A stretch of DNA of 64,000 nucleotides. Source: Gemmatimonadota bacterium (GTDB taxonomy: Bacteria; Gemmatimonadota; Gemmatimonadetes; Longimicrobiales; Gaopeijiaceae). The first letter of the stretch is position 1. Every line of letters starts with the position of its first letter. The stretch covers positions 1 through 64,000 of the forward strand of contig JAJCZZ010000062.1 of NCBI GenBank assembly GCA_029262115.1, read 5' to 3'. The notes below the pieces were generated by a model that saw only the letters and a program-made list of their open reading frames with translations, made no database searches and had not been told where the DNA came from. Positions 1 through 64,000 of this stretch are shown here, one piece after another. The translations under genes and the position numbers were made by a program.

Positions 1-1308
1 CTGCGCGCCGCCCACTTGCTGCGCCACGAGTTCCGCGACCGCCTCAACGTGTCGACCATGCTCAACCAGAGCAAGACGGCGCATCAGGCGGAAATCGACG
101 CGTCGGCCGAGCTGGTCGACTTCTTTCGCTTCAACGTACAGTTCGCCTCGGAGATCTACCAGGCGCAGCCCCTGTCGGACCCGGGGATGTGGAACCGTTC
201 CCAGTACCGTGCGCTGGAGGGTTTCATCTACGCGGTATCGCCCTTCAACTTCACCTCGATTGGAGGCAATCTGTCGGGCGCCCCAGCCATGATGGGCAAC
301 ACCGTCATCTGGAAACCGTCCGACAAAGCGCTCCTGTCCAACTACTTCGTCTTCAAGTTGATGGAGGAAGCGGGCGTGCCGGCCGGGGTCATCAACTTCC
401 TCCCCGGCGATCCCATCGCGGTCACCAAACGCCTCCTCGGACACCGCGATTTCGGTGGCGTACACTTCACGGGCTCGACGACCGTGTTCAAGTCGTTCTG
501 GAAGACGATAGGCGAGAACATGGACGCCTACCGTTCTTATCCGCGTATCGTCGGGGAGACGGGGGGAAAGGACTTCATCGTCGTCCACCCGAGCGCGGAC
601 CGCGATGCCGTGGTGACCGCCATGGTGCGTGGTGCCTTCGAGTACCAGGGTCAGAAGTGTAGCGCGGCGTCGCGCGCGTACGTGCCGAAGAGCGTCTGGA
701 AGGCCATCAAGCCGGAGCTGGTGCGGCAGACGCAAAGTGTGGCAATGGGGGATGTCACGGACTTTTCGAACTTCATTGGAGCCGTCATCAGCGAGGACGC
801 CTTCGAGCGGATCGAAGGGTACATCGAGCGCGCCCGGAAGTCGAAGGATGCGGAAATCCTGGTCGGCGGAGAGTGCGACCGATCGAAGGGCTGGTTCGTG
901 CGCCCAACGATTATCGTGAGTAGGAAGCCCGGCTACGAGTCAATGTGCGAGGAAATCTTCGGGCCCGTCCTGACCGTCTACGTCTACGAAGACGACGCCT
1001 GGTCGGAGACGCTGAAAGAGGTTGACGAGACCTCACCCTACGCGCTGACTGGCGCCGTGTTCGCGCAGAGCCGCGAGGCGATTCGTGAAGCGATGGACGC
1101 CCTGCATCAAAGCGCCGGAAACTTCTACGTCAACGACAAGCCTACGGGCGCGGTGGTGGGGCAGCAGCCGTTCGGCGGGGCGCGCGCATCCGGCACCAAC
1201 GACAAGGCGGGCTCGGCCATGAACCTGCTGCGCTGGGTCAGCGCCCGGACGATCAAGGAGACCTTCGTGCCCGCGACGGACTACACGTATCCGTTCATGA
1301 AGTCCTGA
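1..1308 (+). CDS. pruA: L-glutamate gamma-semialdehyde (P5C) dehydrogenase, 3' part
   Basis: Oxidises glutamate semialdehyde/P5C to glutamate with NAD+, the second step of proline breakdown in the cytoplasm. The frame is open from base 1, and family members have about 540 residues, so roughly the first 100 residues lie outside the window. Visible landmarks in order are QSKTAHQAEIDA, the cofactor-binding WKPSD, FTGS, the general-base segment GETGGKD, the nucleophile Cys in GQKCSAASR, and the C-terminal QQPFGGARASGTNDK. The last motif is characteristic of P5C dehydrogenases rather than of general aldehyde dehydrogenases. It has no fused or adjacent proline dehydrogenase in view. It converges on the next operon with only 27 bases between the stops. 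Confidence 0.95.
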   Translation: MRAAHLLRHEFRDRLNVSTMLNQSKTAHQAEIDASAELVDFFRFNVQFASEIYQAQPLSDPGMWNRSQYRALEGFIYAVSPFNFTSIGGNLSGAPAMMGNTVIWKPSDKALLSNYFVFKLMEEAGVPAGVINFLPGDPIAVTKRLLGHRDFGGVHFTGSTTVFKSFWKTIGENMDAYRSYPRIVGETGGKDFIVVHPSADRDAVVTAMVRGAFEYQGQKCSAASRAYVPKSVWKAIKPELVRQTQSVAMGDVTDFSNFIGAVISEDAFERIEGYIERARKSKDAEILVGGECDRSKGWFVRPTIIVSRKPGYESMCEEIFGPVLTVYVYEDDAWSETLKEVDETSPYALTGAVFAQSREAIREAMDALHQSAGNFYVNDKPTGAVVGQQPFGGARASGTNDKAGSAMNLLRWVSARTIKETFVPATDYTYPFMKS

Positions 1309-1335
1309 GCCGGGAGGCTGGAGGCAGTCGGTACC

Positions 1336-2544
1336 TCAGCGCCCGAACGCCTCCAGCGCCTGAGCGAAGTCGGCCTTCAGGTCCGCCACCCCCTCGATGC
1401 CGACCGACACCCTGACGAACCCATCCGGGATGCCCTGGGCCACTCGGTCGGCCGAAGAGACGTCCGCGTGCGAGGTGTAGCGGGGCTGTGAGACGAGAGT
1501 CTCCACGCCACCCAGACTCGGAGCCGCCAGCGCGAGCGTCAACTCGCTCATGAACCGATCGGCCGCCTCGCCGCCGCCTCGGAGGATCAGCCCGACCATC
1601 CCGCCGAAGCCTGTCAGCAGTCTGGACGCCACCTCGTGGTCCGGGTGGCTCTCGAGCCCCGGGTAGATCACGGACTCCACCTCCGGCCGGCTCGTCAGCC
1701 ATCGGGCGAGTGAGGCAGCGTTCTCATTGTGCCTCTGCATCCGAACATCGAGCGTGCGGATCCCCCGGTCGAGGAGCCATGCCGTATGCGGGTCCAACGC
1801 GGGCCCGTAGAGTCGGGCGACCCGGGCGACACGCTCCATGAGCTCCGCCGACCCGGCCACGATTCCCGCGATCAGATCGGAGTGTCCGCCGAGGTACTTC
1901 GTTGCACTGTGGATGACGATGTCGATGCCGTGCTCGGCCGCGCGGAAGTTGACCGGACTACCGAACGTTGCGTCGCACAGCAGCGCGATCCCACGATCGC
2001 GGCACAGTGCGGCGACCGGTGCCGGATCGAAGACGCGGAGCGTCGGGTTGGTGGGAAGTTCGATATAGGCCACACGGGTGGTCGGACGCACGGCTTCCGC
2101 CCAGACGTCGTCGTCCATCGCGTCCACGAAGGTCGTCTCAACGCCCCGTCGAGGCAGTTCGTCCCGCAGGAGCGCCTGTGTGGCACCATACAGCCGGTTG
2201 GACGCGACGATGTGGTCGCCGGACTCGGCCAGCGCCAGGAGTGACATCGAACACGCGGCCATCCCACTTCCCAGAGGGACCGCGGCCTCGGTGCCCTCCA
2301 GAGCGGCAAGCTTTCGCCCGAGCGCCACCGTGTTCGGGTTGTTGCCGTATCGGCTGTAGAGGAGCTCGCCGTCGCGCGGGTTCGACCACATGAACGTCGC
2401 GCTCTGCACGACCGGAGAGACGACCGGCGCCCCAGGGGAGCGCGGACCCTCGCCCGCGTGGATAGTCAGCGTGGCTGGCGAAGGAGCGCCTTGGGCCGGG
2501 GCCGGGGGGGAGGAAGAGTCGGACGACGAAGCGAAGTCGGTCAT
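1336..2544 (-). CDS. Cys/Met-metabolism PLP enzyme (cystathionine gamma-synthase/lyase family)
   Basis: A fold-type I PLP enzyme of the trans-sulfuration family, 402 residues, close to the usual 380-400. The Schiff-base lysine is K216 in SATKYLGGHSD, the cofactor loop GSGMAA is at about residues 92-97, and the YSRYGNNPN segment near residue 63 is the region that reaches the neighbouring active site in the tetramer. A Ser/Pro-rich 20-residue N-terminal extension precedes the core. It could be cystathionine gamma-synthase, gamma-lyase, methionine gamma-lyase or O-acetylhomoserine sulfhydrylase; sequence reading alone does not separate these. It is the last gene of the minus-strand run that begins with lepA, 19 bases after the STAS gene, so it is probably cotranscribed. 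No strong ribosome binding site is visible. Confidence 0.9.
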   Translation of the reverse strand: MTDFASSSDSSSPPAPAQGAPSPATLTIHAGEGPRSPGAPVVSPVVQSATFMWSNPRDGELLYSRYGNNPNTVALGRKLAALEGTEAAVPLGSGMAACSMSLLALAESGDHIVASNRLYGATQALLRDELPRRGVETTFVDAMDDDVWAEAVRPTTRVAYIELPTNPTLRVFDPAPVAALCRDRGIALLCDATFGSPVNFRAAEHGIDIVIHSATKYLGGHSDLIAGIVAGSAELMERVARVARLYGPALDPHTAWLLDRGIRTLDVRMQRHNENAASLARWLTSRPEVESVIYPGLESHPDHEVASRLLTGFGGMVGLILRGGGEAADRFMSELTLALAAPSLGGVETLVSQPRYTSHADVSSADRVAQGIPDGFVRVSVGIEGVADLKADFAQALEAFGR

Positions 2545-2563
2545 AGAGTTCGGCTCAAGACGG

Positions 2564-3136
2564 TCAAATCAGGTGGGCCACCACGCGCGAGAGTGCGTGA
2601 TAGCTTCCGGACACCGGACTGCGAAAGGCCAGGCGTCGGGATACAAGGCTCTCCAAGGCGGCAATACGACTCGGCTCGCCTTCGAGCTGACGCGATTCCA
2701 GGCGGCCACGCGCCTCCAATTCAGCCCACGCCGATCCTTCGTCGATCGACGCCACGCCAAGCAGTTCGAAGGCGCCCTCTCCGGTCTCCGCGACGGCGGC
2801 CAGCGACTGCCGCGCGAGCACGACCTCGATCTGGTCGCGGTGGGGCTCGATCACGCCCCGGAACACGAAGAACGCCTGTGTCACGTCATCGGACGCGTAG
2901 CGCTGCAAAAGCTTGGCAACCACCTCGTCCGCGCACGAGAAGTCCAGGATGGACACCTCGGACAGGTCGATGAGGGAAATGCTGTGGCGGCCCGCGTCGG
3001 CCAGCCGGGTTTCGATGGCCAGTCGGACGGCTCTCCCGGTCTGGCGGGTGACCAGGTGGGAGTAAAGCGAGGCGACCGTCGACTGTACGAGACCGCCCAC
3101 GTCGATCGCGATGGGATCGGTCGGGATCTCGCTCAC
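2564..3136 (-). CDS. STAS-like domain protein (probable partner-switch component)
   Basis: 190 residues. The central part carries the alternating strand/helix pattern of a STAS domain, with the segment SLIDLSEVSILDFSCADEVV at the position where anti-sigma-factor antagonists have the phosphorylatable or acidic residue. This is inferred from pattern, not alignment. The start is the GTG that overlaps the preceding stop (GTGA), with AAGGAAGG six bases upstream; this sets a much shorter protein than the open frame would allow. Directly upstream lies a STAS/HATPase fusion, and translation of the two is coupled. Together they look like a two-protein regulatory switch. The partner and output are unknown; no sigma factor gene is nearby. 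Confidence 0.7.
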   Translation of the reverse strand: MSEIPTDPIAIDVGGLVQSTVASLYSHLVTRQTGRAVRLAIETRLADAGRHSISLIDLSEVSILDFSCADEVVAKLLQRYASDDVTQAFFVFRGVIEPHRDQIEVVLARQSLAAVAETGEGAFELLGVASIDEGSAWAELEARGRLESRQLEGEPSRIAALESLVSRRLAFRSPVSGSYHALSRVVAHLI

Positions 3137-4023
3137 GATCCGCCTTCCTTGGCCGGAAGGATGATGCTGATCTGAGCCCCCGGGAAGGGGAGCATCCCCT
3201 CCACGAGCGGCGGCGTGTCGTCCCAATCCGGCACCTGTCCAATGCGGGCGGTCCCGCTCCGGATGCTGATGGCCCCATCCCACCGGCGGACCTGACGTCG
3301 GATCTGTTGAATCCCCTGCCCTCTGCCCGAGTCGGGAAAGCGTGTCAGGCCGTGCAGGAAGGCCGCCTCGAGGGCGGTGGCGTCCGACCAGCGGTCTCCG
3401 TACCGCGCCGAATGCTCGTCGGTGAGTGAGCCTCGGAAGCCTCGTCCCATGTCCATGACCGAGAGCACCACGACCCACCGACCCAACCGCCGCGACCAGT
3501 TGTACGCCTGGGCCGCGACCCACCCCGGCGCTTCCGCGTGCTCGATGATGTTCTGGCAGACTTCGGAAAGGATGACGGAGAACTGAACGACGGCGGTGGC
3601 CGGGTACCCCAACGTTTTCGTGAGAATCGTCCCGGCCCGACTCTGCACACGGTCGACCACCGCGTGAACGTCGGCGTTGGCCTCCACGGGGGTGACCTCC
3701 AGGAGCACGTCCGACGCGCCCGAGGACCGGCGGGGGACCTTCGCGTCGATCTCGAAGTGGTGTTGCGCCTGCTCGAAGAAGCCCATGCGCGCGAGGTACC
3801 CGGTTACGTCCGCGCTCTCCGGGACCTGCAGGACCGGCAGCGTCCCGTGTGTCCGTGCCCTGTGACTCCCGGCGGCGAGGAGGCCCAACATCCCGTTGGG
3901 GTCCACCCAGCGAACGTGGCGAGCGTCGAAAAGGACCCGCTCCTCCTGTTCGTTCGTCACGGCATCGAGAAAGGCGTCCACGGATTGATTGTCCAGAGAA
4001 CCCGGGACCGAGATGACGTTCAA
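3133..4023 (-). CDS. STAS-like / GHKL ATPase fusion protein (anti-sigma-type kinase)
   Basis: 296 residues in two parts. Residues 1 to about 95 look like a STAS domain (VLFDARHVRWVDPNGMLGLL). The rest is a HATPase_c/GHKL domain: N-box SVILSEVCQNIIEHA, G1 box MDMGRGF, G2 box GRGQGI and a final strand AQISIILP. This is the ATP-binding type found in SpoIIAB/RsbW-like serine kinases and histidine kinases, but there is no HisKA dimerisation helix. The start is the TTG overlapping the PfkB stop (TTGA), preceded by GAAGGAG with a five-base spacer. Such fusions normally bind or phosphorylate a separate STAS protein, and one is encoded immediately downstream. Role in this organism is unknown. Confidence 0.75.
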   Translation of the reverse strand: MNVISVPGSLDNQSVDAFLDAVTNEQEERVLFDARHVRWVDPNGMLGLLAAGSHRARTHGTLPVLQVPESADVTGYLARMGFFEQAQHHFEIDAKVPRRSSGASDVLLEVTPVEANADVHAVVDRVQSRAGTILTKTLGYPATAVVQFSVILSEVCQNIIEHAEAPGWVAAQAYNWSRRLGRWVVVLSVMDMGRGFRGSLTDEHSARYGDRWSDATALEAAFLHGLTRFPDSGRGQGIQQIRRQVRRWDGAISIRSGTARIGQVPDWDDTPPLVEGMLPFPGAQISIILPAKEGGS

Positions 4024-5003
4024 ACGCGCTCCTTCACAGTGGACAGTCGTCCGATCAGATGATGGTACAGGCCTCGAGCACCTCGGTGGTCGAGATTGCG
4101 CACGGCCATGACGTTGGCGGCGCCCATGGCGGTCTCGAGGGCGTCTCCGGCCAGGAGCCGACCCATCAGCGTGCCACCCCAGACGTCGCCGCACCCCGTA
4201 GGATCACCCGGAGGGGGGGAGCCGTCCACCGGCACCCGTCGACTCCGGGCCGGGCCTGCCAGCGTAACGGCCGGCCGGTCTCGCCACCGGGCCGGATCGG
4301 GATGGAAGTCGTGTCCCACGACGTACGCCGCCCCACGACTTCCCATGGTCACGGCAATGAGCTTCAAGTCCGGCCCCAGCGCCTGCGCCGCAACGCGCCA
4401 AGGATCGCCGGCGTGCCGGCCCAAAAGCTCGAACTCATCCTCGTTGACCTGCACGGCATCGAAACAGCGTAGCCAGTCCGCCCATCCTTCGAGGGTCCGC
4501 GGCACCCGGTCGCCCTGCCCGCTCATGCCGAGGAAAAGGGAGTGTAGATCGGCGTAGATCGGGCCGTCGAAGCCTTGTCGGAGAGCCCACGCTCCCTCCA
4601 GCTCCATCTCGAAGCCGGAGATGAAGTTCACGTACAGGGCGTCGCACAGGCTCGCGATCGGAGCGAGCTCGGGCCATGTCCATGCCGGCACGCCGCCGGA
4701 GAGCCGTTCCGTGCGACGCTCCCGGCTGAGATAGCGAAGCTCCACGCGGTTGTTCGGCTCGGGAACCACGACGAGGCCGGCGTCCCCCAGCCCGGGGATC
4801 TCCCTGAGAAAGTGGAACGCGGGCTCGGACAGATCGCGGCCCACCTTGATGATTGGCAAGACGTCCCACCCGGCCGGTGCGGCGGCTCGAACGGCAGCCA
4901 GGGCATAGGCGATTCCACCCCACTCCTCGACCGGTTGGCCGTGCCCATCCCGCTGATGGATCCGATCCCATACGAGCGTCCCGATGACCCCGAGCGTCGG
5001 CAC
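4020..5003 (-). CDS. PfkB-family carbohydrate/nucleoside kinase
   Basis: Cytoplasmic kinase of the ribokinase/PfkB family, 327 residues. The N-terminal strand and Gly-Gly segment (PTLGVIGTLVWDR and WGGIAYALA) bind the sugar, and the C-terminal signature GDPTGCGDVWGG carries the anion hole and the catalytic Asp of the usual DTxGAGD motif. An unusual feature is the Cys replacing Ala in that motif. The substrate cannot be told from sequence. It starts with GTG three bases after the ROK kinase stop and overlaps the next gene by four bases, so it sits in the middle of a tightly coupled operon. Association with a second sugar kinase and a heptosyltransferase-like enzyme suggests a role in activated-sugar or glycan metabolism. 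Confidence 0.9.
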   Translation of the reverse strand: MPTLGVIGTLVWDRIHQRDGHGQPVEEWGGIAYALAAVRAAAPAGWDVLPIIKVGRDLSEPAFHFLREIPGLGDAGLVVVPEPNNRVELRYLSRERRTERLSGGVPAWTWPELAPIASLCDALYVNFISGFEMELEGAWALRQGFDGPIYADLHSLFLGMSGQGDRVPRTLEGWADWLRCFDAVQVNEDEFELLGRHAGDPWRVAAQALGPDLKLIAVTMGSRGAAYVVGHDFHPDPARWRDRPAVTLAGPARSRRVPVDGSPPPGDPTGCGDVWGGTLMGRLLAGDALETAMGAANVMAVRNLDHRGARGLYHHLIGRLSTVKERV

Positions 5004-5006
5004 CCG

Positions 5007-5990
5007 TCATCCCGCCCGGGTCTTGAGGAACAGCCCGGCGGCTCCGATGACGCCCGCCGTCTCGGGAAGCAGCCCGGGCAGGATCTCGCACGCAGCCTCC
5101 GCGACCTTGAACGCGCGCCGACGAACTTCGGAGCGCAACGGTACGAACAGTTGATCTCCGGCGCGCGTGACCCCGCCGACGATGATGACCGCGTCCGGGT
5201 TCACCACGTTGATGATGTTCGCGATCCCGACTCCCAGTATGCGCGCCGTCTCCAGCATGACTTCCGCTGCGTAGGAGTCGCCCGCGACCACGCCTTCCGA
5301 GACCGTGGCGGCGGAGATGTCGGAAACGTCACCCCCCGCGAGGTCGAGCAGGATGGAGTCGACACCGGCCTCGACTCCCTCCCGGGCCCGGAGCGCGATG
5401 TTCGGCCCGGACGCATAGGCCTCCAAGCACCCGTAGTTGCCGCACGCGCACCGCCGGCCCGTGAAGTCGATGGTCATGTGACCGACCTCGCCAGCCGTGC
5501 CCGACGCACCGTGGACGAGTTCCCCGTCCACGATGATTCCGCCCCCGATTCCGGTGCCCAGGGTCACGCACACCACCGACCTGAATGGAGCCCCGGCACC
5601 CAGCCAGTACTCGCCGTAGGTCGCGCAGTTCGCGTCGTTGTCCAGAGAGATCGGGCGATCGAGGCCCTCCGCGAGGCGATCACGCAGCGGGTAATCCTTC
5701 CAGCCCAGGTTGAACGCGTCCAGGACGATGCCCAGCTCGAGGTCGAGGGGACCGGGGCAGCCGACGCCCACCCCGATCACGTCCGCCCACCCCTTCCCGT
5801 CCGGACCGAGCGCCTCCACCACGGCCTCGTCCGCCATCCGACGGATATGCCCGACCGCGCCGTCCGCACCACCCATCGAAGGTGTCGCCATCGACCGAAG
5901 TCCGAGCGGAGCGCCGCCCCCCTCCGGCACGAGACCGACCAGGACGGTCGTGCCGCCGATATCGACTCCGAGGACCCAGCGGTCGCTCAC
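5007..5990 (-). CDS. ROK-family sugar kinase (glucokinase-like)
   Basis: 327-residue member of the ROK (repressor, ORF, kinase) family, with no N-terminal DNA-binding domain, so a kinase rather than a repressor. The phosphate-binding DIGGTTVLVG begins a few residues from the N-terminus. GTGIGGGIIVDG and the zinc-binding cluster CACGNYGCLEAYAS follow, the latter diagnostic for ROK. Likely reaction is ATP-dependent phosphorylation of glucose or an amino sugar. The GTG start overlaps the stop of the upstream glycosyltransferase gene (GTGA); the open frame runs further upstream but that part is antisense-like and has no family similarity. With the PfkB kinase three bases downstream it forms a two-kinase unit. 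Confidence 0.92.
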   Translation of the reverse strand: MSDRWVLGVDIGGTTVLVGLVPEGGGAPLGLRSMATPSMGGADGAVGHIRRMADEAVVEALGPDGKGWADVIGVGVGCPGPLDLELGIVLDAFNLGWKDYPLRDRLAEGLDRPISLDNDANCATYGEYWLGAGAPFRSVVCVTLGTGIGGGIIVDGELVHGASGTAGEVGHMTIDFTGRRCACGNYGCLEAYASGPNIALRAREGVEAGVDSILLDLAGGDVSDISAATVSEGVVAGDSYAAEVMLETARILGVGIANIINVVNPDAVIIVGGVTRAGDQLFVPLRSEVRRRAFKVAEAACEILPGLLPETAGVIGAAGLFLKTRAG

Positions 5991-6976
5991 GGGAGCAAAC
6001 CCTCCAGCAGCGCGAGTGAGGCGTCGGTCACCTGGTCGACGGTAATGAGCTGCATGCATTCCTCGTGCGCCAACGGAAGGTGTGTGCCCACGCCCTCGCG
6101 GGGACATTCGTTCTTGAAGCACGGCCGGCACGGAAGTGGGACGGACTCCACCGCCACGCTTTTCGATCCGGTCGGCAGGGCCTCGGCCGGGTCGGACGGA
6201 CCCCAGATGGTGACGGTGGGAGTCCCCATAGCGCCAGCCATGTGCAGGGGGCCGGTATCGTTCCCCACGACGAGGTCACACACCGCGAGGAGGGCCGCCA
6301 GGCCCTCGAGGTCCGTTTCGCCGCCCGCATCGATGGCGTCCTCCGCGCCGCCCGCTACCTGGGCGGACAGCCGCGTTTCGGTCGGGCCTCCTGCGACGAC
6401 ACAGCGAGCGCCGGCTGCCGACAGACGCCCGACGAGTTGGGAAAAGCGCGTCGCAGACCATCGCCGAGCGGGCGCGTTGGATCCCGGTACCACGCCCACG
6501 ATGGGCCCCACCCCACGCGTCCGCCCCCGCCACCTCGCGACCCGGTCGGGAGGTGGAGTGAGCGCGGGCCTTGGGAGAGAGGTGCCGTCATCGATCCCGA
6601 CGAGCGCGCGATACTGGTCGCCACGGGGGCGGCCTCGAAGCGCGGCGGGGTCGAGCGCTTCCGTCAGTAGCCACGACCGCCCGTCCGTGGCGGAGCCGCG
6701 GAGCGTGTGGACTCCGCCACACCGGAACAGCCAGGCGGCGGAGAACGCGGGCGAGAGCAGGGCCCCCTTCTGGTACCCGCCCCTCCGCAACGTGCCGACC
6801 GCGCTGAGCCAACCTGACATCCCCGAGCGATCCAGTGGGATGATCGTGCCCGGCAGCGCGGCCATCGCGACGAGAGGCGCGAGCCACCCGGTCACCAGGA
6901 CGTCGCAGCCACTGTGCGCAAGAACAGGAAGCGCTACCACCACGTCGCCCAGGTGGTTGGGCGCACGCACGATCAT
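5987..6976 (-). CDS. Glycosyltransferase family 9 (heptosyltransferase-like)
   Basis: 329 residues. It has the GT9 signature GNDTGPLHMAGAMGTPTV near residue 250, followed by IWGPSDP, and begins with the expected RAPNHLGDVVVALPVL, the acceptor-side loop of LPS heptosyltransferases I/II. The C-terminal Cys-rich stretch (PCRPCFKNECP ... EECM) is also seen in WaaF-like proteins. The expected job is transfer of a heptose or other sugar from an ADP-activated donor to lipopolysaccharide core at the inner face of the cytoplasmic membrane. The ATG is supported by GAGGGG seven bases upstream and lies 17 bases after the lepA stop. The following ROK and PfkB kinases could supply sugar phosphates, though this is only inferred from position. 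Confidence 0.88.
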   Translation of the reverse strand: MIVRAPNHLGDVVVALPVLAHSGCDVLVTGWLAPLVAMAALPGTIIPLDRSGMSGWLSAVGTLRRGGYQKGALLSPAFSAAWLFRCGGVHTLRGSATDGRSWLLTEALDPAALRGRPRGDQYRALVGIDDGTSLPRPALTPPPDRVARWRGRTRGVGPIVGVVPGSNAPARRWSATRFSQLVGRLSAAGARCVVAGGPTETRLSAQVAGGAEDAIDAGGETDLEGLAALLAVCDLVVGNDTGPLHMAGAMGTPTVTIWGPSDPAEALPTGSKSVAVESVPLPCRPCFKNECPREGVGTHLPLAHEECMQLITVDQVTDASLALLEGLLP

Positions 6977-6993
6977 GCTACGCCCCCTCGTGG

Positions 6994-8796
6994 TCACCCG
7001 TCGGTCAGATTCAACACGGCCAGGAACGCTTCCTGCGGGATCTCGACCGCGCCCACCTGCTTCATGCGGCGTTTCCCCTTCTTCTGTCGCTCCAACAGCT
7101 TGCGTTTCCTGGAGATATCTCCGCCGTAGCACTTGGCGGTCACGTTCTTCCGGAGCGCCTTCACGTTGCTGCGGGCGACGACGTTGTTCCCGATCGTGGC
7201 CTGGAGCGCCACCTCGAACTGCTGCCGTGGGATCAACTCTTTGAGTTTCCGCACGAGCTCGCGGCCGTACTCGTACGCCTTGGTCTCATGGATGATCACG
7301 CTGAACGCATCCACGGGATCGCCATTCACGAGGATGTCGAGCTTCAGGAGGGCGTCCGCCCTGTACTCGAGGAACTCGTAGTCGAGCGCTGCATATCCGC
7401 GGGTGCTGCCTTTGAGTCGATCGTAGAAGTCGAGGACGATCTCGGACAGCGGAAGCTCGAAATTCAACTCCACTCGCTGCGGGTCGAGGTACTGCATGTC
7501 TTTGAACACGCCGCGCCGGTCGTAGCACAGCTTCTGCACGTTCCCGATATACTCCGACGGACAGAGGATGTGGGCTTTTACGATCGGCTCCGACACGGTG
7601 GTGATACGACCCGCGTCCGGAAGTTGGGTCGGGCTCTCCACACTCACGTCGGTACCATCCGTCAGTACCACCTGGTACTCCACGTTCGGAACCGTCGTGA
7701 TCAGATCCACGCTGAATTCGCGCTCCAGGCGCTCCTGGATGATCTCCATGTGGAGGAGCCCGAGGAAGCCGCATCGGAACCCGAAGCCCAACGCCACCGA
7801 CGTCTCAGGCTCGTACTGGAGCGACGCATCGTTCAGTCGGAGCCGCTCGAGCGCGTCCCTCAGATCTTCATAGTCATCGGAGTCCGTCGGGTAGAGCCCT
7901 GCGAACACCATCGGGCGGGCCTCCTGATAGCCCGGCAGGAGCTCGGTCGCGGGATTGTCCGCGTCGAGGATGGTGTCCCCCACTCGCGTATCGGCGACCT
8001 CCTTGATGGCCGCGACGATGTAGCCGACCTGTCCCGGCCCGAGTTGCTTCTTGGGCCGTCGGCCGAGAAGCAACGTGCCCACCTCCGTAACCTCGTATCG
8101 GGCCTTCACATTTCCGAACGTGATGGTGGTGCCGGCCCTTACGGTCCCGTCCATGACACGGACGGAAGGGACGGCTCCCAGATACTTGTCGTAGTACGAA
8201 TCGAAGATCAGCGACCGGAACGGTGCGTCGGCGTCACCCTCCGGGGGAGGCACCCGCTCGACGACGGCCTCCAGGATCTCGGAGATGCCGATGCCCTCCT
8301 TGGCGCTGGCCAGGAGGACCTGATCGGCGTCGACTCCGAGCAGCTCCGCCACCTCGTCGCGACGGCGCTCGGGTTCCGCCCCCGGCAGGTCGATCTTGTT
8401 GATGACCGGAATGATCTCGAGGTCGGCGTCCAGAGCCAGAAACAGATTCGACAGCGTCTGGGCCTGAACGCCCTGGGTCGCGTCCACCACCAGGATCGCG
8501 CCTTCACACGCCGCCAGGGAGCGGGACACCTCATAGGTGAAGTCCACGTGCCCCGGAGTGTCGATCAGGTTCAGCTCGTACTTGTCGCCGTCCTGGGCCG
8601 AATACTCCATATGGACCGCGTGAAGCTTGATGGTGATGCCCCGCTCTCGCTCGAGCTCGTTGTCGTCGAGGACCTGTTCCCGCATCTGGCGCTTGTCCAG
8701 GGTCCCGGTTCCCTCGAGCAGCCGATCCGCAAGCGTCGACTTCCCATGATCGATATGGGCGACGATGCAAAAATTTCGAATGTGATCGGTGCGCAC
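6994..8796 (-). CDS. lepA: Elongation factor 4 (LepA) GTPase
   Basis: Ribosome-associated translational GTPase that acts on stalled or mistranslocated ribosomes. G1 is [10 protein letters not shown]3 DTPGHVDF and G4 NKIDLPGA. The LepA-specific C-terminal domain ends in [19 protein letters not shown], as usual. The GTG start gives 600 residues and an N-terminus ([12 protein letters not shown]) in register with the family. An in-frame TTG 12 codons upstream is possible, but neither start has a clear ribosome binding site. It is the first gene of the seven-gene minus-strand operon. Its promoter region contains copy A of the 188-bp repeat, whose left end is about 140 bases upstream of this start. 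Confidence 0.97.
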
Positions 8797-8917
8797 GCGG
8801 GAGCCGGGAAGTCGGTGGAGAAGAGCCTGCAAAGATAAGCGGCGGGCCCCGCGTCCCGAAGGGCTTTCCGCTCACTGGCCTGCCGGAAGTGAGGACGCTC
8901 AATTACTGTGGTGCATG

Positions 8918-8938
8918 GATCTCCGACGCTCGTACCTC
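8918..8938. repeat. Left imperfect direct repeat flanking repeat copy A
   Basis: A 21-base sequence beginning GATCTCCGAC directly abuts the left end of the 188-bp element. It matches 18 of 21 positions with a second copy four bases beyond the element's right end. It may be a remnant of duplicated target DNA or part of a longer degenerate element end. Confidence 0.6.
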
Positions 8939-9126
8939 GTGTGGTGTTGCGAAAGTTCGCGAGCCACCGAGAGGGTCGAGGCGCGACCCAGGTCCTGCGG
9001 ACCCGGGTACCCCCCTGGTAGGCGCGACGACGAGGAATAGCATCGCTATTTCGAGGAGGAGCAACGACCCAGGGCCGGATGCATCGGCTCTCGAATGGCC
9101 GAGACACTTTCGTAGCACCACACTAG
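8939..9126 (+). mobile_element. 188-bp repeat element with terminal inverted repeats, copy A (MITE-like)
   Basis: Identical in 187 of 188 bases to 31171-31358 and in the same orientation. The ends are imperfect inverted repeats of about 35 bases: GTGTGGTG begins the left end, CACCACAC lies near the right end, and CGAAAGT/ACTTTCG pair further in. Internal hairpins are GGGTCG/CGACCC (loop AGGCG), GGTCC/GGACC (loop TGC) and AATAGC/GCTATT (loop ATC). It has no convincing coding content and no transposase is nearby. It sits between the divergent lepA and a lipoprotein gene and, with its flanks, accounts for most of the 397-base gap between them. It could be a non-autonomous mobile element or a structured RNA gene; the sequence does not decide. 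Confidence 0.75.
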
Positions 9127-9142
9127 TGTCGATCTCCGACAC
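9126..9142. repeat. Short hairpin next to repeat copy A
   Basis: GTGTCG and CGACAC form a six-base stem with a five-base loop, immediately at the right edge of the 188-bp element. A second small inverted repeat, CCCC-GTT-GGGG, follows at about 9148-9158. These lie in the leader of the lipoprotein gene and are absent from copy B. Confidence 0.5.
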
Positions 9143-9151
9143 TCCTACCCC
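9131..9151. repeat. Right imperfect direct repeat flanking repeat copy A
   Basis: Second copy of the 21-base flanking sequence (18 of 21 identical to the left one), starting GATCTCCGAC four bases after the element's end. Confidence 0.6.
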
Positions 9152-9193
9152 GTTGGGGTGGGCGATCTCCTTCGAAGACCCCGGAGCCTTTAC

Positions 9194-10234
9194 ATGAGAG
9201 CGCAACACCACCTGTTCGGGGCGGCACTCGCGGTCATGTCCTTCGCGGCATGCGATCTTCCGACGGAGGCCCCCATCATTGAGCAGCGGTGGGTACTCCC
9301 CGTCGAAGAGACGTTCATTGGCGTCGCTGACTTGCTCCCCGCGAACGTGGCGGAACAGGGAAGCGCCTTCCGCGTGACGCTGGACCCGGCCACGACCACG
9401 ACCGCCCTGGGCGAGGCGTGCGCCGCGTGTTTGACGCTGAACGGTCAGACCGCACCCAAGCCTTCCTTCTCGACCAATCTCGTCTTGAATCAGGCGCTTC
9501 CCGCCCGAGTGATGGGTGTCGAGTTGCAGAACACGGAAATTCCGATCGTCATCGACAACGGGTTCGGCTTCGATCCATTGAGGCCCGGCGGCGCGAACGG
9601 CAGTTTGTCGATCACGGTTCGTAACGGCGCCGGTGGCGCCGTCCTTGGCTCGCTCGCTCTCAGTGGCGCCTCAGTGTCAGTCCCGGCGGGCAGCTCCCTG
9701 ACCCGCTCGATCGCCCTGAATGGCACCGCCACGACCGCCTTCCGTGTGGAGGTCGCCCTTTCATCACCGCAGGGGTCAGCTACCCGGATCGACACCTCGC
9801 AAATTTTTACGGTCCGGACGATTCTCACTACGATCAATGTCTCTTCGGTTTCCGCGACGGTGGTGGGCGAAGGGCTGGCCATCGACGCGGTCTCGCTCGA
9901 CACGGAAGATCTCGATCAAACGGTGGTCGAGCGGATCGTCGAGGGCGGAATCCGCCTGGAGGTGGTCAACCCGTTCGGGGTCGCCGCCACCGGTCAGATC
10001 ACCATCGACTATACGGACGGACGTGTCGCGAAGGATCTTTCCATCTCGGCGGGCTCCTCCACGCAGACGGTGTCGTTCACGGGCGCGGAACTTCAGTCCT
10101 TCCTCGGCGTCGACGGCGCCACACTGACGGGGGCGCTCACCGTTTCGGACAACCCTGCGGTCGCTACGCTCACGCCCGGGCAGACCATCACCATCCGAAG
10201 CCTCATCGACGTGACCCTACGGATCGGAGGCTGA
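9194..10234 (+). CDS. Predicted lipoprotein of unknown function
   Basis: 346 residues. The N-terminus is a lipoprotein signal peptide, with the lipobox FAAC placing the acylated Cys at about residue 18. The mature part is rich in beta-forming residues, Thr, Ser and Gly, with no catalytic motif I recognise; a secreted or outer-membrane-anchored beta-sandwich protein is likely. The ATG has GGAG nine bases upstream; an earlier in-frame start would remove the signal peptide from the N-terminus. The next gene, a barrel-like protein, starts 11 bases later with its ribosome binding site overlapping this stop, so the two are probably cotranscribed and may act together at the outer membrane. Confidence 0.75.
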   Translation: MRAQHHLFGAALAVMSFAACDLPTEAPIIEQRWVLPVEETFIGVADLLPANVAEQGSAFRVTLDPATTTTALGEACAACLTLNGQTAPKPSFSTNLVLNQALPARVMGVELQNTEIPIVIDNGFGFDPLRPGGANGSLSITVRNGAGGAVLGSLALSGASVSVPAGSSLTRSIALNGTATTAFRVEVALSSPQGSATRIDTSQIFTVRTILTTINVSSVSATVVGEGLAIDAVSLDTEDLDQTVVERIVEGGIRLEVVNPFGVAATGQITIDYTDGRVAKDLSISAGSSTQTVSFTGAELQSFLGVDGATLTGALTVSDNPAVATLTPGQTITIRSLIDVTLRIGG

Positions 10235-10245
10235 GGAGAATGGCC

Positions 10246-11526
10246 ATGAAGAACTCGAAGCTGTTTCAGATTGCCCTGGCTGCCCTCACGCTTTCGGCCA
10301 CCGCGTCGGATTCGTCGGCGCAGCTCGCCAACGCGAGCGCCGCGACCCTCGGTCAGGGTGGCAACTCGGTCGCAACCGCCCGTGGCTTCGCAGCGGTGGC
10401 GTCCAACCCGGCGGGACTCGGTATGGGTGGCACATCCGGCTTCTCGCTAGCCGTCGCACCGGTGCGGATTCGCACGGGGCTCGACCCCGTGACGTTCAGC
10501 AACATCAAGGACTTCGAGGGCCGCCTGGTCCCCGCAGACGTCAAGGAGGACTGGCTGAACCTGATTGCGGCAGATGGTTCACAGTCGGGGACGGGGGGCG
10601 TGCGCTTGTCGATCTTGTCACTGTCGGCCGGCCGGGTCGGGTTCCAGATCTCGACGCTTGCGGCCGGTCGGATGACACTCTCGCCGGGGGTCGCCGAGGC
10701 GATTCTGTACGGCAATGCCGGACGCACTGGAGAGCCGACCGATGTCGACATCACCGGCTCGTCGGCCAGCGCCTACGCGATCACCACGGGGGCACTCAGC
10801 ATCGGTCTGCCCATCACATCATCGAGGGACATCGAGATGGCAGTCGGTGCTACCGTGACCGCGTCGATCGGTCACGGCGTCGCGGTGGCCCAGGGGAGCA
10901 CCGGCACGTTACAGAGCGATCCACTCCGTGCCGACATCAACTTCCCGATGCTGCTCACCACCGAGGACGACGTCGGGAATGCCGGGTCCGGATTCGGCTT
11001 GAACGTGGGCTTCAGCATCCGGCAGGACCGGATGTCGGTTAGTGGCACGATTGACAACGTCGTGAACACCTTTGCATGGGATGAAACGAAAGTCAGCTTT
11101 CGAGAGGGTACGGCCGTCCTCGAAGAGGGAAATAACGCGTCGAACTTCGACGAGCAGCCCTACGCCAACGCACCGGCGTCCCTGAAGGAGGCCCTGGCCG
11201 AACAGACGTTCGTTCGGGTGTCCGCGTTGGGCGCGGCGTACGACGTGACGCCGCGCTTCCGGGTAATGGGCGAGGTACGCAATCGGCTCGACGGCGGGAT
11301 CGACCTGGGTCCCAAATTTCACGCCGGGGCGGGACTCGAATGGCGGGCGGTCGACGCCATCTCGATACGCGCCGGTGGGGCGAAAATCACCGATGGAACA
11401 CAACTGGGTGGCGGTTTCTCGATCGTGGCGGGGCCGGTCCATCTGTCGGCGGCCGCTGCCCGTCGCATGGGCGACCTCGACGACAGCACGCTGGTCCAGT
11501 TCACCCTGTCGTTCGGGGGGAACTGA
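10246..11526 (+). CDS. Outer-membrane beta-barrel protein (PorV/TraF/FadL-like)
   Basis: 426 residues with a Sec signal peptide ending near SSAQ. The mature N-terminus has GFAAVASNPAGLG, the 'NPAGL' type motif typical of FadL-like and PorV/TraF-like barrels. The rest alternates hydrophobic and polar residues and ends with a strand (LVQFTLSFGGN) suitable for BAM recognition. The substrate or partner is unknown. I chose the second ATG because GAGGAG lies seven bases before it but only one base before the first ATG two codons upstream. The preceding lipoprotein gene is probably its partner. A strong hairpin follows 35 bases after the stop. Confidence 0.75.
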   Translation: MKNSKLFQIALAALTLSATASDSSAQLANASAATLGQGGNSVATARGFAAVASNPAGLGMGGTSGFSLAVAPVRIRTGLDPVTFSNIKDFEGRLVPADVKEDWLNLIAADGSQSGTGGVRLSILSLSAGRVGFQISTLAAGRMTLSPGVAEAILYGNAGRTGEPTDVDITGSSASAYAITTGALSIGLPITSSRDIEMAVGATVTASIGHGVAVAQGSTGTLQSDPLRADINFPMLLTTEDDVGNAGSGFGLNVGFSIRQDRMSVSGTIDNVVNTFAWDETKVSFREGTAVLEEGNNASNFDEQPYANAPASLKEALAEQTFVRVSALGAAYDVTPRFRVMGEVRNRLDGGIDLGPKFHAGAGLEWRAVDAISIRAGGAKITDGTQLGGGFSIVAGPVHLSAAAARRMGDLDDSTLVQFTLSFGGN

Positions 11527-11561
11527 GTCGGAACGACTCGGGCGCCCACCCGTCGAATCAG

Positions 11562-11593
11562 GAGCGGCGTCGATCTTCGGACCGGCGCCGCTC
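11562..11593 (+). terminator. Probable rho-independent terminator
   Basis: GAGCGGCG pairs with CGCCGCTC across a short loop and is followed by TTTCGTC. It lies between the convergent barrel-protein gene and the DUF4384-like gene. A smaller hairpin (GAGTCG-GAA-CGACTC) overlaps the barrel gene's stop codon at 11525-11539. Confidence 0.6.
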
Positions 11594-11598
11594 TTTCG

Positions 11599-13068
11599 TC
11601 ATCCGCCGCCGGGGCGCTTCGGGCGCGCGGAGGGACGAGCCGATCCACCTTTCGGGCGCGCGGTCGGACGGGACGAACCTCCTGGACGAGCCGATCCACC
11701 TTTCGGACGGACCGATCCACCTTTCGGGCGCGCGATCGGACGGGACGAACCTCCTGGGCGAACCGATCCGCCTTTCGGACGGGCCGATCCACCTTTCGGG
11801 CGAGCGGTCGGACGGGACGAACCTCCTGGGCGCGCGGACCCGCCTTTCGGGCGAGCCGATCCGCCGGACGGACGTGCGGACGGCCGCGTCGCACCCTTGG
11901 TTGGCCTAGCGGACGGGCGAGTCGCACCGCCGGATGGCTGTGCGGAGGGCCGGCTCGAATTCCCGGATGGTCGTGCGGACGGTCGGGTCGCGCCGCTGGC
12001 CGGCCTCCGCTGCAACACCGGCCGCTCCGCGGCCCCGGTCGGACGATCGGGAGCAGCCCGTCGGCTCGTCCCGAGGGTCGGCCTCCTCGTGTCCGCCGCA
12101 GCGCCTCCGCTCGGCGGGGTAGCCGGGCGCCGGGCCGACGGCACGGCCCTCCGATCGTCCCCTCCGCTGGTGGCCGAGGGGCGTCGGGGCTCGGTCACGC
12201 GACCGCGGGGCGGCTGAAGCACGGGACGCGACGGGGCAGCGGCCGACGGCTCAGCGTACTGCACCGGCCTCCGCATCGGAGGCTGCCGCGTCCGGGTGAG
12301 CGGCGTCCACGGCTCGTCGACCCGGCGCTCCTTGAAGGTGAAGCGGGCACGCCCTCGGAAGGAGGAAGAATAGACGACGCGTGTCGGACCGTACCGGTAG
12401 GCGGGCTGGAAATAGGGATCGTTCCAGACGACCACGCGGAAGTCGGTGCACGAATACGTGTACGGGTTCCAACTCGTGTAGCTCCGGAAGCCGTGGCACT
12501 CGTAGCACATGAAGCGGGGGTACTCGTGCGTGGCTCCGACATCGTACGAGATGAAGTCCAGCCCGTACGGCACGGATTCCCATTCGGGCAAGATCGTGGC
12601 GACGATCTCGTCCATGGCCACGTAGGGATCCTCGTACACGGTCTTCCCCACATTCGAGAGGTCCCATGCCTGATCGCGGGGGATGTAGCGGAAGGCGTCG
12701 AAGTCGAACGGGATCGGAGACGCCACGGCGAAGAAGAAGCCCTTCCCCTCGTACTCGTCGACGTACCAGTACGGCGACCCGGGAAAGAGGACGCGGTAGT
12801 CCCGCGCACCTCGAACGATGCCCGTCTCGCCGGGGCCACGGGGATGGATCAGCCGGAGGAACCCGTCCGTGTTGATGTGGAAAATGGTGACGTATGCATC
12901 CTCCGACGTGCGGTAGTAGACGCGTACGCGATCCCCGCGGTCGAGCACCGGGTCGGTCCCGCGGTCCAGCCATACCCGTGCCTCGAGCGGCGGCTCCGTC
13001 TCCTGAACTGCCGCCAAGGGTCCGCCGAGCAGGCCCAGCAGGGTGAGTATGTAGAGCGTGATCCGCAT
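11599..13068 (-). CDS. DUF4384-like secreted protein with Arg/Pro/Ser-rich repeat tail
   Basis: 489 residues. A signal peptide (ITLYILTLLGLLGG) is followed by a region of about 90 residues (RVYYRTSEDAYVTIFHINTD, then LIHP) that resembles DUF4384, a domain of exported proteins with uncertain role. A Tyr- and Trp-rich middle section with CYECHG follows. From about residue 270 on the protein is low complexity (Arg, Pro, Ser, Gly), ending in a 24-residue repeat built from PGGSSRPTARPKGGSARPK. The very basic, disordered tail might bind anionic polymers such as LPS, peptidoglycan or nucleic acid; this is inference. The ATG is supported by GAGG upstream; the longer open frame would put the signal peptide 43 residues inside the protein. 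Confidence 0.65.
   Translation of the reverse strand: MRITLYILTLLGLLGGPLAAVQETEPPLEARVWLDRGTDPVLDRGDRVRVYYRTSEDAYVTIFHINTDGFLRLIHPRGPGETGIVRGARDYRVLFPGSPYWYVDEYEGKGFFFAVASPIPFDFDAFRYIPRDQAWDLSNVGKTVYEDPYVAMDEIVATILPEWESVPYGLDFISYDVGATHEYPRFMCYECHGFRSYTSWNPYTYSCTDFRVVVWNDPYFQPAYRYGPTRVVYSSSFRGRARFTFKERRVDEPWTPLTRTRQPPMRRPVQYAEPSAAAPSRPVLQPPRGRVTEPRRPSATSGGDDRRAVPSARRPATPPSGGAAADTRRPTLGTSRRAAPDRPTGAAERPVLQRRPASGATRPSARPSGNSSRPSAQPSGGATRPSARPTKGATRPSARPSGGSARPKGGSARPGGSSRPTARPKGGSARPKGGSVRPGGSSRPIARPKGGSVRPKGGSARPGGSSRPTARPKGGSARPSARPKRPGGG
11637..11865. repeat. 72-bp in-frame tandem repeats
   Basis: Units beginning TCGGACGGGACGAACCTCC start at 11664, 11736 and 11808, exactly 72 bases apart. 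The first two differ at six of 72 positions and the third diverges after about 20 bases. Each unit encodes 24 residues, so copy-number changes keep the frame of the DUF4384-like gene. Confidence 0.85.
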
Positions 13069-13081
13069 GCATGCCTCGTCG

Positions 13082-13093
13082 GGTGACGTCACC
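13082..13093. promoter_or_regulatory. 12-bp perfect palindrome upstream of the DUF4384-like gene
   Basis: GGTGACGTCACC lies 13 bases upstream of the start codon, where a repressor or translational element could act. No regulator is known for it, and a chance palindrome in GC-rich DNA is possible. Confidence 0.3.
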
Positions 13094-13298
13094 GGGAAGG
13101 TAAGCTCTTGCATGCGACGTGCCGCCAAAAGCTCCCCGTAGCTGGGCACATTTTCGGGCACGGCCGTCACTCGTGGGGGACAGCCAACCATCCTCAATGG
13201 GACAGAATGGTCGGCGCCGCCGGGACGACTCCTCTCCGAGCCCCGTACGATGGGCCGTTGAGCGCCGGGTGACTCCCCGGTAGCTTTGCAGGCTCCCC

Positions 13299-14228
13299 AT
13301 GAATGATCCCAAACGAACGGCCCAAAGCGCTTCCAGGCGACCCGATCTCCTGGACCCCTCGACTCTCTCCCAACTCGGTGGCATCGAGTTCGTGGCCAGA
13401 GAGGTCGTGGAGGGATTCCTCATGGGTCTGCATCGGTCGCCGCACCGCGGCTTCTCCGCCGAGTTCGCCGAGCTTCGTGCGTACCAGGCGGGCGACGACC
13501 TCCGCTACATCGACTGGCGGATGTACGGCCGCTCCGACCGATACTATGTGAAGCAGTTCGAGGAAGAGACAAACCTGCGCGCGCATATCCTGATCGACGT
13601 CAGCGAATCGATGGGTTGGAGCTCCTCCGAGGCACTTCCGACCAAACTGTGGTTCGCCAAGCACCTGGCGGCCTCGCTCGCTCTGGTGCTCACCCGCCAG
13701 GGCGACTCGGTCGGAATGGCCGCGTTTCACGACACCATCGTGGAGCGCGTGCACGCGCGTGGCGGTCGGCGGCAGTGGCACGAGTTGGTGCGCCGACTGG
13801 ACCGCCTCCAGCCAGCCGGCAAGACGTCGGCGCGCGGGGCGTTGCGCGAGGTCGCGCTTCGTCTACGAAGAGCCGGCCTCGTGGTTCTGATTTCGGATCT
13901 GCTCATGGATCCGGAGGAGACGCTGACCGCGCTCAAATTCCTGCGGCACCACGGCCACGAGGTCCTCGTCTTCCACCTGATCGACCCCGGCGAGCGCGAC
14001 CTTCCCGCCGCCTCGGAGGCCCGGTTCTTCGACCCCGAAACCGGGGATGAACTGACCGTGAGCGTGGCCGACATCCGTTCGGAGTACCGGGCTGCGGTCG
14101 TGGAGGCGCTCAAGGAGTGGGACCGGGGACTTCGACCGCACGGAATCGACTACCAGATCGTCGACACCGACCGCCCCATGGCACTTGCCCTGCGGGCGTA
14201 TCTCAGGAAGCGGGAGCGGCTCGGCTGA
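13299..14228 (+). CDS. DUF58 domain protein
   Basis: 309 residues. It has the DUF58 signature AYQAGDDLRYIDWRMYGRSD, then a von Willebrand A-like fold starting HILIDVSESMGW, where the DxSxS metal-binding pattern is retained as DVSES. DUF58 proteins usually lie beside a MoxR AAA+ ATPase and BatA-type proteins, and the set is thought to act in envelope stress or metal-cofactor insertion. Here the next gene, overlapping by one base (TGATG), is a BatA-type protein, but no moxR gene is present in the window. It is the first gene of a long plus-strand block running through mfd to moaC. Confidence 0.88.
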   Translation: MNDPKRTAQSASRRPDLLDPSTLSQLGGIEFVAREVVEGFLMGLHRSPHRGFSAEFAELRAYQAGDDLRYIDWRMYGRSDRYYVKQFEEETNLRAHILIDVSESMGWSSSEALPTKLWFAKHLAASLALVLTRQGDSVGMAAFHDTIVERVHARGGRRQWHELVRRLDRLQPAGKTSARGALREVALRLRRAGLVVLISDLLMDPEETLTALKFLRHHGHEVLVFHLIDPGERDLPAASEARFFDPETGDELTVSVADIRSEYRAAVVEALKEWDRGLRPHGIDYQIVDTDRPMALALRAYLRKRERLG

Positions 14229-16174
14229 TGGGAGCGCTGAATCCGCTCTTCCTGGTGGCGGCCGTGGCCGTGGGCGTGCCCATCTTCCTGCATCTCTTCC
14301 AGCGCCATCAGGCGCAGCGCCTCTCCTTCCCCGCCCTCCGCTATCTCGAGCGGACCGAACGGGAGCACGCGCGCAGGATCCGGTTCCGGCAGCTGCTGCT
14401 CCTGGTTCTTCGCGTGACCGTCCTGATCGTCCTGGTCGCCGCGGGCGCTCGGCTCTTCGTCCGGGGCCGGGGCGCCGCGCATCCCCCGACCGCCGTCGTG
14501 ATGATTCTGGACAACTCGATGAGCTCCGGCCGCGTCATCGGTGAGGACCGCGTGTTGGATCATTTGAAGGCGACCGCGCTACGCACGCTCGCCTCGGCGA
14601 ACCCCGAGGATCGCGTCTGGGTCATCCGGGCCGGATCGCCGTGGCTGCCCCTCGCGCCTCTGACGCCGGCGGACGCCCGTGCTCTGGTGGAGTCGACCGA
14701 CGTGACGGCCGCCCGCGGTGATCTGACGTCGGCACTGTCGCGGGCGGGCGGCCTTCTCGCTGCCGCGCCCCTGGCCCCCCGCGAGATCCATCTCCTCTCC
14801 GATCTCCAGGCGACGGCCTTCGACCGCGAGGTCACGGCGCCCGCAGGGGACATCCCGGTCATGGTCTGGGCCGGGACGGAAGGTTCGGCGGACAATCGAG
14901 GGCTCCGAAGGGTCCTCGTCGGTGGGGGGCTCCCCCCGCTCGCGGGCGAACGTACGCTCGTCACGGTCGAGACCACCGCCGGTAGGGATCCTGAAGCGTC
15001 CGAGCAGGTCGGGGTTCGGATCGTGGTGGACGGAAGGATCAGGGGCGCGGCGACCGTCCCGCTCGGGGCAGCCGCGAGCATCCCCCTTCCCCCGGTCCAG
15101 GGGGGATGGATTTCCGGGTGGGCCGAGACCGACCCCGACGATCTTCGGGCGGACGATCGGCTCGCCTTCGCGTTTCAGGCACGGCCGGCCCCGGTCGTGT
15201 CGGTCGGCGGAGACGCCGGCCGCTTCGTCTCGGACGCCCTGGCGGTGCTGGAAGCGGCGGGCCGCCTCCGGCCGATGACCACCGGCCGACCCGACGTGGT
15301 TCTGGCCGCGGACGGCGCGGGCCTGGAACGGCGCGACGGGGCGCCCGTCGTGGTGATCCCTCCGGCCGACCCCGTCCTCCTTCCCGGGCTGAACCGTCGC
15401 CTGGCCGCGGCGGGCGTCCCGTGGGAGTACCGGCGCCGCGGGGACGGAGGGAGCGCCCCGATCATGGGCGACCGCCTCCCGGAGTCGCTCGGGGACGCCG
15501 AGGCGAGCCGCTGGTACGGCCTGGCCCCCGTGGGCGACGCCGGGGCCTTCCGCACGGTCGCCCGCGTGGCGGGAGCACCCTGGGCGGTGGAAGGACTCGA
15601 TCCGTCGGCCCGCCGGTACCTGCTTCTGGGCTCGGCCATGGACGCCGAGTCGACCTCGCTTCCGACATCCGCGTCGATGGTGCGGTTCATCGATTGGCTT
15701 TCAAGCGATTGGGCCGGGGTCGACGGCGCGACGGCACAGGCCGTGGCGGGCGAGTCGCTCAGCGCCCCCCGCGCCGCGACGCACGCCGTTCTGCCCTCCG
15801 GAGATACCGCGGCGATCGACGGAACGCGCATGCTGCGCGCGACCGCGTCGGCCGGCTTCTACACGTTCCTCGCCGGTGATTCGGTCCTGTCGGTCGCGGC
15901 AGTGAACCCGGATCCGCGTGAGTCCACTCTCGACCCCCTCGCGGCCGCGGATCTTCCGGGCGCCGTCAGCCGGGATCTCGTCCGCGTCGATCGGGACGGT
16001 GCCTGGGACCGCGCCATCTTCCGGGAGCGGCAGGGCCCGGAGCTTTGGCGGCCGCTGCTGCTGCTCGCCCTCCTGCTCCTGGCGGCAGAGGCCCTGGTGG
16101 CGGCCGCCGGCCGTCTGGGCTTCCGACCGGGCGTGGCGGCCACTCCCGTTGCGGTGAGTCATGCCGCGGAGTAG
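14228..16174 (+). CDS. BatA/vWA-type membrane protein
   Basis: 648 residues. The N-terminus matches the BatA domain: a first membrane helix (PLFLVAAVAVGVPIFLHLF), a basic linker (FRQLLLLVLR) and a second helix. A von Willebrand A-like domain follows (VVMILDNSMSS), then a long periplasmic region and a final membrane helix (LLLLALLLLAAEALVAAA) near the C-terminus. Such proteins accompany DUF58 and MoxR. The ATG overlaps the DUF58 stop and the gene runs 14 bases into mfd, so all three are translationally linked. The large middle region has no motif I recognise. Confidence 0.82.
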   Translation: MGALNPLFLVAAVAVGVPIFLHLFQRHQAQRLSFPALRYLERTEREHARRIRFRQLLLLVLRVTVLIVLVAAGARLFVRGRGAAHPPTAVVMILDNSMSSGRVIGEDRVLDHLKATALRTLASANPEDRVWVIRAGSPWLPLAPLTPADARALVESTDVTAARGDLTSALSRAGGLLAAAPLAPREIHLLSDLQATAFDREVTAPAGDIPVMVWAGTEGSADNRGLRRVLVGGGLPPLAGERTLVTVETTAGRDPEASEQVGVRIVVDGRIRGAATVPLGAAASIPLPPVQGGWISGWAETDPDDLRADDRLAFAFQARPAPVVSVGGDAGRFVSDALAVLEAAGRLRPMTTGRPDVVLAADGAGLERRDGAPVVVIPPADPVLLPGLNRRLAAAGVPWEYRRRGDGGSAPIMGDRLPESLGDAEASRWYGLAPVGDAGAFRTVARVAGAPWAVEGLDPSARRYLLLGSAMDAESTSLPTSASMVRFIDWLSSDWAGVDGATAQAVAGESLSAPRAATHAVLPSGDTAAIDGTRMLRATASAGFYTFLAGDSVLSVAAVNPDPRESTLDPLAAADLPGAVSRDLVRVDRDGAWDRAIFRERQGPELWRPLLLLALLLLAAEALVAAAGRLGFRPGVAATPVAVSHAAE

Positions 16175-19100
16175 CCCGATCCTGGCCGCGCTGGCCTCGA
16201 CGCCGCGCTTTCATGAAGTCCTGAGCCGGCTGCCGGGCCCCGGGGCGTGGCTGCGGGTGGGCGGGCTCGTGGGATCGTCTCCGGCGGCAACGGTGGCGGC
16301 ACTGCACCACGCACGCCCCGAGCGCGTGCTCGTGGCGGTCGCCCCCAACCCCGGGGAAGCGTCGTCGGTGGAGGCCGACCTGCTCGCGCTTCTGGAGCGC
16401 GAAGACGCGGCCAGGCTGTATCCCCAGAAGGAGGCGCTCCCCTACGAAGAGGGCGAAGTCCACCTCGAGATCGGCGGACTCCGGGTCGAGGCGGTCGAGG
16501 CGCTCTTCAGCGGGCGCACACATGTGCTCGTGACGACCCCCCGTGCCCTGCAGGAGCGCGTGCCGATCCCGGCGGGGTTGGCCGCCCTGCGCATCACGTT
16601 CCGGGTGGGAGACTCCCTCGATCTCGTTGAGACCGCCGCGACCCTGGAGGCGCGCGGCTTCGAGCGCGTCCCCCTCGTGGAAGAGGTCGGCCAGTTCGCG
16701 GTCCGCGGCGGTATCCTCGACCTGTTCAGTGTCGGGGCGGGCGAACCCGTCCGGATCGAGTTGTGGGGCGACGAGATCGAGTCCATGCGGACGTTCGATA
16801 TCCTCGATCAGCGCTCGGTCGACGAGATCCGGGAGACGCATGTTCTGCCGGTCGACTTTCGCAGCTCGGGTCCGGAGGGCGGGACGGTCTCTCGTTCACT
16901 CCTCGAGCTCCTGCCCGCCGACGCTCTGATGGTGCGGCTGGGCAACTGGGACCTGCACGCGGAGGCGGAAAAGACCTGGTCGAGGGTGACGCGGCTCTAC
17001 CAGGACCTGGTCCACTCGGGAGCCCGTCCTCCCGAACCCGGCGACCTCTTCCTCGAGCCGGCGGAAGTCGAGTCGGCGCTGGCGGCTCTTCCCCGGCTCG
17101 ACCTGTCGGACACACTCGGCGGGGACGTGGACTTCGGCGCGGAACCCACGCCCGACATCGACCGCGACATGGTGCGGCTCGACGGATGGCTCCGCGAGGG
17201 TGCCGCTCGCGGCTTCGAGACCCTTCTCCTCTGCGACAACGACGGCCAGCTCCAGCGGCTCGAGGAGATCCTCGGGGGGCCCCGGAAGATCCCGCCCGGG
17301 ACGACACTCGGGCTCGGGGCGCTGTCGGGTGGCTTCGAGCTACCCGCCGCGGACCCACCGCTGAGGGTCCTCAACGACCACGAGATCTTCCGCCGCTCCC
17401 GCCGGCTCCGCCGCTCGCGGCGCTTCCAGGGCGCCATGGCGTTGGAGAGCCTCGCGCAGCTCACCCCGGGCGACTACGTGGTCCACATGGATCACGGGGT
17501 GGGTCAGTTCGTGGGGATGGAGCACATCGAGGTCGGCGGCCAGGAACTCGAGTCCCTGGCCATCGAGTACAGCGGCGGCGAGACGCTTCGCCTTCCGGTC
17601 CATCGCCTCGACCTGATCGAGCGGTGGGTGGGGGAGTCGGAGCACGCGAAGCCGCCGTCGCTCCACCGGATCGGGGGCAAGCGTTGGAAGAAGCTCCGTC
17701 GCAAGACGGAAGAGGCCATCGAGGAGATGACGGCCCAGCTCCTCGAACTCTACGCGCGACGGTCGAGCGCGGGGGGACACGCCTTCCCTCCGGACACACT
17801 GTGGCAGAAGGAGATGGAGTCCTCCTTCCTGTACGAGGACACGCCGGACCAACGATCGGCGGCCGAGGCGGTGAAGCGGGACATGGAGTCGGCGCGCCCG
17901 ATGGACCGCCTGGTATGTGGCGACGTTGGATATGGGAAGACCGAAGTGGCGATCCGGGCCGCGTTCAAGGCGGTTCAGGACGGCAAGCAGGTCGCGGTGC
18001 TGGCCCCCACGACGATCCTGGTCGAACAACACCGCCACACGTTCGACGAGCGACTGGCCGACTATCCGGTGCGCGTCGGAGCGCTGAGCCGATTCCGGAC
18101 GCCGAAGGAGCAGAAGGAGATCCTGGCGGGTGTGGCCAACGGCGAGATCGACATCGTCGTGGGCACCCACCGCATCCTGTCCGACGATCTGAAGTTCAAG
18201 GACCTCGGCCTCCTGATCGTCGACGAGGAACAGCGATTCGGCGTGAAGCACAAGGAGCGGTTGAAGAAGCTGAGAACCTCCGTCGATGTGCTCACGTTGA
18301 CTGCCACGCCCATCCCCCGGACGCTCTATCTGTCGCTTTCGGGGATCCGCGATCTCTCCCTGATCCGGACGCCCCCCCGCGACCGGATGCCGGTGTTCAC
18401 CCACGTCCTCCCGTGGAACGATCAGCTCATCTCGGAGGCGCTTCACCGCGAGTTGGACCGGGGCGGTCAGGCGTTCTTCCTCCACAACCGCGTCGAGACC
18501 ATCTACAACGTGGCCGAGGAGATCCGCGCGCTCGCCCCGGAGGCCCGCGTCTCCGTCGGCCATGGACAGATGTCGGCCGGCGAACTGGACGAGGTCATGC
18601 GGGCCTTCGTGGACGGAGAGTCCGACGTCCTCGTGTGTTCATCGATCATCGAGAACGGTCTTGACGTGGCAAACGCCAACACGCTCGTCGTGGACCGGGC
18701 CGATCGGTTCGGACTGTCGCAACTCTACCAGATCCGCGGTCGCGTCGGGCGTTCCGATCGGCGCGCCTACTGCTACCTGTTGGTACCGGACGAGGTCGCC
18801 GAGGACGCGGAACGCCGCCTCCGGGTCCTCGAGCACTATACCGAGCTGGGAAGCGGGTATTCGGTGGCGCTTCGTGATCTCGAACTGAGAGGGGCGGGGA
18901 ACCTCCTCGGCGCCGACCAGTCCGGCTTCACCAACCAGATCGGCCTCGACGCGTATCTCAGGCTCATGGAACGGACCGTGGAGCGTCTCCAGAAGGGCGA
19001 GGAAGCGGTGGAACATCCGGAGCCCGAAGTGTCGCTCGCCGGACCCGCGTTCCTCCCGGAGGGGTACGTGTCGGACGCGAGCCAGAAGCTTCACCTGTAC

Positions 19101-19472
19101 CGCCGTCTGTCGAAGCTCAAGAGCCGGGAGGAAGCGAACGCGCTCCGAGCCGAGATCGCCGATCGCTTCGGCCGCCTTCCGGCCGAGGTCGACCGGTTGT
19201 TGGATGCGGCAGTCCTTCGCCTTCTTGGTAAGAGGTTGGGCGTGGATCGTATCCTCCTGCGCGACGAAGAGGCGCGCATCAGCTTTCGGAGGGGGATGTC
19301 GCCACGCCTGAACTCGTTGGAGGCCCCGCTGCGCTCACGTGAGGTGGAGGTCGCAATCAAGCGCCTCGATCCGCTCTCGCTGGTGCTCCACCAGGGCGGG
19401 TCGAAAGACCTGGTGGAGACGGTGGTGCTGGCACTCGAGGCCCTGGCGGCCGAGCGGAGTCGGGCGGCGTGA
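16161..19472 (+). CDS. mfd: Transcription-repair coupling factor Mfd
   Basis: SF2 translocase that removes RNA polymerase stalled at DNA lesions and recruits UvrA. 1103 residues, a normal length. The UvrB-like N-terminal part contains LYPQKEALPYEEG. The RNA-polymerase-interacting region follows (GDYVVHMDHGVGQFVGME, about residue 440). The helicase core has Walker A GDVGYGKTEVA near residue 588, DEEQRFG, TATPIPRTL and motif VI QIRGRVGRS. The C-terminal TRCF domain is present. The ATG lies inside the end of the BatA-type gene. There are 65 bases before the next gene, whose own ribosome binding site is strong. Confidence 0.98.
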   Translation: MPRSSPILAALASTPRFHEVLSRLPGPGAWLRVGGLVGSSPAATVAALHHARPERVLVAVAPNPGEASSVEADLLALLEREDAARLYPQKEALPYEEGEVHLEIGGLRVEAVEALFSGRTHVLVTTPRALQERVPIPAGLAALRITFRVGDSLDLVETAATLEARGFERVPLVEEVGQFAVRGGILDLFSVGAGEPVRIELWGDEIESMRTFDILDQRSVDEIRETHVLPVDFRSSGPEGGTVSRSLLELLPADALMVRLGNWDLHAEAEKTWSRVTRLYQDLVHSGARPPEPGDLFLEPAEVESALAALPRLDLSDTLGGDVDFGAEPTPDIDRDMVRLDGWLREGAARGFETLLLCDNDGQLQRLEEILGGPRKIPPGTTLGLGALSGGFELPAADPPLRVLNDHEIFRRSRRLRRSRRFQGAMALESLAQLTPGDYVVHMDHGVGQFVGMEHIEVGGQELESLAIEYSGGETLRLPVHRLDLIERWVGESEHAKPPSLHRIGGKRWKKLRRKTEEAIEEMTAQLLELYARRSSAGGHAFPPDTLWQKEMESSFLYEDTPDQRSAAEAVKRDMESARPMDRLVCGDVGYGKTEVAIRAAFKAVQDGKQVAVLAPTTILVEQHRHTFDERLADYPVRVGALSRFRTPKEQKEILAGVANGEIDIVVGTHRILSDDLKFKDLGLLIVDEEQRFGVKHKERLKKLRTSVDVLTLTATPIPRTLYLSLSGIRDLSLIRTPPRDRMPVFTHVLPWNDQLISEALHRELDRGGQAFFLHNRVETIYNVAEEIRALAPEARVSVGHGQMSAGELDEVMRAFVDGESDVLVCSSIIENGLDVANANTLVVDRADRFGLSQLYQIRGRVGRSDRRAYCYLLVPDEVAEDAERRLRVLEHYTELGSGYSVALRDLELRGAGNLLGADQSGFTNQIGLDAYLRLMERTVERLQKGEEAVEHPEPEVSLAGPAFLPEGYVSDASQKLHLYRRLSKLKSREEANALRAEIADRFGRLPAEVDRLLDAAVLRLLGKRLGVDRILLRDEEARISFRRGMSPRLNSLEAPLRSREVEVAIKRLDPLSLVLHQGGSKDLVETVVLALEALAAERSRAA

Positions 19473-19537
19473 CCGCCGGATCGAAGCCGCTGTCTCGGAA
19501 AACTGAAGCAACCCGGATTCCCGGAGGAGAAGCAGAC

Positions 19538-20980
19538 GTGAAAATCTCGACGCGCACCCTGCCTGTGATGCTCGTGCTGGTCGCTATGGCAGCGTGCGAC
19601 TCCGCCGAAACGGAAGGGCCCGTGGTCGCACGCGCGGGCGACTATTCGTTCACGGTGGCCAAAGCGACGGAACTTCTGGTGGACCAGGAGAACCTCCCCA
19701 ACCAGACGCAGGTCGTGGAGGCGCTGGCGGAGTTGTGGATCGACTACACGTTGCTCGCGGACGCCGTGGCTCGGGACACGACGCTGGAATTCCTCGAGTT
19801 GGATGACCTCGTCCAGTCGCAGATCGACCAGCAGATGATCTTCCAGTTGCGCGATTCGGTCATCCAGGTGGATACCGCGATCGCCGACGACGAGTTGCGC
19901 CGCCTCTACGAGACGCAGGCACCGGGGGTGCAGCTCCGAGCCCGTCACATCCTGCTCGGGCTTCCGCAGGGTACGACCCAGGCGGCCCGTGATTCCGTCC
20001 GTGCGGTGGCTGAGGACGTGCGACGCCAGGCGGTGTCGGGCACGTCCTTCGAGACGCTCGCCTTGCGCTACAGTCAGGACCCCGGAACGGCCTCGCAGGG
20101 CGGTGACCTCGGATTCGTGGGTCGGGGCGACCTGGTCCGGCCGATCGACACCGCCCTCTTCGCGATGGACGTGGGTGCCATCAGCGAGGTGGTGGAGTCG
20201 CCCTTCGGCTACCACATCCTCCGTCTCGACGATCGGCGGACGCCCGGCTTCGACGAAGCGCGTGCCCAGTTCAGGCTCCAGATGCAGAATCGCCGGTATC
20301 TGACCGCCGACTCGGCCTTGATTGCCGAAGTCGAGGAGCGCGGCTCGCCGGAAATGGCCGAGGGCGCCCTCCAGATCGTCAGGGACCTCGCCGCGCAACC
20401 AGCGCGCCGAATGAGTTCCCGTGCACGGAAGCGTCCCATCATGACCTTCCAGGGGGGAGCGCTCACGGCCGGGGAGTTCCAGGCCTTCATCCAGGGACGC
20501 CCGGCGCAGGAACGGGGGCAGATTCCGGGAGCCACAGACGAACAGCTCACGAACTTCGTGCGCGGCCTGGCGCAGCGGGAGTTGCTGGTGGCCGAGGCGA
20601 GAGACGCCGGGCTTCAGCCCGCGGCGGAGGTGGTCGACTCGCTGGAGGCTCAGGTACGCGAGCGAATCAAGCAGATGGCGGGGCGCATCGGGGTGCTACG
20701 CCTCCAGCGCGCGCCCGGCGAAGCCACGGCCCCCGCGGTAGGCCGGGCCGTCGAGCAGGCACTCCGGGACATCCTCAACGGCGCGAGCGACGTCGTACCT
20801 CTCGGGCAGATCGCGTACCAGTTGCGAGACGGCAAGACGACGAGCGTGTCGGAGGCAGGGGTCGGGCAGGTGGTCCTGGAGGTCGGTCGGGCCCGGGCCG
20901 CGCGCAGTCCATCGCCCGTGGAGGGAGCGGGCCCGGGAGATTCGGTACCGGCACCGGTGCCATCCCCCGGAAATCCTTGA
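19538..20980 (+). CDS. Peptidylprolyl isomerase lipoprotein (PpiC/parvulin family)
   Basis: 480-residue lipoprotein: the signal peptide ends in the lipobox AMAAC with Cys20. A parvulin domain follows at about residues 130-240, including LRARHILLGLP, GGDLGFVGRGDLV and FGYHILRLDDRR. A second C-terminal region resembles a SurA/PrsA chaperone segment without a full active site. The likely role is folding of exported and outer-membrane proteins in the periplasm, alongside the SurA gene that follows. The GTG start is chosen because GGAGGAG lies eight bases upstream and because it places the signal peptide at the N-terminus; a longer open frame adds 23 residues with no signal. Confidence 0.9.
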   Translation: MKISTRTLPVMLVLVAMAACDSAETEGPVVARAGDYSFTVAKATELLVDQENLPNQTQVVEALAELWIDYTLLADAVARDTTLEFLELDDLVQSQIDQQMIFQLRDSVIQVDTAIADDELRRLYETQAPGVQLRARHILLGLPQGTTQAARDSVRAVAEDVRRQAVSGTSFETLALRYSQDPGTASQGGDLGFVGRGDLVRPIDTALFAMDVGAISEVVESPFGYHILRLDDRRTPGFDEARAQFRLQMQNRRYLTADSALIAEVEERGSPEMAEGALQIVRDLAAQPARRMSSRARKRPIMTFQGGALTAGEFQAFIQGRPAQERGQIPGATDEQLTNFVRGLAQRELLVAEARDAGLQPAAEVVDSLEAQVRERIKQMAGRIGVLRLQRAPGEATAPAVGRAVEQALRDILNGASDVVPLGQIAYQLRDGKTTSVSEAGVGQVVLEVGRARAARSPSPVEGAGPGDSVPAPVPSPGNP

Positions 20981-21034
20981 TCCGGCGGTCTCCAGGTATC
21001 GGAACCAGCACAACCAGAGGGGTTACGACGCAGC

Positions 21035-22363
21035 ATGGTCAAACGACGCTATAGCGCCTTCATGGCGATCACATTTGCGGCTGTGGCCGCCTTTCCGAGT
21101 CTGGGCGCAAGCCAGGCCTTCAACGCGTCCGATCCGGAGCTCGTCGACCGGATCGTGGCCGTGGTCGGCGATTCGGTCGTTCTCCTCAGCCAGGTCCAGA
21201 CCGACCTGCAGCAGATGGCGCTGCAGGGCCGAGCGCTTCCGGACGACCCCGCAGCACTCCAGCAGCTCTTCGACCAGTCCGTCGAGGAGCGCATCAACCT
21301 GCTCCTGATCCTCCAGGCGGCCGCCCGCGATTCTCTGCTTTCGGTCGACGAGGAGCAGATCGAGGAGTCCGTACAGCAGGAGATCGACAGCCGGACACAG
21401 GCGTTCGGCGGACCCCCTCAGTTCCAGCAGGCCCTCCTGGCCGAAGGGCTCACGCTCGCGTCGTACCGGGACATGCTGGGGCAACAGATCCGCCGCCAGC
21501 AGGTGCAGCAGCTGTTCATGCAGCGCCGCCTCCGCGACGCCGCCCCAATCGTCCTGGAAGAGGCCGAAGTACGCCAGGCGTTCGAAACGGCCCGCGGCGA
21601 AATCGGTCAGCGGCCGCGCTTGCTGTCGTTCCACCAGGTGGTGATCGCACCCGCGCCGTCTCCCGCGGCTGATTCGCTGGCGCTTCTCGAGGCGCAGGCC
21701 GTCCTCGACAGCATCCGCGCGGGCGCCGACTTCGCGGAACTGGCCGAACGGCACTCCGACGATCCCGGTTCGGCCCCGCTGGGCGGCGACCTCGACTGGT
21801 TCCGGCGCGGGACCATGGTACGCGAGTTCGAGGACGCCGCCTTCGGCCTCCGCGACGGTCAGGTGAGCGACCCGGTCAAGACGGAGTTCGGCTATCATCT
21901 CATCAAAGTCGAGCGCAGCCGGCAGGGCGAGCGGAAGGGGCGGCACATCCTGTTCACGCCCGAGCAGACGGCTGACGACGCAACGAGCGCGCGCGGCATC
22001 GCCGCCACGGTCGCGACAGAGGCCCGGGCGGGTGCGAACATGGCAGACCTCAACGAGCGGTACGCGGACCCCGAGTCCCCCGACACGCTCACGGTGACCT
22101 ACGAGCAGTTGAACCAGTTGCCTCCGGGCTACAGCGCGCTCGCCTCGGCGGCGGTGGGCGACGTCGTGGGTCCCATCGAGTACCAGGCCGCGCGGGGAGA
22201 GGTGCGACTTGCCGTCATGAAAGTCACGCGGATCGAAGAGGCCGGCGAATACCGCTTCGAGGAAGTCCGTGCCCAACTCGAGCAGCGGATGATCCAACAG
22301 AAACAGTCGGAACGGGTCGTTCGGGCCTTGAGGGACCGCACCTTCATCGAAGTGAGGCGGTGA
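21035..22363 (+). CDS. surA: Periplasmic chaperone/isomerase SurA
   Basis: 442 residues with a signal peptide ending near LGASQA. The SurA N-terminal chaperone module follows ([17 protein letters not shown]). A parvulin domain is at about residues 200-290 ([24 protein letters not shown]). A second, more degenerate parvulin-like region follows and ends with the C-terminal helix [15 protein letters not shown]. Expected role: chaperone for unfolded outer-membrane proteins crossing the periplasm toward BAM. It sits 54 bases after the PpiC lipoprotein gene. Its stop overlaps the pdxA GTG start (GTGA), an arrangement related to the surA-pdxA order of proteobacteria. Confidence 0.92.
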
Positions 22364-23343
22364 CCGGGAGGCAGGCGACGCCGCGTCCGATCGCGGTGAC
22401 GGTGGGTGACCCTCGGGGCATCGGCCCCGAGGTCGCGCGCGGTGCTGCGGAGAGTCTCCGCCAGGCCGATCCGACCGCCCGACTCCTCTGGGTGGTGCCG
22501 GAGAACTTCAAGCACGATCTGCCGCGACCCGGGGGTGAGATCCGCACGGTCTCAGCCTGGGACGGAACCGAGGTGAGCGCCGGCCGCGTGTCCATCGAAG
22601 CGCTCCGCGTGTCGGTCGAGCTCGCCATGGACGGTACGGTTTCGGGCGTCGTGACCGCCCCGGTCAGCAAGCCGGCGCTGCACGCCGCCGGGTGGGAGGC
22701 TCCCGGTCAGACGGAGATGCTCCGCGAGCTCTCGGGCGCCCCGGAAGTAGGAATGCTCATGGCTGCGGAAACGACACGTCTCAGCGCGCCGCTTCGGGTT
22801 CTTCTGGCCACCACTCACCTGGCCCTACGCGACGTGGCGGGCCGGATGACCGAGGCGCTCCTCGTGCGGCAGACGACGTTGCTCTTTCGTGCGCTGCGGG
22901 ACGACTGGGGCATCGCGGTGCCCCGGATCGCTCTGTGCGCGTTCAACCCGCACGCGTCGGACGACGGCCTCTTCGGCGACGAGGAGGTGCGGGTGTACGA
23001 ACCCGCCCTCGCGCGCCTTCGGGCGGACGGGATCGGAGCCGCCGGACCGATTCCGGCGGACACGGTCTTCTCGCGCGCTCTCGCGGGCGAGTTCGACGCG
23101 GTGGTGGCCCCGTACCATGACGTAGGGATGGCGGCCTTCAAGACCGTGTCCTTTGGTACGGGTGTGAACGTGACGGTGGGGCTGCCGTTCATCCGGACCT
23201 CGCCGGACCATGGGACCGCCTTCGACATCGCGGGGCAGGGCGTGGCCGACCCGTCCTCCATGTTTCAGGCCCTTCGACTCGCGGCGCGCCTCACACGGAC
23301 ACGGGCCGCGAAGGCCTACCCCGCGGGTGTGGCCCACCCGTAG
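22360..23343 (+). CDS. pdxA: 4-hydroxythreonine-4-phosphate dehydrogenase
   Basis: NAD(P)-dependent enzyme of the DXP-dependent pyridoxal phosphate pathway, oxidising and decarboxylating 4-phosphohydroxy-L-threonine. 327 residues, the usual length. Motifs in order are [39 protein letters not shown] with a metal-ligand His, and [15 protein letters not shown]. The family normally carries two more metal-ligand His residues, and histidines at APYHD and SPDHG fit. The GTG start overlaps the surA stop. No other PLP-synthesis gene is in the window. Confidence 0.96.
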
Positions 23344-23387
23344 TTTTCGGGGATCCTTCGGCGTTCCCTGCCCGGCCGGGAGGCCGG

Positions 23388-24086
23388 ATGCCCGCTCCGC
23401 CCAGACTGGCTCTATTGATCAAACTCACGCAGGTCGCGAAGGAGTACCCGAAGCGCGGTTTCGCTCTGCGCGACGTGTCCTTCAATATTGCCAAGGGCGA
23501 GATGGCGTTCGTGACGGGACACTCGGGCTCCGGAAAGTCCACGACGTTACGGCTCGCGCACATGGCGGATCGCCCGACGTCAGGCGAGGTCCGGGTCACC
23601 GGCTACTCGTCGGCCACGCTGTCAAGCCGAGAGGTCTGGAAGGTCCGCCGCCGCGTCGGAATGGTCTTTCAGGACTTCCGCCTCCTCCCCGGCCGGTCCG
23701 CGGTCGAGAACGTCGGGTTCGCCCTGGAGGTCACGGGCGTCAACCGTAAGGAGATCGGCCCCCGGGCGCAGCGACTCCTGAGTCAGGTGGGGCTGAGCAC
23801 GAAGGCGGGCGCGTTGGTGAACGAACTGTCCGGCGGGGAACAGCAGCGCGTGGCCATCGCCCGGGCGCTCGTGAACGATCCGTTCGTTCTCCTCGCGGAC
23901 GAGCCGACGGGCAACCTCGATGAGCGGGCGACCCGCGGGATCATGGAGCTGTTCGTCGAACTCAACGCTAAGGGAATGGCCGTCTTCATGGCCACGCACG
24001 ACCTCGAGTTGGTCCGGCGGTACCCGAAGGCTCGGCTGCTCGAGCTCGATCATGGTCGCCTCGTGTACGACTCGGCTACCGCGTAG
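23388..24086 (+). CDS. ftsE: Cell-division ABC transporter ATP-binding protein FtsE
   Basis: 232-residue ABC ATPase that drives FtsX to activate septal peptidoglycan hydrolysis. Walker A is GHSGSGKST, the Q-loop VFQDFRLLP is typical of FtsE, the signature is LSGGEQQR, Walker B VLLADEPTGNLD, and the switch His is in ATHDLEL. The ATG start gives eight extra N-terminal residues compared with many FtsE proteins, so a TTG or internal start is possible. The stop codon is directly overlapped by the ftsX GTG. Confidence 0.95.
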   Translation: MPAPPRLALLIKLTQVAKEYPKRGFALRDVSFNIAKGEMAFVTGHSGSGKSTTLRLAHMADRPTSGEVRVTGYSSATLSSREVWKVRRRVGMVFQDFRLLPGRSAVENVGFALEVTGVNRKEIGPRAQRLLSQVGLSTKAGALVNELSGGEQQRVAIARALVNDPFVLLADEPTGNLDERATRGIMELFVELNAKGMAVFMATHDLELVRRYPKARLLELDHGRLVYDSATA

Positions 24087-24940
24087 TGTACGCGCTGCGT
24101 GAAGCACTCGCGGCATTTCGCCGAGCCCCCGTCCTCGCGGGCCTGAGCGCCGCGATGGTGGCGTTGGCCCTCTACATCATCGGTCTCTTCGGACTGGCAT
24201 CGTACAATCTTCAGCTCGCGCTGTCGTCCATGGAGGAGCGGGTGGAGGTGGTGGTCTACCTCCGGGACGACGCCCGTCAGAGCGAAATCGATCTGGCGCA
24301 GACCGAACTCGCGGAGCTACCTCAGGTTCTGGGCGCTCGATATGTATCCAAGCGGGAAGCCCTGGACCGGGCACGCCGGGACCTGCCCGAGTTCGGTGAG
24401 CTCTTCGGAGGCGCGGGTGTGAATCCCCTGCCCCAGTCCCTCGAACTCGAGCTGCAGCCTGCGGCTCGCAATCGCGAGATGGTCGAACAGGTCTCCGCCG
24501 CCGCACAGGCGTACCCATTCGTCGAAGACGTCGAATACGGCCGCGAGTGGGTCGACAAGCTCTTCACCTTGCGCCGAATCGGGGCCGCCACGACCGCGGC
24601 GCTGGGGGGCGCCTTCTTCGCGGTCGCCGCGCTGATCATTGGAACCGCGCTCCGGATCGCCGTTTTCGCGCGGCGCGACGAGATCTACATCATGCGGCTG
24701 GTCGGCGCCCGCAACGGCTTCATCCATCGCCCGTTTCTGATCGAAGGCGCGCTCGCGGGGCTTCTCGGGGGAATCGCGGCCTGGATCCTCACCTACGCCA
24801 CGTATCGAGCGGTGTACGCGTATCTCTTCGAGGTGGCGTGGATCCCATCCGCATGGGTCGCCCTCGGGATCGCGGTCGGCACGCTCTTCGGTTCGGTCGC
24901 GAGTTCACTGGCTATCCGGAAACATCTGGGTGAGGTCTGA
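24086..24940 (+). CDS. ftsX: Cell-division protein FtsX
   Basis: 284 residues with the FtsX layout. A short cytoplasmic N-terminus is followed by a first membrane helix (ALYIIGLFGLASY), a periplasmic domain of about 120 residues with VEVVVYLRDDA (the part that contacts the EnvC-type activator), and three further helices from residue 165 on. The GTG start shares a base with the ftsE stop (TAGTG). Six bases after its own stop begins an EnvC-like gene, so FtsE, FtsX and the activator are made from one transcript, as expected for a complex that couples cytokinesis to cell-wall splitting. Confidence 0.94.
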   Translation: MYALREALAAFRRAPVLAGLSAAMVALALYIIGLFGLASYNLQLALSSMEERVEVVVYLRDDARQSEIDLAQTELAELPQVLGARYVSKREALDRARRDLPEFGELFGGAGVNPLPQSLELELQPAARNREMVEQVSAAAQAYPFVEDVEYGREWVDKLFTLRRIGAATTAALGGAFFAVAALIIGTALRIAVFARRDEIYIMRLVGARNGFIHRPFLIEGALAGLLGGIAAWILTYATYRAVYAYLFEVAWIPSAWVALGIAVGTLFGSVASSLAIRKHLGEV

Positions 24941-24945
24941 GGGAC

Positions 24946-26196
24946 ATGAACCGACGTGCCCGCCCATCCGACTCGACTGTCACCGCCCTCCGGAGAATCG
25001 GCGTCGTGGTGTGCCTGTTCTTCGCGACGACACCACAGCCCGGCTGGGCCCAGACCGATGTGCGCCGTGAGATCCTGGCCAGTCAGCGCCGGCTCGAAGA
25101 GATCCGCGCCGAACGCGCGAGACTCCAGTCCGAGATGAACGCGGTCCGCGTCCGAGTGCGCAACGTGTCGAGCGAACTGGCGAACGTCGAACGTCGCTTG
25201 TCCGCGTCTCGCTCCGTCCTGGCCGAGATCGAGTTCCAGGCAGATGCCACGGCGACACAAATTCAGGCCACCACCCTGGAACTCGTGCAGACGAGGGAGC
25301 GGTTGTCCGAGGGGCGAGCCGTGTTGAACCGGAGGCTTCGCGACATCTACAAGCTGGGGCCGGCCCACACGGTCCAGGTGCTGCTGGGCGCCCGCTCTTT
25401 CACGGATCTGGTCAACCGGTACCGGTATCTGCAGCGCGTGGCCTCGTTCGACCGCAACCTCGTCGACCGCGTGCAGGAACTCGAAGGGGAGCTGATCCTT
25501 CAAAACGGTGACCTCCAGGAACGAATGGCCCAGTTGGGCGCGCTTCGTCAGAACCGACTCGGGGAGGTGGCCGAGCTCCGGGCCGTGGAAGCGGAGCGCC
25601 AGAGGGCACTCCAGGAGTTCCGGGGGCGTGAGGAGCAGACGGCGACGCGGCTGGAGCAGCTCGAAGCAGACGAAGGCCGCATGACCTCGCTGATCGACGA
25701 CCTTGAGACACGCCGGGTCGAAGAGGAGCGTAGGCGGGCCGCTCGCCCGAATCCCGGCGCATCGCCCACCAACTCCCTGTCGACCTCCGATGCGGGGTCG
25801 CTCGACTGGCCACTCGACGGTGACGTCATCTACAACTTCGGTCGAGAGCGCCGCCCGAACGGCCTGGTTCTCCGCTGGAACGGCATCGGGATCGCCGCCG
25901 ATCCCGGCACGCCGGTCCGCGCGGTGCGCGCTGGCAGGGTGGTCCTGGCCGGACCCTTCGAGGGGTACGGACCGACGGTCGTACTCAGCCACGGCGACGG
26001 ATTCTATACCCTGTACCTCTACCTCGAGGAAATCGGGGCGGTCGAGGGACGTGATGTCGCGGCCGGACAGGTGGTCGGAACGGTCGGTGGACGTGAGACG
26101 CCGGAGGGGCCCCACCTGGAGTTCCAGATCCGTGCGCCCGACGGGGGCGCGTCGCCAAGGGCCCAGGACCCACTTCGGTGGCTGAGGCGGCGCTGA
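24946..26196 (+). CDS. envC: EnvC-like murein hydrolase activator (degenerate M23 domain)
   Basis: 416 residues: signal peptide (ending near GWAQ), then a long coiled coil of about 230 residues rich in Glu, Arg and Leu, then a LytM/M23 domain from about residue 285. The catalytic residues of M23 are lost. The His and Asp of the HxxxD motif read as Asn and Gly (WNGIGIAAD), and the later YxH is replaced by YLYL, while HLEFQI keeps only one His. This matches EnvC proteins, which bind amidases and activate them instead of cutting peptidoglycan. Position directly after ftsEX supports the assignment. No amidase gene is in the window. Confidence 0.9.
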   Translation: MNRRARPSDSTVTALRRIGVVVCLFFATTPQPGWAQTDVRREILASQRRLEEIRAERARLQSEMNAVRVRVRNVSSELANVERRLSASRSVLAEIEFQADATATQIQATTLELVQTRERLSEGRAVLNRRLRDIYKLGPAHTVQVLLGARSFTDLVNRYRYLQRVASFDRNLVDRVQELEGELILQNGDLQERMAQLGALRQNRLGEVAELRAVEAERQRALQEFRGREEQTATRLEQLEADEGRMTSLIDDLETRRVEEERRRAARPNPGASPTNSLSTSDAGSLDWPLDGDVIYNFGRERRPNGLVLRWNGIGIAADPGTPVRAVRAGRVVLAGPFEGYGPTVVLSHGDGFYTLYLYLEEIGAVEGRDVAAGQVVGTVGGRETPEGPHLEFQIRAPDGGASPRAQDPLRWLRRR

Positions 26197-26197
26197 C

Positions 26198-27370
26198 ATG
26201 ATCCGACTGCACCCGGTCGCCGGCCACGGAGCCGCGCGCGACGCGCTGACGCGGGCCCACTCGGCCGCCGGCCTGCCGTCGGCCATGTTGTTCCACGGCC
26301 CTCGGGGCGTTGGTAAGCAGCGCATGGCGCTGTGGACGGCACAGCTCCAGGTGTGCACGGCGCCGGCGGCGGGCGGCCCGTGCGACCAGTGCGTCGATTG
26401 CCGGATGGCCCTCGGCCTCGAGCATCCGGACATCCACTGGTATTTTCCGTTGGCCCGACCGAAAGGCGCCTCCGGCGACCGCCTCGGTGACGCCCTGGAG
26501 TCCGCGCGGATCCAGGCGTTGATCGACGTCCGCGTCCATCCGCTGCGGGCCAGCCTCGGCGACGAACTGCGCGGACTGTACCTCGCCATGGTCCAGAATC
26601 TACGTCGGCGGGCTTACGTGTCTCCCTCCAACGCGCCCGTCCAGACGTTCATCATCGCGGACGCCGAGTTTCTCGTCCCTCAGGAGTCGAGCCCCGAAGC
26701 GGCCAACGCCCTGCTGAAGCTCCTGGAGGAGCCGCCGAAGTCGACGCGGTTCGTGCTGACCTCCTCCGAACCGGGGCGGTTGCTCCCCACGATCCGGTCG
26801 CGGTCGGTGCCGCTGCACCTCAGCCCACTGCCGGACGAGGAGGTCGCGGACTTCCTGGTGAAGTCGACCGGCGTGGATCGGGACACCGCGGCGTGGGCCG
26901 CTCGCCTCAGCGCCGGGTCGATTGGACGCGCACTCGGCTTCCTTCCCGACGACGACGGAGATCCCGGCCCGCTCGAAGAGCTGCGCCGCGCTGCCTTCCG
27001 GCTTGTCCAAGCGGGCCTGTCGGCCGAGCGAGCGCCCGGGTACGCCGCCGCCCTGCAGGAGCGACCGGCCGGTGCCCGCAGCATGGTGGAGCTGTTCTAC
27101 TTCGTCGAGGAGTGGGTTCGCGACCTCGGCGCGGTGGCGGCAGGAGCCCCCCATGCTGTGCGCAACCAGGATTCGATCGACCGGTTGCGCTCGCTCGTCG
27201 AGGCCAAGGGCGTCCAGGCCCCCGACGCGGCCACGGCGCTGGCAGCGGTCGAAGAGGCGAGAGAGATGGCGCGCGGCAACGTCAATCCTCAGCTCATCGT
27301 GTCGGGACTCGTCCGGCGGCTCCGCCGTGATCTCCGCCCACGCCGACTCTCTCCGGCAGGGAACACATGA
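26198..27370 (+). CDS. holB: DNA polymerase III, delta prime subunit-like
   Basis: 390-residue clamp-loader type protein. The P-loop region HGPRGVGKQ keeps the Lys but has Gln where Ser/Thr is needed, as expected for a delta prime subunit that does not hydrolyse ATP. The zinc module CDQCVDC and the adjacent EHPDIHW are typical of delta prime. Near residue 170 [20 protein letters not shown] is the conserved clamp-loader segment, and the sensor motif reads IRSRS instead of SRC. It lies one base after the EnvC-like gene and overlaps moaC (ATGA). A membership in the DnaX/HolB family is certain; the exact subunit is inferred from the P-loop change. Confidence 0.9.
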
Positions 27371-27846
27371 GCGATGGCCTGACGCACTTCGACCAGGACG
27401 GACGACCCAGAATGGTGGACGTGTCCCACAAGGAGACGACCCACCGGACCGCGCTCGCCGAGGGACGAATCAGGATGGCGCCGGAGACGCTCGAGACCAT
27501 CACGGAGGGGGTGGGCCGCAAGGGCGACCCCCTCCAGGTCGGCGAATTGGCGGGTATCATGGGCGGCAAGCGCACGGCGGAGTTGATCCCTCTCTGCCAT
27601 CCCCTTCCCGGAACCACCATCTCCGTCACCTTGGAAGCCGACCCCGATCTGCCCGGGGTCGTCGCCACGGCGCGCGCCAAAGTCGCAGGTCAGACCGGCG
27701 TTGAGATGGAGGCCTTGACGTCGGTTTCGGTCGCACTGCTCACCGTGTACGACATGGTCAAGGCCATTGATCGTGGCATGGCAATCGAAGGGATCCGACT
27801 TCTCCGCAAGGAGGGAGGTCAGTCCGGGACGTGGGAGGCTCGCTGA
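27367..27846 (+). CDS. moaC: Cyclic pyranopterin monophosphate synthase MoaC
   Basis: Converts the MoaA product to cyclic pyranopterin monophosphate in molybdenum cofactor synthesis. 159 residues, normal. Motifs: [18 protein letters not shown] at the start, [15 protein letters not shown] (active-site Lys and His) in the middle, and [20 protein letters not shown] plus KAIDRGM near the end. ATG overlaps the upstream holB stop. moeA, acting later in the same pathway, lies 21 kb away on the same strand; no moaA or moaE is present here. Confidence 0.97.
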
Positions 27847-27882
27847 GCGGAGACGAACGTCGCGGCGGAGAGCCGTCGCCGC

Positions 27883-28998
27883 CTACGCCAGCAGCGTATC
27901 GATGGCGGCGAGCAACCGGTCCACGTTCTCGTGGGTCGCGCCGGAGCCCATGAGACCGACCCGCCAGATCGCACCCGCTGCGGGCCCGAGTCCTCCGCCG
28001 ACCTCGATCCCGTGATCCTCCAGCAGGGCCTTCCGGAGCGGACCCTCGACCGTCCCTTCCGGAAGCCGGGCAGCCGTCAGTTGGGGAAGCCTGTACCCCT
28101 CTTGGGCGAACATGGAGAAGCCCCGCGCCTCGACTTCGGTCTGGAGCCGCCCACCCACCTCGGCGTGGCGCTCGAACCGTGCGTCAAGCCCCTCCTCGTC
28201 CGCCATCAACAGGCCCTCGTGGAGCGCGTACATCATGTTGATGGGAGCGGTGTGATGGTACTTCCTCTGTGCACCTTCGCCCACGTAGTCGGCCAGGAGT
28301 CCCGCGTCCAGATACCAGGACTGACACGGTACGGACCGCGTCCGGATCCGCTCCACCGCTCGGGGCGAAAACGAGATCGGGGCCAGGCCCGGCGGCACGC
28401 CCAGGCACTTCTGCGTTCCCGAGTAGGCGACGTCGACGCCGTTGGCGTCCAACTCGGTCGGTACACCCCCGAGCGACGTGACCGTGTCCACCACGAAGAG
28501 CGTGTCCGAATCGGCCAAATGCCGTCCGATGTCGGCCAGCGGTTGGTGAACCCCCGTCGACGTCTCGGCGTGCACGATCGCCACCAGTCGGGCTTCCGGG
28601 TGTTTCCGGTGCGCCTGAATCATCTGCTCGGGGTCGATGATCCGACCCCACTCCGCCTCGACCGAAACGACCTGGGCGCCCATACGGGCCGCCATCTCCT
28701 TGAGCCGACCTCCGAACACGCCATTGATCCCGACGATGGCCGTATCGCCTGGCTCCAGGAGATTGGCCATCGCGGCCTCCTGCGCGGCGGAACCGGTACC
28801 CGAAACCGGGAACGTCAACGTGTTCTCCGTGCCGAAGAGCCGACGGAGCCGCGCGTTCACGTCGTCCATGATGGCGAGGAACTGCGGATCGAGGTGGCCG
28901 ATCGTGGGACGCCCCAACGCCTCGAGGATTCGATCATGGACCGGCGACGGACCGGGCCCGAGAAGGAGACGCGGACGAACCGGGAACAGCGGCGTCAT
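27883..28998 (-). CDS. Class V aminotransferase (alanine/serine-glyoxylate type)
   Basis: 371-residue PLP enzyme. It starts with RLLLGPGPSPV, the N-terminal signature of alanine-glyoxylate aminotransferases. It has the cofactor segment VSGTGSAAQEAAMANL and the Schiff-base lysine K197 in YSGTQKCLG. The family transfers the amino group of serine or alanine to glyoxylate, or makes purine-ring precursors in a few relatives. The chosen ATG has GAGG eight bases upstream; an in-frame start 15 codons earlier lacks one. guaB lies 51 bases upstream on the same strand, so the two may share a transcript. It converges with moaC. Confidence 0.9.
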   Translation of the reverse strand: MTPLFPVRPRLLLGPGPSPVHDRILEALGRPTIGHLDPQFLAIMDDVNARLRRLFGTENTLTFPVSGTGSAAQEAAMANLLEPGDTAIVGINGVFGGRLKEMAARMGAQVVSVEAEWGRIIDPEQMIQAHRKHPEARLVAIVHAETSTGVHQPLADIGRHLADSDTLFVVDTVTSLGGVPTELDANGVDVAYSGTQKCLGVPPGLAPISFSPRAVERIRTRSVPCQSWYLDAGLLADYVGEGAQRKYHHTAPINMMYALHEGLLMADEEGLDARFERHAEVGGRLQTEVEARGFSMFAQEGYRLPQLTAARLPEGTVEGPLRKALLEDHGIEVGGGLGPAAGAIWRVGLMGSGATHENVDRLLAAIDTLLA

Positions 28999-29049
28999 GG
29001 ACGAACCTCGACTTGGCGGTAGGCAGACGAGCGGGGGTGACACAGGAGA

Positions 29050-30528
29050 CTACAGGTGATAGTTGGGTGCTTCCCTGGTGATCGTCACGTCGTGCGGATG
29101 GGATTCGCGCAGGCCACCACTCGTGACCCGGTTGAATCGAGCGCTGGTTCGAAGAGCCTGGAGCGAACCGCACCCGCAATACCCCATCCCGCTGCGCAGC
29201 CCACCCACGAGCTGGTAGATCGTGTCGGAGACGGGCCCTTTGTAGGGCACCCGTGCCTCGATCCCCTCCGGGACGAACTTCCGATTCACCTGCCCGTCCT
29301 GGAAGTACCGGTCGGCCGAACCTTCCTCCATGGCGGACAGTGATCCCATCCCCCGGACCGTCTTGAAACGGCGGCCTTCGAGGAGGAAGCTCTCACCCGG
29401 GGACTCATCGGTGCCGGCGAACATCGAGCCCATCATGACCGTCTCGGCACCGGCCGCGAGCGCCTTCACGATGTCGCCGGAATACCGAATGCCACCATCG
29501 GCGATGACCGGAACGTCGGCGTCGCCGACACCGTCGACGGCGTCCATCACGGCCGTGAGCTGCGGAAGGCCCACGCCGGTTACGACCCGGGTCGTGCAGA
29601 TGGACCCGGGACCCACGCCGACCTTGACGGCGTCGACGCCTCGCTCGACGAGCGCCTGAGCCCCCTCCCGCGTGCCGACGTTGCCGCCGATCAACTGGAT
29701 GTCGGGAAAGCGCTCGCGAACCCGTGAGAGCGCCTGAAGCACTCCTTCGGAATGGCCGTGCGCCGTGTCCACGACCAGCACGTCCACGCCCGCGTCCACC
29801 AACCGCGCCGCCCGCTCCAGATCCGACAGAGACGCGCCGATGGCCGCGCCCACTCGAAGCCGTCCGTGCTCATCCTTGCACGCGTTCGGATACTGCTGAC
29901 GCTTGAAAATATCCTTGACCGTGATCAGACCACGCAGCTTCCCTTCATCGTCCACGACGGGAAGCTTTTCGATACGGTGCTTGTGGAGGAGCTTCCGCGC
30001 CTGATCCAAGGTCGTCCCGACCGGCACCGTAACGAGGTTGTCCGACGTCATCACACCGCGGAGCGGCTGGTCGAGATCCGTTTCGAACTGGAGGTCGCGG
30101 TTGGTCACGATGCCGACGAGCCGTCCCCCGTCCTCGACGATCGGGACACCGCTGATGCTGAACCGGGCCATCAACCGGTGCGCGTCCCTCAGATTGCCGT
30201 CTGCTTGAAGTGTGATGGGGTCCAGGATCATCCCACTCTCCGAGCGCTTGACCCGGTCGACTTCCTCGGCCTGCCGCTCGGCGGGCAGATTCTTGTGGAT
30301 GATCCCGATCCCCCCTTCCCGGGCCACCTGAATGGCGAGACGGGACTCGGTGACCGTGTCCATTGCGGCCGCAACGAGCGGGATCTGCACCCGGATCCCT
30401 CGGGACAGCCGCGAGGAGATGTCGGTCTCGCTCGGATGGACCAGAGAGTGCGCCGGAATCAGCAACACGTCGTCGAACGTGAGCGCTTCCTTGATGATGG
30501 CGTCGCGCCGGGTGGAGCCGTCTGTCAT
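29050..30528 (-). CDS. guaB: Inosine-5'-monophosphate dehydrogenase
   Basis: NAD-dependent conversion of IMP to XMP, the rate-limiting step to GMP. 492 residues. The barrel begins [11 protein letters not shown]; a pair of CBS domains is inserted at about residues 100-215. The catalytic Cys311 is in [15 protein letters not shown], and [11 protein letters not shown] is close to the C-terminus. The ATG ([10 protein letters not shown]) is taken because the upstream extension of 52 residues does not resemble the family; no good ribosome binding site is seen. Confidence 0.96.
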
Positions 30529-30693
30529 CGGGACTGGGGAGTGGTGCGAGGAGGGGCGATATACGACCCGCGCCCGCCTCGACCGGTGCCGCGAAAGCGG
30601 GAGATCGAGAGCGGGCGCGGGGTCGCTACCGGGACCGGAGGTGTCACCATGGGTGAGTGTATCCGATGCCTTCGGGACCGTCAACCGGGCTCA

Positions 30694-30720
30694 GGGAGCC
30701 TCTCCGTAGATGAGGCTCCC
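30694..30720 (-). terminator. Strong hairpin after the 138-residue gene
   Basis: GGGAGCCTC and GAGGCTCCC form a perfect nine-base stem with a nine-base loop, 13 bases beyond the stop of the minus-strand gene upstream. No clear T tract follows, so it may be a terminator or a processing site. Confidence 0.5.
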
Positions 30721-30732
30721 CACGCCTCAACC

Positions 30733-31149
30733 TCAGACCGTCTCACCCTCTCGCGGACCCGGCTCCGCCGTCCCCTCCGAGGCGGGTGTGCCACCGACTT
30801 CTCGCTGGGGTAGCGTCCCGGACTCCCCCCCGCCCGCATCGGTCGACGGTTCCAGCACCGAGTTCAGATCGTTCAGAATCTGCCGCCCCGCGGACGAGAC
30901 GCCCGACAGGACGCGGTCGGCCGCCGAAATGACCTGAAAGGCTTCGCGAATCGTGGCCGGGCTGACCGCCTTCCGGCGTAGCTTGTCCTCCAGGCCCTCG
31001 GCGAACTTCTGGAGGCCGGACGCCTCCACACCGGACCCTTCCGAATACTTGGCCTCCAGGAATTCGATGTAGTCGAGGACCTGGTAGACCTGAGCGTCCG
31101 GCAGACTCTCGATCCTCCGCTGAAGCCGTTGGCGGAGTGCGTCATGCAT
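30733..31149 (-). CDS. Conserved-looking small protein, unknown function
   Basis: 138 residues, acidic, cytoplasmic. The N-terminal part (RIESLPDAQVYQVLDYIEFL) looks like the short helical domain found in DUF2281-type and related small proteins. The rest is helical up to about residue 105, with a Gly/Pro-rich disordered tail. Start ATG has AGGAGAG upstream. An open frame continuing upstream runs straight through the 188-bp repeat and is not protein-like. The repeat's left end lies only 21 bases before the start codon, so any promoter for this gene must be inside or beyond the repeat. Confidence 0.65.
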   Translation of the reverse strand: MHDALRQRLQRRIESLPDAQVYQVLDYIEFLEAKYSEGSGVEASGLQKFAEGLEDKLRRKAVSPATIREAFQVISAADRVLSGVSSAGRQILNDLNSVLEPSTDAGGGESGTLPQREVGGTPASEGTAEPGPREGETV

Positions 31150-31170
31150 ATCGATCTCTCCTGGTTCCTG

Positions 31171-31358
31171 GTGTGGTGTTGCGAAAGTTCGCGAGCCACC
31201 GAGAGGGTCGAGGCGCGACCCAGGTCCTGCGGACCCGGGTACCCCCCTGGTAGGCGCGACGACGAGGAATAGCACCGCTATTTCGAGGAGGAGCAACGAC
31301 CCAGGGCCGGATGCATCGGCTCTCGAATGGCCGAGACACTTTCGTAGCACCACACTAG
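31171..31358 (+). mobile_element. 188-bp repeat element with terminal inverted repeats, copy B
   Basis: Same length and orientation as copy A at 8939-9126. The one difference is T to C in the loop between AATAGC and GCTATT. It lies in the 401-base gap between a minus-strand small gene and a plus-strand acyltransferase gene, again with its left end facing the minus-strand gene. TCCTG occurs directly before the left end and one base after the right end, which could be a five-base target duplication if the element includes one more base. The remaining 190 bases up to the acyltransferase start hold no gene or repeat that I can see. Confidence 0.75.
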
Positions 31359-31550
31359 ATCCTGCCTTTCGTGCGGGTGCCGCCGACAGCGGGCGTCCCG
31401 ACTCCCCGATAGTCTACACCGACCACGGCGTCGAGCCCAACGTCGAGCCGCCCCCGACGACCCTCGGTTTGCTGACGGGCGGAAAGGTCGTATCGTCCCC
31501 CACTGTCCACCATCCGTACGATCCGAACTGCCTCGAGGTTTTCGGCGTCC

Positions 31551-32378
31551 ATGTCTTTCCTACCACTCCGCTCCGTTTCGGTCGCTGACCCGGCCGCGTC
31601 GCTCTACGACGAATGGCTGGATGGACTTGAGTCCGAGCTCGCCGCTCCGGAGTGCGATCGCAACGAACTGTGCCGCCGGGTCCTCACGGAGCTGCACTTT
31701 CCACACCTGGCGGGCGTGGACCCGTCGACGCTGCCGCTGGGCACGCAGGTGGCGCTGGCGCAGATGGACCCCCGCAATGTTACGCTCGAGCCCGAGTACT
31801 ATGCGGAGATCGATCTGGAGAAGTACGCACGGGTCAAACCGCTCCTGTGGATGTGGGAGATGTTCGACAAGAGCTCCGCGGGGGAAAACATCGAGTTGGG
31901 CATCCGCTTCCGGCGGATCCTCGCCCAGCGGATCTTCAAGCGATGCGGAACCGGATTCAAGGCGTTCCATCACGTGAAGTTCTCGTTCGGGTACAACATG
32001 GAGGTCGGCGACGGCGTGGTCGTGCACCGCCACGTCCTTCTGGACGATCGCGGAGGAATCGAGATGGGCGACCGCTCGTCGGTGTCCGACTTCGTGAACG
32101 TGTATTCCCACAGCCACGACATCGTGGATGGGCGGATCGTGAGCGCGCCGAAGACGGTCATCGGCACGGGTGTGCGGATCACCTACCATGCCACGATCCT
32201 GGCCGGGAACCATGTGGCGGACGACTCCATGGTGGGCGCCTGTTCCATCCTCACGCGCGACACGGAGCCGCACTGGGTCTACGTGGGCGTGCCGGCGCGG
32301 AGAGTGAAGGAGAAGCCCGCCGCCGAGCGTGCGCGGCGCGCCGCGCCCACGGGCGACCCGCTCGGCACCGACCGATAG
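31551..32378 (+). CDS. Hexapeptide-repeat (LbH) acyltransferase-like protein
   Basis: 275 residues. An N-terminal helical section of about 120 residues is followed by a left-handed beta helix from about residue 140: GYNMEVGDGVVVHRHVLLDD, GDRSSVSDFVNVYSHSHDI and GTGVRITYHATILAG, with the closing MVGACSILTRDTEPHWVYVG. These are the stacked hexapeptide turns of O-acetyltransferases such as the maltose and serine acetyltransferase group; the His in the SHSHD segment is a candidate catalytic base. The acceptor is unknown. It is a single gene, convergent with acs. Confidence 0.8.
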   Translation: MSFLPLRSVSVADPAASLYDEWLDGLESELAAPECDRNELCRRVLTELHFPHLAGVDPSTLPLGTQVALAQMDPRNVTLEPEYYAEIDLEKYARVKPLLWMWEMFDKSSAGENIELGIRFRRILAQRIFKRCGTGFKAFHHVKFSFGYNMEVGDGVVVHRHVLLDDRGGIEMGDRSSVSDFVNVYSHSHDIVDGRIVSAPKTVIGTGVRITYHATILAGNHVADDSMVGACSILTRDTEPHWVYVGVPARRVKEKPAAERARRAAPTGDPLGTDR

Positions 32379-32465
32379 CTTCCTGGAGCCTCGCGCCGGC
32401 TCACGTTCCTCATCCGGGAGCGGTTCGTCAGCCCCCCGCGGTGGGCGACTCCCCCTCGGGGCGCG

Positions 32466-34418
<1,953 letters not shown>

Positions 34419-34501
34419 GCGGGGTCTCTTTAGCTGAGGTGGAATTTGCATCGGGCGTCCGTCAATCTGCGTCGCCGCCCCGTCAGAGCAAGCGTGACTT
34501 C

Positions 34502-34524
34502 TTATCGAGAATCATTCTTGATAA
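34502..34524. promoter_or_regulatory. Fur/PerR-type operator
   Basis: A 23-base near-perfect palindrome, left arm TTATCGAGAAT, central C, right arm ATTCTTGATAA; only one position per arm breaks the symmetry. It is AT-rich in a GC-rich genome and resembles the 7-1-7 Fur-superfamily operators (for PerR: TTATAAT-N-ATTATAA). It lies just before the P1B-4 ATPase start, in the acs/ATPase divergent region, and a PerR-like gene is 2.5 kb away. Confidence 0.7.
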
Positions 34525-34529
34525 CGTAT

Positions 34530-36425
34530 GTGGTGCCTTCCCTTCGTGATCGTCCATGGCTGATCCCGGCCGCCTCCGCCGCGGTATGTGGTGCGGCCAC
34601 ATTGACCGGCTGGATCGCCGGCCTGTCCGGTGCGGGCGGTGTTGCCACGATCCTCCTCGGCCTCGCGTTCCTGACGGGCGGCTGGTCGGCCACCGCTCGG
34701 AGCGTCGGGTCCCTCGCACACGCCTCCGTGGACGTGGACCTGCTCATGGTGCTGGCCGCCGGCGGCGCGGCGGCGGTCGGTTATCCGCTGGAAGGCGCGA
34801 TCCTCCTCTTCCTGTTCTCGACGGGCAACGCGCTCGAGGAGTACGCGTTCGCCCGCACACGCCGCTCGATCGAGGGGCTCATGCGGCTCCGGCCCGACGA
34901 AGCTTCGGTCGTCGCCCCGGACGGATCGGAGTCCATGCGGCCCATCGAAGAGCTGCAGGTCGGCGCGGTGGTGCGCGTGCGGCCCGGCGACCGGATTCCC
35001 GTCGACGGAACGGTGGTCGACGGGACGTCGCGGGTCGATGAGTCGACACTCACCGGGGAGCCGATTCCCGTGGCCAAGGCGGTCGGCGACACGGTCTTCG
35101 CAGGAACGGTGAACTCGGGTGGGTCGATGGACTTGCGTGCCACGCGTCGTGCGGACGACACCGCATTGGCACGGGTCATCCGTCTCGTGGAGGACGCGCG
35201 TGAGGCACGAGCGCCAACGCAGAGTTGGCTCGACGCCGTAGAGGGTCGGTATGCTGCCGCCGTAATTCTGGCCGCGGCCGGGTTCGCGGTCGCGCTATGG
35301 GCCGTGGCGGGATGGACCGTCGAGGCGTCGCTCTACCGGGCCATGACGCTTCTGGTCGTCGCGTCGCCTTGTGCGCTGGTCATCTCCATCCCAGCCACCA
35401 TCGTATCGGCGGTATCGAACGGGGCGCAGCGCGGGGTCCTGTTCAAAGGCGGAGCCCACCTCGACGCGTTGGCGAGCGTGTCGGTGCTCGCGGTGGACAA
35501 GACGGGCACGGTCACGGTCGGAAAGCCCGTCCTCGTGGCGCGACACGCGCACGACTTCGACCCCGACGCCCTGCTCGACCATACGGCGGCCGTGGAAGCT
35601 CTCTCGGAGCACCCGCTCGGAGGGGCGGTCGTGACGGCGGCACTCAGCGAGGGTCGAGCTCTTCCCGCCGTCACCGACTTCGAAGCCGTGACCGCCCATG
35701 GCGTGCGGGGGGTCGTCCTGGGACGCGAAGTACGGGCAGGTCGTCGTCCGTGGATCGAGGAGTACGTCGGCGCCCCCCTCCCGCCCGCCGTCGCCGAATG
35801 GGCAGCCGAGGCTTCGGCTCAGGCAGCCACACCGATCTTCGTCGCCGTCGACGGCAAACACGCGGGTGGGCTCGCCGTGGCGGACCGTCCGCGCGACAAC
35901 GTGAGACAGGTCCTCGCCGCCGTTCGGCGGGACGGGGTCTCGCGGGTGGTGATGCTGACCGGGGACGATGAGCGAACGGCGGCCGCCGTTGCCGATCACG
36001 TCGGTATCGCCGACGTCCATGCGGGGCTCTTCCCGGAGGACAAGACGCGAATCCTGGCGGATCTGCGCGCCCGGTACGGGCCGGTGGCGATGGTCGGGGA
36101 CGGCGTGAACGACGCGCCCGCCCTGGCCGCGGCCGACGTCGGCATCGCCATCGGCGCGGTCGGTTCCGATGTCGCTCTTGAAACGGCGGACGTCGTCCTG
36201 ATGGGAGACGAACTCGATGGTCTCGCTCATGCGTTCCACCTCGCCCGCCGCGCGCGGCGTGTCGTGCGTCAGAACCTGATCTTCGCCACCGGCGTCATGG
36301 TCACGTTGGTCGCCCTCGCCCTGCTCGGTCGGATCGACCTCACGACGGGGGTCATCGGCCACGAAGGAAGCACGCTGGTGGTCGTACTCAACGGCCTACG
36401 GCTCCTGCGGGCGCCGGGGGGGTAG
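34530..36425 (+). CDS. P1B-4 type metal-transporting ATPase (Fe2+/Co2+ efflux candidate)
   Basis: 631-residue P-type ATPase without an N-terminal metal-binding domain and with about six membrane helices. TM ion-binding SPC is at about residues 279-281, the phosphorylated Asp323 is in DKTGTVTVG, the nucleotide site SEHPLGG and the hinge GDGVNDAPA are present. The final helix has HEGST (about residue 611) followed by LNGLRLL. SPC plus HEGST is the mark of subgroup P1B-4, whose known members (CoaT, CtpD, PfeT) export Co2+ or Fe2+. The start is uncertain. Two adjacent GTG codons at 34530 and 34533 follow directly after the operator; a GTG at 34494 or a TTG at 34446 would place the operator inside the coding region. 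Confidence 0.9.
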
Positions 36426-36427
36426 TG

Positions 36428-36994
36428 TCAGGTAGGATCGATCAGGGCTTGAAGGTCCGGGAGTACGAGTAGGCTCTGGAACGCTCGTACGGAAGCCGAC
36501 GCCAGGGCGGATACGGCTCCGGAACCGGCCTCGATGGCCGTGCGGGGCATACGCACTTTGAAACGGACTTCGGTCTCCGCGGTCCCGGGCGGATGGTCAG
36601 AGTCTGGAAGTCGAAAGCGAAGGGTGACGGGCGTCCGGTACCCGTCGAGCAGGGCGGATCCAGCCATGCGCGCCAGCGTTTCCAGGGTGTCGTCGACCGG
36701 TCCGAGGTCGGCGAGCGGGTTCAGGTCGACCACGAGGGCGAAGTTCCCCGACAGTCCCCGGGTGGTTTCGTCCAGGTACACATCAATGCTCACCGGGAGG
36801 TCGGAATCCGCGTCGTGGAAAAACAGATACGCGCTACGGGTGGCTTCGCCGGCCCACCGCCCCTCGAATTGATGGCTCGTCGTTTTCTGCAGACCGGACA
36901 GCGTCCATCCTGTCGCCCGGACCCCGTCCTGAACCGCTTCGATAAGGGGTTCCAGCGTCAGGATCGGGCCACGTGAATTCGCGTTGACACTCAA
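36428..36994 (-). CDS. Unknown protein between the metal ATPase and perR
   Basis: 188 residues, soluble, with no membrane segment or motif that I recognise. Strand-rich central part (YLFFHDADSDLPVSIDVYLD) and a helical C-terminus. The TTG start is supported by AAAGGA eight bases upstream. It is divergent from the PerR-like gene with 72 bases between, and ends two bases from the ATPase stop, so it is held between the two members of a likely metal/peroxide pair. A lipid- or ligand-binding fold is possible but not shown. Confidence 0.6.
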   Translation of the reverse strand: MSVNANSRGPILTLEPLIEAVQDGVRATGWTLSGLQKTTSHQFEGRWAGEATRSAYLFFHDADSDLPVSIDVYLDETTRGLSGNFALVVDLNPLADLGPVDDTLETLARMAGSALLDGYRTPVTLRFRLPDSDHPPGTAETEVRFKVRMPRTAIEAGSGAVSALASASVRAFQSLLVLPDLQALIDPT

Positions 36995-37025
36995 AGCGGA
37001 AGTCCTTTAGCTTCAGGATGTTCGG

Positions 37026-37038
37026 CAGTTATCAACTG
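37026..37038. promoter_or_regulatory. Inverted repeat in the perR divergent promoter region
   Basis: CAGTT-ATC-AACTG; its reverse strand shares TTGATAAC with the right arm of the operator at 34502-34524. Possible autoregulatory site of the PerR-like protein, but it lacks the full 7-1-7 form. Confidence 0.35.
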
Positions 37039-37066
37039 TCGGCGCCCGTCAGGAGGAAGTCGAGAG

Positions 37067-37510
37067 ATGCAGGCCCAGGAAATCGGTCACGAACAAGTTC
37101 TCCGAAGCGCCCTGGAAGCGAGTGGGCAGCGATTCACGGAGCAACGCGCGGCCGTGTACCGATACCTTTCGTCGACCGACGTCCACCCGACGGCGGATGA
37201 GGTCTTCCTCACGGTTCGGACCGATCTTCCCGGCATCTCCCTGGCCACGGTGTACAAGAGCCTCGAAACGCTCGTCGGGTGCGGATTGGCCGTCAAGTTG
37301 ACCTACAGCGATGGATCGGCGCGGTACGACGGCCGGACGGATCCACACCACCATGCTCGGTGCACGACGTGCGGAATCGTGATGGACATCGAGGGCGGAC
37401 TCTCGCCCGAGCAGGTGGAGGCACTCCGGACTCGCGCCGACGGCTTCCGGGTCATGGGCTATCGTCTGGAGCTGTCCGGCGTCTGCGCGGGCTGCGCCGA
37501 GGCGGCGTGA
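37067..37510 (+). CDS. perR: PerR-like Fur-family regulator
   Basis: 147 residues, typical Fur-family length: N-terminal winged helix with the recognition helix around SLATVYKSLETL, then a metal-binding dimerisation domain. It carries the PerR set of Fe/Mn ligands in the right spacing: H40 (in HPTADE), D88, H94, H96 and D107. D88 is the residue that is Asp in peroxide-sensing PerR and usually Glu in Fur. The structural zinc site is C99/C102 and C140/C143. The ATG has AGGAGG ten bases upstream. The likely role is repression of peroxide-defence or metal-efflux genes until the bound metal is oxidised; the P1B-4 ATPase with its palindromic operator is the nearest candidate target. Confidence 0.85.
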   Translation: MQAQEIGHEQVLRSALEASGQRFTEQRAAVYRYLSSTDVHPTADEVFLTVRTDLPGISLATVYKSLETLVGCGLAVKLTYSDGSARYDGRTDPHHHARCTTCGIVMDIEGGLSPEQVEALRTRADGFRVMGYRLELSGVCAGCAEAA

Positions 37511-37544
37511 CTCCACCCGCCGGGCCGGTAGAACCGGTTCGGCA

Positions 37545-39077
37545 ATGCTGAGCGCCAGGAGCCGGGCCACCCTTCCCCGGCCGGACCACTTCCGGGGCGA
37601 CTTTCTCACGAGCGCCGTAGCGCGCCGAGGTGCATCCCGCGCGTCGGGTCCCTTCGAAATGCTGCCCCTCGCGGTCGCCCGCCCCTGGGACACCGAGGAC
37701 GTCGTCTCGCTGGTCCGGTGGGCTACGGCTGCGGGGCACGCCCTCGTCCCCCGCGGCGCGGGCACGGGAATGCCGGGTGGGAATGTCGGCCCGCACGTCA
37801 TCCTGGAGGTCGGGGCCTTCCAGGACATTGGCGAGGTACGAGGCGATACCGTCACCGTTGGATCGGGCGTGACGGGTGCGACCGTCGACGAGGTGGCCGG
37901 AAACGCGCTCACGCTTCCTGCTCTTCCGTCGTCCGCGCTGCGGTGCACGATCGGGGGAATGGTGGCGAACAACGCCGCCGGCGCTCGCTCCTACGGGTAC
38001 GGATCGATCCGGGCGTGGGTGGAGGCGGCCGAGGTGGTTACGGCCGAGGGACGGGTGATGTGGCTCGAGCGCGGAGGAGGCCCGGGACCGTGGCGTCGAT
38101 TGCTGGCGGAACTGCGATCCGGCTGGGCGAGGGCCGAGGCCACATGGCCAGCCGTCCGGAAGAACAGTTCCGGCTACGCGCTGGGTCACTTTCTGGACAC
38201 GACCGACGCGCTCGACCTGATTGTCGGCTCCGAAGGGACGCTCGGCGTCGTGACACGTGTCCGCCTCCGACTTGCTCCTCGACCCGATTCGCGGCACGTC
38301 TCGCTGGTGCCGGTCCCGTCGCAGGAGGCGTTACCCGGCGTGGTGGCCAGCCTGTCGGGCCCGGGGGTCGCCGCGTGTGAGTTCCTCGGCGAACGATACC
38401 TGGCCCTGTCCGGTCTGCTCGACCACCCCACGTACGCGGACGCCCTCCGCGGGGGTGGCGCCGCCGTGCTGCTCGAGGTCGACGATCGGCACGGAACGCT
38501 CGAGACCGACGTCGCGCGGGTCCGAGACGTCGCGACTCAGCTCGGCGTGCGGGTCCTGTCCGCATCAGGAGGGGAAGCCGCTCGACTCTGGCAGATTCGA
38601 CACGTGGCGAGCCCTGTCATTGCGGCGCGAACCCCTCCTGGGCACGTGTCGATGCAATTCGTGGAGGACTCGGTCGTACCGCCACACGCCCTGGCACGGT
38701 ACCTGCGAGGTCTGGAGAACATCCTTTTCGAGGAAGAGACGGACGCAGTGATGTTCGGTCATGCGGGCGACGGCAACGTGCACGTCAACCCGATGATCGA
38801 CGTCCGGCATCCGAAGTGGAAGGAGTGCGTCGGCCGGATCCTCCATCGAACCGCTGTTCTCGTCTCAGGGCTGGGCGGGACGCTATCCGGGGAGCACGGA
38901 GACGGACGCATTCGCACGCCGCTCAACCCCATGATCTGGGAACCCGAAGTGATGCAGATGTTCAAGACCGTGAAGGCGACCCTGGATCCGTCGGGGATTC
39001 TCAACCCCGGCGTGATCGTGCCCGTGAAGGGCCAGGACCCGCTCGCCGGCCTCACCGCGCTCGGGGGCCTCGGGTGA
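37545..39077 (+). CDS. FAD-linked oxidase (GlcD/lactate dehydrogenase-type)
   Basis: 510 residues of the FAD-binding PCMH/vanillyl-alcohol oxidase superfamily. The FAD segment is LVPRGAGTGMPGGNVG, the second cofactor strip TIGGMVANNAAGARSYGYGS, and EGTLGVVTRVRLRLAP. The C-terminal substrate domain has FGHAGDGNVHVNPMID, GTLSGEHGDGRIRT and the final LDPSGILNPG, which define the glycolate oxidase GlcD/D-lactate dehydrogenase group. The fused C-terminal iron-sulfur domain found in long family members is absent. Exact substrate (glycolate, lactate or another 2-hydroxy acid) is not determinable. Stop overlaps the following GTG. Confidence 0.88.
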   Translation: MLSARSRATLPRPDHFRGDFLTSAVARRGASRASGPFEMLPLAVARPWDTEDVVSLVRWATAAGHALVPRGAGTGMPGGNVGPHVILEVGAFQDIGEVRGDTVTVGSGVTGATVDEVAGNALTLPALPSSALRCTIGGMVANNAAGARSYGYGSIRAWVEAAEVVTAEGRVMWLERGGGPGPWRRLLAELRSGWARAEATWPAVRKNSSGYALGHFLDTTDALDLIVGSEGTLGVVTRVRLRLAPRPDSRHVSLVPVPSQEALPGVVASLSGPGVAACEFLGERYLALSGLLDHPTYADALRGGGAAVLLEVDDRHGTLETDVARVRDVATQLGVRVLSASGGEAARLWQIRHVASPVIAARTPPGHVSMQFVEDSVVPPHALARYLRGLENILFEEETDAVMFGHAGDGNVHVNPMIDVRHPKWKECVGRILHRTAVLVSGLGGTLSGEHGDGRIRTPLNPMIWEPEVMQMFKTVKATLDPSGILNPGVIVPVKGQDPLAGLTALGGLG

Positions 39078-40705
39078 TACGGTGCCTGCGGATGGGCCTC
39101 CTGAGTTTCTCGTTCGCGGCGGGCCACGTCTCGGCGCAGTCCGCGACAGCGCCCCCCTCCTCCCCATCGTCGGATGCGCCCGCCCCGGTCGCCGAGGCCC
39201 CCCGTCGCAGCGCCGATCTGACCCGCCTCGGCGACGACCTGACGGAGATCCTGGATCGTTTCCGGTGGGAGGACGCCGAATGGGGAGTTGTGGTGGTGTC
39301 GCTCGACCGCGGCGACACGCTCTTCTCGGTCGGTGCGGATCGGCTCATGGTGCCTGCGTCGAACATGAAGTTGTTCACGACGGCGGCCGCGTTGGCCGAA
39401 CTGGGTCCCGACTTTCGATACCGCACCTTCGTCGTAGCCGACGGACCCGTTCGGGACGGCACCGTCCACGGCAATCTCGTCCTGTACGGAACCGGCGACC
39501 CCGGAGTCTCCGATCGGTTCTCGGAGTCGCGAACCGCGATTTTCGAAGCCCTGGCGGACCAGTTGGTCGAGGCGGGAATACGGACGGTCACGGGCGATCT
39601 GGTCGGAGACGCATCCTATCTCCCGGGCCCCCCGCGCCCGGCCGATTGGGATCCCCGTGACCTGAACGACCACTTCGCTGCGCCCGTATCGGCCCTCTCG
39701 TTCAATGAGAACGTGCTGTCGCTTTGGGTGGAAGCCGCGCGTACCGCGGGCGCCCGACCTACGGTACACACGCTCCCGGATCATGCCGACCTCGACGTAT
39801 TCAACGCGGCGGAGACCGTCCAGAATCGACCGAGGAACCGACTGAGCATCGATCGGGAGGTCCCCACCGGACCCGTTCGGATTGAAGGGCAGATCCAGCG
39901 CGGCGGGCGGGATATCTGGCGACAACTGACCGTTCAGGACCCGCCTCGGTTCGCCATCTCGGTGTTCGAAGCGGTCCTGGCGGAGAAGGGCATCACGATC
40001 GGGGGAACCCGACGGGTCGAGCGGTCCGCTCCGGCCTCGGCGGTCGGGGGCGTGAGCGTGACCGCGCCCACCGTAGCCGACCGCCCGCGAACCACGATTC
40101 TCGCCCGCCACGTTTCGCCGCCGTTGCGCGACTACCTGGCGGTCATCAACAAGAAGAGCCACAACCTCATGGCGGAGCTGACGTTCAGAACGCTCGGTCG
40201 AATCACGACGGGTGACGGCTCTCCCGATGCCTCGGCCCGAGCCGTGGCGAGAACGCTGACCGAGTTGGGCGTCGACGTTCGTCGGGCGGTCCAGGTCGAT
40301 GGCTCGGGACTGGCGGCCACGAATCGCGTCTCCCCCATGGCCTTCGTGGACGTCCTCCGTCATGTGAAGGACTCAGATTTATGGCCAGACTTCTGGGAGT
40401 CCCTGCCCGAGGCCGGAAAGAGGGGAGAGATGCGGCGGATGTACGACACCCCCGCCGCCGGTAAATTGCGAGCGAAGACGGGGACCATCGAGGCCGTTTC
40501 TGCCTTGAGTGGCGTGGTCACCTCCGCTCAGTCGGAGAGCCTGGCGTTCTCGATCATCGTGAACGGTACCCCCTCGAATTGGGGTGCGAAGCTGGTCGAG
40601 AACGGAATCGGGGCACGGCTTGCGATATTTGAGCGGACGGAGGGCCCGCGCCCCTTCGAGCCTGTCGGCGCCGCGGCGGGCGCCGGAGACGGACGAGAAC
40701 CGTAG
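39074..40705 (+). CDS. dacB: D-alanyl-D-alanine carboxypeptidase/endopeptidase (DacB, S13)
   Basis: 543-residue penicillin-binding protein of class C type-4, exported by the N-terminal hydrophobic segment (LLSFSFAAGHVSAQ). The active-site Ser96 is in SNMK99 (SxxK), followed by the family's large insertion, then KKSHNLMAE (SxN) and KTGT. Cleaves D-Ala from, or cross-links in, peptidoglycan in the periplasm. GTG overlaps the stop of the oxidase gene, ATG six codons later is an alternative start. The link between the oxidase and a cell-wall enzyme has no obvious reason. Confidence 0.93.
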   Translation: MIRCLRMGLLSFSFAAGHVSAQSATAPPSSPSSDAPAPVAEAPRRSADLTRLGDDLTEILDRFRWEDAEWGVVVVSLDRGDTLFSVGADRLMVPASNMKLFTTAAALAELGPDFRYRTFVVADGPVRDGTVHGNLVLYGTGDPGVSDRFSESRTAIFEALADQLVEAGIRTVTGDLVGDASYLPGPPRPADWDPRDLNDHFAAPVSALSFNENVLSLWVEAARTAGARPTVHTLPDHADLDVFNAAETVQNRPRNRLSIDREVPTGPVRIEGQIQRGGRDIWRQLTVQDPPRFAISVFEAVLAEKGITIGGTRRVERSAPASAVGGVSVTAPTVADRPRTTILARHVSPPLRDYLAVINKKSHNLMAELTFRTLGRITTGDGSPDASARAVARTLTELGVDVRRAVQVDGSGLAATNRVSPMAFVDVLRHVKDSDLWPDFWESLPEAGKRGEMRRMYDTPAAGKLRAKTGTIEAVSALSGVVTSAQSESLAFSIIVNGTPSNWGAKLVENGIGARLAIFERTEGPRPFEPVGAAAGAGDGREP

Positions 40706-40748
40706 TCCGACCAACTTCGCTTCGAGCAGGGTCCGCGACCGTGACCTG

Positions 40749-41000
40749 TCAGGGGCGCGCAGGCACCGGCGCACGGCCGTTCGCCGAGCGCAGCCTCCGA
40801 CGAAGCTCCACCACCGATGCGGTCTCGAGCGCACGGCGCGCGGTGCGCTCGGTATTCCAACGAACGTCGATCAACGGCCTCTCGTGCCCCCCGGAGGCGG
40901 GACTCATGACGAGATAAAACCGTCCCTTGTAGTCCGTCCCGGGCTCCTCCCTGACCGATGCCACCCACCGCTCACCCGACTGATCCGCGAATTCCCTCAT
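40749..41000 (-). CDS. Small protein of unknown function (83 aa)
   Basis: Basic C-terminus, strand-rich core (GRFYLVMSP) and a helix ending ALETASVVELRRRLR. No signal peptide or known motif. The ATG (MREFADQS) has GAGGGA five bases upstream; an in-frame extension of 18 residues is less likely. It follows an AraC-type regulator gene on the same strand, 85 bases away. Confidence 0.5.
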   Translation of the reverse strand: MREFADQSGERWVASVREEPGTDYKGRFYLVMSPASGGHERPLIDVRWNTERTARRALETASVVELRRRLRSANGRAPVPARP

Positions 41001-41085
41001 GTTCGTCCCTCGGCATCGGGCCGCCGACTTCCGGGCCGCCCCTCGTGTATACATGGATGATCGGCCTTACGAGCCCACCGCCTGG

Positions 41086-41910
41086 TCACGCCGCTGACCT
41101 GTCGACCGCCTCGCGCGCGTGATCGATCGAGCAGGCCGAGAGGAACTTCTCCAGGATGAAGACGAGTCCCCCGGCGGCGATCACCTCCGTAGGCGTGGCG
41201 CCCACATAGTTCCTGATGGCTCTTCTGAACGCGCTGCCACTCGAGTACTCCAACTGGCGAGCCACACTCTCCGCGCTCCGCCCAGGATCCGGCAACCACC
41301 GCCCCGCATACAGCAACCTCGCCCACACGAGAAGGTGCCCAGCCGAGGGGAGGCCCGCCGCCTTCAACCTCTCGCTCAGATGCGGTCGGCTGAGCCCCAC
41401 ATCCTCGGCAAGCTGCTCCGCCGACCAACCGAGCACCGAACACGTGAGCGCCGACCGGACCACCGCAGCTTCGCGCGGCGGAAGATAGGGGCTGACCGCC
41501 CGGGCAACCAGAGAGGCGGCGGTGGTTCGCAATGCCCGGTTCAGCTCTCGGCGGAGTCCATCCACGAGAAGATCCTGGGGCACCATCACGAGGTTCTCTA
41601 CCCTTGCTCGACCCAGACGAAGGAGAGCGTGCGGGTCGCTCAACGGTCTGGCGACCACGACACACCCGACGCTTGGGTAGTGCGCCTTGAGTTCCGCGAC
41701 CGCCCGTCCCAGGCCGCCGGCACGGCATGAGATCAGGTCGTCGACAACGACCCCGGTCACCGGACGCTCCCGGACGAGCCGAAGTACCCGGTCCCACGAC
41801 GTAGCAACCACCAGATCGTGGCGCCCAGCCACTACCTGTCGAACGGCCCGGTGAAGATCGGGGTCCGGCGAGAAAGCTGCTAATAAAGCCATGATCTTCG
41901 GAAAAGACAT
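41086..41910 (-). CDS. Pseudo-receiver / AraC-type HTH regulator
   Basis: 274 residues. Residues 1 to about 130 have the alpha/beta pattern of a receiver domain (MALLAAF, TGVVVDDLIS), but no typical phospho-acceptor arrangement, so signalling by phosphorylation is doubtful. The C-terminal half is a double helix-turn-helix of the AraC type (LAEDVGLSRPHLSERLKAAG, then SAESVARQLEYSSGSAFRRA). This is likely a transcriptional regulator of the divergent small peptide gene or of the TPR gene. The ATG at MSFPKI is followed six residues later by another ATG; neither has a good ribosome binding site. An upstream extension of 23 residues is unlikely. Confidence 0.7.
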   Translation of the reverse strand: MSFPKIMALLAAFSPDPDLHRAVRQVVAGRHDLVVATSWDRVLRLVRERPVTGVVVDDLISCRAGGLGRAVAELKAHYPSVGCVVVARPLSDPHALLRLGRARVENLVMVPQDLLVDGLRRELNRALRTTAASLVARAVSPYLPPREAAVVRSALTCSVLGWSAEQLAEDVGLSRPHLSERLKAAGLPSAGHLLVWARLLYAGRWLPDPGRSAESVARQLEYSSGSAFRRAIRNYVGATPTEVIAAGGLVFILEKFLSACSIDHAREAVDRSAA

Positions 41911-41950
41911 ACCCCACAGACAAAATGATACCCAGTCCCTACACCCCACA
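41911..41950. promoter_or_regulatory. Paired ACCCCACA direct repeats
   Basis: Two copies of ACCCCACA start 32 bases apart (41911 and 41943), about three helical turns, directly upstream of the regulator start and in the promoter region of the divergent peptide gene. Pairs of direct repeats are common binding sites for AraC-type proteins; low-confidence call. Confidence 0.3.
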
Positions 41951-42014
41951 CCCGATACTTCATGGGTAGCGGGGATCAAACCTCCCTAAGTCGTCCTTCA
42001 GACAGAAGAGTCCA

Positions 42015-42170
42015 ATGAAGAGCATCCGTCTGCTCCTGACCCTCGCGTTTTTCTCCCTCGGCGCCGCCGCCTGTGGATCGTCCTCGATCCTGGCGCCCGA
42101 CTGCGAAGATCCCACCACGTGCGAACACACTCCGGATTCCGGTAGCCACACGCCCGACTCCGGGAGTTGA
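42015..42170 (+). CDS. Small lipoprotein-like peptide (51 aa) with HTPDSGS repeats
   Basis: A short open frame with a Lys-Arg N-terminus, a hydrophobic stretch (LLLTLAFFSLGAAA) and a lipobox-like AAAC at Cys20. This is followed by a short mature part with two more Cys residues and the tandem heptapeptide HTPDSGS-HTPDSGS at the C-terminus. AGAAGAG upstream of ATG serves as ribosome binding site. It is transcribed away from the pseudo-receiver regulator and toward the large TPR gene. Whether it is a lipoprotein, a signal peptide precursor or a pseudogene-like remnant is open; the signal sequence and repeat argue for real translation. Confidence 0.5.
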   Translation: MKSIRLLLTLAFFSLGAAACGSSSILAPDCEDPTTCEHTPDSGSHTPDSGS

Positions 42171-42201
42171 ACAAAGGCTCAGGGAGTTGAACAAAGGCTC
42201 A
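42162..42201. repeat. 20-bp perfect tandem duplication
   Basis: Two copies of a 20-base unit beginning GGGAGTTGAACAAAGG occur back to back, each starting with the codons for the last two residues and stop of the small peptide. Confidence 0.9.
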
Positions 42202-42231
42202 GGCGGGGGCACCCACCAGCTCCCGCCTGAG
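42198..42231. terminator. Hairpin between peptide and TPR gene, likely bidirectional terminator
   Basis: CTCAGGCGGG and CCCGCCTGAG make a perfect ten-base stem with a 14-base loop. It overlaps the last codons of the TPR gene (minus strand) and follows the peptide gene (plus strand). Confidence 0.5.
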
Positions 42232-43965
42232 TACCTTTAGTTCGGTTCCCACCTCGGGAGTGGAAGGAACCGAGGAGGCTGACACTCGTCCGATGTCGCA
42301 GTCTTCGAGCGCCTGAAGCGCCTCTTCCGCTCGGAAGAGAACACGCGAAAAGTTGTGCTCCTGCGCGAAGTCGATTGACCTACGCAGCCACGATCGAGCC
42401 GTATCGGTACGATCAAGCACCGCATAACTCAGGCCCCGATAATACAGAATTTCTGCCTTTGCACTATTCTGTCCCGCCTCCCAGCCCATCGAGTCCACTT
42501 CGGCAGCCCGACGAGCGAACGTTGCCGCGTCTCCCCGCCGGGCAGCGATGTGCGACAGAGCATCCGCCGCGTAGAGCCTGTAGTAGGACTCGTCACTGGC
42601 GGCTGACACGATGGACCACGCGCTCTCCGCACCATCCATGTCTCCATGATCTTGGAGGACTCCAGCGAGTCCCGCCAAACCGCGGAGCCGGTCCTCATTA
42701 CTCGAGTACGATCGGACGGCCCGAAGGCCGTGGCGAGTCGCCTCGTCGAGGTTGCCGGCGTTGTGCTCCAAGCCCATGAAGCCATGATGAAGACGACCGA
42801 CGACTTCGCCGTCTCCGGACTGTTGGGCGGTCTCTAGCCCCAGAGTGAGGACTTCCCTCGCGGCGGGCAGATTCCCACGCTCACGATGGATGGTTGCAAG
42901 TCCGTCGTAGACGAGCGCGAGCCGACCCACCATACCGCATGCCGACGCGATCTCACGGGCCAGGTCGTACCGGGCGCGAGCCTCGTCCCAGCGGGACAGC
43001 CGGCGGAGGCACCGACCCGACCAGCGCGCAGCCTCCACCGCCACGTCGACGGCACCGACCGCAACCGCGACATCGAATGCAGAGGCGTACAGTTCCACCG
43101 CGCCGTGGGTGTGGCCCCAATCCTCGACGCTCTCGGCCCACAAAAGAACCGCCCCCGCCAAGCGTGCCAGGTCTCCGTCCGCGTAGGCGTCGAGCACGGC
43201 CAGCCAATGGCCTTGCTCGCGTTTAATCATGGTCGTGCCCGCGGCTTCCGAGGACGCAACCTCAGCGCGGGCCCGCTCGGCTTGCGCGCGCATACGTTCG
43301 GGCGCAACCGCAAGGTCATCGTCGATCAGGAGCTGTGGGAGCCGCCCGACCACAAATCGAAGCGCGATCTGCCGAGACTCGTCCGAGTCTCCCTCTCGCC
43401 CCTCGAGGTCCTTCAGGAGTCCAGCGCCGGCGAAGGCGGCCCCGGACGGCTCCCCATCGGCCCCGCTGCTACCAGGCAGATCCCTATGCAGGACGATCGA
43501 CGAGCATTCCCCCGCACAAAACAGCGCATCCTCCCGCGCCTGCCCCCGTAGGGATCGACGTGGCGAGATCGCATCGGCCGTGACGAACCACGCCCGGGTG
43601 CCGTCGCTGCCAAGAGCGATCGAGAGGCTCCACGCGGACCGTCCGTCGCCCGAACGCGACGTCACCTCATGCACACCGGGCACGCCGCCCTCCCAACTCG
43701 CCTTGAGGACATCCTCGGAGAACGTCCGCCGGGGCCGGTCGCTGAGCCGATCGACGACCACATGCGGATGCACCAATCCCGGGCCGTATTCATCCACCCA
43801 AACGACGGATGCACGGTCTGCCGAAAGCCTGTGGGCCATCTCGTCGAGTTGGGAAACGAGGGACGCTCGGGAGGCGTCGGCACCGTGAAGCGCCCGGGTC
43901 ACACTGAGACGCTGTCGGCGACGATCACGATGATCGTCGATGCGATGGACTTGAATTGAACTCAT
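42199..43965 (-). CDS. Large TPR-containing protein, unknown function
   Basis: 588 residues, cytoplasmic. The first 200 residues contain an alpha/beta region (RASVVWVDEYGPG, then SLSIALGSDGTRAWFVTADA) resembling a GAF-like sensor domain. From about residue 255 on it is all helical with TPR-style repeats (for example YDGLATIHRERGNLPAAREV and ALQALEDCD). There is no HTH or kinase domain. TPR bundles bind peptides and proteins, so it might sense the nearby peptide, or serve as a scaffold with the pseudo-receiver regulator. This is inference from gene order; no family name is assigned. Confidence 0.6.
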   Translation of the reverse strand: MSSIQVHRIDDHRDRRRQRLSVTRALHGADASRASLVSQLDEMAHRLSADRASVVWVDEYGPGLVHPHVVVDRLSDRPRRTFSEDVLKASWEGGVPGVHEVTSRSGDGRSAWSLSIALGSDGTRAWFVTADAISPRRSLRGQAREDALFCAGECSSIVLHRDLPGSSGADGEPSGAAFAGAGLLKDLEGREGDSDESRQIALRFVVGRLPQLLIDDDLAVAPERMRAQAERARAEVASSEAAGTTMIKREQGHWLAVLDAYADGDLARLAGAVLLWAESVEDWGHTHGAVELYASAFDVAVAVGAVDVAVEAARWSGRCLRRLSRWDEARARYDLAREIASACGMVGRLALVYDGLATIHRERGNLPAAREVLTLGLETAQQSGDGEVVGRLHHGFMGLEHNAGNLDEATRHGLRAVRSYSSNEDRLRGLAGLAGVLQDHGDMDGAESAWSIVSAASDESYYRLYAADALSHIAARRGDAATFARRAAEVDSMGWEAGQNSAKAEILYYRGLSYAVLDRTDTARSWLRRSIDFAQEHNFSRVLFRAEEALQALEDCDIGRVSASSVPSTPEVGTELKVLRRELVGAPA

Positions 43966-44048
43966 AAAGCGCGATCGCGAGCCTTGTGGGAGTCCATTCC
44001 AAGGTAATCCGCGAACGCCATCACGACAAGAATGGCATTCACGGTGCC

Positions 44049-44822
44049 CTACACTCCACTTTCCAACTGTCCCCGGTGTCGCACTTCGGGGAAGTCGTAA
44101 TATAGCACACCCTCCTTCGAAATCTCAGATCGGACACGAAATCCGTCGTCCATCGACGTAAGGACGTTCTCCGCTGCCTCCAGCGACAGATTCATGTCCG
44201 CGGCCACCTCGGTGACGGTCAGGGTGCCGCCCTTCATCTGCGCCAACCGGAGGATCTTGCGCTGAAGCGCATGCATCAATGCGGTCCGACGCTCCTGGAG
44301 CGCCTGCCACCCCCAGTAGAAGGTCGACGAACCCCCGGCACCGATCACCGAGCCCACCGCGACCGCGGCCAACTCCCAGTCCACGAACCCCACCAGGATC
44401 AGCAGGCTGGCCACGAGGATCATGACGGTTCCCAGCACGCGGCGCTTCATCCCACTACTCGGGAGCGCCTCGTCCGGCTCCGCCTCGACCAACGCCCTCG
44501 ACTCACTACCGGCCACCATGGCCACCGCCCGTGACGCGTTCTCCCACCCCATTCCGCATCGTGGACAGATCAGGTGACGGCGCCGGGCCAACCAGTACAC
44601 CAGACCGCCGAGACCCCACGAAAACGCACTCACCCCGACCAGCAGTCCGACGTGACCGGCCCTACGGAAGTAGGGGATCCCCTCTCCCTGGTACGTGCAC
44701 CGCGGGCACCGTTTGACTCCGACGGAGCGCGTCACCGCCATGCCCACGGGAGTCCCCGTACCACATGTCGGGCACTGGGCGGCACCGGGCTGTAGAGTCT
44801 CACCACAGGTGGAGCAACGCAT
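44049..44822 (-). CDS. Zinc-ribbon membrane protein with winged-helix C-terminus
   Basis: 257 residues. Three CxxC pairs occur in the N-terminal half (CSTCGE, CPTC; CPRCTYQ; CPRCGMGW). Two hydrophobic segments lie around residues 55-80, and another pair lies around residues 128-170. The C-terminal 70 residues (ILRLAQMKGGTLTVTEVAAD, then NLSLEAAENVLTSM) form a winged-helix fold. Architecture of this kind is seen in proteins with a membrane-tethered DNA- or protein-binding domain, of unknown role. ATG or a GTG five codons earlier may be the start. Confidence 0.6.
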   Translation of the reverse strand: MRCSTCGETLQPGAAQCPTCGTGTPVGMAVTRSVGVKRCPRCTYQGEGIPYFRRAGHVGLLVGVSAFSWGLGGLVYWLARRRHLICPRCGMGWENASRAVAMVAGSESRALVEAEPDEALPSSGMKRRVLGTVMILVASLLILVGFVDWELAAVAVGSVIGAGGSSTFYWGWQALQERRTALMHALQRKILRLAQMKGGTLTVTEVAADMNLSLEAAENVLTSMDDGFRVRSEISKEGVLYYDFPEVRHRGQLESGV

Positions 44823-44850
44823 GAGCGACGGTCGCACGGAAGTTTAAGGG

Positions 44851-44877
44851 ACGGGGCCTCGTTCCTTACGGCCCCGT
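44851..44877 (-). terminator. Hairpin downstream of the HExxH lipoprotein gene
   Basis: ACGGGGCC and GGCCCCGT form an eight-base stem with an 11-base loop. It lies between the minus-strand metalloprotease gene's stop and the next minus-strand gene; on the minus strand it is followed by CCCTTAAACTT, a weak T tract. Confidence 0.55.
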
Positions 44878-44908
44878 TCGGGCAAAGATTCAGACACTCC
44901 TGGCACGC

Positions 44909-47065
44909 TCAGGGTCCGGTTGGAAGCCGCACCACCCGGAGCCGAAACCGGCCGCCGGGCGGCCCTCCGCCCTGAGCGGAACCACCCATTCTCATCGCTG
45001 TCGAGGCGCCAGGCGAAGGTTCGAGAATGTAGTAGGCCACCGAGGCCGACCATAGATCGTCGTCGATCCGGAAGCCGGTGGTCCCCAACCGGCGCGCGGC
45101 CGGAGAGGCCCCCGAGAGCAGCCACGAGAAGTCTACGCCCGGGAAGCTGTACGCGGGCGGAACGTCGCCGACTACACCTGCTCCCTCGACGTACAGCGCC
45201 GCCCACCAGTCCATCATCAGATCGCCGAATGGCCGTGCCGTCGCACGCTCGACGTTGGATGCGCCCGTGGTCGTCGTCTGAGTGAGCCCCTTCGGCACCT
45301 CGCCTCCGAACTGGCTCGTCAGGTAGAGCACGAACAGCCAGGCGGCACCTCGCTCCGAGAGCGAACCCTGTCCCGTACCAATCAGGAGGCTGACTCCGGA
45401 CGGGTCCCCGAGGTAACGGCGGGCCCGGCGCACGTTGCCCCGCCGGTAGAGAGCCGCCTCGTCGAGCTCACCGAGCGACTCGAGCCGGCGCGCCACCAAC
45501 TCCTCTGCCATCTGGGCAAGCCCTTCCGACAGCCACACGGCGTCCGCGGTTGGCGCCCCCCGAGCCAGAACCCGCTCGTTGAAGTGGACCATGTGTTGGA
45601 ACTCATGGGCCAGGACCGGGCCGGTGACGTCGAGCAACTCCTCCACCGTGTGGGGGTCGGAGTGTACACCGAGAGGATCTGGCACGAGCGCGTAGAACAC
45701 CTCCCCTGCGTTGCTCCCCTCACGCTCCGGCAAGAGGTCCACCCCGAAGAAGAACCCGGCCACGAAGCCGTCCTGCCCACGGGGCGTCAGGCGGTTGACT
45801 GTGGGCGTGAACAGAATGGCTACGCGTTCGTTTCCGTCCAGATCCGAGGGCTCGCCGAAGCCCGAGGTCACCGCCGGATGGATCAGATCGTCGAACGCCC
45901 GGCCGAGCGCTGAGAAATCGCTGTCCTGAAGACCGCCCGCGGGCGAGGTCACGTCCACGTACAGAACCGCGTGTTCCGTCACTCTGCGGGCAACGGCCAC
46001 CACTTCGTCGTACGATCTCTCCCGGTTGAGAACCTGGAAGGACCGCTCCTCTCCCTCCACCGGGACCCGCCCCGCCGGTTCGACGGCCGACATCGACCGT
46101 GCCGTCGAACGATCATCGAGCGCCTCCCGTTCGACCCTCCGCAGCTCCGCATGCCAGAGCTCCTCGGCGTCTTCCGCGTGGCGCGACGACCAACGGGGGC
46201 GGAGCGGGCCCGTTATGGATCCCCTCCCGGTCGCTGGGCTCGATGAGGAGAGCCAGCTTCGACCTGTGAGCGTGTACCCGTATCGGGCCGCCCCGACCGT
46301 CGATGTCGAGGCGGCCAGGACGAGGTACTCCGAGGCCGGTGCGTGCCCCAGACGAACGCACCCGGGAGCGGTCGGCTCGTCGACGTCCAGCGTCGTCCCG
46401 ACACCGAGGGTCGTGAGGCGCCCCTCGCCCTCGATCGCGACGTCCATCGCCTGGCTCGTCAACGCACCGAACCGGACCTCCACCGCCGCCGCGCCGGGCC
46501 CCATACAGTCGGGGACCTCGACCGTGAGCGCGTCGGTCGCGGCGGCCGTGACCCGGCCGCGGATCCCCGAAAAAAGGACCACATTCTGCGCCGGATCCGG
46601 ACTGAAACCCCCTCCGACGAGCCGCACCAGTCCGCCCGGCGTTACCGTGAGGGGCGTGACGCTTTCGAGCACGGGAATCGAGGCCACGGTCAGGCCGAAG
46701 GTGGCGGATACCGCGGGATCGTCCCGTAGACGCGCCGTGACCTCGACGGCCCCGGGGCTCATGCCGACGCGCACCACCCTCGTGACGGCGCCCGTCGAGT
46801 CGGACACGTCCGCGCCACCACCGAGGACATCCGCCTGGCCCAGAGCGACCGTCCACGCCACCGCGGCTCCCGGGAACGGTGCGCCGTCGGGCTCTCGACG
46901 TACCGTCGCCTCGAGAGTGACCAACTCGCCCGGCAGGACGAAAACGCCATCCCCCAGTGTAGCGGTGAGACTCACCGTGCCGCCGAGGGGGTCCGTGGGT
47001 CCATCCCCACAGGCCATCGCGAACGTCAACGCGAGCAGTGCGGGGGCGCGCCGGATGGACACCAC
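44909..47065 (-). CDS. Lipoprotein with Ig-like/IPT domains and M30-like metallopeptidase
   Basis: 718 residues. A lipoprotein signal with AMAC (Cys19) is followed by a Big-type immunoglobulin-like domain at about residues 30-130 and an IPT/TIG domain at about residues 135-215 (LTVTPGGLVRLVGGGFSPD). The catalytic zinc motif is AHEFQHMVHF (H487, E488, H491), with the downstream WLSEGLAQMAEE supplying the third ligand, as in hyicolysin-like M30 peptidases. Likely an extracytoplasmic, membrane-anchored protease. Two adjacent GTG codons are possible starts. The next gene upstream, an SH3-repeat protein, is eight bases away on the same strand. Confidence 0.75.
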   Translation of the reverse strand: MVSIRRAPALLALTFAMACGDGPTDPLGGTVSLTATLGDGVFVLPGELVTLEATVRREPDGAPFPGAAVAWTVALGQADVLGGGADVSDSTGAVTRVVRVGMSPGAVEVTARLRDDPAVSATFGLTVASIPVLESVTPLTVTPGGLVRLVGGGFSPDPAQNVVLFSGIRGRVTAAATDALTVEVPDCMGPGAAAVEVRFGALTSQAMDVAIEGEGRLTTLGVGTTLDVDEPTAPGCVRLGHAPASEYLVLAASTSTVGAARYGYTLTGRSWLSSSSPATGRGSITGPLRPRWSSRHAEDAEELWHAELRRVEREALDDRSTARSMSAVEPAGRVPVEGEERSFQVLNRERSYDEVVAVARRVTEHAVLYVDVTSPAGGLQDSDFSALGRAFDDLIHPAVTSGFGEPSDLDGNERVAILFTPTVNRLTPRGQDGFVAGFFFGVDLLPEREGSNAGEVFYALVPDPLGVHSDPHTVEELLDVTGPVLAHEFQHMVHFNERVLARGAPTADAVWLSEGLAQMAEELVARRLESLGELDEAALYRRGNVRRARRYLGDPSGVSLLIGTGQGSLSERGAAWLFVLYLTSQFGGEVPKGLTQTTTTGASNVERATARPFGDLMMDWWAALYVEGAGVVGDVPPAYSFPGVDFSWLLSGASPAARRLGTTGFRIDDDLWSASVAYYILEPSPGASTAMRMGGSAQGGGPPGGRFRLRVVRLPTGP

Positions 47066-47073
47066 CCGTCCGC

Positions 47074-48147
47074 TCAGCGGACGCGGCGGAAGGAGATGAG
47101 ATCGAGGATGGCGGTTCCCGTCAAAGCCGAAGCCCCCGTGCGGACGCGCCCGGTTATCTCGACTTCCTCGAGCGGCACCAGCCCGGAGAGTTCACTCGAC
47201 CGCTCAACAGGAATGGCCACATAGATGAAGGGTCCGTTCGTTCCGCCGTGCCGGGTAAGGAGGAACGGCTCTCCCTCGAAGAAGTCCGTACGGACCCGCT
47301 CCGCCTTTTCCAGTGAGATGAACTGGAGTCGCCATGTCACCACCCGGCCGCGGCTGGCCTCCGGCGCCGCACTCACGTCCCCGGGCCCCAGGGCTGCGTC
47401 GTCGTCCGCTGCGTTCGGTGTCCCCCCTGAATCGACCGGCATCCAGGTCCATCCCTCGAGGCGGACTCGCGCCCAACTTCCCTGGCGAGAGACGACCTCC
47501 AACTCCGACCCGGGCGTCGCACGGGCGAGCGTATCGCCGTCCGGTGACGTGAGGATCGCCGCCCCTCGACCACCCGCAGGAGAAAATTCCGACGGCGGGG
47601 TCGCACCTGCCGGGCCGGTGGCGGGCGGCGGCACCGACCGGCTTCCCGCCGCAGGCGCGGGCTCGCCCGGGCTCTCCGCATCCGTCGTCGGGCTGACGCC
47701 GGCTTCCCGAGGCGTGTCGAGGGAGGCTCTCCAGATCCAGCCGTAGCGCCGGACTCGGATCCAACCGGGTCGCCGCTCCATCTCTTCCAGAAAAGCCCCG
47801 CGCACCAGCCGGCCCAGAACCGGGCCCCGACCCGTCGGGTCGCCTCGGATGTTCTCGCCTTCAACTGCGGCCACCACGAGGTCGAAGCCGTCTCGGGAGT
47901 CGATCTGGAGGGAGCGGGTCCAGACCCACCCCTCCAACCGGGTTCGCGCCCACCCACCCTGCTCCTCCAGGATCTCGACGGACACCCCGGGCCGCAGCCG
48001 CGCGACGACCTCACCGTTGGGCGTGGTGCGGAAGTTCTCTTCCGCCCGTAGCCGCGCCGTCTCCTGCGCGGCAACGGGATGCGCCGACACCCCCATCAGA
48101 AGGAGGGCTTGAGCGGCTCGACGGAGGTTGGTGGAGAACCCGGCCAT
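47074..48147 (-). CDS. Secreted SH3-repeat protein
   Basis: 357 residues with a signal peptide ending in VAAQ. Three bacterial SH3-like stretches are visible: at about residues 30-80 (WARTRLEGWVWTRSLQ), 95-150 (WIRVRRYGWIWRASL) and 195-240 (WARVRLEGWTWMPVDSG), separated by a Pro/Ser/Ala linker. The C-terminal region has a different fold (GPFIYVAIPVERSSELSG). SH3 domains of this kind usually bind peptidoglycan or peptides. It is cotranscribed with the protease-like lipoprotein downstream. ATG start, 35 bases from the divergent barrel gene. Confidence 0.75.
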   Translation of the reverse strand: MAGFSTNLRRAAQALLLMGVSAHPVAAQETARLRAEENFRTTPNGEVVARLRPGVSVEILEEQGGWARTRLEGWVWTRSLQIDSRDGFDLVVAAVEGENIRGDPTGRGPVLGRLVRGAFLEEMERRPGWIRVRRYGWIWRASLDTPREAGVSPTTDAESPGEPAPAAGSRSVPPPATGPAGATPPSEFSPAGGRGAAILTSPDGDTLARATPGSELEVVSRQGSWARVRLEGWTWMPVDSGGTPNAADDDAALGPGDVSAAPEASRGRVVTWRLQFISLEKAERVRTDFFEGEPFLLTRHGGTNGPFIYVAIPVERSSELSGLVPLEEVEITGRVRTGASALTGTAILDLISFRRVR

Positions 48148-48182
48148 GAGGCCTGAAACGATCCCGGTCGGAGAGTGTTACT

Positions 48183-48956
48183 ATGGCGTCGCGTATGCCG
48201 TATCGAATCTGTTCGGGCCGCGATCGAGCGTCAATTCGTCCTGCATCGGAGCATCCCCTGTCCAACCGAAAAACTCCCGTAATAGCTGCCCTGGCCGCCG
48301 TAGCCTTCGGGCTCGCACCGACTGCGGTCCTGGGTCAGTCGATTCCGTCCCCGTACGAGTATATCGAACGGAGTCAGGAGATCGGTCTGTTTGCAGGCGC
48401 GGCCAACTTCTCGACCGGCCGCTTCGGCTTCGGCCCGTCGGGCGGTGCTTTCGCCGGCGCGCGCTGGGGTCTCGGCCTTTCCGGACCGCTTTCGTTCGAC
48501 GTGACGGCAGGTGCGGTGACCGGGGAACGGGACGTCGTGGATCCCAGCCGAGAGGAAGGCGCGCGCGTCGTGGGTCAGGCCGATGCCCTGCTGGGCGTGC
48601 TCGACGCACGGCTCCTTTTCAACCTCACCGGGAACCGTACGTGGAATGGGCTGGCCCCCTTTCTCCAGGTGGGCGGCGGCCTCATCACGGACCTCGCCGG
48701 CGATGACCCCGCGGACGATGCGGTGCTTCCAGGGGACCGCTTCGACCTGGGCACGAAGTTCCTGGCGACCGTGGGGGCGGGATCGCGGTACTTCATCACC
48801 GACCGATTGGTCCTTCGAGGAGACGCGAACTTTTCGCTCTTCAAGGTGGAGACACCCCCCGGATTCAGCGAGGCGGAGCGCGGGTTCGAGAACGTCGAGG
48901 AGAGCGAGTGGGTCGGCGGACTCCTGCTCACGTTGGCCGCCGCCATCCGGTTCTAG
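48183..48956 (+). CDS. Outer-membrane beta-barrel-like protein
   Basis: 257 residues with this start. A hydrophobic export segment (VIAALAAVAFGLAPTAVLG) begins at residue 32, so the true start may be downstream; the only candidate with a ribosome binding site (GGAG) is a CTG at about 48258. The mature part alternates short strands and turns and ends LLTLAAAIRF, whose C-terminal Phe suits barrel insertion by BAM. The family is not recognised. It is 12 bases upstream of moeA, probably unrelated in function. Confidence 0.65.
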   Translation: MASRMPYRICSGRDRASIRPASEHPLSNRKTPVIAALAAVAFGLAPTAVLGQSIPSPYEYIERSQEIGLFAGAANFSTGRFGFGPSGGAFAGARWGLGLSGPLSFDVTAGAVTGERDVVDPSREEGARVVGQADALLGVLDARLLFNLTGNRTWNGLAPFLQVGGGLITDLAGDDPADDAVLPGDRFDLGTKFLATVGAGSRYFITDRLVLRGDANFSLFKVETPPGFSEAERGFENVEESEWVGGLLLTLAAAIRF

Positions 48957-48968
48957 TGTGACGTTCGG

Positions 48969-50282
48969 ATGATCGGCCAGCCCGCGCCGACGTTCGAAGC
49001 TCGGCCAGCCGACTGGCTGAGTTACACCGAGGCACTGGACCGTGTGCTGAGCGCCGCGCGGCCGTGCCCGATTGAGCGAGTGGCCGTGGCCGAGGCGCTC
49101 GGGCGGGTGCTGGCCGAGGACATCGTGGCCACAGCCACCCTTCCCCCATGGGACAATTCAGCAATGGACGGCTACGCCGTTCGAGCGCGCGACATCCGTG
49201 GTGCGTCCCCTTCGAATCCCATGACCTTGAACGTCATCGGAGCATCCCACGCGGGCACTCCCCAGGAGTGGCGCGTGGGAGATGGAGAGGCCATCCGGAT
49301 CATGACCGGTGCGCCCCTTCCCGGCGGCGCCGATTCTGTCGTGCGGGTAGAGGACACCGATCGCGAAACGGAGGGCGGCCTCGTAACCGTTCGGGATGAT
49401 CGTGACGCCGGGCGGAACGTGCGCTCCGGCGGGGAAGACATGGTGCCAGGGCAAACGGTCCTACGGTCTGGAACGCCCGTGCACGCCGGGAGCGTCGGCG
49501 TGATCGCCGCCGCGGGCTTCTCGGAGGTCGGGGTCCACGGGCGGGTCGCCGTGAGCGTGGTCACGACGGGGGATGAACTCCGGACGGTCGAACAGTACGA
49601 CGATGTCCGGGCCGGGCGGGGTGTGCCGGAGTCCAACGGCCCCATGCTCGCGGCAGCGGTACGGACGGCAGGGGGCATCCCCCGGCAGTTCCCCGCGGTC
49701 CCGGATGATCCAGGCCTCCTCCGGGACGCCCTCATTGCCGCCGCGAAGGGGGACGTCGTGGTGACCGTGGGCGGCGCCTCGATGGGCGAGGCCGACCTCG
49801 TCAAGCGCGTTCTGGACGCCATCGGGTTCCGTCAGGACTTCTGGAGAGTCCGTATCCGTCCCGGCTCCCCGTTCAGCTTCGGTTGGGTCGACGCCGGAGA
49901 CGGCCGTGAGGTCCCCGTCTTCGGGTTGCCCGGGAATCCCGCGTCGGCGTTCGTCACGTTCGACCTCTTCGTCCGTCCGTTCCTGCGTCGGATGAGCGGA
50001 CACGAGTCCACCGGGCGCCGACGTATCCGGGCGGTCGCCGGACAGAAGATGTCCGCGCCCGCCGAGCTCACCTACTTCCTCCGTGTCCGCCTCGAGCCGG
50101 GGGAGACGCGCACAGACCCGCCGATCGCCACACTCACCGGATCACAGAACTCCGGGCTCGTCGAAAGTCTCGGCTTGCTCCACGGCCTCGCGGTCGTGCC
50201 CCCGGACGTTTCGGAGATCGCGCCGGGCGACCCGGTGGAGGTGATCCTGTTCGAGGAAGCGTGGGGGGGAGACGGTCGATGA
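48969..50282 (+). CDS. moeA: Molybdopterin molybdenumtransferase MoeA
   Basis: Inserts molybdenum into molybdopterin with ATP/AMP chemistry in the last step of cofactor synthesis. 437 residues. Early catalytic segment PPWDNSAMDGYAVRA, a MoCF_biosynth domain with TTGDEL and TVGGASMGEADLVKR, GLPGNPASAFVTFDLFVRPF, and a C-terminal beta domain (LTGSQNSGLVESL). moaC is in the same window but 21 kb away. Its stop is overlapped by the start of a small M23 lipoprotein gene. Confidence 0.95.
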   Translation: MIGQPAPTFEARPADWLSYTEALDRVLSAARPCPIERVAVAEALGRVLAEDIVATATLPPWDNSAMDGYAVRARDIRGASPSNPMTLNVIGASHAGTPQEWRVGDGEAIRIMTGAPLPGGADSVVRVEDTDRETEGGLVTVRDDRDAGRNVRSGGEDMVPGQTVLRSGTPVHAGSVGVIAAAGFSEVGVHGRVAVSVVTTGDELRTVEQYDDVRAGRGVPESNGPMLAAAVRTAGGIPRQFPAVPDDPGLLRDALIAAAKGDVVVTVGGASMGEADLVKRVLDAIGFRQDFWRVRIRPGSPFSFGWVDAGDGREVPVFGLPGNPASAFVTFDLFVRPFLRRMSGHESTGRRRIRAVAGQKMSAPAELTYFLRVRLEPGETRTDPPIATLTGSQNSGLVESLGLLHGLAVVPPDVSEIAPGDPVEVILFEEAWGGDGR

Positions 50283-50731
50283 GCTGGCCCGCCCGCGGGG
50301 TCGCCACGCTTCTGGTTCTCCTTTCCGGTTCGGCGTGCGCGATCCCCCGGTGGCCGGTCGAGGCGCCGATGACGTCGGCCTACGGCATTCGTTTTCGTGG
50401 CGCCCTCCCCTCCCTGCACCGGGGCGTCGACCTGTCCGTGCCGACCGGGACCGAGGTGCGCGCCATGGCCAAGGGGAACGTGCGATTCGCGGGTTCGATG
50501 GGGGGCTACGGCACCGTGGTCTGGTTGGACCACGGTGGCCAGGTGCTGACGGTGTACGCACACCTTTCGCGTCTGCTCGTCGAAGCCGGGCAGACCGTGA
50601 CCACGAGCCAGGTCATCGGTCTGAGCGGCGCGACGGGCGACGTGACCGCCCCCCACCTTCACTTCGAGGTGCGGCGGTGGGGACGCCAGGTCGATCCCGT
50701 TCCGCTTCTCGGAGGCTTTCCAGGGGGATGA
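50279..50731 (+). CDS. Small M23-family peptidase lipoprotein
   Basis: 150 residues; lipobox GSAC at about residue 20. It is almost entirely an M23 (LytM) domain with an intact active site: HRGVD (HxxxD), YAHLS, and HLHFEV (HxH). In contrast to the EnvC-like protein of this window, it should cleave peptidoglycan cross-bridges or glycine-containing peptides in the periplasm. The ATG overlaps the moeA stop and GGGGGGAGAC lies six bases upstream. Confidence 0.88.
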   Translation: MSWPARGVATLLVLLSGSACAIPRWPVEAPMTSAYGIRFRGALPSLHRGVDLSVPTGTEVRAMAKGNVRFAGSMGGYGTVVWLDHGGQVLTVYAHLSRLLVEAGQTVTTSQVIGLSGATGDVTAPHLHFEVRRWGRQVDPVPLLGGFPGG

Positions 50732-50741
50732 CCTCCCTCGT

Positions 50742-51731
50742 TCAGCTCCGCGCCTTGAGAGCGCGGATCTCCTCGGCCAGTCGCGGCACGACCTCGAACA
50801 GATCACCGACAATACCGTAGTCGGCCACGTTGAAGATCGGCGCGTCCGGATCTTTGTTGACGGCCACGATCGTCTGGGATGTCCGCATGCCGGCGAGATG
50901 CTGAATGGCCCCGGAGATGCCCAGCGCAAAGTAGAGTTTGGGCGCGACGGTCTTGCCCGTCTGCCCGACCTGCTCTCCGTGTGGACGCCAACCGGCATCC
51001 ACCACCGCCCGTGACGCTCCCAACGCCACGCCGTCTCCGATCGCGTCGCGGAGATCCTCCAGGACGTTCCAGTTTTCGGGGTCCTTCATTCCCCGCCCGC
51101 CCGAGACGATGATCGTCGCCTCGGCAACGTCCAGGGCACCCTCACCCGACGCCTTCCGCTCCACAACCCGCTGTGTCCAGGAACTCTCGTCAACGGCCGG
51201 CTCGAACGACGCGATGGTCGCGGTGCCCTCGCCTTCCTCCGCCTGGAACACATTCGGCCGGATCGACAACAACGTCGGTGAGGCGTCGATATCGAGCTCG
51301 GCGAAAGCCTTTCCCGAGTATACGGGCCGAACGATGCGGATGGCCCCTCCCTCCACCTCCACCCCGGTCACGTCGGTCGCGAGCGGGACGTCCAGGAGCG
51401 CGGCCACCCGTGGCGCCAGATCCTTTCCCGTGGTCGTGGCCGGGAAGACCACCGTCCCGAAGTTCCCGGACCGGACCTGCTCCGCCACGATGGGGGCGTA
51501 CGCGTCCGGGTTGTACTCACCCAGGGCGGTGTGTTGGCCCACGAGGACCGAGGACGCGCCGAACCGACCAAGCTCCGCCGCGGCGTCCGCGAGGTCACCG
51601 GCTCCGAGAACCAGTGCGTGGGCGGTGCCGCCGAGCCCCTCTGCCAACCGGGCCGCGACCCACACCGCTTCGCGGGCGACTCCCAGCAAGGATCCGTCAC
51701 GCTGCTCCGCAAAGGCGAGGACATCCGCCAT
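50742..51731 (-). CDS. etfA: Electron transfer flavoprotein, alpha subunit
   Basis: 329 residues. The C-terminal FAD-binding domain carries the ETF alpha signature GASRAVVDAG and GQTGKTVAPKLYFALGISGA, plus IVAVNKDPDAPIF. The N-terminal half has the Rossmann-like fold shared with the beta subunit. Together with EtfB it accepts electrons from acyl-CoA dehydrogenases and passes them to a quinone oxidoreductase. ATG with AGGAG eight bases upstream; the long open frame upstream has no similarity. Follows etfB by 52 bases. Confidence 0.95.
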   Translation of the reverse strand: MADVLAFAEQRDGSLLGVAREAVWVAARLAEGLGGTAHALVLGAGDLADAAAELGRFGASSVLVGQHTALGEYNPDAYAPIVAEQVRSGNFGTVVFPATTTGKDLAPRVAALLDVPLATDVTGVEVEGGAIRIVRPVYSGKAFAELDIDASPTLLSIRPNVFQAEEGEGTATIASFEPAVDESSWTQRVVERKASGEGALDVAEATIIVSGGRGMKDPENWNVLEDLRDAIGDGVALGASRAVVDAGWRPHGEQVGQTGKTVAPKLYFALGISGAIQHLAGMRTSQTIVAVNKDPDAPIFNVADYGIVGDLFEVVPRLAEEIRALKARS

Positions 51732-51783
51732 ATCTGAACTCCTACTCTTTTTGGGGATTGTTGCTGGGAATCCGACGAGCGCG

Positions 51784-52533
51784 TCAGAGCGCGTTGGCCT
51801 CTTCACGGAGCAGTCGGACCAACTCCGGAACCGCATCCGGTCCCTCGCCGACGATCTTGCCGGCTGCGCGGGCAGGAGGAGAGGTCAGCGACCGCACGGC
51901 AATACGCGCGGCAACGTCTGCCGCGGGTTTCGTCTCCATGGGCTTTCGCTTGGCCGCCATGATCCCCTTGAGCGAGGCATACCGAGGCTCGTAGGTGCCC
52001 TTGGTGATGGTAAGCACAGCGGGGAGGGAGGCCTCCACGACCTCGACCCCGCCCTCGACCTCCCGGTGGCATCGGACCGAGTCCTCGGTCACCGTAAAGG
52101 AGGTCACGCCCGTAACGCATGCCCGCCCCAGCAGCGTGCCCACCATCGGTCCGACCTGCTGCTGGTCATCGTCGGCGGCCTTCACACCGAGCAGGACCAA
52201 CTGGGCGTCGGCGGACTCGATCTCCGCGACCAACGCCTTGGCCGTCGCAAGCCCGTCCATGGTACTCGAACCTTCGAGCAGGATGGCCTTGTCCGCGCCC
52301 ATGGCGAGGCCCGAGCGGAGGGTTTCGGAGCCAGCGGCGTCACCCAACGTCACAAGGGTGACCTCGCCGGAGCCGGCAGCCTCCACGGTCCGAAGAGCCG
52401 CCTCGACGGCGAATTCGTCGTACGGACTCAGGATGTATTTGACCCCGCTGCTGTCGATTTCGGTGCCCGCAGCGGACGGCTTGATCCGCGTTTCGGTGTC
52501 CGGGACGCGCTTCACGCAAACGATGACGTCCAA
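51784..52533 (-). CDS. etfB: Electron transfer flavoprotein, beta subunit
   Basis: 249 residues. N-terminal VIVCVKRVPDTE and KYILSPYDEFAVEAAL are ETF beta signatures, and the AMP-binding region around LLGVKAADDDQQQVGPM follows. The TTG start has GGAG with a seven-base spacer. It forms an operon with etfA. No acyl-CoA dehydrogenase is next to the pair, though an acyl-CoA synthetase gene lies 4.3 kb away. Confidence 0.95.
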   Translation of the reverse strand: MDVIVCVKRVPDTETRIKPSAAGTEIDSSGVKYILSPYDEFAVEAALRTVEAAGSGEVTLVTLGDAAGSETLRSGLAMGADKAILLEGSSTMDGLATAKALVAEIESADAQLVLLGVKAADDDQQQVGPMVGTLLGRACVTGVTSFTVTEDSVRCHREVEGGVEVVEASLPAVLTITKGTYEPRYASLKGIMAAKRKPMETKPAADVAARIAVRSLTSPPARAAGKIVGEGPDAVPELVRLLREEANAL

Positions 52534-52663
52534 CTTCCCGCTCCAGTTTTATTTTCAAGGCCAGGCACAACGGACGGATCGGCCACGACCGGTCCGTGAA
52601 ATGTCCGCTTTTTCATGGGCGCGTCCACCCGTGGCAGGCGGCGCCGACGCTCGACCCGGGCGG

Positions 52664-54076
52664 CTAGAGCGACGCGCCCAGAATGGCGAAGCACAGGGCG
52701 GCAGCCGCCCCTCCGATCAAGGCGTACGGCAACTGGGTGCGGACATGGTCGATGTGGTCGGTCGCCGCAGCCATCGACGAGATGATCGTCGTGTCGGAAA
52801 TCGGAGAGCAGTGGTCGCCGAAGATCCCGCCGGAGAGGGACGCCGCCACGAAAGGCGCCAACGGCAGCCCGAGCGCGGCAGCGGCGGGCACGGCGATCGG
52901 CAACATGATCGCGAACGTTCCCCAACTCGTCCCGGTCGAGAATGCAATGACACCCGAGACTGCAAAGATGAGGGGGAGGAACACGAAGTTGGGAACGCGG
53001 CCCGCGGTCAGTTGGGCCACGTATTCGCCCGTTCCGAGAGCCTCGGCCACGTTGCCCAGGGCGATGGCCAGGAGGAGGATCAGTGCCAGGGGGACGAGGC
53101 CGCCCGCGCCCTTCAGACCGATCCGAACCAACTGGTCCTGCGTGTAGATCCGCTGAGCCAGGAGCAGGATCCACGCGACGCCGAGACCGACCAGGACCGA
53201 CCACAGCACGCTCGTGGAACCCGACCCCGCCAGCAGGTCCCCGTCTCCCGTGATGTAAAGACCGAGCGGCATGAACAAGACCATTGCCGCGATCGGCAGG
53301 AACATGTTGACGGCACGCGGCGTGATCGACTCGTCCACCGGCGGGGACAGAACCTCCTCATCGATCATCGGCGTGGCGCCCGGCCACAGCAGTTGGCCGC
53401 CTTTGGTGCGCGCCTCGGCCTTCTTCATGGGCCCGATGTCCCAACCCGTGAGGATCACGACGAGGACGAGCGAAACCGCGATGAGCGCGTAGAAATTGAA
53501 GACGATCGCTTTGAGGAAGACGCCGAGCGGGTTCTCCACGCCCAGACCCTCAAGAATTCCCAGGTTATACGCACCCCATGCGTTCATCGGGATGAGGATA
53601 CAGACGGGCGCCGCTGTCGAATCGATGATGTACGCCAACTTCTCGCGCGAACAGCGGAACCGATCGCAGAGAGGTCTGGCGACGGAGCCGGCCACGAGGA
53701 CCGTGATGTTCGACTCGATGAAAATCACGAAGCCCGTGGCCCAGGCCAGAAGCTGGGACTTCCGAGACGAATCCACCCAGTTGCGGCCCTCGAGAAAGGC
53801 CACGAAGCCGCGGACACCCCCCGACGCCTCCACCGTTGCGATCAGAGCTCCGATGATGATCGTGAACATGATCGCCCGGGTGTCTCCCGGACTCTGAAAA
53901 ACCTGGACCGTGCTTTCGACCGCGGCGCCTGCCCCGGCAAGCGGATTCCACCCCTCCAGGATCGTCCACCCGAGAAAAATTCCACCCGCCAGCGACAGGT
54001 AGACCTGCTTCGTGGCAATGGCCAGGACGATGGCCAGGATCGGTGGGAGCAAGGAGATCCAGGTAGGCTCGATCAT
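52664..54076 (-). CDS. nhaC: NhaC-family sodium:proton antiporter
   Basis: 470 residues, about 11-12 membrane helices. Family motifs: FIESNITVLVAGSVARPLCD in the first half and SGGIFGDHCSPISDTTIISS near the C-terminus, the NhaC/ArcD-type transport core. Exchanges H+ for Na+ (or an organic substrate) across the cytoplasmic membrane. Its ATG overlaps the stop of the AAG glycosylase gene by four bases. Confidence 0.9.
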   Translation of the reverse strand: MIEPTWISLLPPILAIVLAIATKQVYLSLAGGIFLGWTILEGWNPLAGAGAAVESTVQVFQSPGDTRAIMFTIIIGALIATVEASGGVRGFVAFLEGRNWVDSSRKSQLLAWATGFVIFIESNITVLVAGSVARPLCDRFRCSREKLAYIIDSTAAPVCILIPMNAWGAYNLGILEGLGVENPLGVFLKAIVFNFYALIAVSLVLVVILTGWDIGPMKKAEARTKGGQLLWPGATPMIDEEVLSPPVDESITPRAVNMFLPIAAMVLFMPLGLYITGDGDLLAGSGSTSVLWSVLVGLGVAWILLLAQRIYTQDQLVRIGLKGAGGLVPLALILLLAIALGNVAEALGTGEYVAQLTAGRVPNFVFLPLIFAVSGVIAFSTGTSWGTFAIMLPIAVPAAAALGLPLAPFVAASLSGGIFGDHCSPISDTTIISSMAAATDHIDHVRTQLPYALIGGAAAALCFAILGASL

Positions 54077-54738
54077 TCGGTCTCACGGGTGGGTGGGTCG
54101 ACGGGCGCCCCGGGTGTCACCCCCTGAGCGCCACGAACATAGAACCGAAGGGGTCGATCCGCCGCCTGGGAGATCCCGACCCGTCCGGTAGCTCCAATAC
54201 GTTCGGCGGGAACCGGCCACCCTCCGGCCAGACGCAGGGGGGCCTCGAGCAGATCGTGCCCGTCCAGCCCCACGTCGACGGCCAGAGCCTGACAGAGGCG
54301 GCCAGGCCCCGCCGCCAGCGGCTCCCGACCCCGTCGGGTCCGGGCGAGATCCCTCCCGACCAGAATGTCCATCCCCCGAATCAGCACCGCCTGGGGCTCT
54401 CCCACGTGTCCCGTGACCACGTTGAGACACCAGTGCGCCCCGTAACTGCGGTACACATAGGCGTGAGCCGGCGGCCCGAACATGCTCCGGTTCCGCTCCG
54501 TCCTGCCGGCCCGGACGGCCGCGTGAGAGGCGGGGTCCTCCGAACCTCCGTACGCCTCGACCTCCACGATGGCCCCTTCGACGTGCCCGGACCCGACCGT
54601 CGAGATCAGTCGAGCGCCCAGGAGGGACCGTGCCACCTCCACCACTCCGTGACCCCCACCCGAAAAGGGAAACGCCGCGGCGGCGGGTTCCCCCGACCGC
54701 CACGGCGTATCATCCCACACGATGGCTGGACTGGCCAC
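54073..54738 (-). CDS. 3-methyladenine DNA glycosylase (AAG/MPG family)
   Basis: 221 residues. AAG family core: LLGARLI, the catalytic acid region VEGAIVEVEAYGG, the DNA-intercalating region AYVYRSYGAHWCLNVVTG, and LAAGPGRLCQALAVD. Excises alkylated purines in base excision repair. Possible starts are GTG here or GTG six codons later; neither has a good ribosome binding site. It is in a tight minus-strand run NYN - AAG - nhaC, and translation is linked to nhaC by a stop/start overlap. Confidence 0.9.
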   Translation of the reverse strand: MASPAIVWDDTPWRSGEPAAAAFPFSGGGHGVVEVARSLLGARLISTVGSGHVEGAIVEVEAYGGSEDPASHAAVRAGRTERNRSMFGPPAHAYVYRSYGAHWCLNVVTGHVGEPQAVLIRGMDILVGRDLARTRRGREPLAAGPGRLCQALAVDVGLDGHDLLEAPLRLAGGWPVPAERIGATGRVGISQAADRPLRFYVRGAQGVTPGAPVDPPTRETE

Positions 54739-54757
54739 GCGATGGTCTGGACTGGCG

Positions 54758-56683
54758 TCAGCGCGCGCCCGATCGGCGGGCGGTGCGGCGCTCGTAATCG
54801 GCATCCCACGCTTCGAGAACCTGCTCGGCGCGCTTGGGGGTGACCGTCTGAGCGACGGACCCACGGTCCTCCAGAAACGTCTGGAAGACATCCGTGCCGA
54901 ATTTCTCGACAAGGGTCTCCGCCGTCTTCTCTCCGACCCCACGATACCGATGCGCCATATAACGAACGATCGCGTCGGCGTCCGTGGGCAATCCAAGCTC
55001 CCCCGCATCGAAGTTGCCGACCGAATCGGCACCACCCGATAGCGAAGGTGCGGGCTCGGTCGTCGTTGATGCTGGCGTGGCGCCGGTCGCTACGGGCGCC
55101 GCGGTCTTGGCCGACGCGGTGCCCTGGTCGGAGGCATTCCCGGTTGCTGCGCGGGACCGCCCGCCACCCTCGCGAGCCGGGAGGGAGTCGGCCGAAACCG
55201 CCTGACCGGCGAACAGAGGGGGCGGATCGTCTCCGCCGCGTCGACGCGTCGAGCCACGACGGGGCCCCAACCGAAGGCCGGCGTCCGCGTTGGGCTCTGG
55301 TCGGATCTCCTCATCGACTCGCGCCGGCTCGGCCTCGGCCTCCGCTACCGAAGCCCCCGGGCTCGTCGCGACCGGTGCTCCGTGGTCGGACGGGCTGGAG
55401 TCGGGGCGTGCCTCTCGGTCCGGACGCTTCGGCGCCTGGGCCGCCGTCTCGGTCGGCCCGTCGGAGCGACCACCTTCCCGCTCCTCGACGAGCGTGACCT
55501 GGTAGTTCCCCGTCTCGGTGCGGTCGAGCGTCACGACGCCGTCCCGTTCCGCCTGGCCGAGGAACTTGCTGAACTTCGGAAAGCCGAGTTCCGTCTCGTC
55601 GAAGCCCCGATCCATTTCGAGCATCTTCCGCTTCACATCGGAGTCGCGAACCGGCGAGCGCCCCCCCTCCTTCAGCGTAGCGAGCGCCCTCGTCAGGAGT
55701 CCGTACCCGTCATCGCCCGAGTCGAGATCGTCATCGCCTTCGGTGGTGTCCGAAGCAGCGGCCGACGCACTGTCTTCCGTCTCCGACCTGTCGCGCCCGG
55801 TCCCTCTGTCGCGGTCACGCCGGCCTCGGCCGCGACCGCCGCGCCGGCTTCCATTGTCGTCATCCCTCTTGCTCCGACCGGACCCGCCGTCGTCCCGCTT
55901 GCCACGAGTGCCCTTTCCGGGACTCACCTCGTACTGCCCGTTGTCCATCCGGCGAAGCTGAACGAGTCCGCGCGACGACGCCTCGGCCAGGAATCGAGAG
56001 AATTTGCTGAACCCGAAGCTACCCTCGTCGAAGCTGGAGTCGATTTCCTGCATGACCTGCTTGAGTCGATCCGAGCGCATGACGTCGCTGCGATCGACCA
56101 TCTTCTTCAGAGCCATCTCCACGAGGACCCAGGGGTCCTGCCCGCCCGTGTCACCGTCGGTGGTCTTCCGCAGCCCGGTGAGGCTCGTGTAGGAGTAGTA
56201 CTCGTCGCAGTTCTGGACGAGAATGTCCGACGTCGACTCCTCGATCCCGACACCGATGACGTACTTGCCGTACTCCTTCAGCTTCAGCACCAGGCTCGAG
56301 AAATCGGAGTCCCCGGTGAGAAGGATGTAGGTGCCGATCTCCGGGCGAATAAAGACGAGCTCCAGCGCGTCGATCGCCATCCGGATGTCCGTCGCGTTCT
56401 TCTTGTTGCTCCCATAGGCAGGCGCAAAAATCAGATCGACGGACGCCTCGGACAGAGGCACGATGTACTGGGGATAGCGGCGCCAGTCGGCGTAAGCCCG
56501 CTGGACGCTGACCTTGCCCTTGATCACGTCCGAGCCCAGAAGGCTCTTCAACTCTTTGGAAAGGTCGCTGCGCATCCCCATCGTGACGTTGTCGAAGTCG
56601 ATGAGGAGGGCGGCATGGGGCGATTCGGACGCCAACGGGCCGGCGCTCCCCTGATGAGGGGCGCGCGTGTAGGGGGTACCCAT
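54758..56683 (-). CDS. NYN nuclease-like protein with two LOTUS domains and helix-hairpin-helix
   Basis: 641 residues. The NYN/PIN-like domain (residues 22-165) has acidic residues D29, D31 (LIDFDN), D99, D105 and D125, D127 (TGDSDFSSL), so a metal-dependent RNase site is possible. LOTUS/OST-HTH domains lie at about 183-256 and 325-398, each with a conserved FGFSKF or LGFPKF pattern. A highly charged linker (KRDD, GRGRGRR) and a long disordered region (400-570) follow. The C-terminal 60 residues look like a helix-hairpin-helix (YRGVGEKTAETLVEKFG). Such proteins are thought to act on RNA. Only the AAG gene, 19 bases away, is close. Confidence 0.85.
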   Translation of the reverse strand: MGTPYTRAPHQGSAGPLASESPHAALLIDFDNVTMGMRSDLSKELKSLLGSDVIKGKVSVQRAYADWRRYPQYIVPLSEASVDLIFAPAYGSNKKNATDIRMAIDALELVFIRPEIGTYILLTGDSDFSSLVLKLKEYGKYVIGVGIEESTSDILVQNCDEYYSYTSLTGLRKTTDGDTGGQDPWVLVEMALKKMVDRSDVMRSDRLKQVMQEIDSSFDEGSFGFSKFSRFLAEASSRGLVQLRRMDNGQYEVSPGKGTRGKRDDGGSGRSKRDDDNGSRRGGRGRGRRDRDRGTGRDRSETEDSASAAASDTTEGDDDLDSGDDGYGLLTRALATLKEGGRSPVRDSDVKRKMLEMDRGFDETELGFPKFSKFLGQAERDGVVTLDRTETGNYQVTLVEEREGGRSDGPTETAAQAPKRPDREARPDSSPSDHGAPVATSPGASVAEAEAEPARVDEEIRPEPNADAGLRLGPRRGSTRRRGGDDPPPLFAGQAVSADSLPAREGGGRSRAATGNASDQGTASAKTAAPVATGATPASTTTEPAPSLSGGADSVGNFDAGELGLPTDADAIVRYMAHRYRGVGEKTAETLVEKFGTDVFQTFLEDRGSVAQTVTPKRAEQVLEAWDADYERRTARRSGAR

Positions 56684-56807
56684 GTGTTCTGTGGTCTCGC
56701 TTCTGTGGTTGTTCTGCCGCGAGACCTACCCACCCCGTCACGTCCGTAGGATCATGATCGGGGTCGGGGAAGCCTGGAGGGCCCGGCTAGTTCCGGTGCC
56801 TGCGGCG

Positions 56808-58409
56808 CTACGGTGCCGAAGCCTGTCCCGACACGACGTGTCGCGACAGTTCAACTCGGCGGATCTTGCCCGTCCCGGTGCGGGGAAACGAATCGAGGAA
56901 CCGGACCTGATCGGGGATCTTCGATTGAGACAGCGTCTCACGACACCAGTCAACGATCTCCGTTTCGGTCACGATCGCCCCCTCGATCGGGACGATACAT
57001 GCGCAAATGGCTTCTCCCAGGAGCGGATCCGTGATTCCCACGACCGCCGCTTCCTGGACCGCCGGGTGCGCTTCGAGTCGAGACTCGACCTCCCGGGGGT
57101 ACACATTGAAGCCAGAACGGATAATAACTTCTTTGCGACGGCCCACCAAATGCAGGAAGCCGTCTTCGTCGAGCATTCCGAGGTCCCCCGTCCGGAGAAA
57201 TCCGTCCGAATCGAAGACCTCCTCGGTCCGTCGAGGCTGGCGATAGTACCCGAGCATGACGCCCGGGCCCTTAATCGCGATCTCTCCGACGCTCTCCACC
57301 GGGAGCTCCGACCCGTCCTGTTCGAGAATCCGAAGCTCCGTGTCCGGGAGAGGACGGCCGACCGTGTAGGTCTTCTTCTCCTCCGTGTCTTCCGCCCGCG
57401 AAACACAGACCGTCGAAGACGCCTCGGTCAACGAATACGCCACCCTCACTTCGGCGCCCAGACCGGTTCGGAAGCGTTCGACCAGGTCGTCACTCGTGGG
57501 GGCGCCCGCGACGATCACCAGACGTAGAGACGAGAGGTCCCGCGCCGATGGAACCAGCCCGCGCAGAGCCATGATGAAACGGGTGGGTACCCCAAAATAC
57601 ACGGTGGCTCCATGCCGCTCGACAGAGTCCAGAACCGAATCCGAGGAATCATCGTCCTCGTCGAGTACCAGGGACGCGCCCGAAAGAAGCGTCGACAGAA
57701 GCCCTTGCACGAGGGCGAAGACATGGAACAGCGACGAGATCCCAACGACGATGTCTTCGGACGACATGCCCAGCGCTGAGGCCGTTCCCGCGGCAGTGGC
57801 CGTAAGGTTTCGATGCGAAAGCTCGACCCCCTTCGGCTTGCCCGTCGTACCGGACGTGTAGACGAGCGCGAAGGCGTCCGAACTCGCGTCGATCTCCGGA
57901 GCGGGGTAGTCGCGACCCGATCCCGACGAGAGGAGGTCCTCGAACTGGAAGATCCGGTCATCGTACCACAGATCCTCGTCGCCGACCGTCACGAGATACT
58001 GCAGCTCGGGAAGGGTGGGCAGAAGATCCTCGAAGACCTGAAGGAACTCGGTGTCTCCTACCCTCTCGATCGTGACCGCGCACACCGCCTCCGAGTGGCG
58101 CAGCATATACTGCAACTCAGACGTGGTCAGGCGTGGGTTGAGCGGAACCACGACTGCCCCGAGCCGCGCGGCCGCGAACAGAGCGATCACAAACTCCGGA
58201 CAACTCGGAAGCACGAGGGCTATCCGATCGCCGGCCTCGACACCGAACTGTGAGAGCGCCGCCGCGAGCGCCTCCGACTTCCCGTCGACCTGCCCATATG
58301 ACCAGGAGCCCTTACTTGTGCGGAGAAACACCCGCGACGGGTCGGCGGTGGCTCGCGTCGATAGCGCTGCCGCGACGGTCAGATTCTCAGAGCGCCCGGT
58401 GAGCGCCAT
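56808..58409 (-). CDS. AMP-binding acyl-CoA synthetase/ligase
   Basis: 533 residues, typical of medium/long-chain fatty acyl-CoA ligases or related adenylating enzymes. AMP-binding motif LVYTSGTTGKPKGVELSH, A5-like YSLTEASSTV, A7 GFLRTGDLG, A8 GRRKEVIIRSGFNVYPREVE and the C-terminal catalytic Lys in RTGTGKIRR. The substrate is likely a carboxylic acid such as a fatty acid, but cannot be read from sequence. GGAGG precedes the ATG. It is divergent from nothing, lying alone between the NYN gene and aroB. Confidence 0.9.
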   Translation of the reverse strand: MALTGRSENLTVAAALSTRATADPSRVFLRTSKGSWSYGQVDGKSEALAAALSQFGVEAGDRIALVLPSCPEFVIALFAAARLGAVVVPLNPRLTTSELQYMLRHSEAVCAVTIERVGDTEFLQVFEDLLPTLPELQYLVTVGDEDLWYDDRIFQFEDLLSSGSGRDYPAPEIDASSDAFALVYTSGTTGKPKGVELSHRNLTATAAGTASALGMSSEDIVVGISSLFHVFALVQGLLSTLLSGASLVLDEDDDSSDSVLDSVERHGATVYFGVPTRFIMALRGLVPSARDLSSLRLVIVAGAPTSDDLVERFRTGLGAEVRVAYSLTEASSTVCVSRAEDTEEKKTYTVGRPLPDTELRILEQDGSELPVESVGEIAIKGPGVMLGYYRQPRRTEEVFDSDGFLRTGDLGMLDEDGFLHLVGRRKEVIIRSGFNVYPREVESRLEAHPAVQEAAVVGITDPLLGEAICACIVPIEGAIVTETEIVDWCRETLSQSKIPDQVRFLDSFPRTGTGKIRRVELSRHVVSGQASAP

Positions 58410-58475
58410 GGGCCCTCCTTCAGGGGTGAGCGAACTGTAAGATAGAAGCCGCCGTGGACCAGAGCGAGTCCGGTT

Positions 58476-59594
58476 TCAACCGCCATCCAGGACGTCCCCG
58501 AATGCCGCCTTCACCACCGCCTCCTGAACCTCGCGGCTCCAGCCCTGGTCGGAGGCGACGCATCCGACCCTTTCGAGAAGGACGAACCGCGGACGCCCTC
58601 CTCGGCTCTTCTTGTCCGCGGCCAGGAACCGGGCCGCTGCGTCCGGGTCGATCCCAGAGGGTCGGGGAAAGCCCAACCGTTCACACGCGCTCCTCAGCTT
58701 TTGCGACGTCCCCGGCGCCGTGACACCGACGCGCTCACCCATGAACGCCTCGGCAACCATCCCCCACGCCACAGCCGTCCCGTGCCCCAAGCGGTACTCG
58801 GAGGCCGCCTCTAGGGCGTGGCCGATCGTGTGGCCGAAGTTGAGGACCTGCCTACGCCCGCGTTCCCGTTCGTCGCCGAGAACGACCTCGGCCTTCAATT
58901 CGACCGAGCGGTGGACGGCCTCCGTCGTCGCCGGCACCGATCCCTCCAGCAACACGCCCGCGTTCTCAACGATGGCCGAAAAGTACCGCTCGTCCAGAAT
59001 CGCTCCGTGCTTCAACGCCTCGGCCAGCCCCTGCCGGCGCTCGTCCACCGGCAGCGTGCCGGTCGCCTGGCTGTCTGCCACCACCCGCCGGGGAGCGTGA
59101 AACACCCCCACCAGGTTCTTCCCCGCACGCGTATCCACACCGGTCTTCCCTCCGACGGAGGCGTCGATCATTGCGACCAGGCTCGTGGGCACCTGGATGA
59201 CCGGCACGCCCCGCATGAAGGTAGCCGCGACGAATCCAGCCAGGTCCCCGGTTACGCCACCCCCCAATGCGACCACTGCGGAGTCTCTTCCGAAACCCGC
59301 TCCCAGCAACTCGTCCGTGAGTCGGGCCCACATCGCGCGGCTCTTCGAGGCCTCGCCAGCGGCGAACCTGAAGAGTTCGGCCCGAAGCCCACTCGAGGCC
59401 AGCGCGGCCAGAGCGCGGTCGCCGTAGAAGCCTGCAACCGTGTCGTCCGAGATCACCGCGTACCGATGGGCCGGGGCGGCCTCGGCGACGTGATCGCCAA
59501 GGCGGTCCAACTCGCCCTCACCGACGACGACATCATAGCTACCATGGGCGTGGTCGACCCGGATGCGCCGCGTCCGGCCAGGACTCGTTTCCAT
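58476..59594 (-). CDS. aroB: 3-dehydroquinate synthase
   Basis: NAD+-dependent, metal-requiring enzyme making 3-dehydroquinate from DAHP in the shikimate pathway. 372 residues. ALGGGVTGDLAGFVAATFMRG, the pocket PTSLVAMIDASVGGKTGVD, GLAEALKHGAI, and metal ligands in NFGHTIGHALE with the final HGTAVAWGM. The start is the ATG two bases after the stop of the upstream HExxH lipoprotein gene. No other shikimate gene is here. Confidence 0.96.
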   Translation of the reverse strand: METSPGRTRRIRVDHAHGSYDVVVGEGELDRLGDHVAEAAPAHRYAVISDDTVAGFYGDRALAALASSGLRAELFRFAAGEASKSRAMWARLTDELLGAGFGRDSAVVALGGGVTGDLAGFVAATFMRGVPVIQVPTSLVAMIDASVGGKTGVDTRAGKNLVGVFHAPRRVVADSQATGTLPVDERRQGLAEALKHGAILDERYFSAIVENAGVLLEGSVPATTEAVHRSVELKAEVVLGDERERGRRQVLNFGHTIGHALEAASEYRLGHGTAVAWGMVAEAFMGERVGVTAPGTSQKLRSACERLGFPRPSGIDPDAAARFLAADKKSRGGRPRFVLLERVGCVASDQGWSREVQEAVVKAAFGDVLDGG

Positions 59595-59596
59595 CC

Positions 59597-60886
59597 TCAG
59601 TCCAACGTGACGCGAGCGGTAACCTCGGGGGGAAGCCCGATGTACAGCACCGCGACATGGACCCCTCCGATCGCCATGGCGTCGAGTCGCGCGGGGTGAC
59701 TGAACCGCTGGAGGTGAGGCTCCAGCGCGACGGCGAACGCGTCCGCGGCCGTCTCGTCGTCCCACGCGACGGCCAGAACCAATCCGACGGCGCCATCGGC
59801 TCGGACGAGGGCGTACCGATCGCCGCCCCATCCCGAGGCACCTCGTCCGTCGGACCCCACCCAGGCGCGCATGAAGACACCGAGTTCCAGGAACCCCAGG
59901 ACGTCCTCGTGGATGACGTCTGCCTCGCCCACGTCGAGATGGACATCGATCGGTCGATCCAGCATGTCGAGGTCGACGATCTGCTCAGTCGACGTCGGCA
60001 TCCGACGGCCGAACGGTGCCACTCGGTCGCCGGCGGCCCAGAACCGCTGGACGAAGCCGGCTCCTTCGAGGTACGGAAACAGGAGACTCTCCCGAATGAC
60101 CTCCGGGGCGGCGGAGAGCGCCGGAAAGTGTCCACCCATACCCTCGAGGGCCGGTCGAACCGTCTGAGAAAAATCGGGGATGGATCCGAGGTCGATCGGC
60201 GCGCCCGCGGCCTTTTCCGCCATGTATTCGAGCATGACCAGCGTGGCATGACCTTCGATGGCAGCCTGCGCGGCGGTTGCGCGGTCGTTCCCCACGTCGC
60301 GGGACGTGAGCGCGTCGAGATCCGCGGACTGATCCTGAACGGCGTGAACCAACTCATGGACAAGGAGCCCTTCAAGCGCCTCTCTCGGCTGATCGTCGAG
60401 CACGAACAGGGCGGTGGAGTCCGGCTCGTAGAAGCCCGCCACTTGCTCCGTGTACAACTCGAGGAGTAACCCTCTGAGGTCGAGCGTGTCGGGCACGAGT
60501 CCGAGAAGTGAATAGGACCGGACGAGAGCCCACTCCTCGTCTTCCGGCAGTTCCTCGTCCAGCTTCGCTTCGAGATAACGGACGAGTTGATCCCGCGTCC
60601 TCATCTCGAGCCGGACGGGTTCCTTCAGTTCGAGGCCTGACCGTCTCGCGAGATCAGGGAGCAGAGCTTCCGCCAGTCGTCCCAGTGTGGCGTCGGAGGA
60701 CACGACCAACCCGGAAGGCGGCGGATCCTGAGCACTTCCCCCGCAGGCAGCAACGAAGAGAGCCGTCAGTGCGATTCCGCCCGACCTACGGGGTCCGCCG
60801 AGCCCTGGAAGGAGGCCCGGCGCGTATCGTCCATCGGGGCACGCACCGCACGGTGCTCCGGCTCGGCCGGGGCTCCACTTCCTCAC
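59597..60886 (-). CDS. Lipoprotein with HExxH zinc-metallopeptidase motif
   Basis: 429 residues. Lipobox AAC with Cys48, so the N-terminus carries about 30 residues before the hydrophobic core; the only in-frame candidate start in this region is the GTG that overlaps the cupin stop. Zinc motif HELVH (H177, E178, H181) and AAIEGHA (E211) about 30 residues later, in the manner of gluzincins. The rest is not recognised. It is cotranscribed with cupin and aroB. Likely an outer-membrane-anchored peptidase; whether active is not shown. Confidence 0.7.
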   Translation of the reverse strand: MRKWSPGRAGAPCGACPDGRYAPGLLPGLGGPRRSGGIALTALFVAACGGSAQDPPPSGLVVSSDATLGRLAEALLPDLARRSGLELKEPVRLEMRTRDQLVRYLEAKLDEELPEDEEWALVRSYSLLGLVPDTLDLRGLLLELYTEQVAGFYEPDSTALFVLDDQPREALEGLLVHELVHAVQDQSADLDALTSRDVGNDRATAAQAAIEGHATLVMLEYMAEKAAGAPIDLGSIPDFSQTVRPALEGMGGHFPALSAAPEVIRESLLFPYLEGAGFVQRFWAAGDRVAPFGRRMPTSTEQIVDLDMLDRPIDVHLDVGEADVIHEDVLGFLELGVFMRAWVGSDGRGASGWGGDRYALVRADGAVGLVLAVAWDDETAADAFAVALEPHLQRFSHPARLDAMAIGGVHVAVLYIGLPPEVTARVTLD

Positions 60887-61254
60887 CGCGCTGGATCGTC
60901 TTCCGTCCGCCCGTAGCGGTCGCTGAAGCGGACGATGTCATCCAGATGCGGCGTGGACGCCTCGAGAACGTCGCAGTCGGTGATCGCCTCCATCGTGTGG
61001 ACTGTGCCTGGAGTGACGTGAAAGGAGTCCCCGACCTTGAGGTCGACATCGACCAGGTCATCCTCGGCCGGGCCGGCCCGGAGGCGCAGTTCACCCGACA
61101 GCAGATAGAGGGTCTCGTCCTTCTCCCGGTGCATCTGCACGGAGAGCGCCTCCCCGGCGCGGACGTGGAGTAGCTTCCCGACGTACCGGTCCGTGTGAGC
61201 CCAGATCACCTCGTGTCCCCACGGCTTGTCGACCAATCGCCCAACGCTCTTCAA
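60883..61254 (-). CDS. Cupin protein (mannose-6-phosphate isomerase type II-like)
   Basis: 123 residues. VDKPWGHEVIW, ALSVQMHREKDETLYLLSGE and HVTPGTVHTMEAI are the metal-binding cupin features (His and Glu ligands) of the GDP-mannose pyrophosphorylase/phosphomannose isomerase C-terminal group, but it lacks the nucleotidyltransferase domain. Possibly a sugar-phosphate isomerase or a binding protein. The TTG start has AAAGAGG about seven bases upstream. Confidence 0.78.
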   Translation of the reverse strand: MKSVGRLVDKPWGHEVIWAHTDRYVGKLLHVRAGEALSVQMHREKDETLYLLSGELRLRAGPAEDDLVDVDLKVGDSFHVTPGTVHTMEAITDCDVLEASTPHLDDIVRFSDRYGRTEDDPAR

Positions 61255-61452
61255 GCGCTCACCTCTTTGACGTAGTAGGCATAGGGACCTACCGACCAGG
61301 CAGGCCCACGCGACCCGAGACTGCCCGAAAGGCACGGCCCGGTCAACCCGTTCGCGAGCCCCGAGGTCACCCGGATCTTACCTTTCAGGCGGGTGTTCCA
61401 CTTCCCGCACCGCGTCCGCCTCCGCAGACGCGCGATTTCAGGAACGGGAAAT

Positions 61453-63663
61453 ATGGCGAAAGCGAAACCCAAGCGTGGTACGAAGACCTCGGTCCGGCGG
61501 CGTCTCGGGGCCGCGGCGGTTCTTTTGAAGCGTATCTGGTACCCGCGTGCATACTTCCTGGCCGGGGCGTTCCTGCTCCCGCTGTTCCTGGGGCTCGGTT
61601 GGGGCTCCTGGACGAACCTGTGCGCGGGGGACGCGTGCCCGTCGATCGCGCAGATCAAGACCTGGGAGCCAGAGCAGACCAGCAAGCTCCTGGCGGCGGA
61701 CGGACGGCTGATCTCCGAGATCGGGTTCGAGCGTCGCACGCCGGTGTCGATCCATGCGCTACCCGCGCACGTGCCTCAGGCGGTGGTCGCCATCGAGGAT
61801 TCCCGCTTCTACGCACACGGCGGCTTCGATCCAAGAGGCATCGCCCGTGCGGTATGGGGCGTCCTGACCGGGCGGAACCTGGGCGGCGGAAGCACCATCA
61901 CGCAGCAGCTCGCGCGCAACATGTTCGATGAGATCGGCTTCGAGCGGAGGGCGACCCGGAAACTCAAGGAACTACAGGTAGCGCTCGACCTCGAGCGCTC
62001 CTATACGAAGGACCAGATCCTCGAGGCGTACCTGAACGAGATCTACATGGGCCGTGTCGGATACGGCTTCCAGAACGCGTCCCGAAGCTTTCTGGGGAAG
62101 AGCGTGACGGACGTGGACGTTGCAGAGGCGGCCCTCTTGGCGGCAATTCTGAACGTGCCCAACCGGTACGACCCGTTCAGGCGACCAGAAAACGCGATGC
62201 GCCGTCGGAACCTCGTGCTGTCGCGGATGGCAGGCGAAGGGTACCTGACGCAGGCGGAAGCCGACCAGTGGAAGCAACGCCCGTTGCCACAGGAAGAACC
62301 GGACCTCATGGTCGGAACCGTCGCCCCATACTTCGAGGAGTGGGTGCGGCAGATCCTGGACTCCCGCTTTGGCGATGAGATCTACCGTAGCGGTCTGCGC
62401 GTGGTCACCACGCTGGACATCGACATGCAGAAGGCCGCGGAGCGCGCCATGCGCGGCGGATGGGAAGCCATCGAGTCGGACGCGGCATTCCGGCACGCGA
62501 AGTACGCCTCGTTCGACACCGTGCGTAGCTTCCCCGGGTCGAGTCCGTACATCCAGGGCGCCTTCGTCGCCCTCGACCCGGAGACCGGACACGTCAAGGC
62601 GTTGATCGGCGGACGGGACTTCGGGCAGTCGAAGTTCGATCGGGTTCGGTTGGCCCGGCGGCAGGCGGGCTCCGCCTTCAAGCCCTTCGTCTACACCGCG
62701 GCCATCGCCAGCAACATCCCCGCGTCGCACATCGTCGTGGACGCACCGGTCGTATACAGTCAGGTGAGCGGACGTGACTGGAGGCCGTCGAACTTCTCCA
62801 ATGAGTTCAAGGGACCGATGACGATCCGTGAGGGACTGTACACCTCGACGAACATGATCGCGATCAAGCTCGGGTGGGAGGAAGTCGGCATCGAAACCGT
62901 GGCTCAGACGGCTCGCCGGATGGGTATCCAGACGGAAATCGAGCGGTACCCGTCGACCACCATCGGGGCCGCGGAGGTCATACCCATCCAGTTGGCCGAG
63001 GCGTACTCCGCGTTCCCCAACATGGGCACAAAGGTCCGTCCATTCCCGATTATTCGTGTGGAGAACGCGGACGGTCGAGTCATCTGGGAACCGCAGCCCG
63101 AACGGACCCAGGTTCTCGATCCTCGTGTGGCGCGAATCGCGGTGTCGATGCTCGAGGACGTGGTGGTGCGCGGGACCGGTAACAACGCGATCCGCAACGT
63201 GGCCGGCCTTCCGCGGGAGGTCCCGGCCGGGGGGAAGACCGGCACGACGAACGACGGCACCGACGTCTGGTTCAGCGGTTTCACCCCGAATCTCCTTGCC
63301 ACCGTCTGGTTCGGGATGGACAACCCTCAGCCGATTTTCCGACTGGGAGCTGGCCGCCAAGCGACAGGAGGTCTGTTGGCGGCCCCGGTATGGGGCCGGT
63401 TCATGCGCCAGGTCTACTACGGTTCGTCTGGCGACTCAGACGGAGGGGGCGGCGCCACCGAGGCGCTTCTTCCCGTCCCGTCGCCGTGGCCGTTGGGGGA
63501 CGGCCTGACGACCGCGCTGGTGGACCGACGCACTGGCCAACTGGCATCGCGTTGGTGCGACGAAGAGGATCAGTACGTCGAGTACTTCATTCCCGGCACG
63601 GAGCCGACGGAGTTCTGCGATCGGTCGGGTAATCGCCGATTCAGGATCCCCGGCATCCGCTGA
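61453..63663 (+). CDS. Class A penicillin-binding protein (PBP1a type)
   Basis: 736 residues, bifunctional peptidoglycan synthase. A basic N-terminus and one membrane helix (residues 33-51) are followed by a GT51 glycosyltransferase domain with catalytic E115 in AIEDSRFYAHGG, then the GGGSTITQQLARN motif. The transpeptidase domain has SAFK (SxxK), STNM (SxN) and KTGTTND. A late CDEEDQ and terminal Cys may form a disulfide. AGGA precedes the ATG. It is divergent from the cupin with about 200 bases between, where I see no other gene. Confidence 0.95.
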   Translation: MAKAKPKRGTKTSVRRRLGAAAVLLKRIWYPRAYFLAGAFLLPLFLGLGWGSWTNLCAGDACPSIAQIKTWEPEQTSKLLAADGRLISEIGFERRTPVSIHALPAHVPQAVVAIEDSRFYAHGGFDPRGIARAVWGVLTGRNLGGGSTITQQLARNMFDEIGFERRATRKLKELQVALDLERSYTKDQILEAYLNEIYMGRVGYGFQNASRSFLGKSVTDVDVAEAALLAAILNVPNRYDPFRRPENAMRRRNLVLSRMAGEGYLTQAEADQWKQRPLPQEEPDLMVGTVAPYFEEWVRQILDSRFGDEIYRSGLRVVTTLDIDMQKAAERAMRGGWEAIESDAAFRHAKYASFDTVRSFPGSSPYIQGAFVALDPETGHVKALIGGRDFGQSKFDRVRLARRQAGSAFKPFVYTAAIASNIPASHIVVDAPVVYSQVSGRDWRPSNFSNEFKGPMTIREGLYTSTNMIAIKLGWEEVGIETVAQTARRMGIQTEIERYPSTTIGAAEVIPIQLAEAYSAFPNMGTKVRPFPIIRVENADGRVIWEPQPERTQVLDPRVARIAVSMLEDVVVRGTGNNAIRNVAGLPREVPAGGKTGTTNDGTDVWFSGFTPNLLATVWFGMDNPQPIFRLGAGRQATGGLLAAPVWGRFMRQVYYGSSGDSDGGGGATEALLPVPSPWPLGDGLTTALVDRRTGQLASRWCDEEDQYVEYFIPGTEPTEFCDRSGNRRFRIPGIR

Positions 63664-63677
63664 GACGCCGGGACCCG

Positions 63678-63908
63678 ATGGATGCGGAACGTGCTCTGTT
63701 CGTATTCGATACGACCAACGCTGTTCTGTGGGCGGAAGACGTGGCTCGGGAGGCCGACATCCCCTGCGATGTGGTCCCAGCGCCTTCCGACGCCGGCGCG
63801 GGGTGCGACCTCGCGCTCGTGACGGTCGGCCCGCGCGCCGAGGAACTCGCGGCAGCTCTGGCGTCCGCCGCCGTCCCGTTCGGGCGATGGCCGCGTTCGG
63901 GGCGATGA
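63678..63908 (+). CDS. DUF3343-like small protein
   Basis: 76 residues. FDTTNAVLWAEDVAREADIP and the Cys-containing turn AGCDLALVTV resemble DUF3343, a family of small proteins annotated as putative Se/S carriers. It directly follows the PBP gene by 14 bases and may be translated with it; a stop/start overlap links it to the partial gene after it. Confidence 0.6.
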   Translation: MDAERALFVFDTTNAVLWAEDVAREADIPCDVVPAPSDAGAGCDLALVTVGPRAEELAAALASAAVPFGRWPRSGR

Positions 63909-64000
63909 GATCATTGACTACGGTCGATGTCGGGAGCCAAGTTACCGGTTACCCCACAACCGGAGCTGCCAAGCTGGCCGTGCGTGTACTCGTAGCTCTA
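63905..64000 (+). CDS. 5' end of a gene running off the window
   Basis: ATG overlaps the stop of the preceding gene (ATGA) and the frame stays open through the last 32 codons (MRSLTTVDVGSQVTG and so on). The overlap style matches the rest of the window, which is the main reason for the call; the product cannot be named from this much. Confidence 0.4.
   Translation, partial: MRSLTTVDVGSQVTGYPTTGAAKLAVRVLVAL

Follow-up and report, generated by a model that had tools for sequence, protein, structure and literature searches.

In the Bacillota and their mobile elements, cytoplasmic TPR receptors are known to mediate quorum sensing by peptides. In this RRNPPA group, a mature C-terminal peptide of 5 to 10 aa is brought back into the cell by Opp and binds to the receptor. 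In Rap-Phr systems, a TPR receptor adjoins a short propeptide that is exported and carries the active peptide at its C terminus, and Rap binds response regulators (Spo0F and ComA); NprR-NprX, PlcR-PapR, and AimR-AimP also combine a TPR protein with a small exported peptide, but their receptors carry an HTH of their own. In contrast, the receptor of agr and ComQXPA is a membrane histidine kinase, and a dedicated enzyme modifies the peptide. RRNPPA propeptides are delimited as frames of 10 to 100 aa lying -60 to 400 bp from the receptor gene (PMC10075063), and some contain tandem identical copies of the peptide (PMC9765709 and PMC11343458). How, then, are response regulators switched when phosphorylation is not available to them? 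For the pseudo-receivers, this is a stated open question (PMC12632262).

Here, we analyzed a 64,000-nucleotide stretch of DNA (the window) in which a short peptide gene lies between the genes of an AraC-type regulator and a TPR protein. The window comes from the Gemmatimonadota, a Gram-negative soil phylum. On balance, we lean slightly toward reading the locus as a three-gene peptide-signaling module that works like Rap-Phr. A search of the open-licence literature returned no description of such a system in Gemmatimonadota, in keeping with the initial annotation, which had matched the locus to no described system.

Layout of the locus and its recurrence in the phylum

The three genes named in the initial annotation (an AraC-type regulator, a 51-residue peptide, and a 588-residue TPR protein) are all present, with the following features.

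41086-41979, minus strand: longest ORF of the AraC-type regulator, opening at TTG 41979
41089-41892, minus strand: 268-aa pseudo-receiver-AraC regulator, read from the conserved start codon ATG 41892 (alignment A1); HTH_18
41524-41892, minus strand: pseudo-receiver domain (modeled as a receiver fold; active-site census), about residues 1-123
41182-41412, minus strand: AraC-type DNA-binding domain (Pfam HTH_18)
41894-41912, minus strand: conserved element GTATGTCTTTTCCGAAGAT directly before the AraC start (GTATRTCTTTTYCGAAGRT-type sequence in all 19 aligned clade loci)
42015-42170, plus strand: short lipoprotein and candidate multi-copy peptide precursor, 51 aa (slot, lipobox, and tail conserved in each of the 19 complete clade loci)
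42015-42074, plus strand: lipoprotein signal peptide through lipid-attachment Cys20, which is invariant in the 20-row alignment A4
42126-42146, plus strand: heptad copy 1, HTPDSGS, differing from copy 2 by 5 synonymous and 0 nonsynonymous changes
42147-42167, plus strand: heptad copy 2, HTPDSGS, at the C terminus, the best conserved mature part
42199-43965, minus strand: 588-aa TPR protein, the putative peptide receptor in the cytoplasm (Pfam TPR_12; AlphaFold2 model)
43486-43878, minus strand: GAF-like N-terminal domain of the TPR protein (secondary structure of the AlphaFold2 model)
42304-43386, minus strand: TPR superhelix (VIA-align to the Rap-CSF complex 4gyo)

The AraC start was set at ATG 41892, not at TTG 41979, because of conservation in the alignment. 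The AraC and peptide genes diverge from a common 122-nt region (41893-42014), an arrangement which suggests that the regulator controls the peptide's own promoter. Within this region, GTATGTCTTTTCCGAAGAT is a candidate promoter, operator, or leader hairpin; the genome holds a single exact copy and no other good copy, so a wider regulon of the element was not recovered. The peptide gene, 51 aa with a lipobox, is antisense to the TPR gene and lies 28 bp from its stop, within the RRNPPA limits. The likeness to Rap-Phr is thus one of plan (TPR gene adjoining a short exported propeptide); the differences are that the propeptide here is a lipoprotein antisense to the receptor, that the regulator gene sits in the same locus, and that the phylum is Gram negative.

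The order AraC, antisense lipoprotein, TPR recurs in every one of the window clade's 19 complete loci, so that the search for the arrangement in other genomes, as suggested by the annotation, came out in its favor in this clade. In the phylum as a whole, a short lipoprotein is encoded antisense at the 3' end of 61 of 92 TPR genes (at -29 to 273 bp); among control genes, the count is 1 of 450 (p 5e-56). TPR homologues occur in 29 of the 154 genomes of the order (E<=1e-20), and the module is chromosomal and syntenic. In two lineages (L061 and L125), independent deletions took the TPR gene, the peptide, and part of the AraC gene together; for an empty site in the congener G061, the contig stops ahead of the site. 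Some genomes of family f2 hold 11 to 21 TPR copies, most sampled copies having their own peptide, an expansion that may be likened to that of Rap-Phr. The annotation had held that TPR and regulator homologues regularly lacking a peptide would count against it, and this holds in part: the trio is complete throughout the window's clade, but about a quarter of the sampled TPR genes in the phylum have no visible peptide beside them, including whole clades (f3 and L194/L201/L210/L219). Peptide-less AraC-TPR pairs are found in f3, where the two genes form one operon 2 to 6 nt apart (a spacing that counts in favor of the Rap-Phr-like reading), and in L133, L135, L136, L150, L162, L194, L201, L210, and L219; the pair, therefore, also occurs alone. 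In the window's own genome, no paralogue of the whole module was found; a lone GAF-like ORF lies on C16 and a second pseudo-receiver-AraC gene, without a TPR gene, on C63.

Heptads, a lasso peptide, and divergence with the TPR protein

The window precursor reads MKSIRLLLTLAFFSLGAAAC/GSSSILAPDCEDPTTCE-HTPDSGS-HTPDSGS. The exported 51-residue candidate with a tandem HTPDSGS repeat is, therefore, as first annotated, except that its export signal proves to be of the lipoprotein type (lipobox AAAC), a point absent from that annotation. As in some Rap-Phr propeptides, the copies are in tandem: clade tails carry up to eight heptads, identical or nearly so, and the heptad varies among species (HTLGSGN, YTPDPGA, HNPDAGN, and others), even among four congeners of genus g36 (HNPDSGN/HNPDAGN/YTPDGGN/HLPDSGT). 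Between neighboring copies, we counted 176 synonymous and 11 nonsynonymous changes (pN/pS 0.02), a tally in which L071 gave two copies, its two degenerate flanking copies being left out; without L071, it is 172 to 11. In the precursor of G036/L071, a TAA precedes the repeats, a point against the Rap-Phr-like reading. Within the mature peptide, conservation across pairs is highest in the last seven residues (81%, versus 56% for the linker), and the signal and lipobox are almost as conserved as the tail. At the level of codons, each heptad is under selection and the frame under strong purifying selection, so the annotation's question of whether the peptide frame is conserved is answered by selection as well as by the slot, kept in all 19 complete clade loci.

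A chance ORF is ruled out by the conserved slot, the selection pattern, and the contrast with control genes. Could the heptads have arisen by neutral duplication in tandem, within a disordered tail that happens to adjoin an unrelated regulator pair? Short tandem repeats do arise readily, and a second one, of 20 bp, immediately follows the window's last heptad (42162-42201). We give this reading almost no credence, as it is contradicted by the pN/pS between copies and by a slot conserved in 19/19 and 61/92 loci. It is also improbable that the product is a structural or metal-binding envelope lipoprotein with mechanical or binding repeats, the expression of which is simply controlled by the TPR and AraC proteins. 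Repeat-tailed lipoproteins are common, and repetitive tails rich in His/Asp/Gly could serve to bind metals or glycans; this leaves unexplained, however, why relatives with a single copy share the same short terminal motif, why the repeat sequence switches as a block among species, and why the core diverges with the TPR protein and not with AraC.

That divergence is clearest in the congeneric loci L056 and L081. Their identity is 91.8% in AraC, 88% in the promoter, and 83% in the leader and falls exactly at the peptide core, to 52-55% in the mature peptide and 35-68% in the TPR protein, for a residual of -29.9 against a standard deviation of 4.6 (153 pairs); in pairs with an identical heptad, the TPR protein stays close to AraC. 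The swap pattern comes from this one pair, and the contig, part of a fragmented assembly (G056), ends about 0.9 kb from its boundary, so that a chimeric contig is possible. Judged by sequence, then, peptide core and TPR protein codiverge in one pair, and a peptide matched to its TPR protein is well supported. The agr and ComQXPA polymorphisms are alike in that peptide core and receptor codiverge between conserved common parts, in systems otherwise set apart by a membrane kinase and enzyme-modified peptide.

At L137, the lipoprotein slot is occupied by a true lasso precursor (NF033521, above cut-off), accompanied by a cyclase and PqqD. Its C terminus, GYLGSGG, resembles those of neighboring lipoproteins (GYIGSGS, GFLGSGS, and GYIGSDT); by sequence comparison, two unrelated carriers share matching C termini, and the lasso replacement retains only this motif, a further point against an envelope component. 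No homologues of the L137 cyclase or PqqD were found in the window or the other loci compared, and the window locus differs from lasso clusters in having no leader, cyclase, PqqD, or protease; its peptide matched no lasso or RiPP leader motif. Nor did Pfam and NCBIfam models yield a peptide family above any cut-off: LptM, OsmB, and PG1828 matched weakly, mainly through the lipoprotein signal, and TigB RiPP matched the GTLGSGN repeats at 5e-7 and 29.7 bits, under its cut-off of 70. Together with the L137 cluster, the TigB match could favor a natural product or bacteriocin-like reading, in which the lipoprotein or lasso peptide acts on other cells, the TPR protein confers immunity or control, and AraC regulates production; multi-core precursors are common among RiPPs, and codivergence with a neighbor is also typical of bacteriocin-immunity pairs. 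Even so, we regard this as distinctly unlikely: the lipoprotein loci lack an adjoining maturase or exporter, the short heptads are hydrophilic, the partner is a cytoplasmic TPR-fold protein and not a membrane immunity protein, and the module is a syntenic part of the chromosome.

The TPR protein and the pseudo-receiver regulator

The annotated GAF-like plus TPR architecture is borne out, the repeats by Pfam (TPR_12, 38.0 bits; cut-off 30.1) and the GAF-like fold by AlphaFold2, not Pfam; the model (pLDDT 90) combines a GAF-like N-domain with a Rap-like TPR superhelix. In VIA-align, the superhelix matched the Rap-CSF complex 4gyo best (Z 20.5, 275 residues aligned, 4.0 A), tied with LGN and other generic TPR proteins, and RapI, RapH-Spo0F, NprR-NprX, and a phage Rap were also among the matches. 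Kinship with Rap was not found by the TPR sequence profile, which matches LGN, OGT, and kinesin light chain, and NCBIfam AimR scored 9.8 bits against a cut-off of 70. Unlike Rap, with its three-helix bundle, the receptor here has a GAF-like N-domain (window clade) or none (relatives of 420-450 aa); neither an N-terminal HTH nor the bundle was seen in the TPR protein, and among the shorter relatives, the one scanned matched no HTH and there is no room for one beyond the common N terminus. Unlike in NprR, PlcR, and AimR, a separate pseudo-receiver-AraC protein is predicted to bind DNA.

That protein matches HTH_18 (47.7 bits; cut-off 33.6) and HTH_AraC (27.1; 26.6). Its N-terminal domain models as a genuine (beta-alpha)5 receiver fold, with matches to the orphan regulator HP1043 and to Spo0F as found in complex with RapH. 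The annotation held that this domain appears unable to take a phosphate. Indeed, it has lost the acidic pair, Thr/Ser, and Lys (Lys is found in 0 of 23 aligned sequences), so "pseudo-receiver" is correct and fits the published definition, a receiver fold from which one or more of DD, D, T, and K are missing (PMC12632262); the phosphorylation-position Asp, however, is kept, as D51 in the window and in 19 of the 23. Like HP1043, JadR1, and others, the domain has lost catalytic residues from a receiver fold; it differs from them in its fusion to an AraC-type HTH and its tie to a TPR-peptide pair.

The TPR protein has no signal peptide and would thus meet an unexported precursor directly. Might it sense export status, binding the C terminus of unexported lipoprotein and releasing or holding AraC, and so report the state of export or the envelope with no secretion or re-import of a peptide? 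The motif at a free C terminus is the classic position of a TPR ligand, the signal is conserved nearly as well as the tail, and the peptide and AraC genes diverge from one promoter region. We nonetheless think this unlikely, as it leaves unexplained the identical tandem copies, the change of motif among congeners, the one-to-one expansion to 11-21 pairs per genome, and the lasso peptide replacing the lipoprotein.

A proposed peptide circuit

What can be read from the genes themselves is a conserved trio, a lipoprotein signal, heptads under selection, a receiver fold minus its catalytic set, and a TPR fold. From these we infer cleavage, secretion, re-uptake, peptide-TPR binding, TPR-AraC contact, and target genes. 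In the proposed mechanism, the lipoprotein would be exported via Sec and, after lipidation at Cys20, stay anchored in the envelope. Cleavage of the tail would yield identical short peptides (heptads such as HTPDSGS; in relatives, one [hydrophobic]-G-S-G-x peptide from the C terminus), which would enter the cytoplasm through a peptide importer and bind the concave face of the TPR protein. By analogy with Rap, which binds response regulators, we posit that the TPR protein docks onto the pseudo-receiver and that peptide binding alters this contact, such that peptide, not phosphate, would switch the AraC regulator. The candidate counterpart of the RRNPPA mature peptide is a sequence signature, the conserved C-terminal heptad, and the locus encodes no dedicated protease or importer. 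A lipid anchor is unusual for a diffusible signal, which speaks against signaling; some RRNPPA propeptides, though, likewise carry signals of the lipoprotein type (PMC9765709). The peptide-sensing circuit of the initial annotation is supported by the recurrence of the trio, heptad selection, codivergence, and a lasso peptide with the same C terminus, and is qualified by the peptide-less pairs of the wider phylum.

The broader claim, to which we give an even chance, is that a Gram-negative phylum has peptide signaling of its own, with as many as about 20 receptor-peptide pairs per genome, in which short C-terminal peptides released from lipoprotein or lasso precursors address cytoplasmic TPR receptors that switch pseudo-receiver-AraC proteins free of phosphorylation. 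If true, this would be an independent or very distant counterpart of the Bacillota systems, its logic having arisen or spread more widely. The module would also offer a possible answer to what switches pseudo-receivers, one that could be tested using three small genes plus synthetic heptapeptides. L056 and L081, along with the four g36 species, provide matched pairs with unlike heptads, i.e., a ready specificity matrix. For the window's TPR protein, the candidate ligands are HTPDSGS and HTPDSGSHTPDSGS.

Gene order and conservation of the trio

Features of the locus in the window are as follows.

41086-43965: AraC regulator gene (-), peptide gene (+) and TPR gene (-), in this order
40749-41054 (-): 101-aa small protein directly downstream of AraC, kept in most clade loci
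44049-44837 (-): membrane protein, conserved upstream of TPR throughout the window's clade, whose N-terminus bears zinc ribbons and whose C-terminal part is winged-helix-like
41894-41912: GTATRTCTTTTYCGAAGRT element, highly conserved in the window and 18 relatives and touching the AraC start codon; possibly a promoter, an operator or an ATCTT/AAGAT leader hairpin
42162-42201: 20-bp tandem duplication (GGGAGTTGAACAAAGGCTCA x2), running from the peptide's last codons through its stop to the TPR stop codon

The same three-gene arrangement was sought in other genomes, and an antisense lipoprotein of 41 to 86 aa fills the slot between TPR and AraC in 19/19 complete loci of the window's clade, one of which (L071) has a lipoprotein shortened by a stop. 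Of the 154 genomes of the order, 29 hold a TPR homologue (E<=1e-20); 17 have a peptide homologue, mostly adjoining a TPR gene. The trio has syntenic neighbours (an SH3 protein, an Ig-like protease, the zinc-ribbon protein, the 101-aa protein and DacB), and the locus is thus chromosomal and old. Deletions at two loci (L061 and L125) join the TPR start to the AraC rear, with the peptide gone; therefore, the trio was lost twice as a block.

The lipoprotein, the TPR protein and the regulator

The window peptide reads MKSIRLLLTLAFFSLGAAAC-GSSSILAPDCEDPTTCE-HTPDSGS-HTPDSGS, with the tandem repeat of the initial annotation at its C-terminal end. The export signal claimed there also stands, but a lipobox closes the hydrophobic segment, so the product is a lipoprotein and not a free exported peptide. 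Might it be simply a structural lipoprotein? Against this rival reading we set the behavior of its heptads. Relatives carry HNPDSGN x3, HNPDAGN x4, HLPDSGT x3 plus HTPDPGT, HGPDAGS x4, YTPDGGN x4, YTPDPGA x7, [HY]TPDPGS x7, HTLGSGN x3/4/6, GTLGSGN x8, HHPGTGS x2, HNPN[VI]G x2 and YE[SA]GPN[NT] x2; in a few loci the heptad is single or absent. Adjacent copies within one precursor differ by 176 synonymous and 11 non-synonymous nucleotides (pS 0.687, pN 0.015). At the DNA level, then, the copies are old, yet in most precursors their protein sequence has stayed the same, and the heptad varies among species within one genus; a requirement for every copy to fit a single partner would produce this combination.

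In the TPR model (pLDDT 90) both predicted parts are present: residues 31-160 or so form a GAF-like domain, and there is a TPR superhelix. VIA, a structure-alignment search, puts Rap in complex with CSF at the top (Z 20.5), tied with LGN and others, and several other RRNPPA receptors are among the matches. A lone 186-aa ORF in the window genome (L064, G000:C16:40028-40462) has likeness only to the GAF-like N-domain. The regulator model (pLDDT 89) combines an AraC HTH with a receiver fold, which aligns at Z about 16 with many receivers, HP1043 and Spo0F from the RapH complex among them. As suspected of a domain that seemed unable to take a phosphate, the receiver has neither the acidic pair nor Thr/Ser nor Lys, although Asp51 is retained in 19/23; it fits the pseudo-receiver definition of PMC12632262.

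Linkage across the phylum

The pseudo-receiver domain occurs in 244/395 phylum genomes and the TPR family in 56/60 chosen ones, many genomes of the family f2 having 11-21 TPR copies. An antisense short lipoprotein lies at the 3' end of 61/92 assessable TPR genes (at a median of 24 nt from the stop) versus 1/450 control genes from the same loci (p 5e-56), the loci having been chosen by TPR or AraC except for a few (L065-L068) fetched via peptide matches. Visual reading added L077, L078, L083, L132, L134, L203 and L211. Outside the window's clade, peptides usually end in one motif (e.g., GYIGSGS, GGFIGSGG, GGWLGSGH, TIGSGG or GGMLGSGG), sometimes doubled (GSGMLGGGG x2 and GGFLGSGGG x2); f4 and f5 peptides end instead in a Cys-containing tail, e.g., CDQNNPNVCH. 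Across nine orthologous pairs, identity is 81% in the last seven residues, 75% in the signal and 56% in the linker.

TPR and regulator without a peptide, a pairing that, if regular, would speak against a peptide circuit, is absent from the 19 clade loci but present elsewhere (f3, L133, L135, L136, L150, L162, L194, L201, L210 and L219). A gap of 2-6 nt separates AraC from TPR in f3, an argument for joint action of their products. Downstream of four f3 operons (L059, L060, L138 and L141) is a small antitoxin-like frame ending in RDVLS (VERARREVGE..VRSIEAALAAAIDY). No TPR was found near the pseudo-receiver-AraC paralogues L124 (window genome, G000:C63:93506-93991), L126-L130, L142, L143, L152, L153, L155, L158 and L160, several of which adjoin an S13-type (DacB-like) carboxypeptidase.

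Proposed peptide reading and relation to RRNPPA systems

At one locus the peptide slot holds something else.

L137:1331-6729: lasso-peptide cluster, complete with precursor, PqqD, lasso cyclase and B2-like frame, inside an AraC-TPR module

NF033521 matches the precursor's leader at 21.6 bits (cut-off 19), the nearby B2-like frame is that of a protease, and the predicted core starts GDDGSFAE and ends GYLGSGG. Such a cluster recalls a rival explanation, that the module is a bacteriocin or natural-product system. The GYLGSGG tail matches the ends of neighboring lipoproteins. Since these two unrelated carriers have only the C terminus in common, they imply that the C terminus is the part the module would read.

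In one strong case, peptide core and TPR are paired: a congeneric pair (L056/L081) is 91.8% identical in AraC protein, 88% in promoter and 83% in leader, drops to 52-55% at the mature peptide, remains at 35-68% through TPR and returns to 89% on the far side, the caveat being that the G056 contig ends ~0.9 kb from the identity boundary. By sequence comparison, this is the pattern of a putative ligand-receptor cassette that was swapped or diverges fast.

By analogy, the best reading is a Rap-Phr logic. Gene linkage, selection, the folds and, in the one strong case above, the pairing of peptide core with TPR are shown; beyond these, we posit that the precursor would be exported and processed to release a short C-terminal peptide, which would be imported and bound by the cytoplasmic TPR receptor; the receptor may then contact its response-regulator-like target, AraC, and so set the regulator's output. 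A module that senses export status is a further rival. The Rap-Phr-like module resembles RRNPPA systems in size and spacing and likewise has multi-copy propeptides (PMC10075063, PMC9765709, PMC11343458), but because its receptor shows no clear sequence likeness to theirs and its N-terminal effector domain differs, we do not class it with RRNPPA. The large published RRNPPA survey took complete Firmicutes genomes only (PMC10075063), and in keeping with the initial annotation's claim of no described system, we found no account of this Gemmatimonadota module in the open-licence literature.
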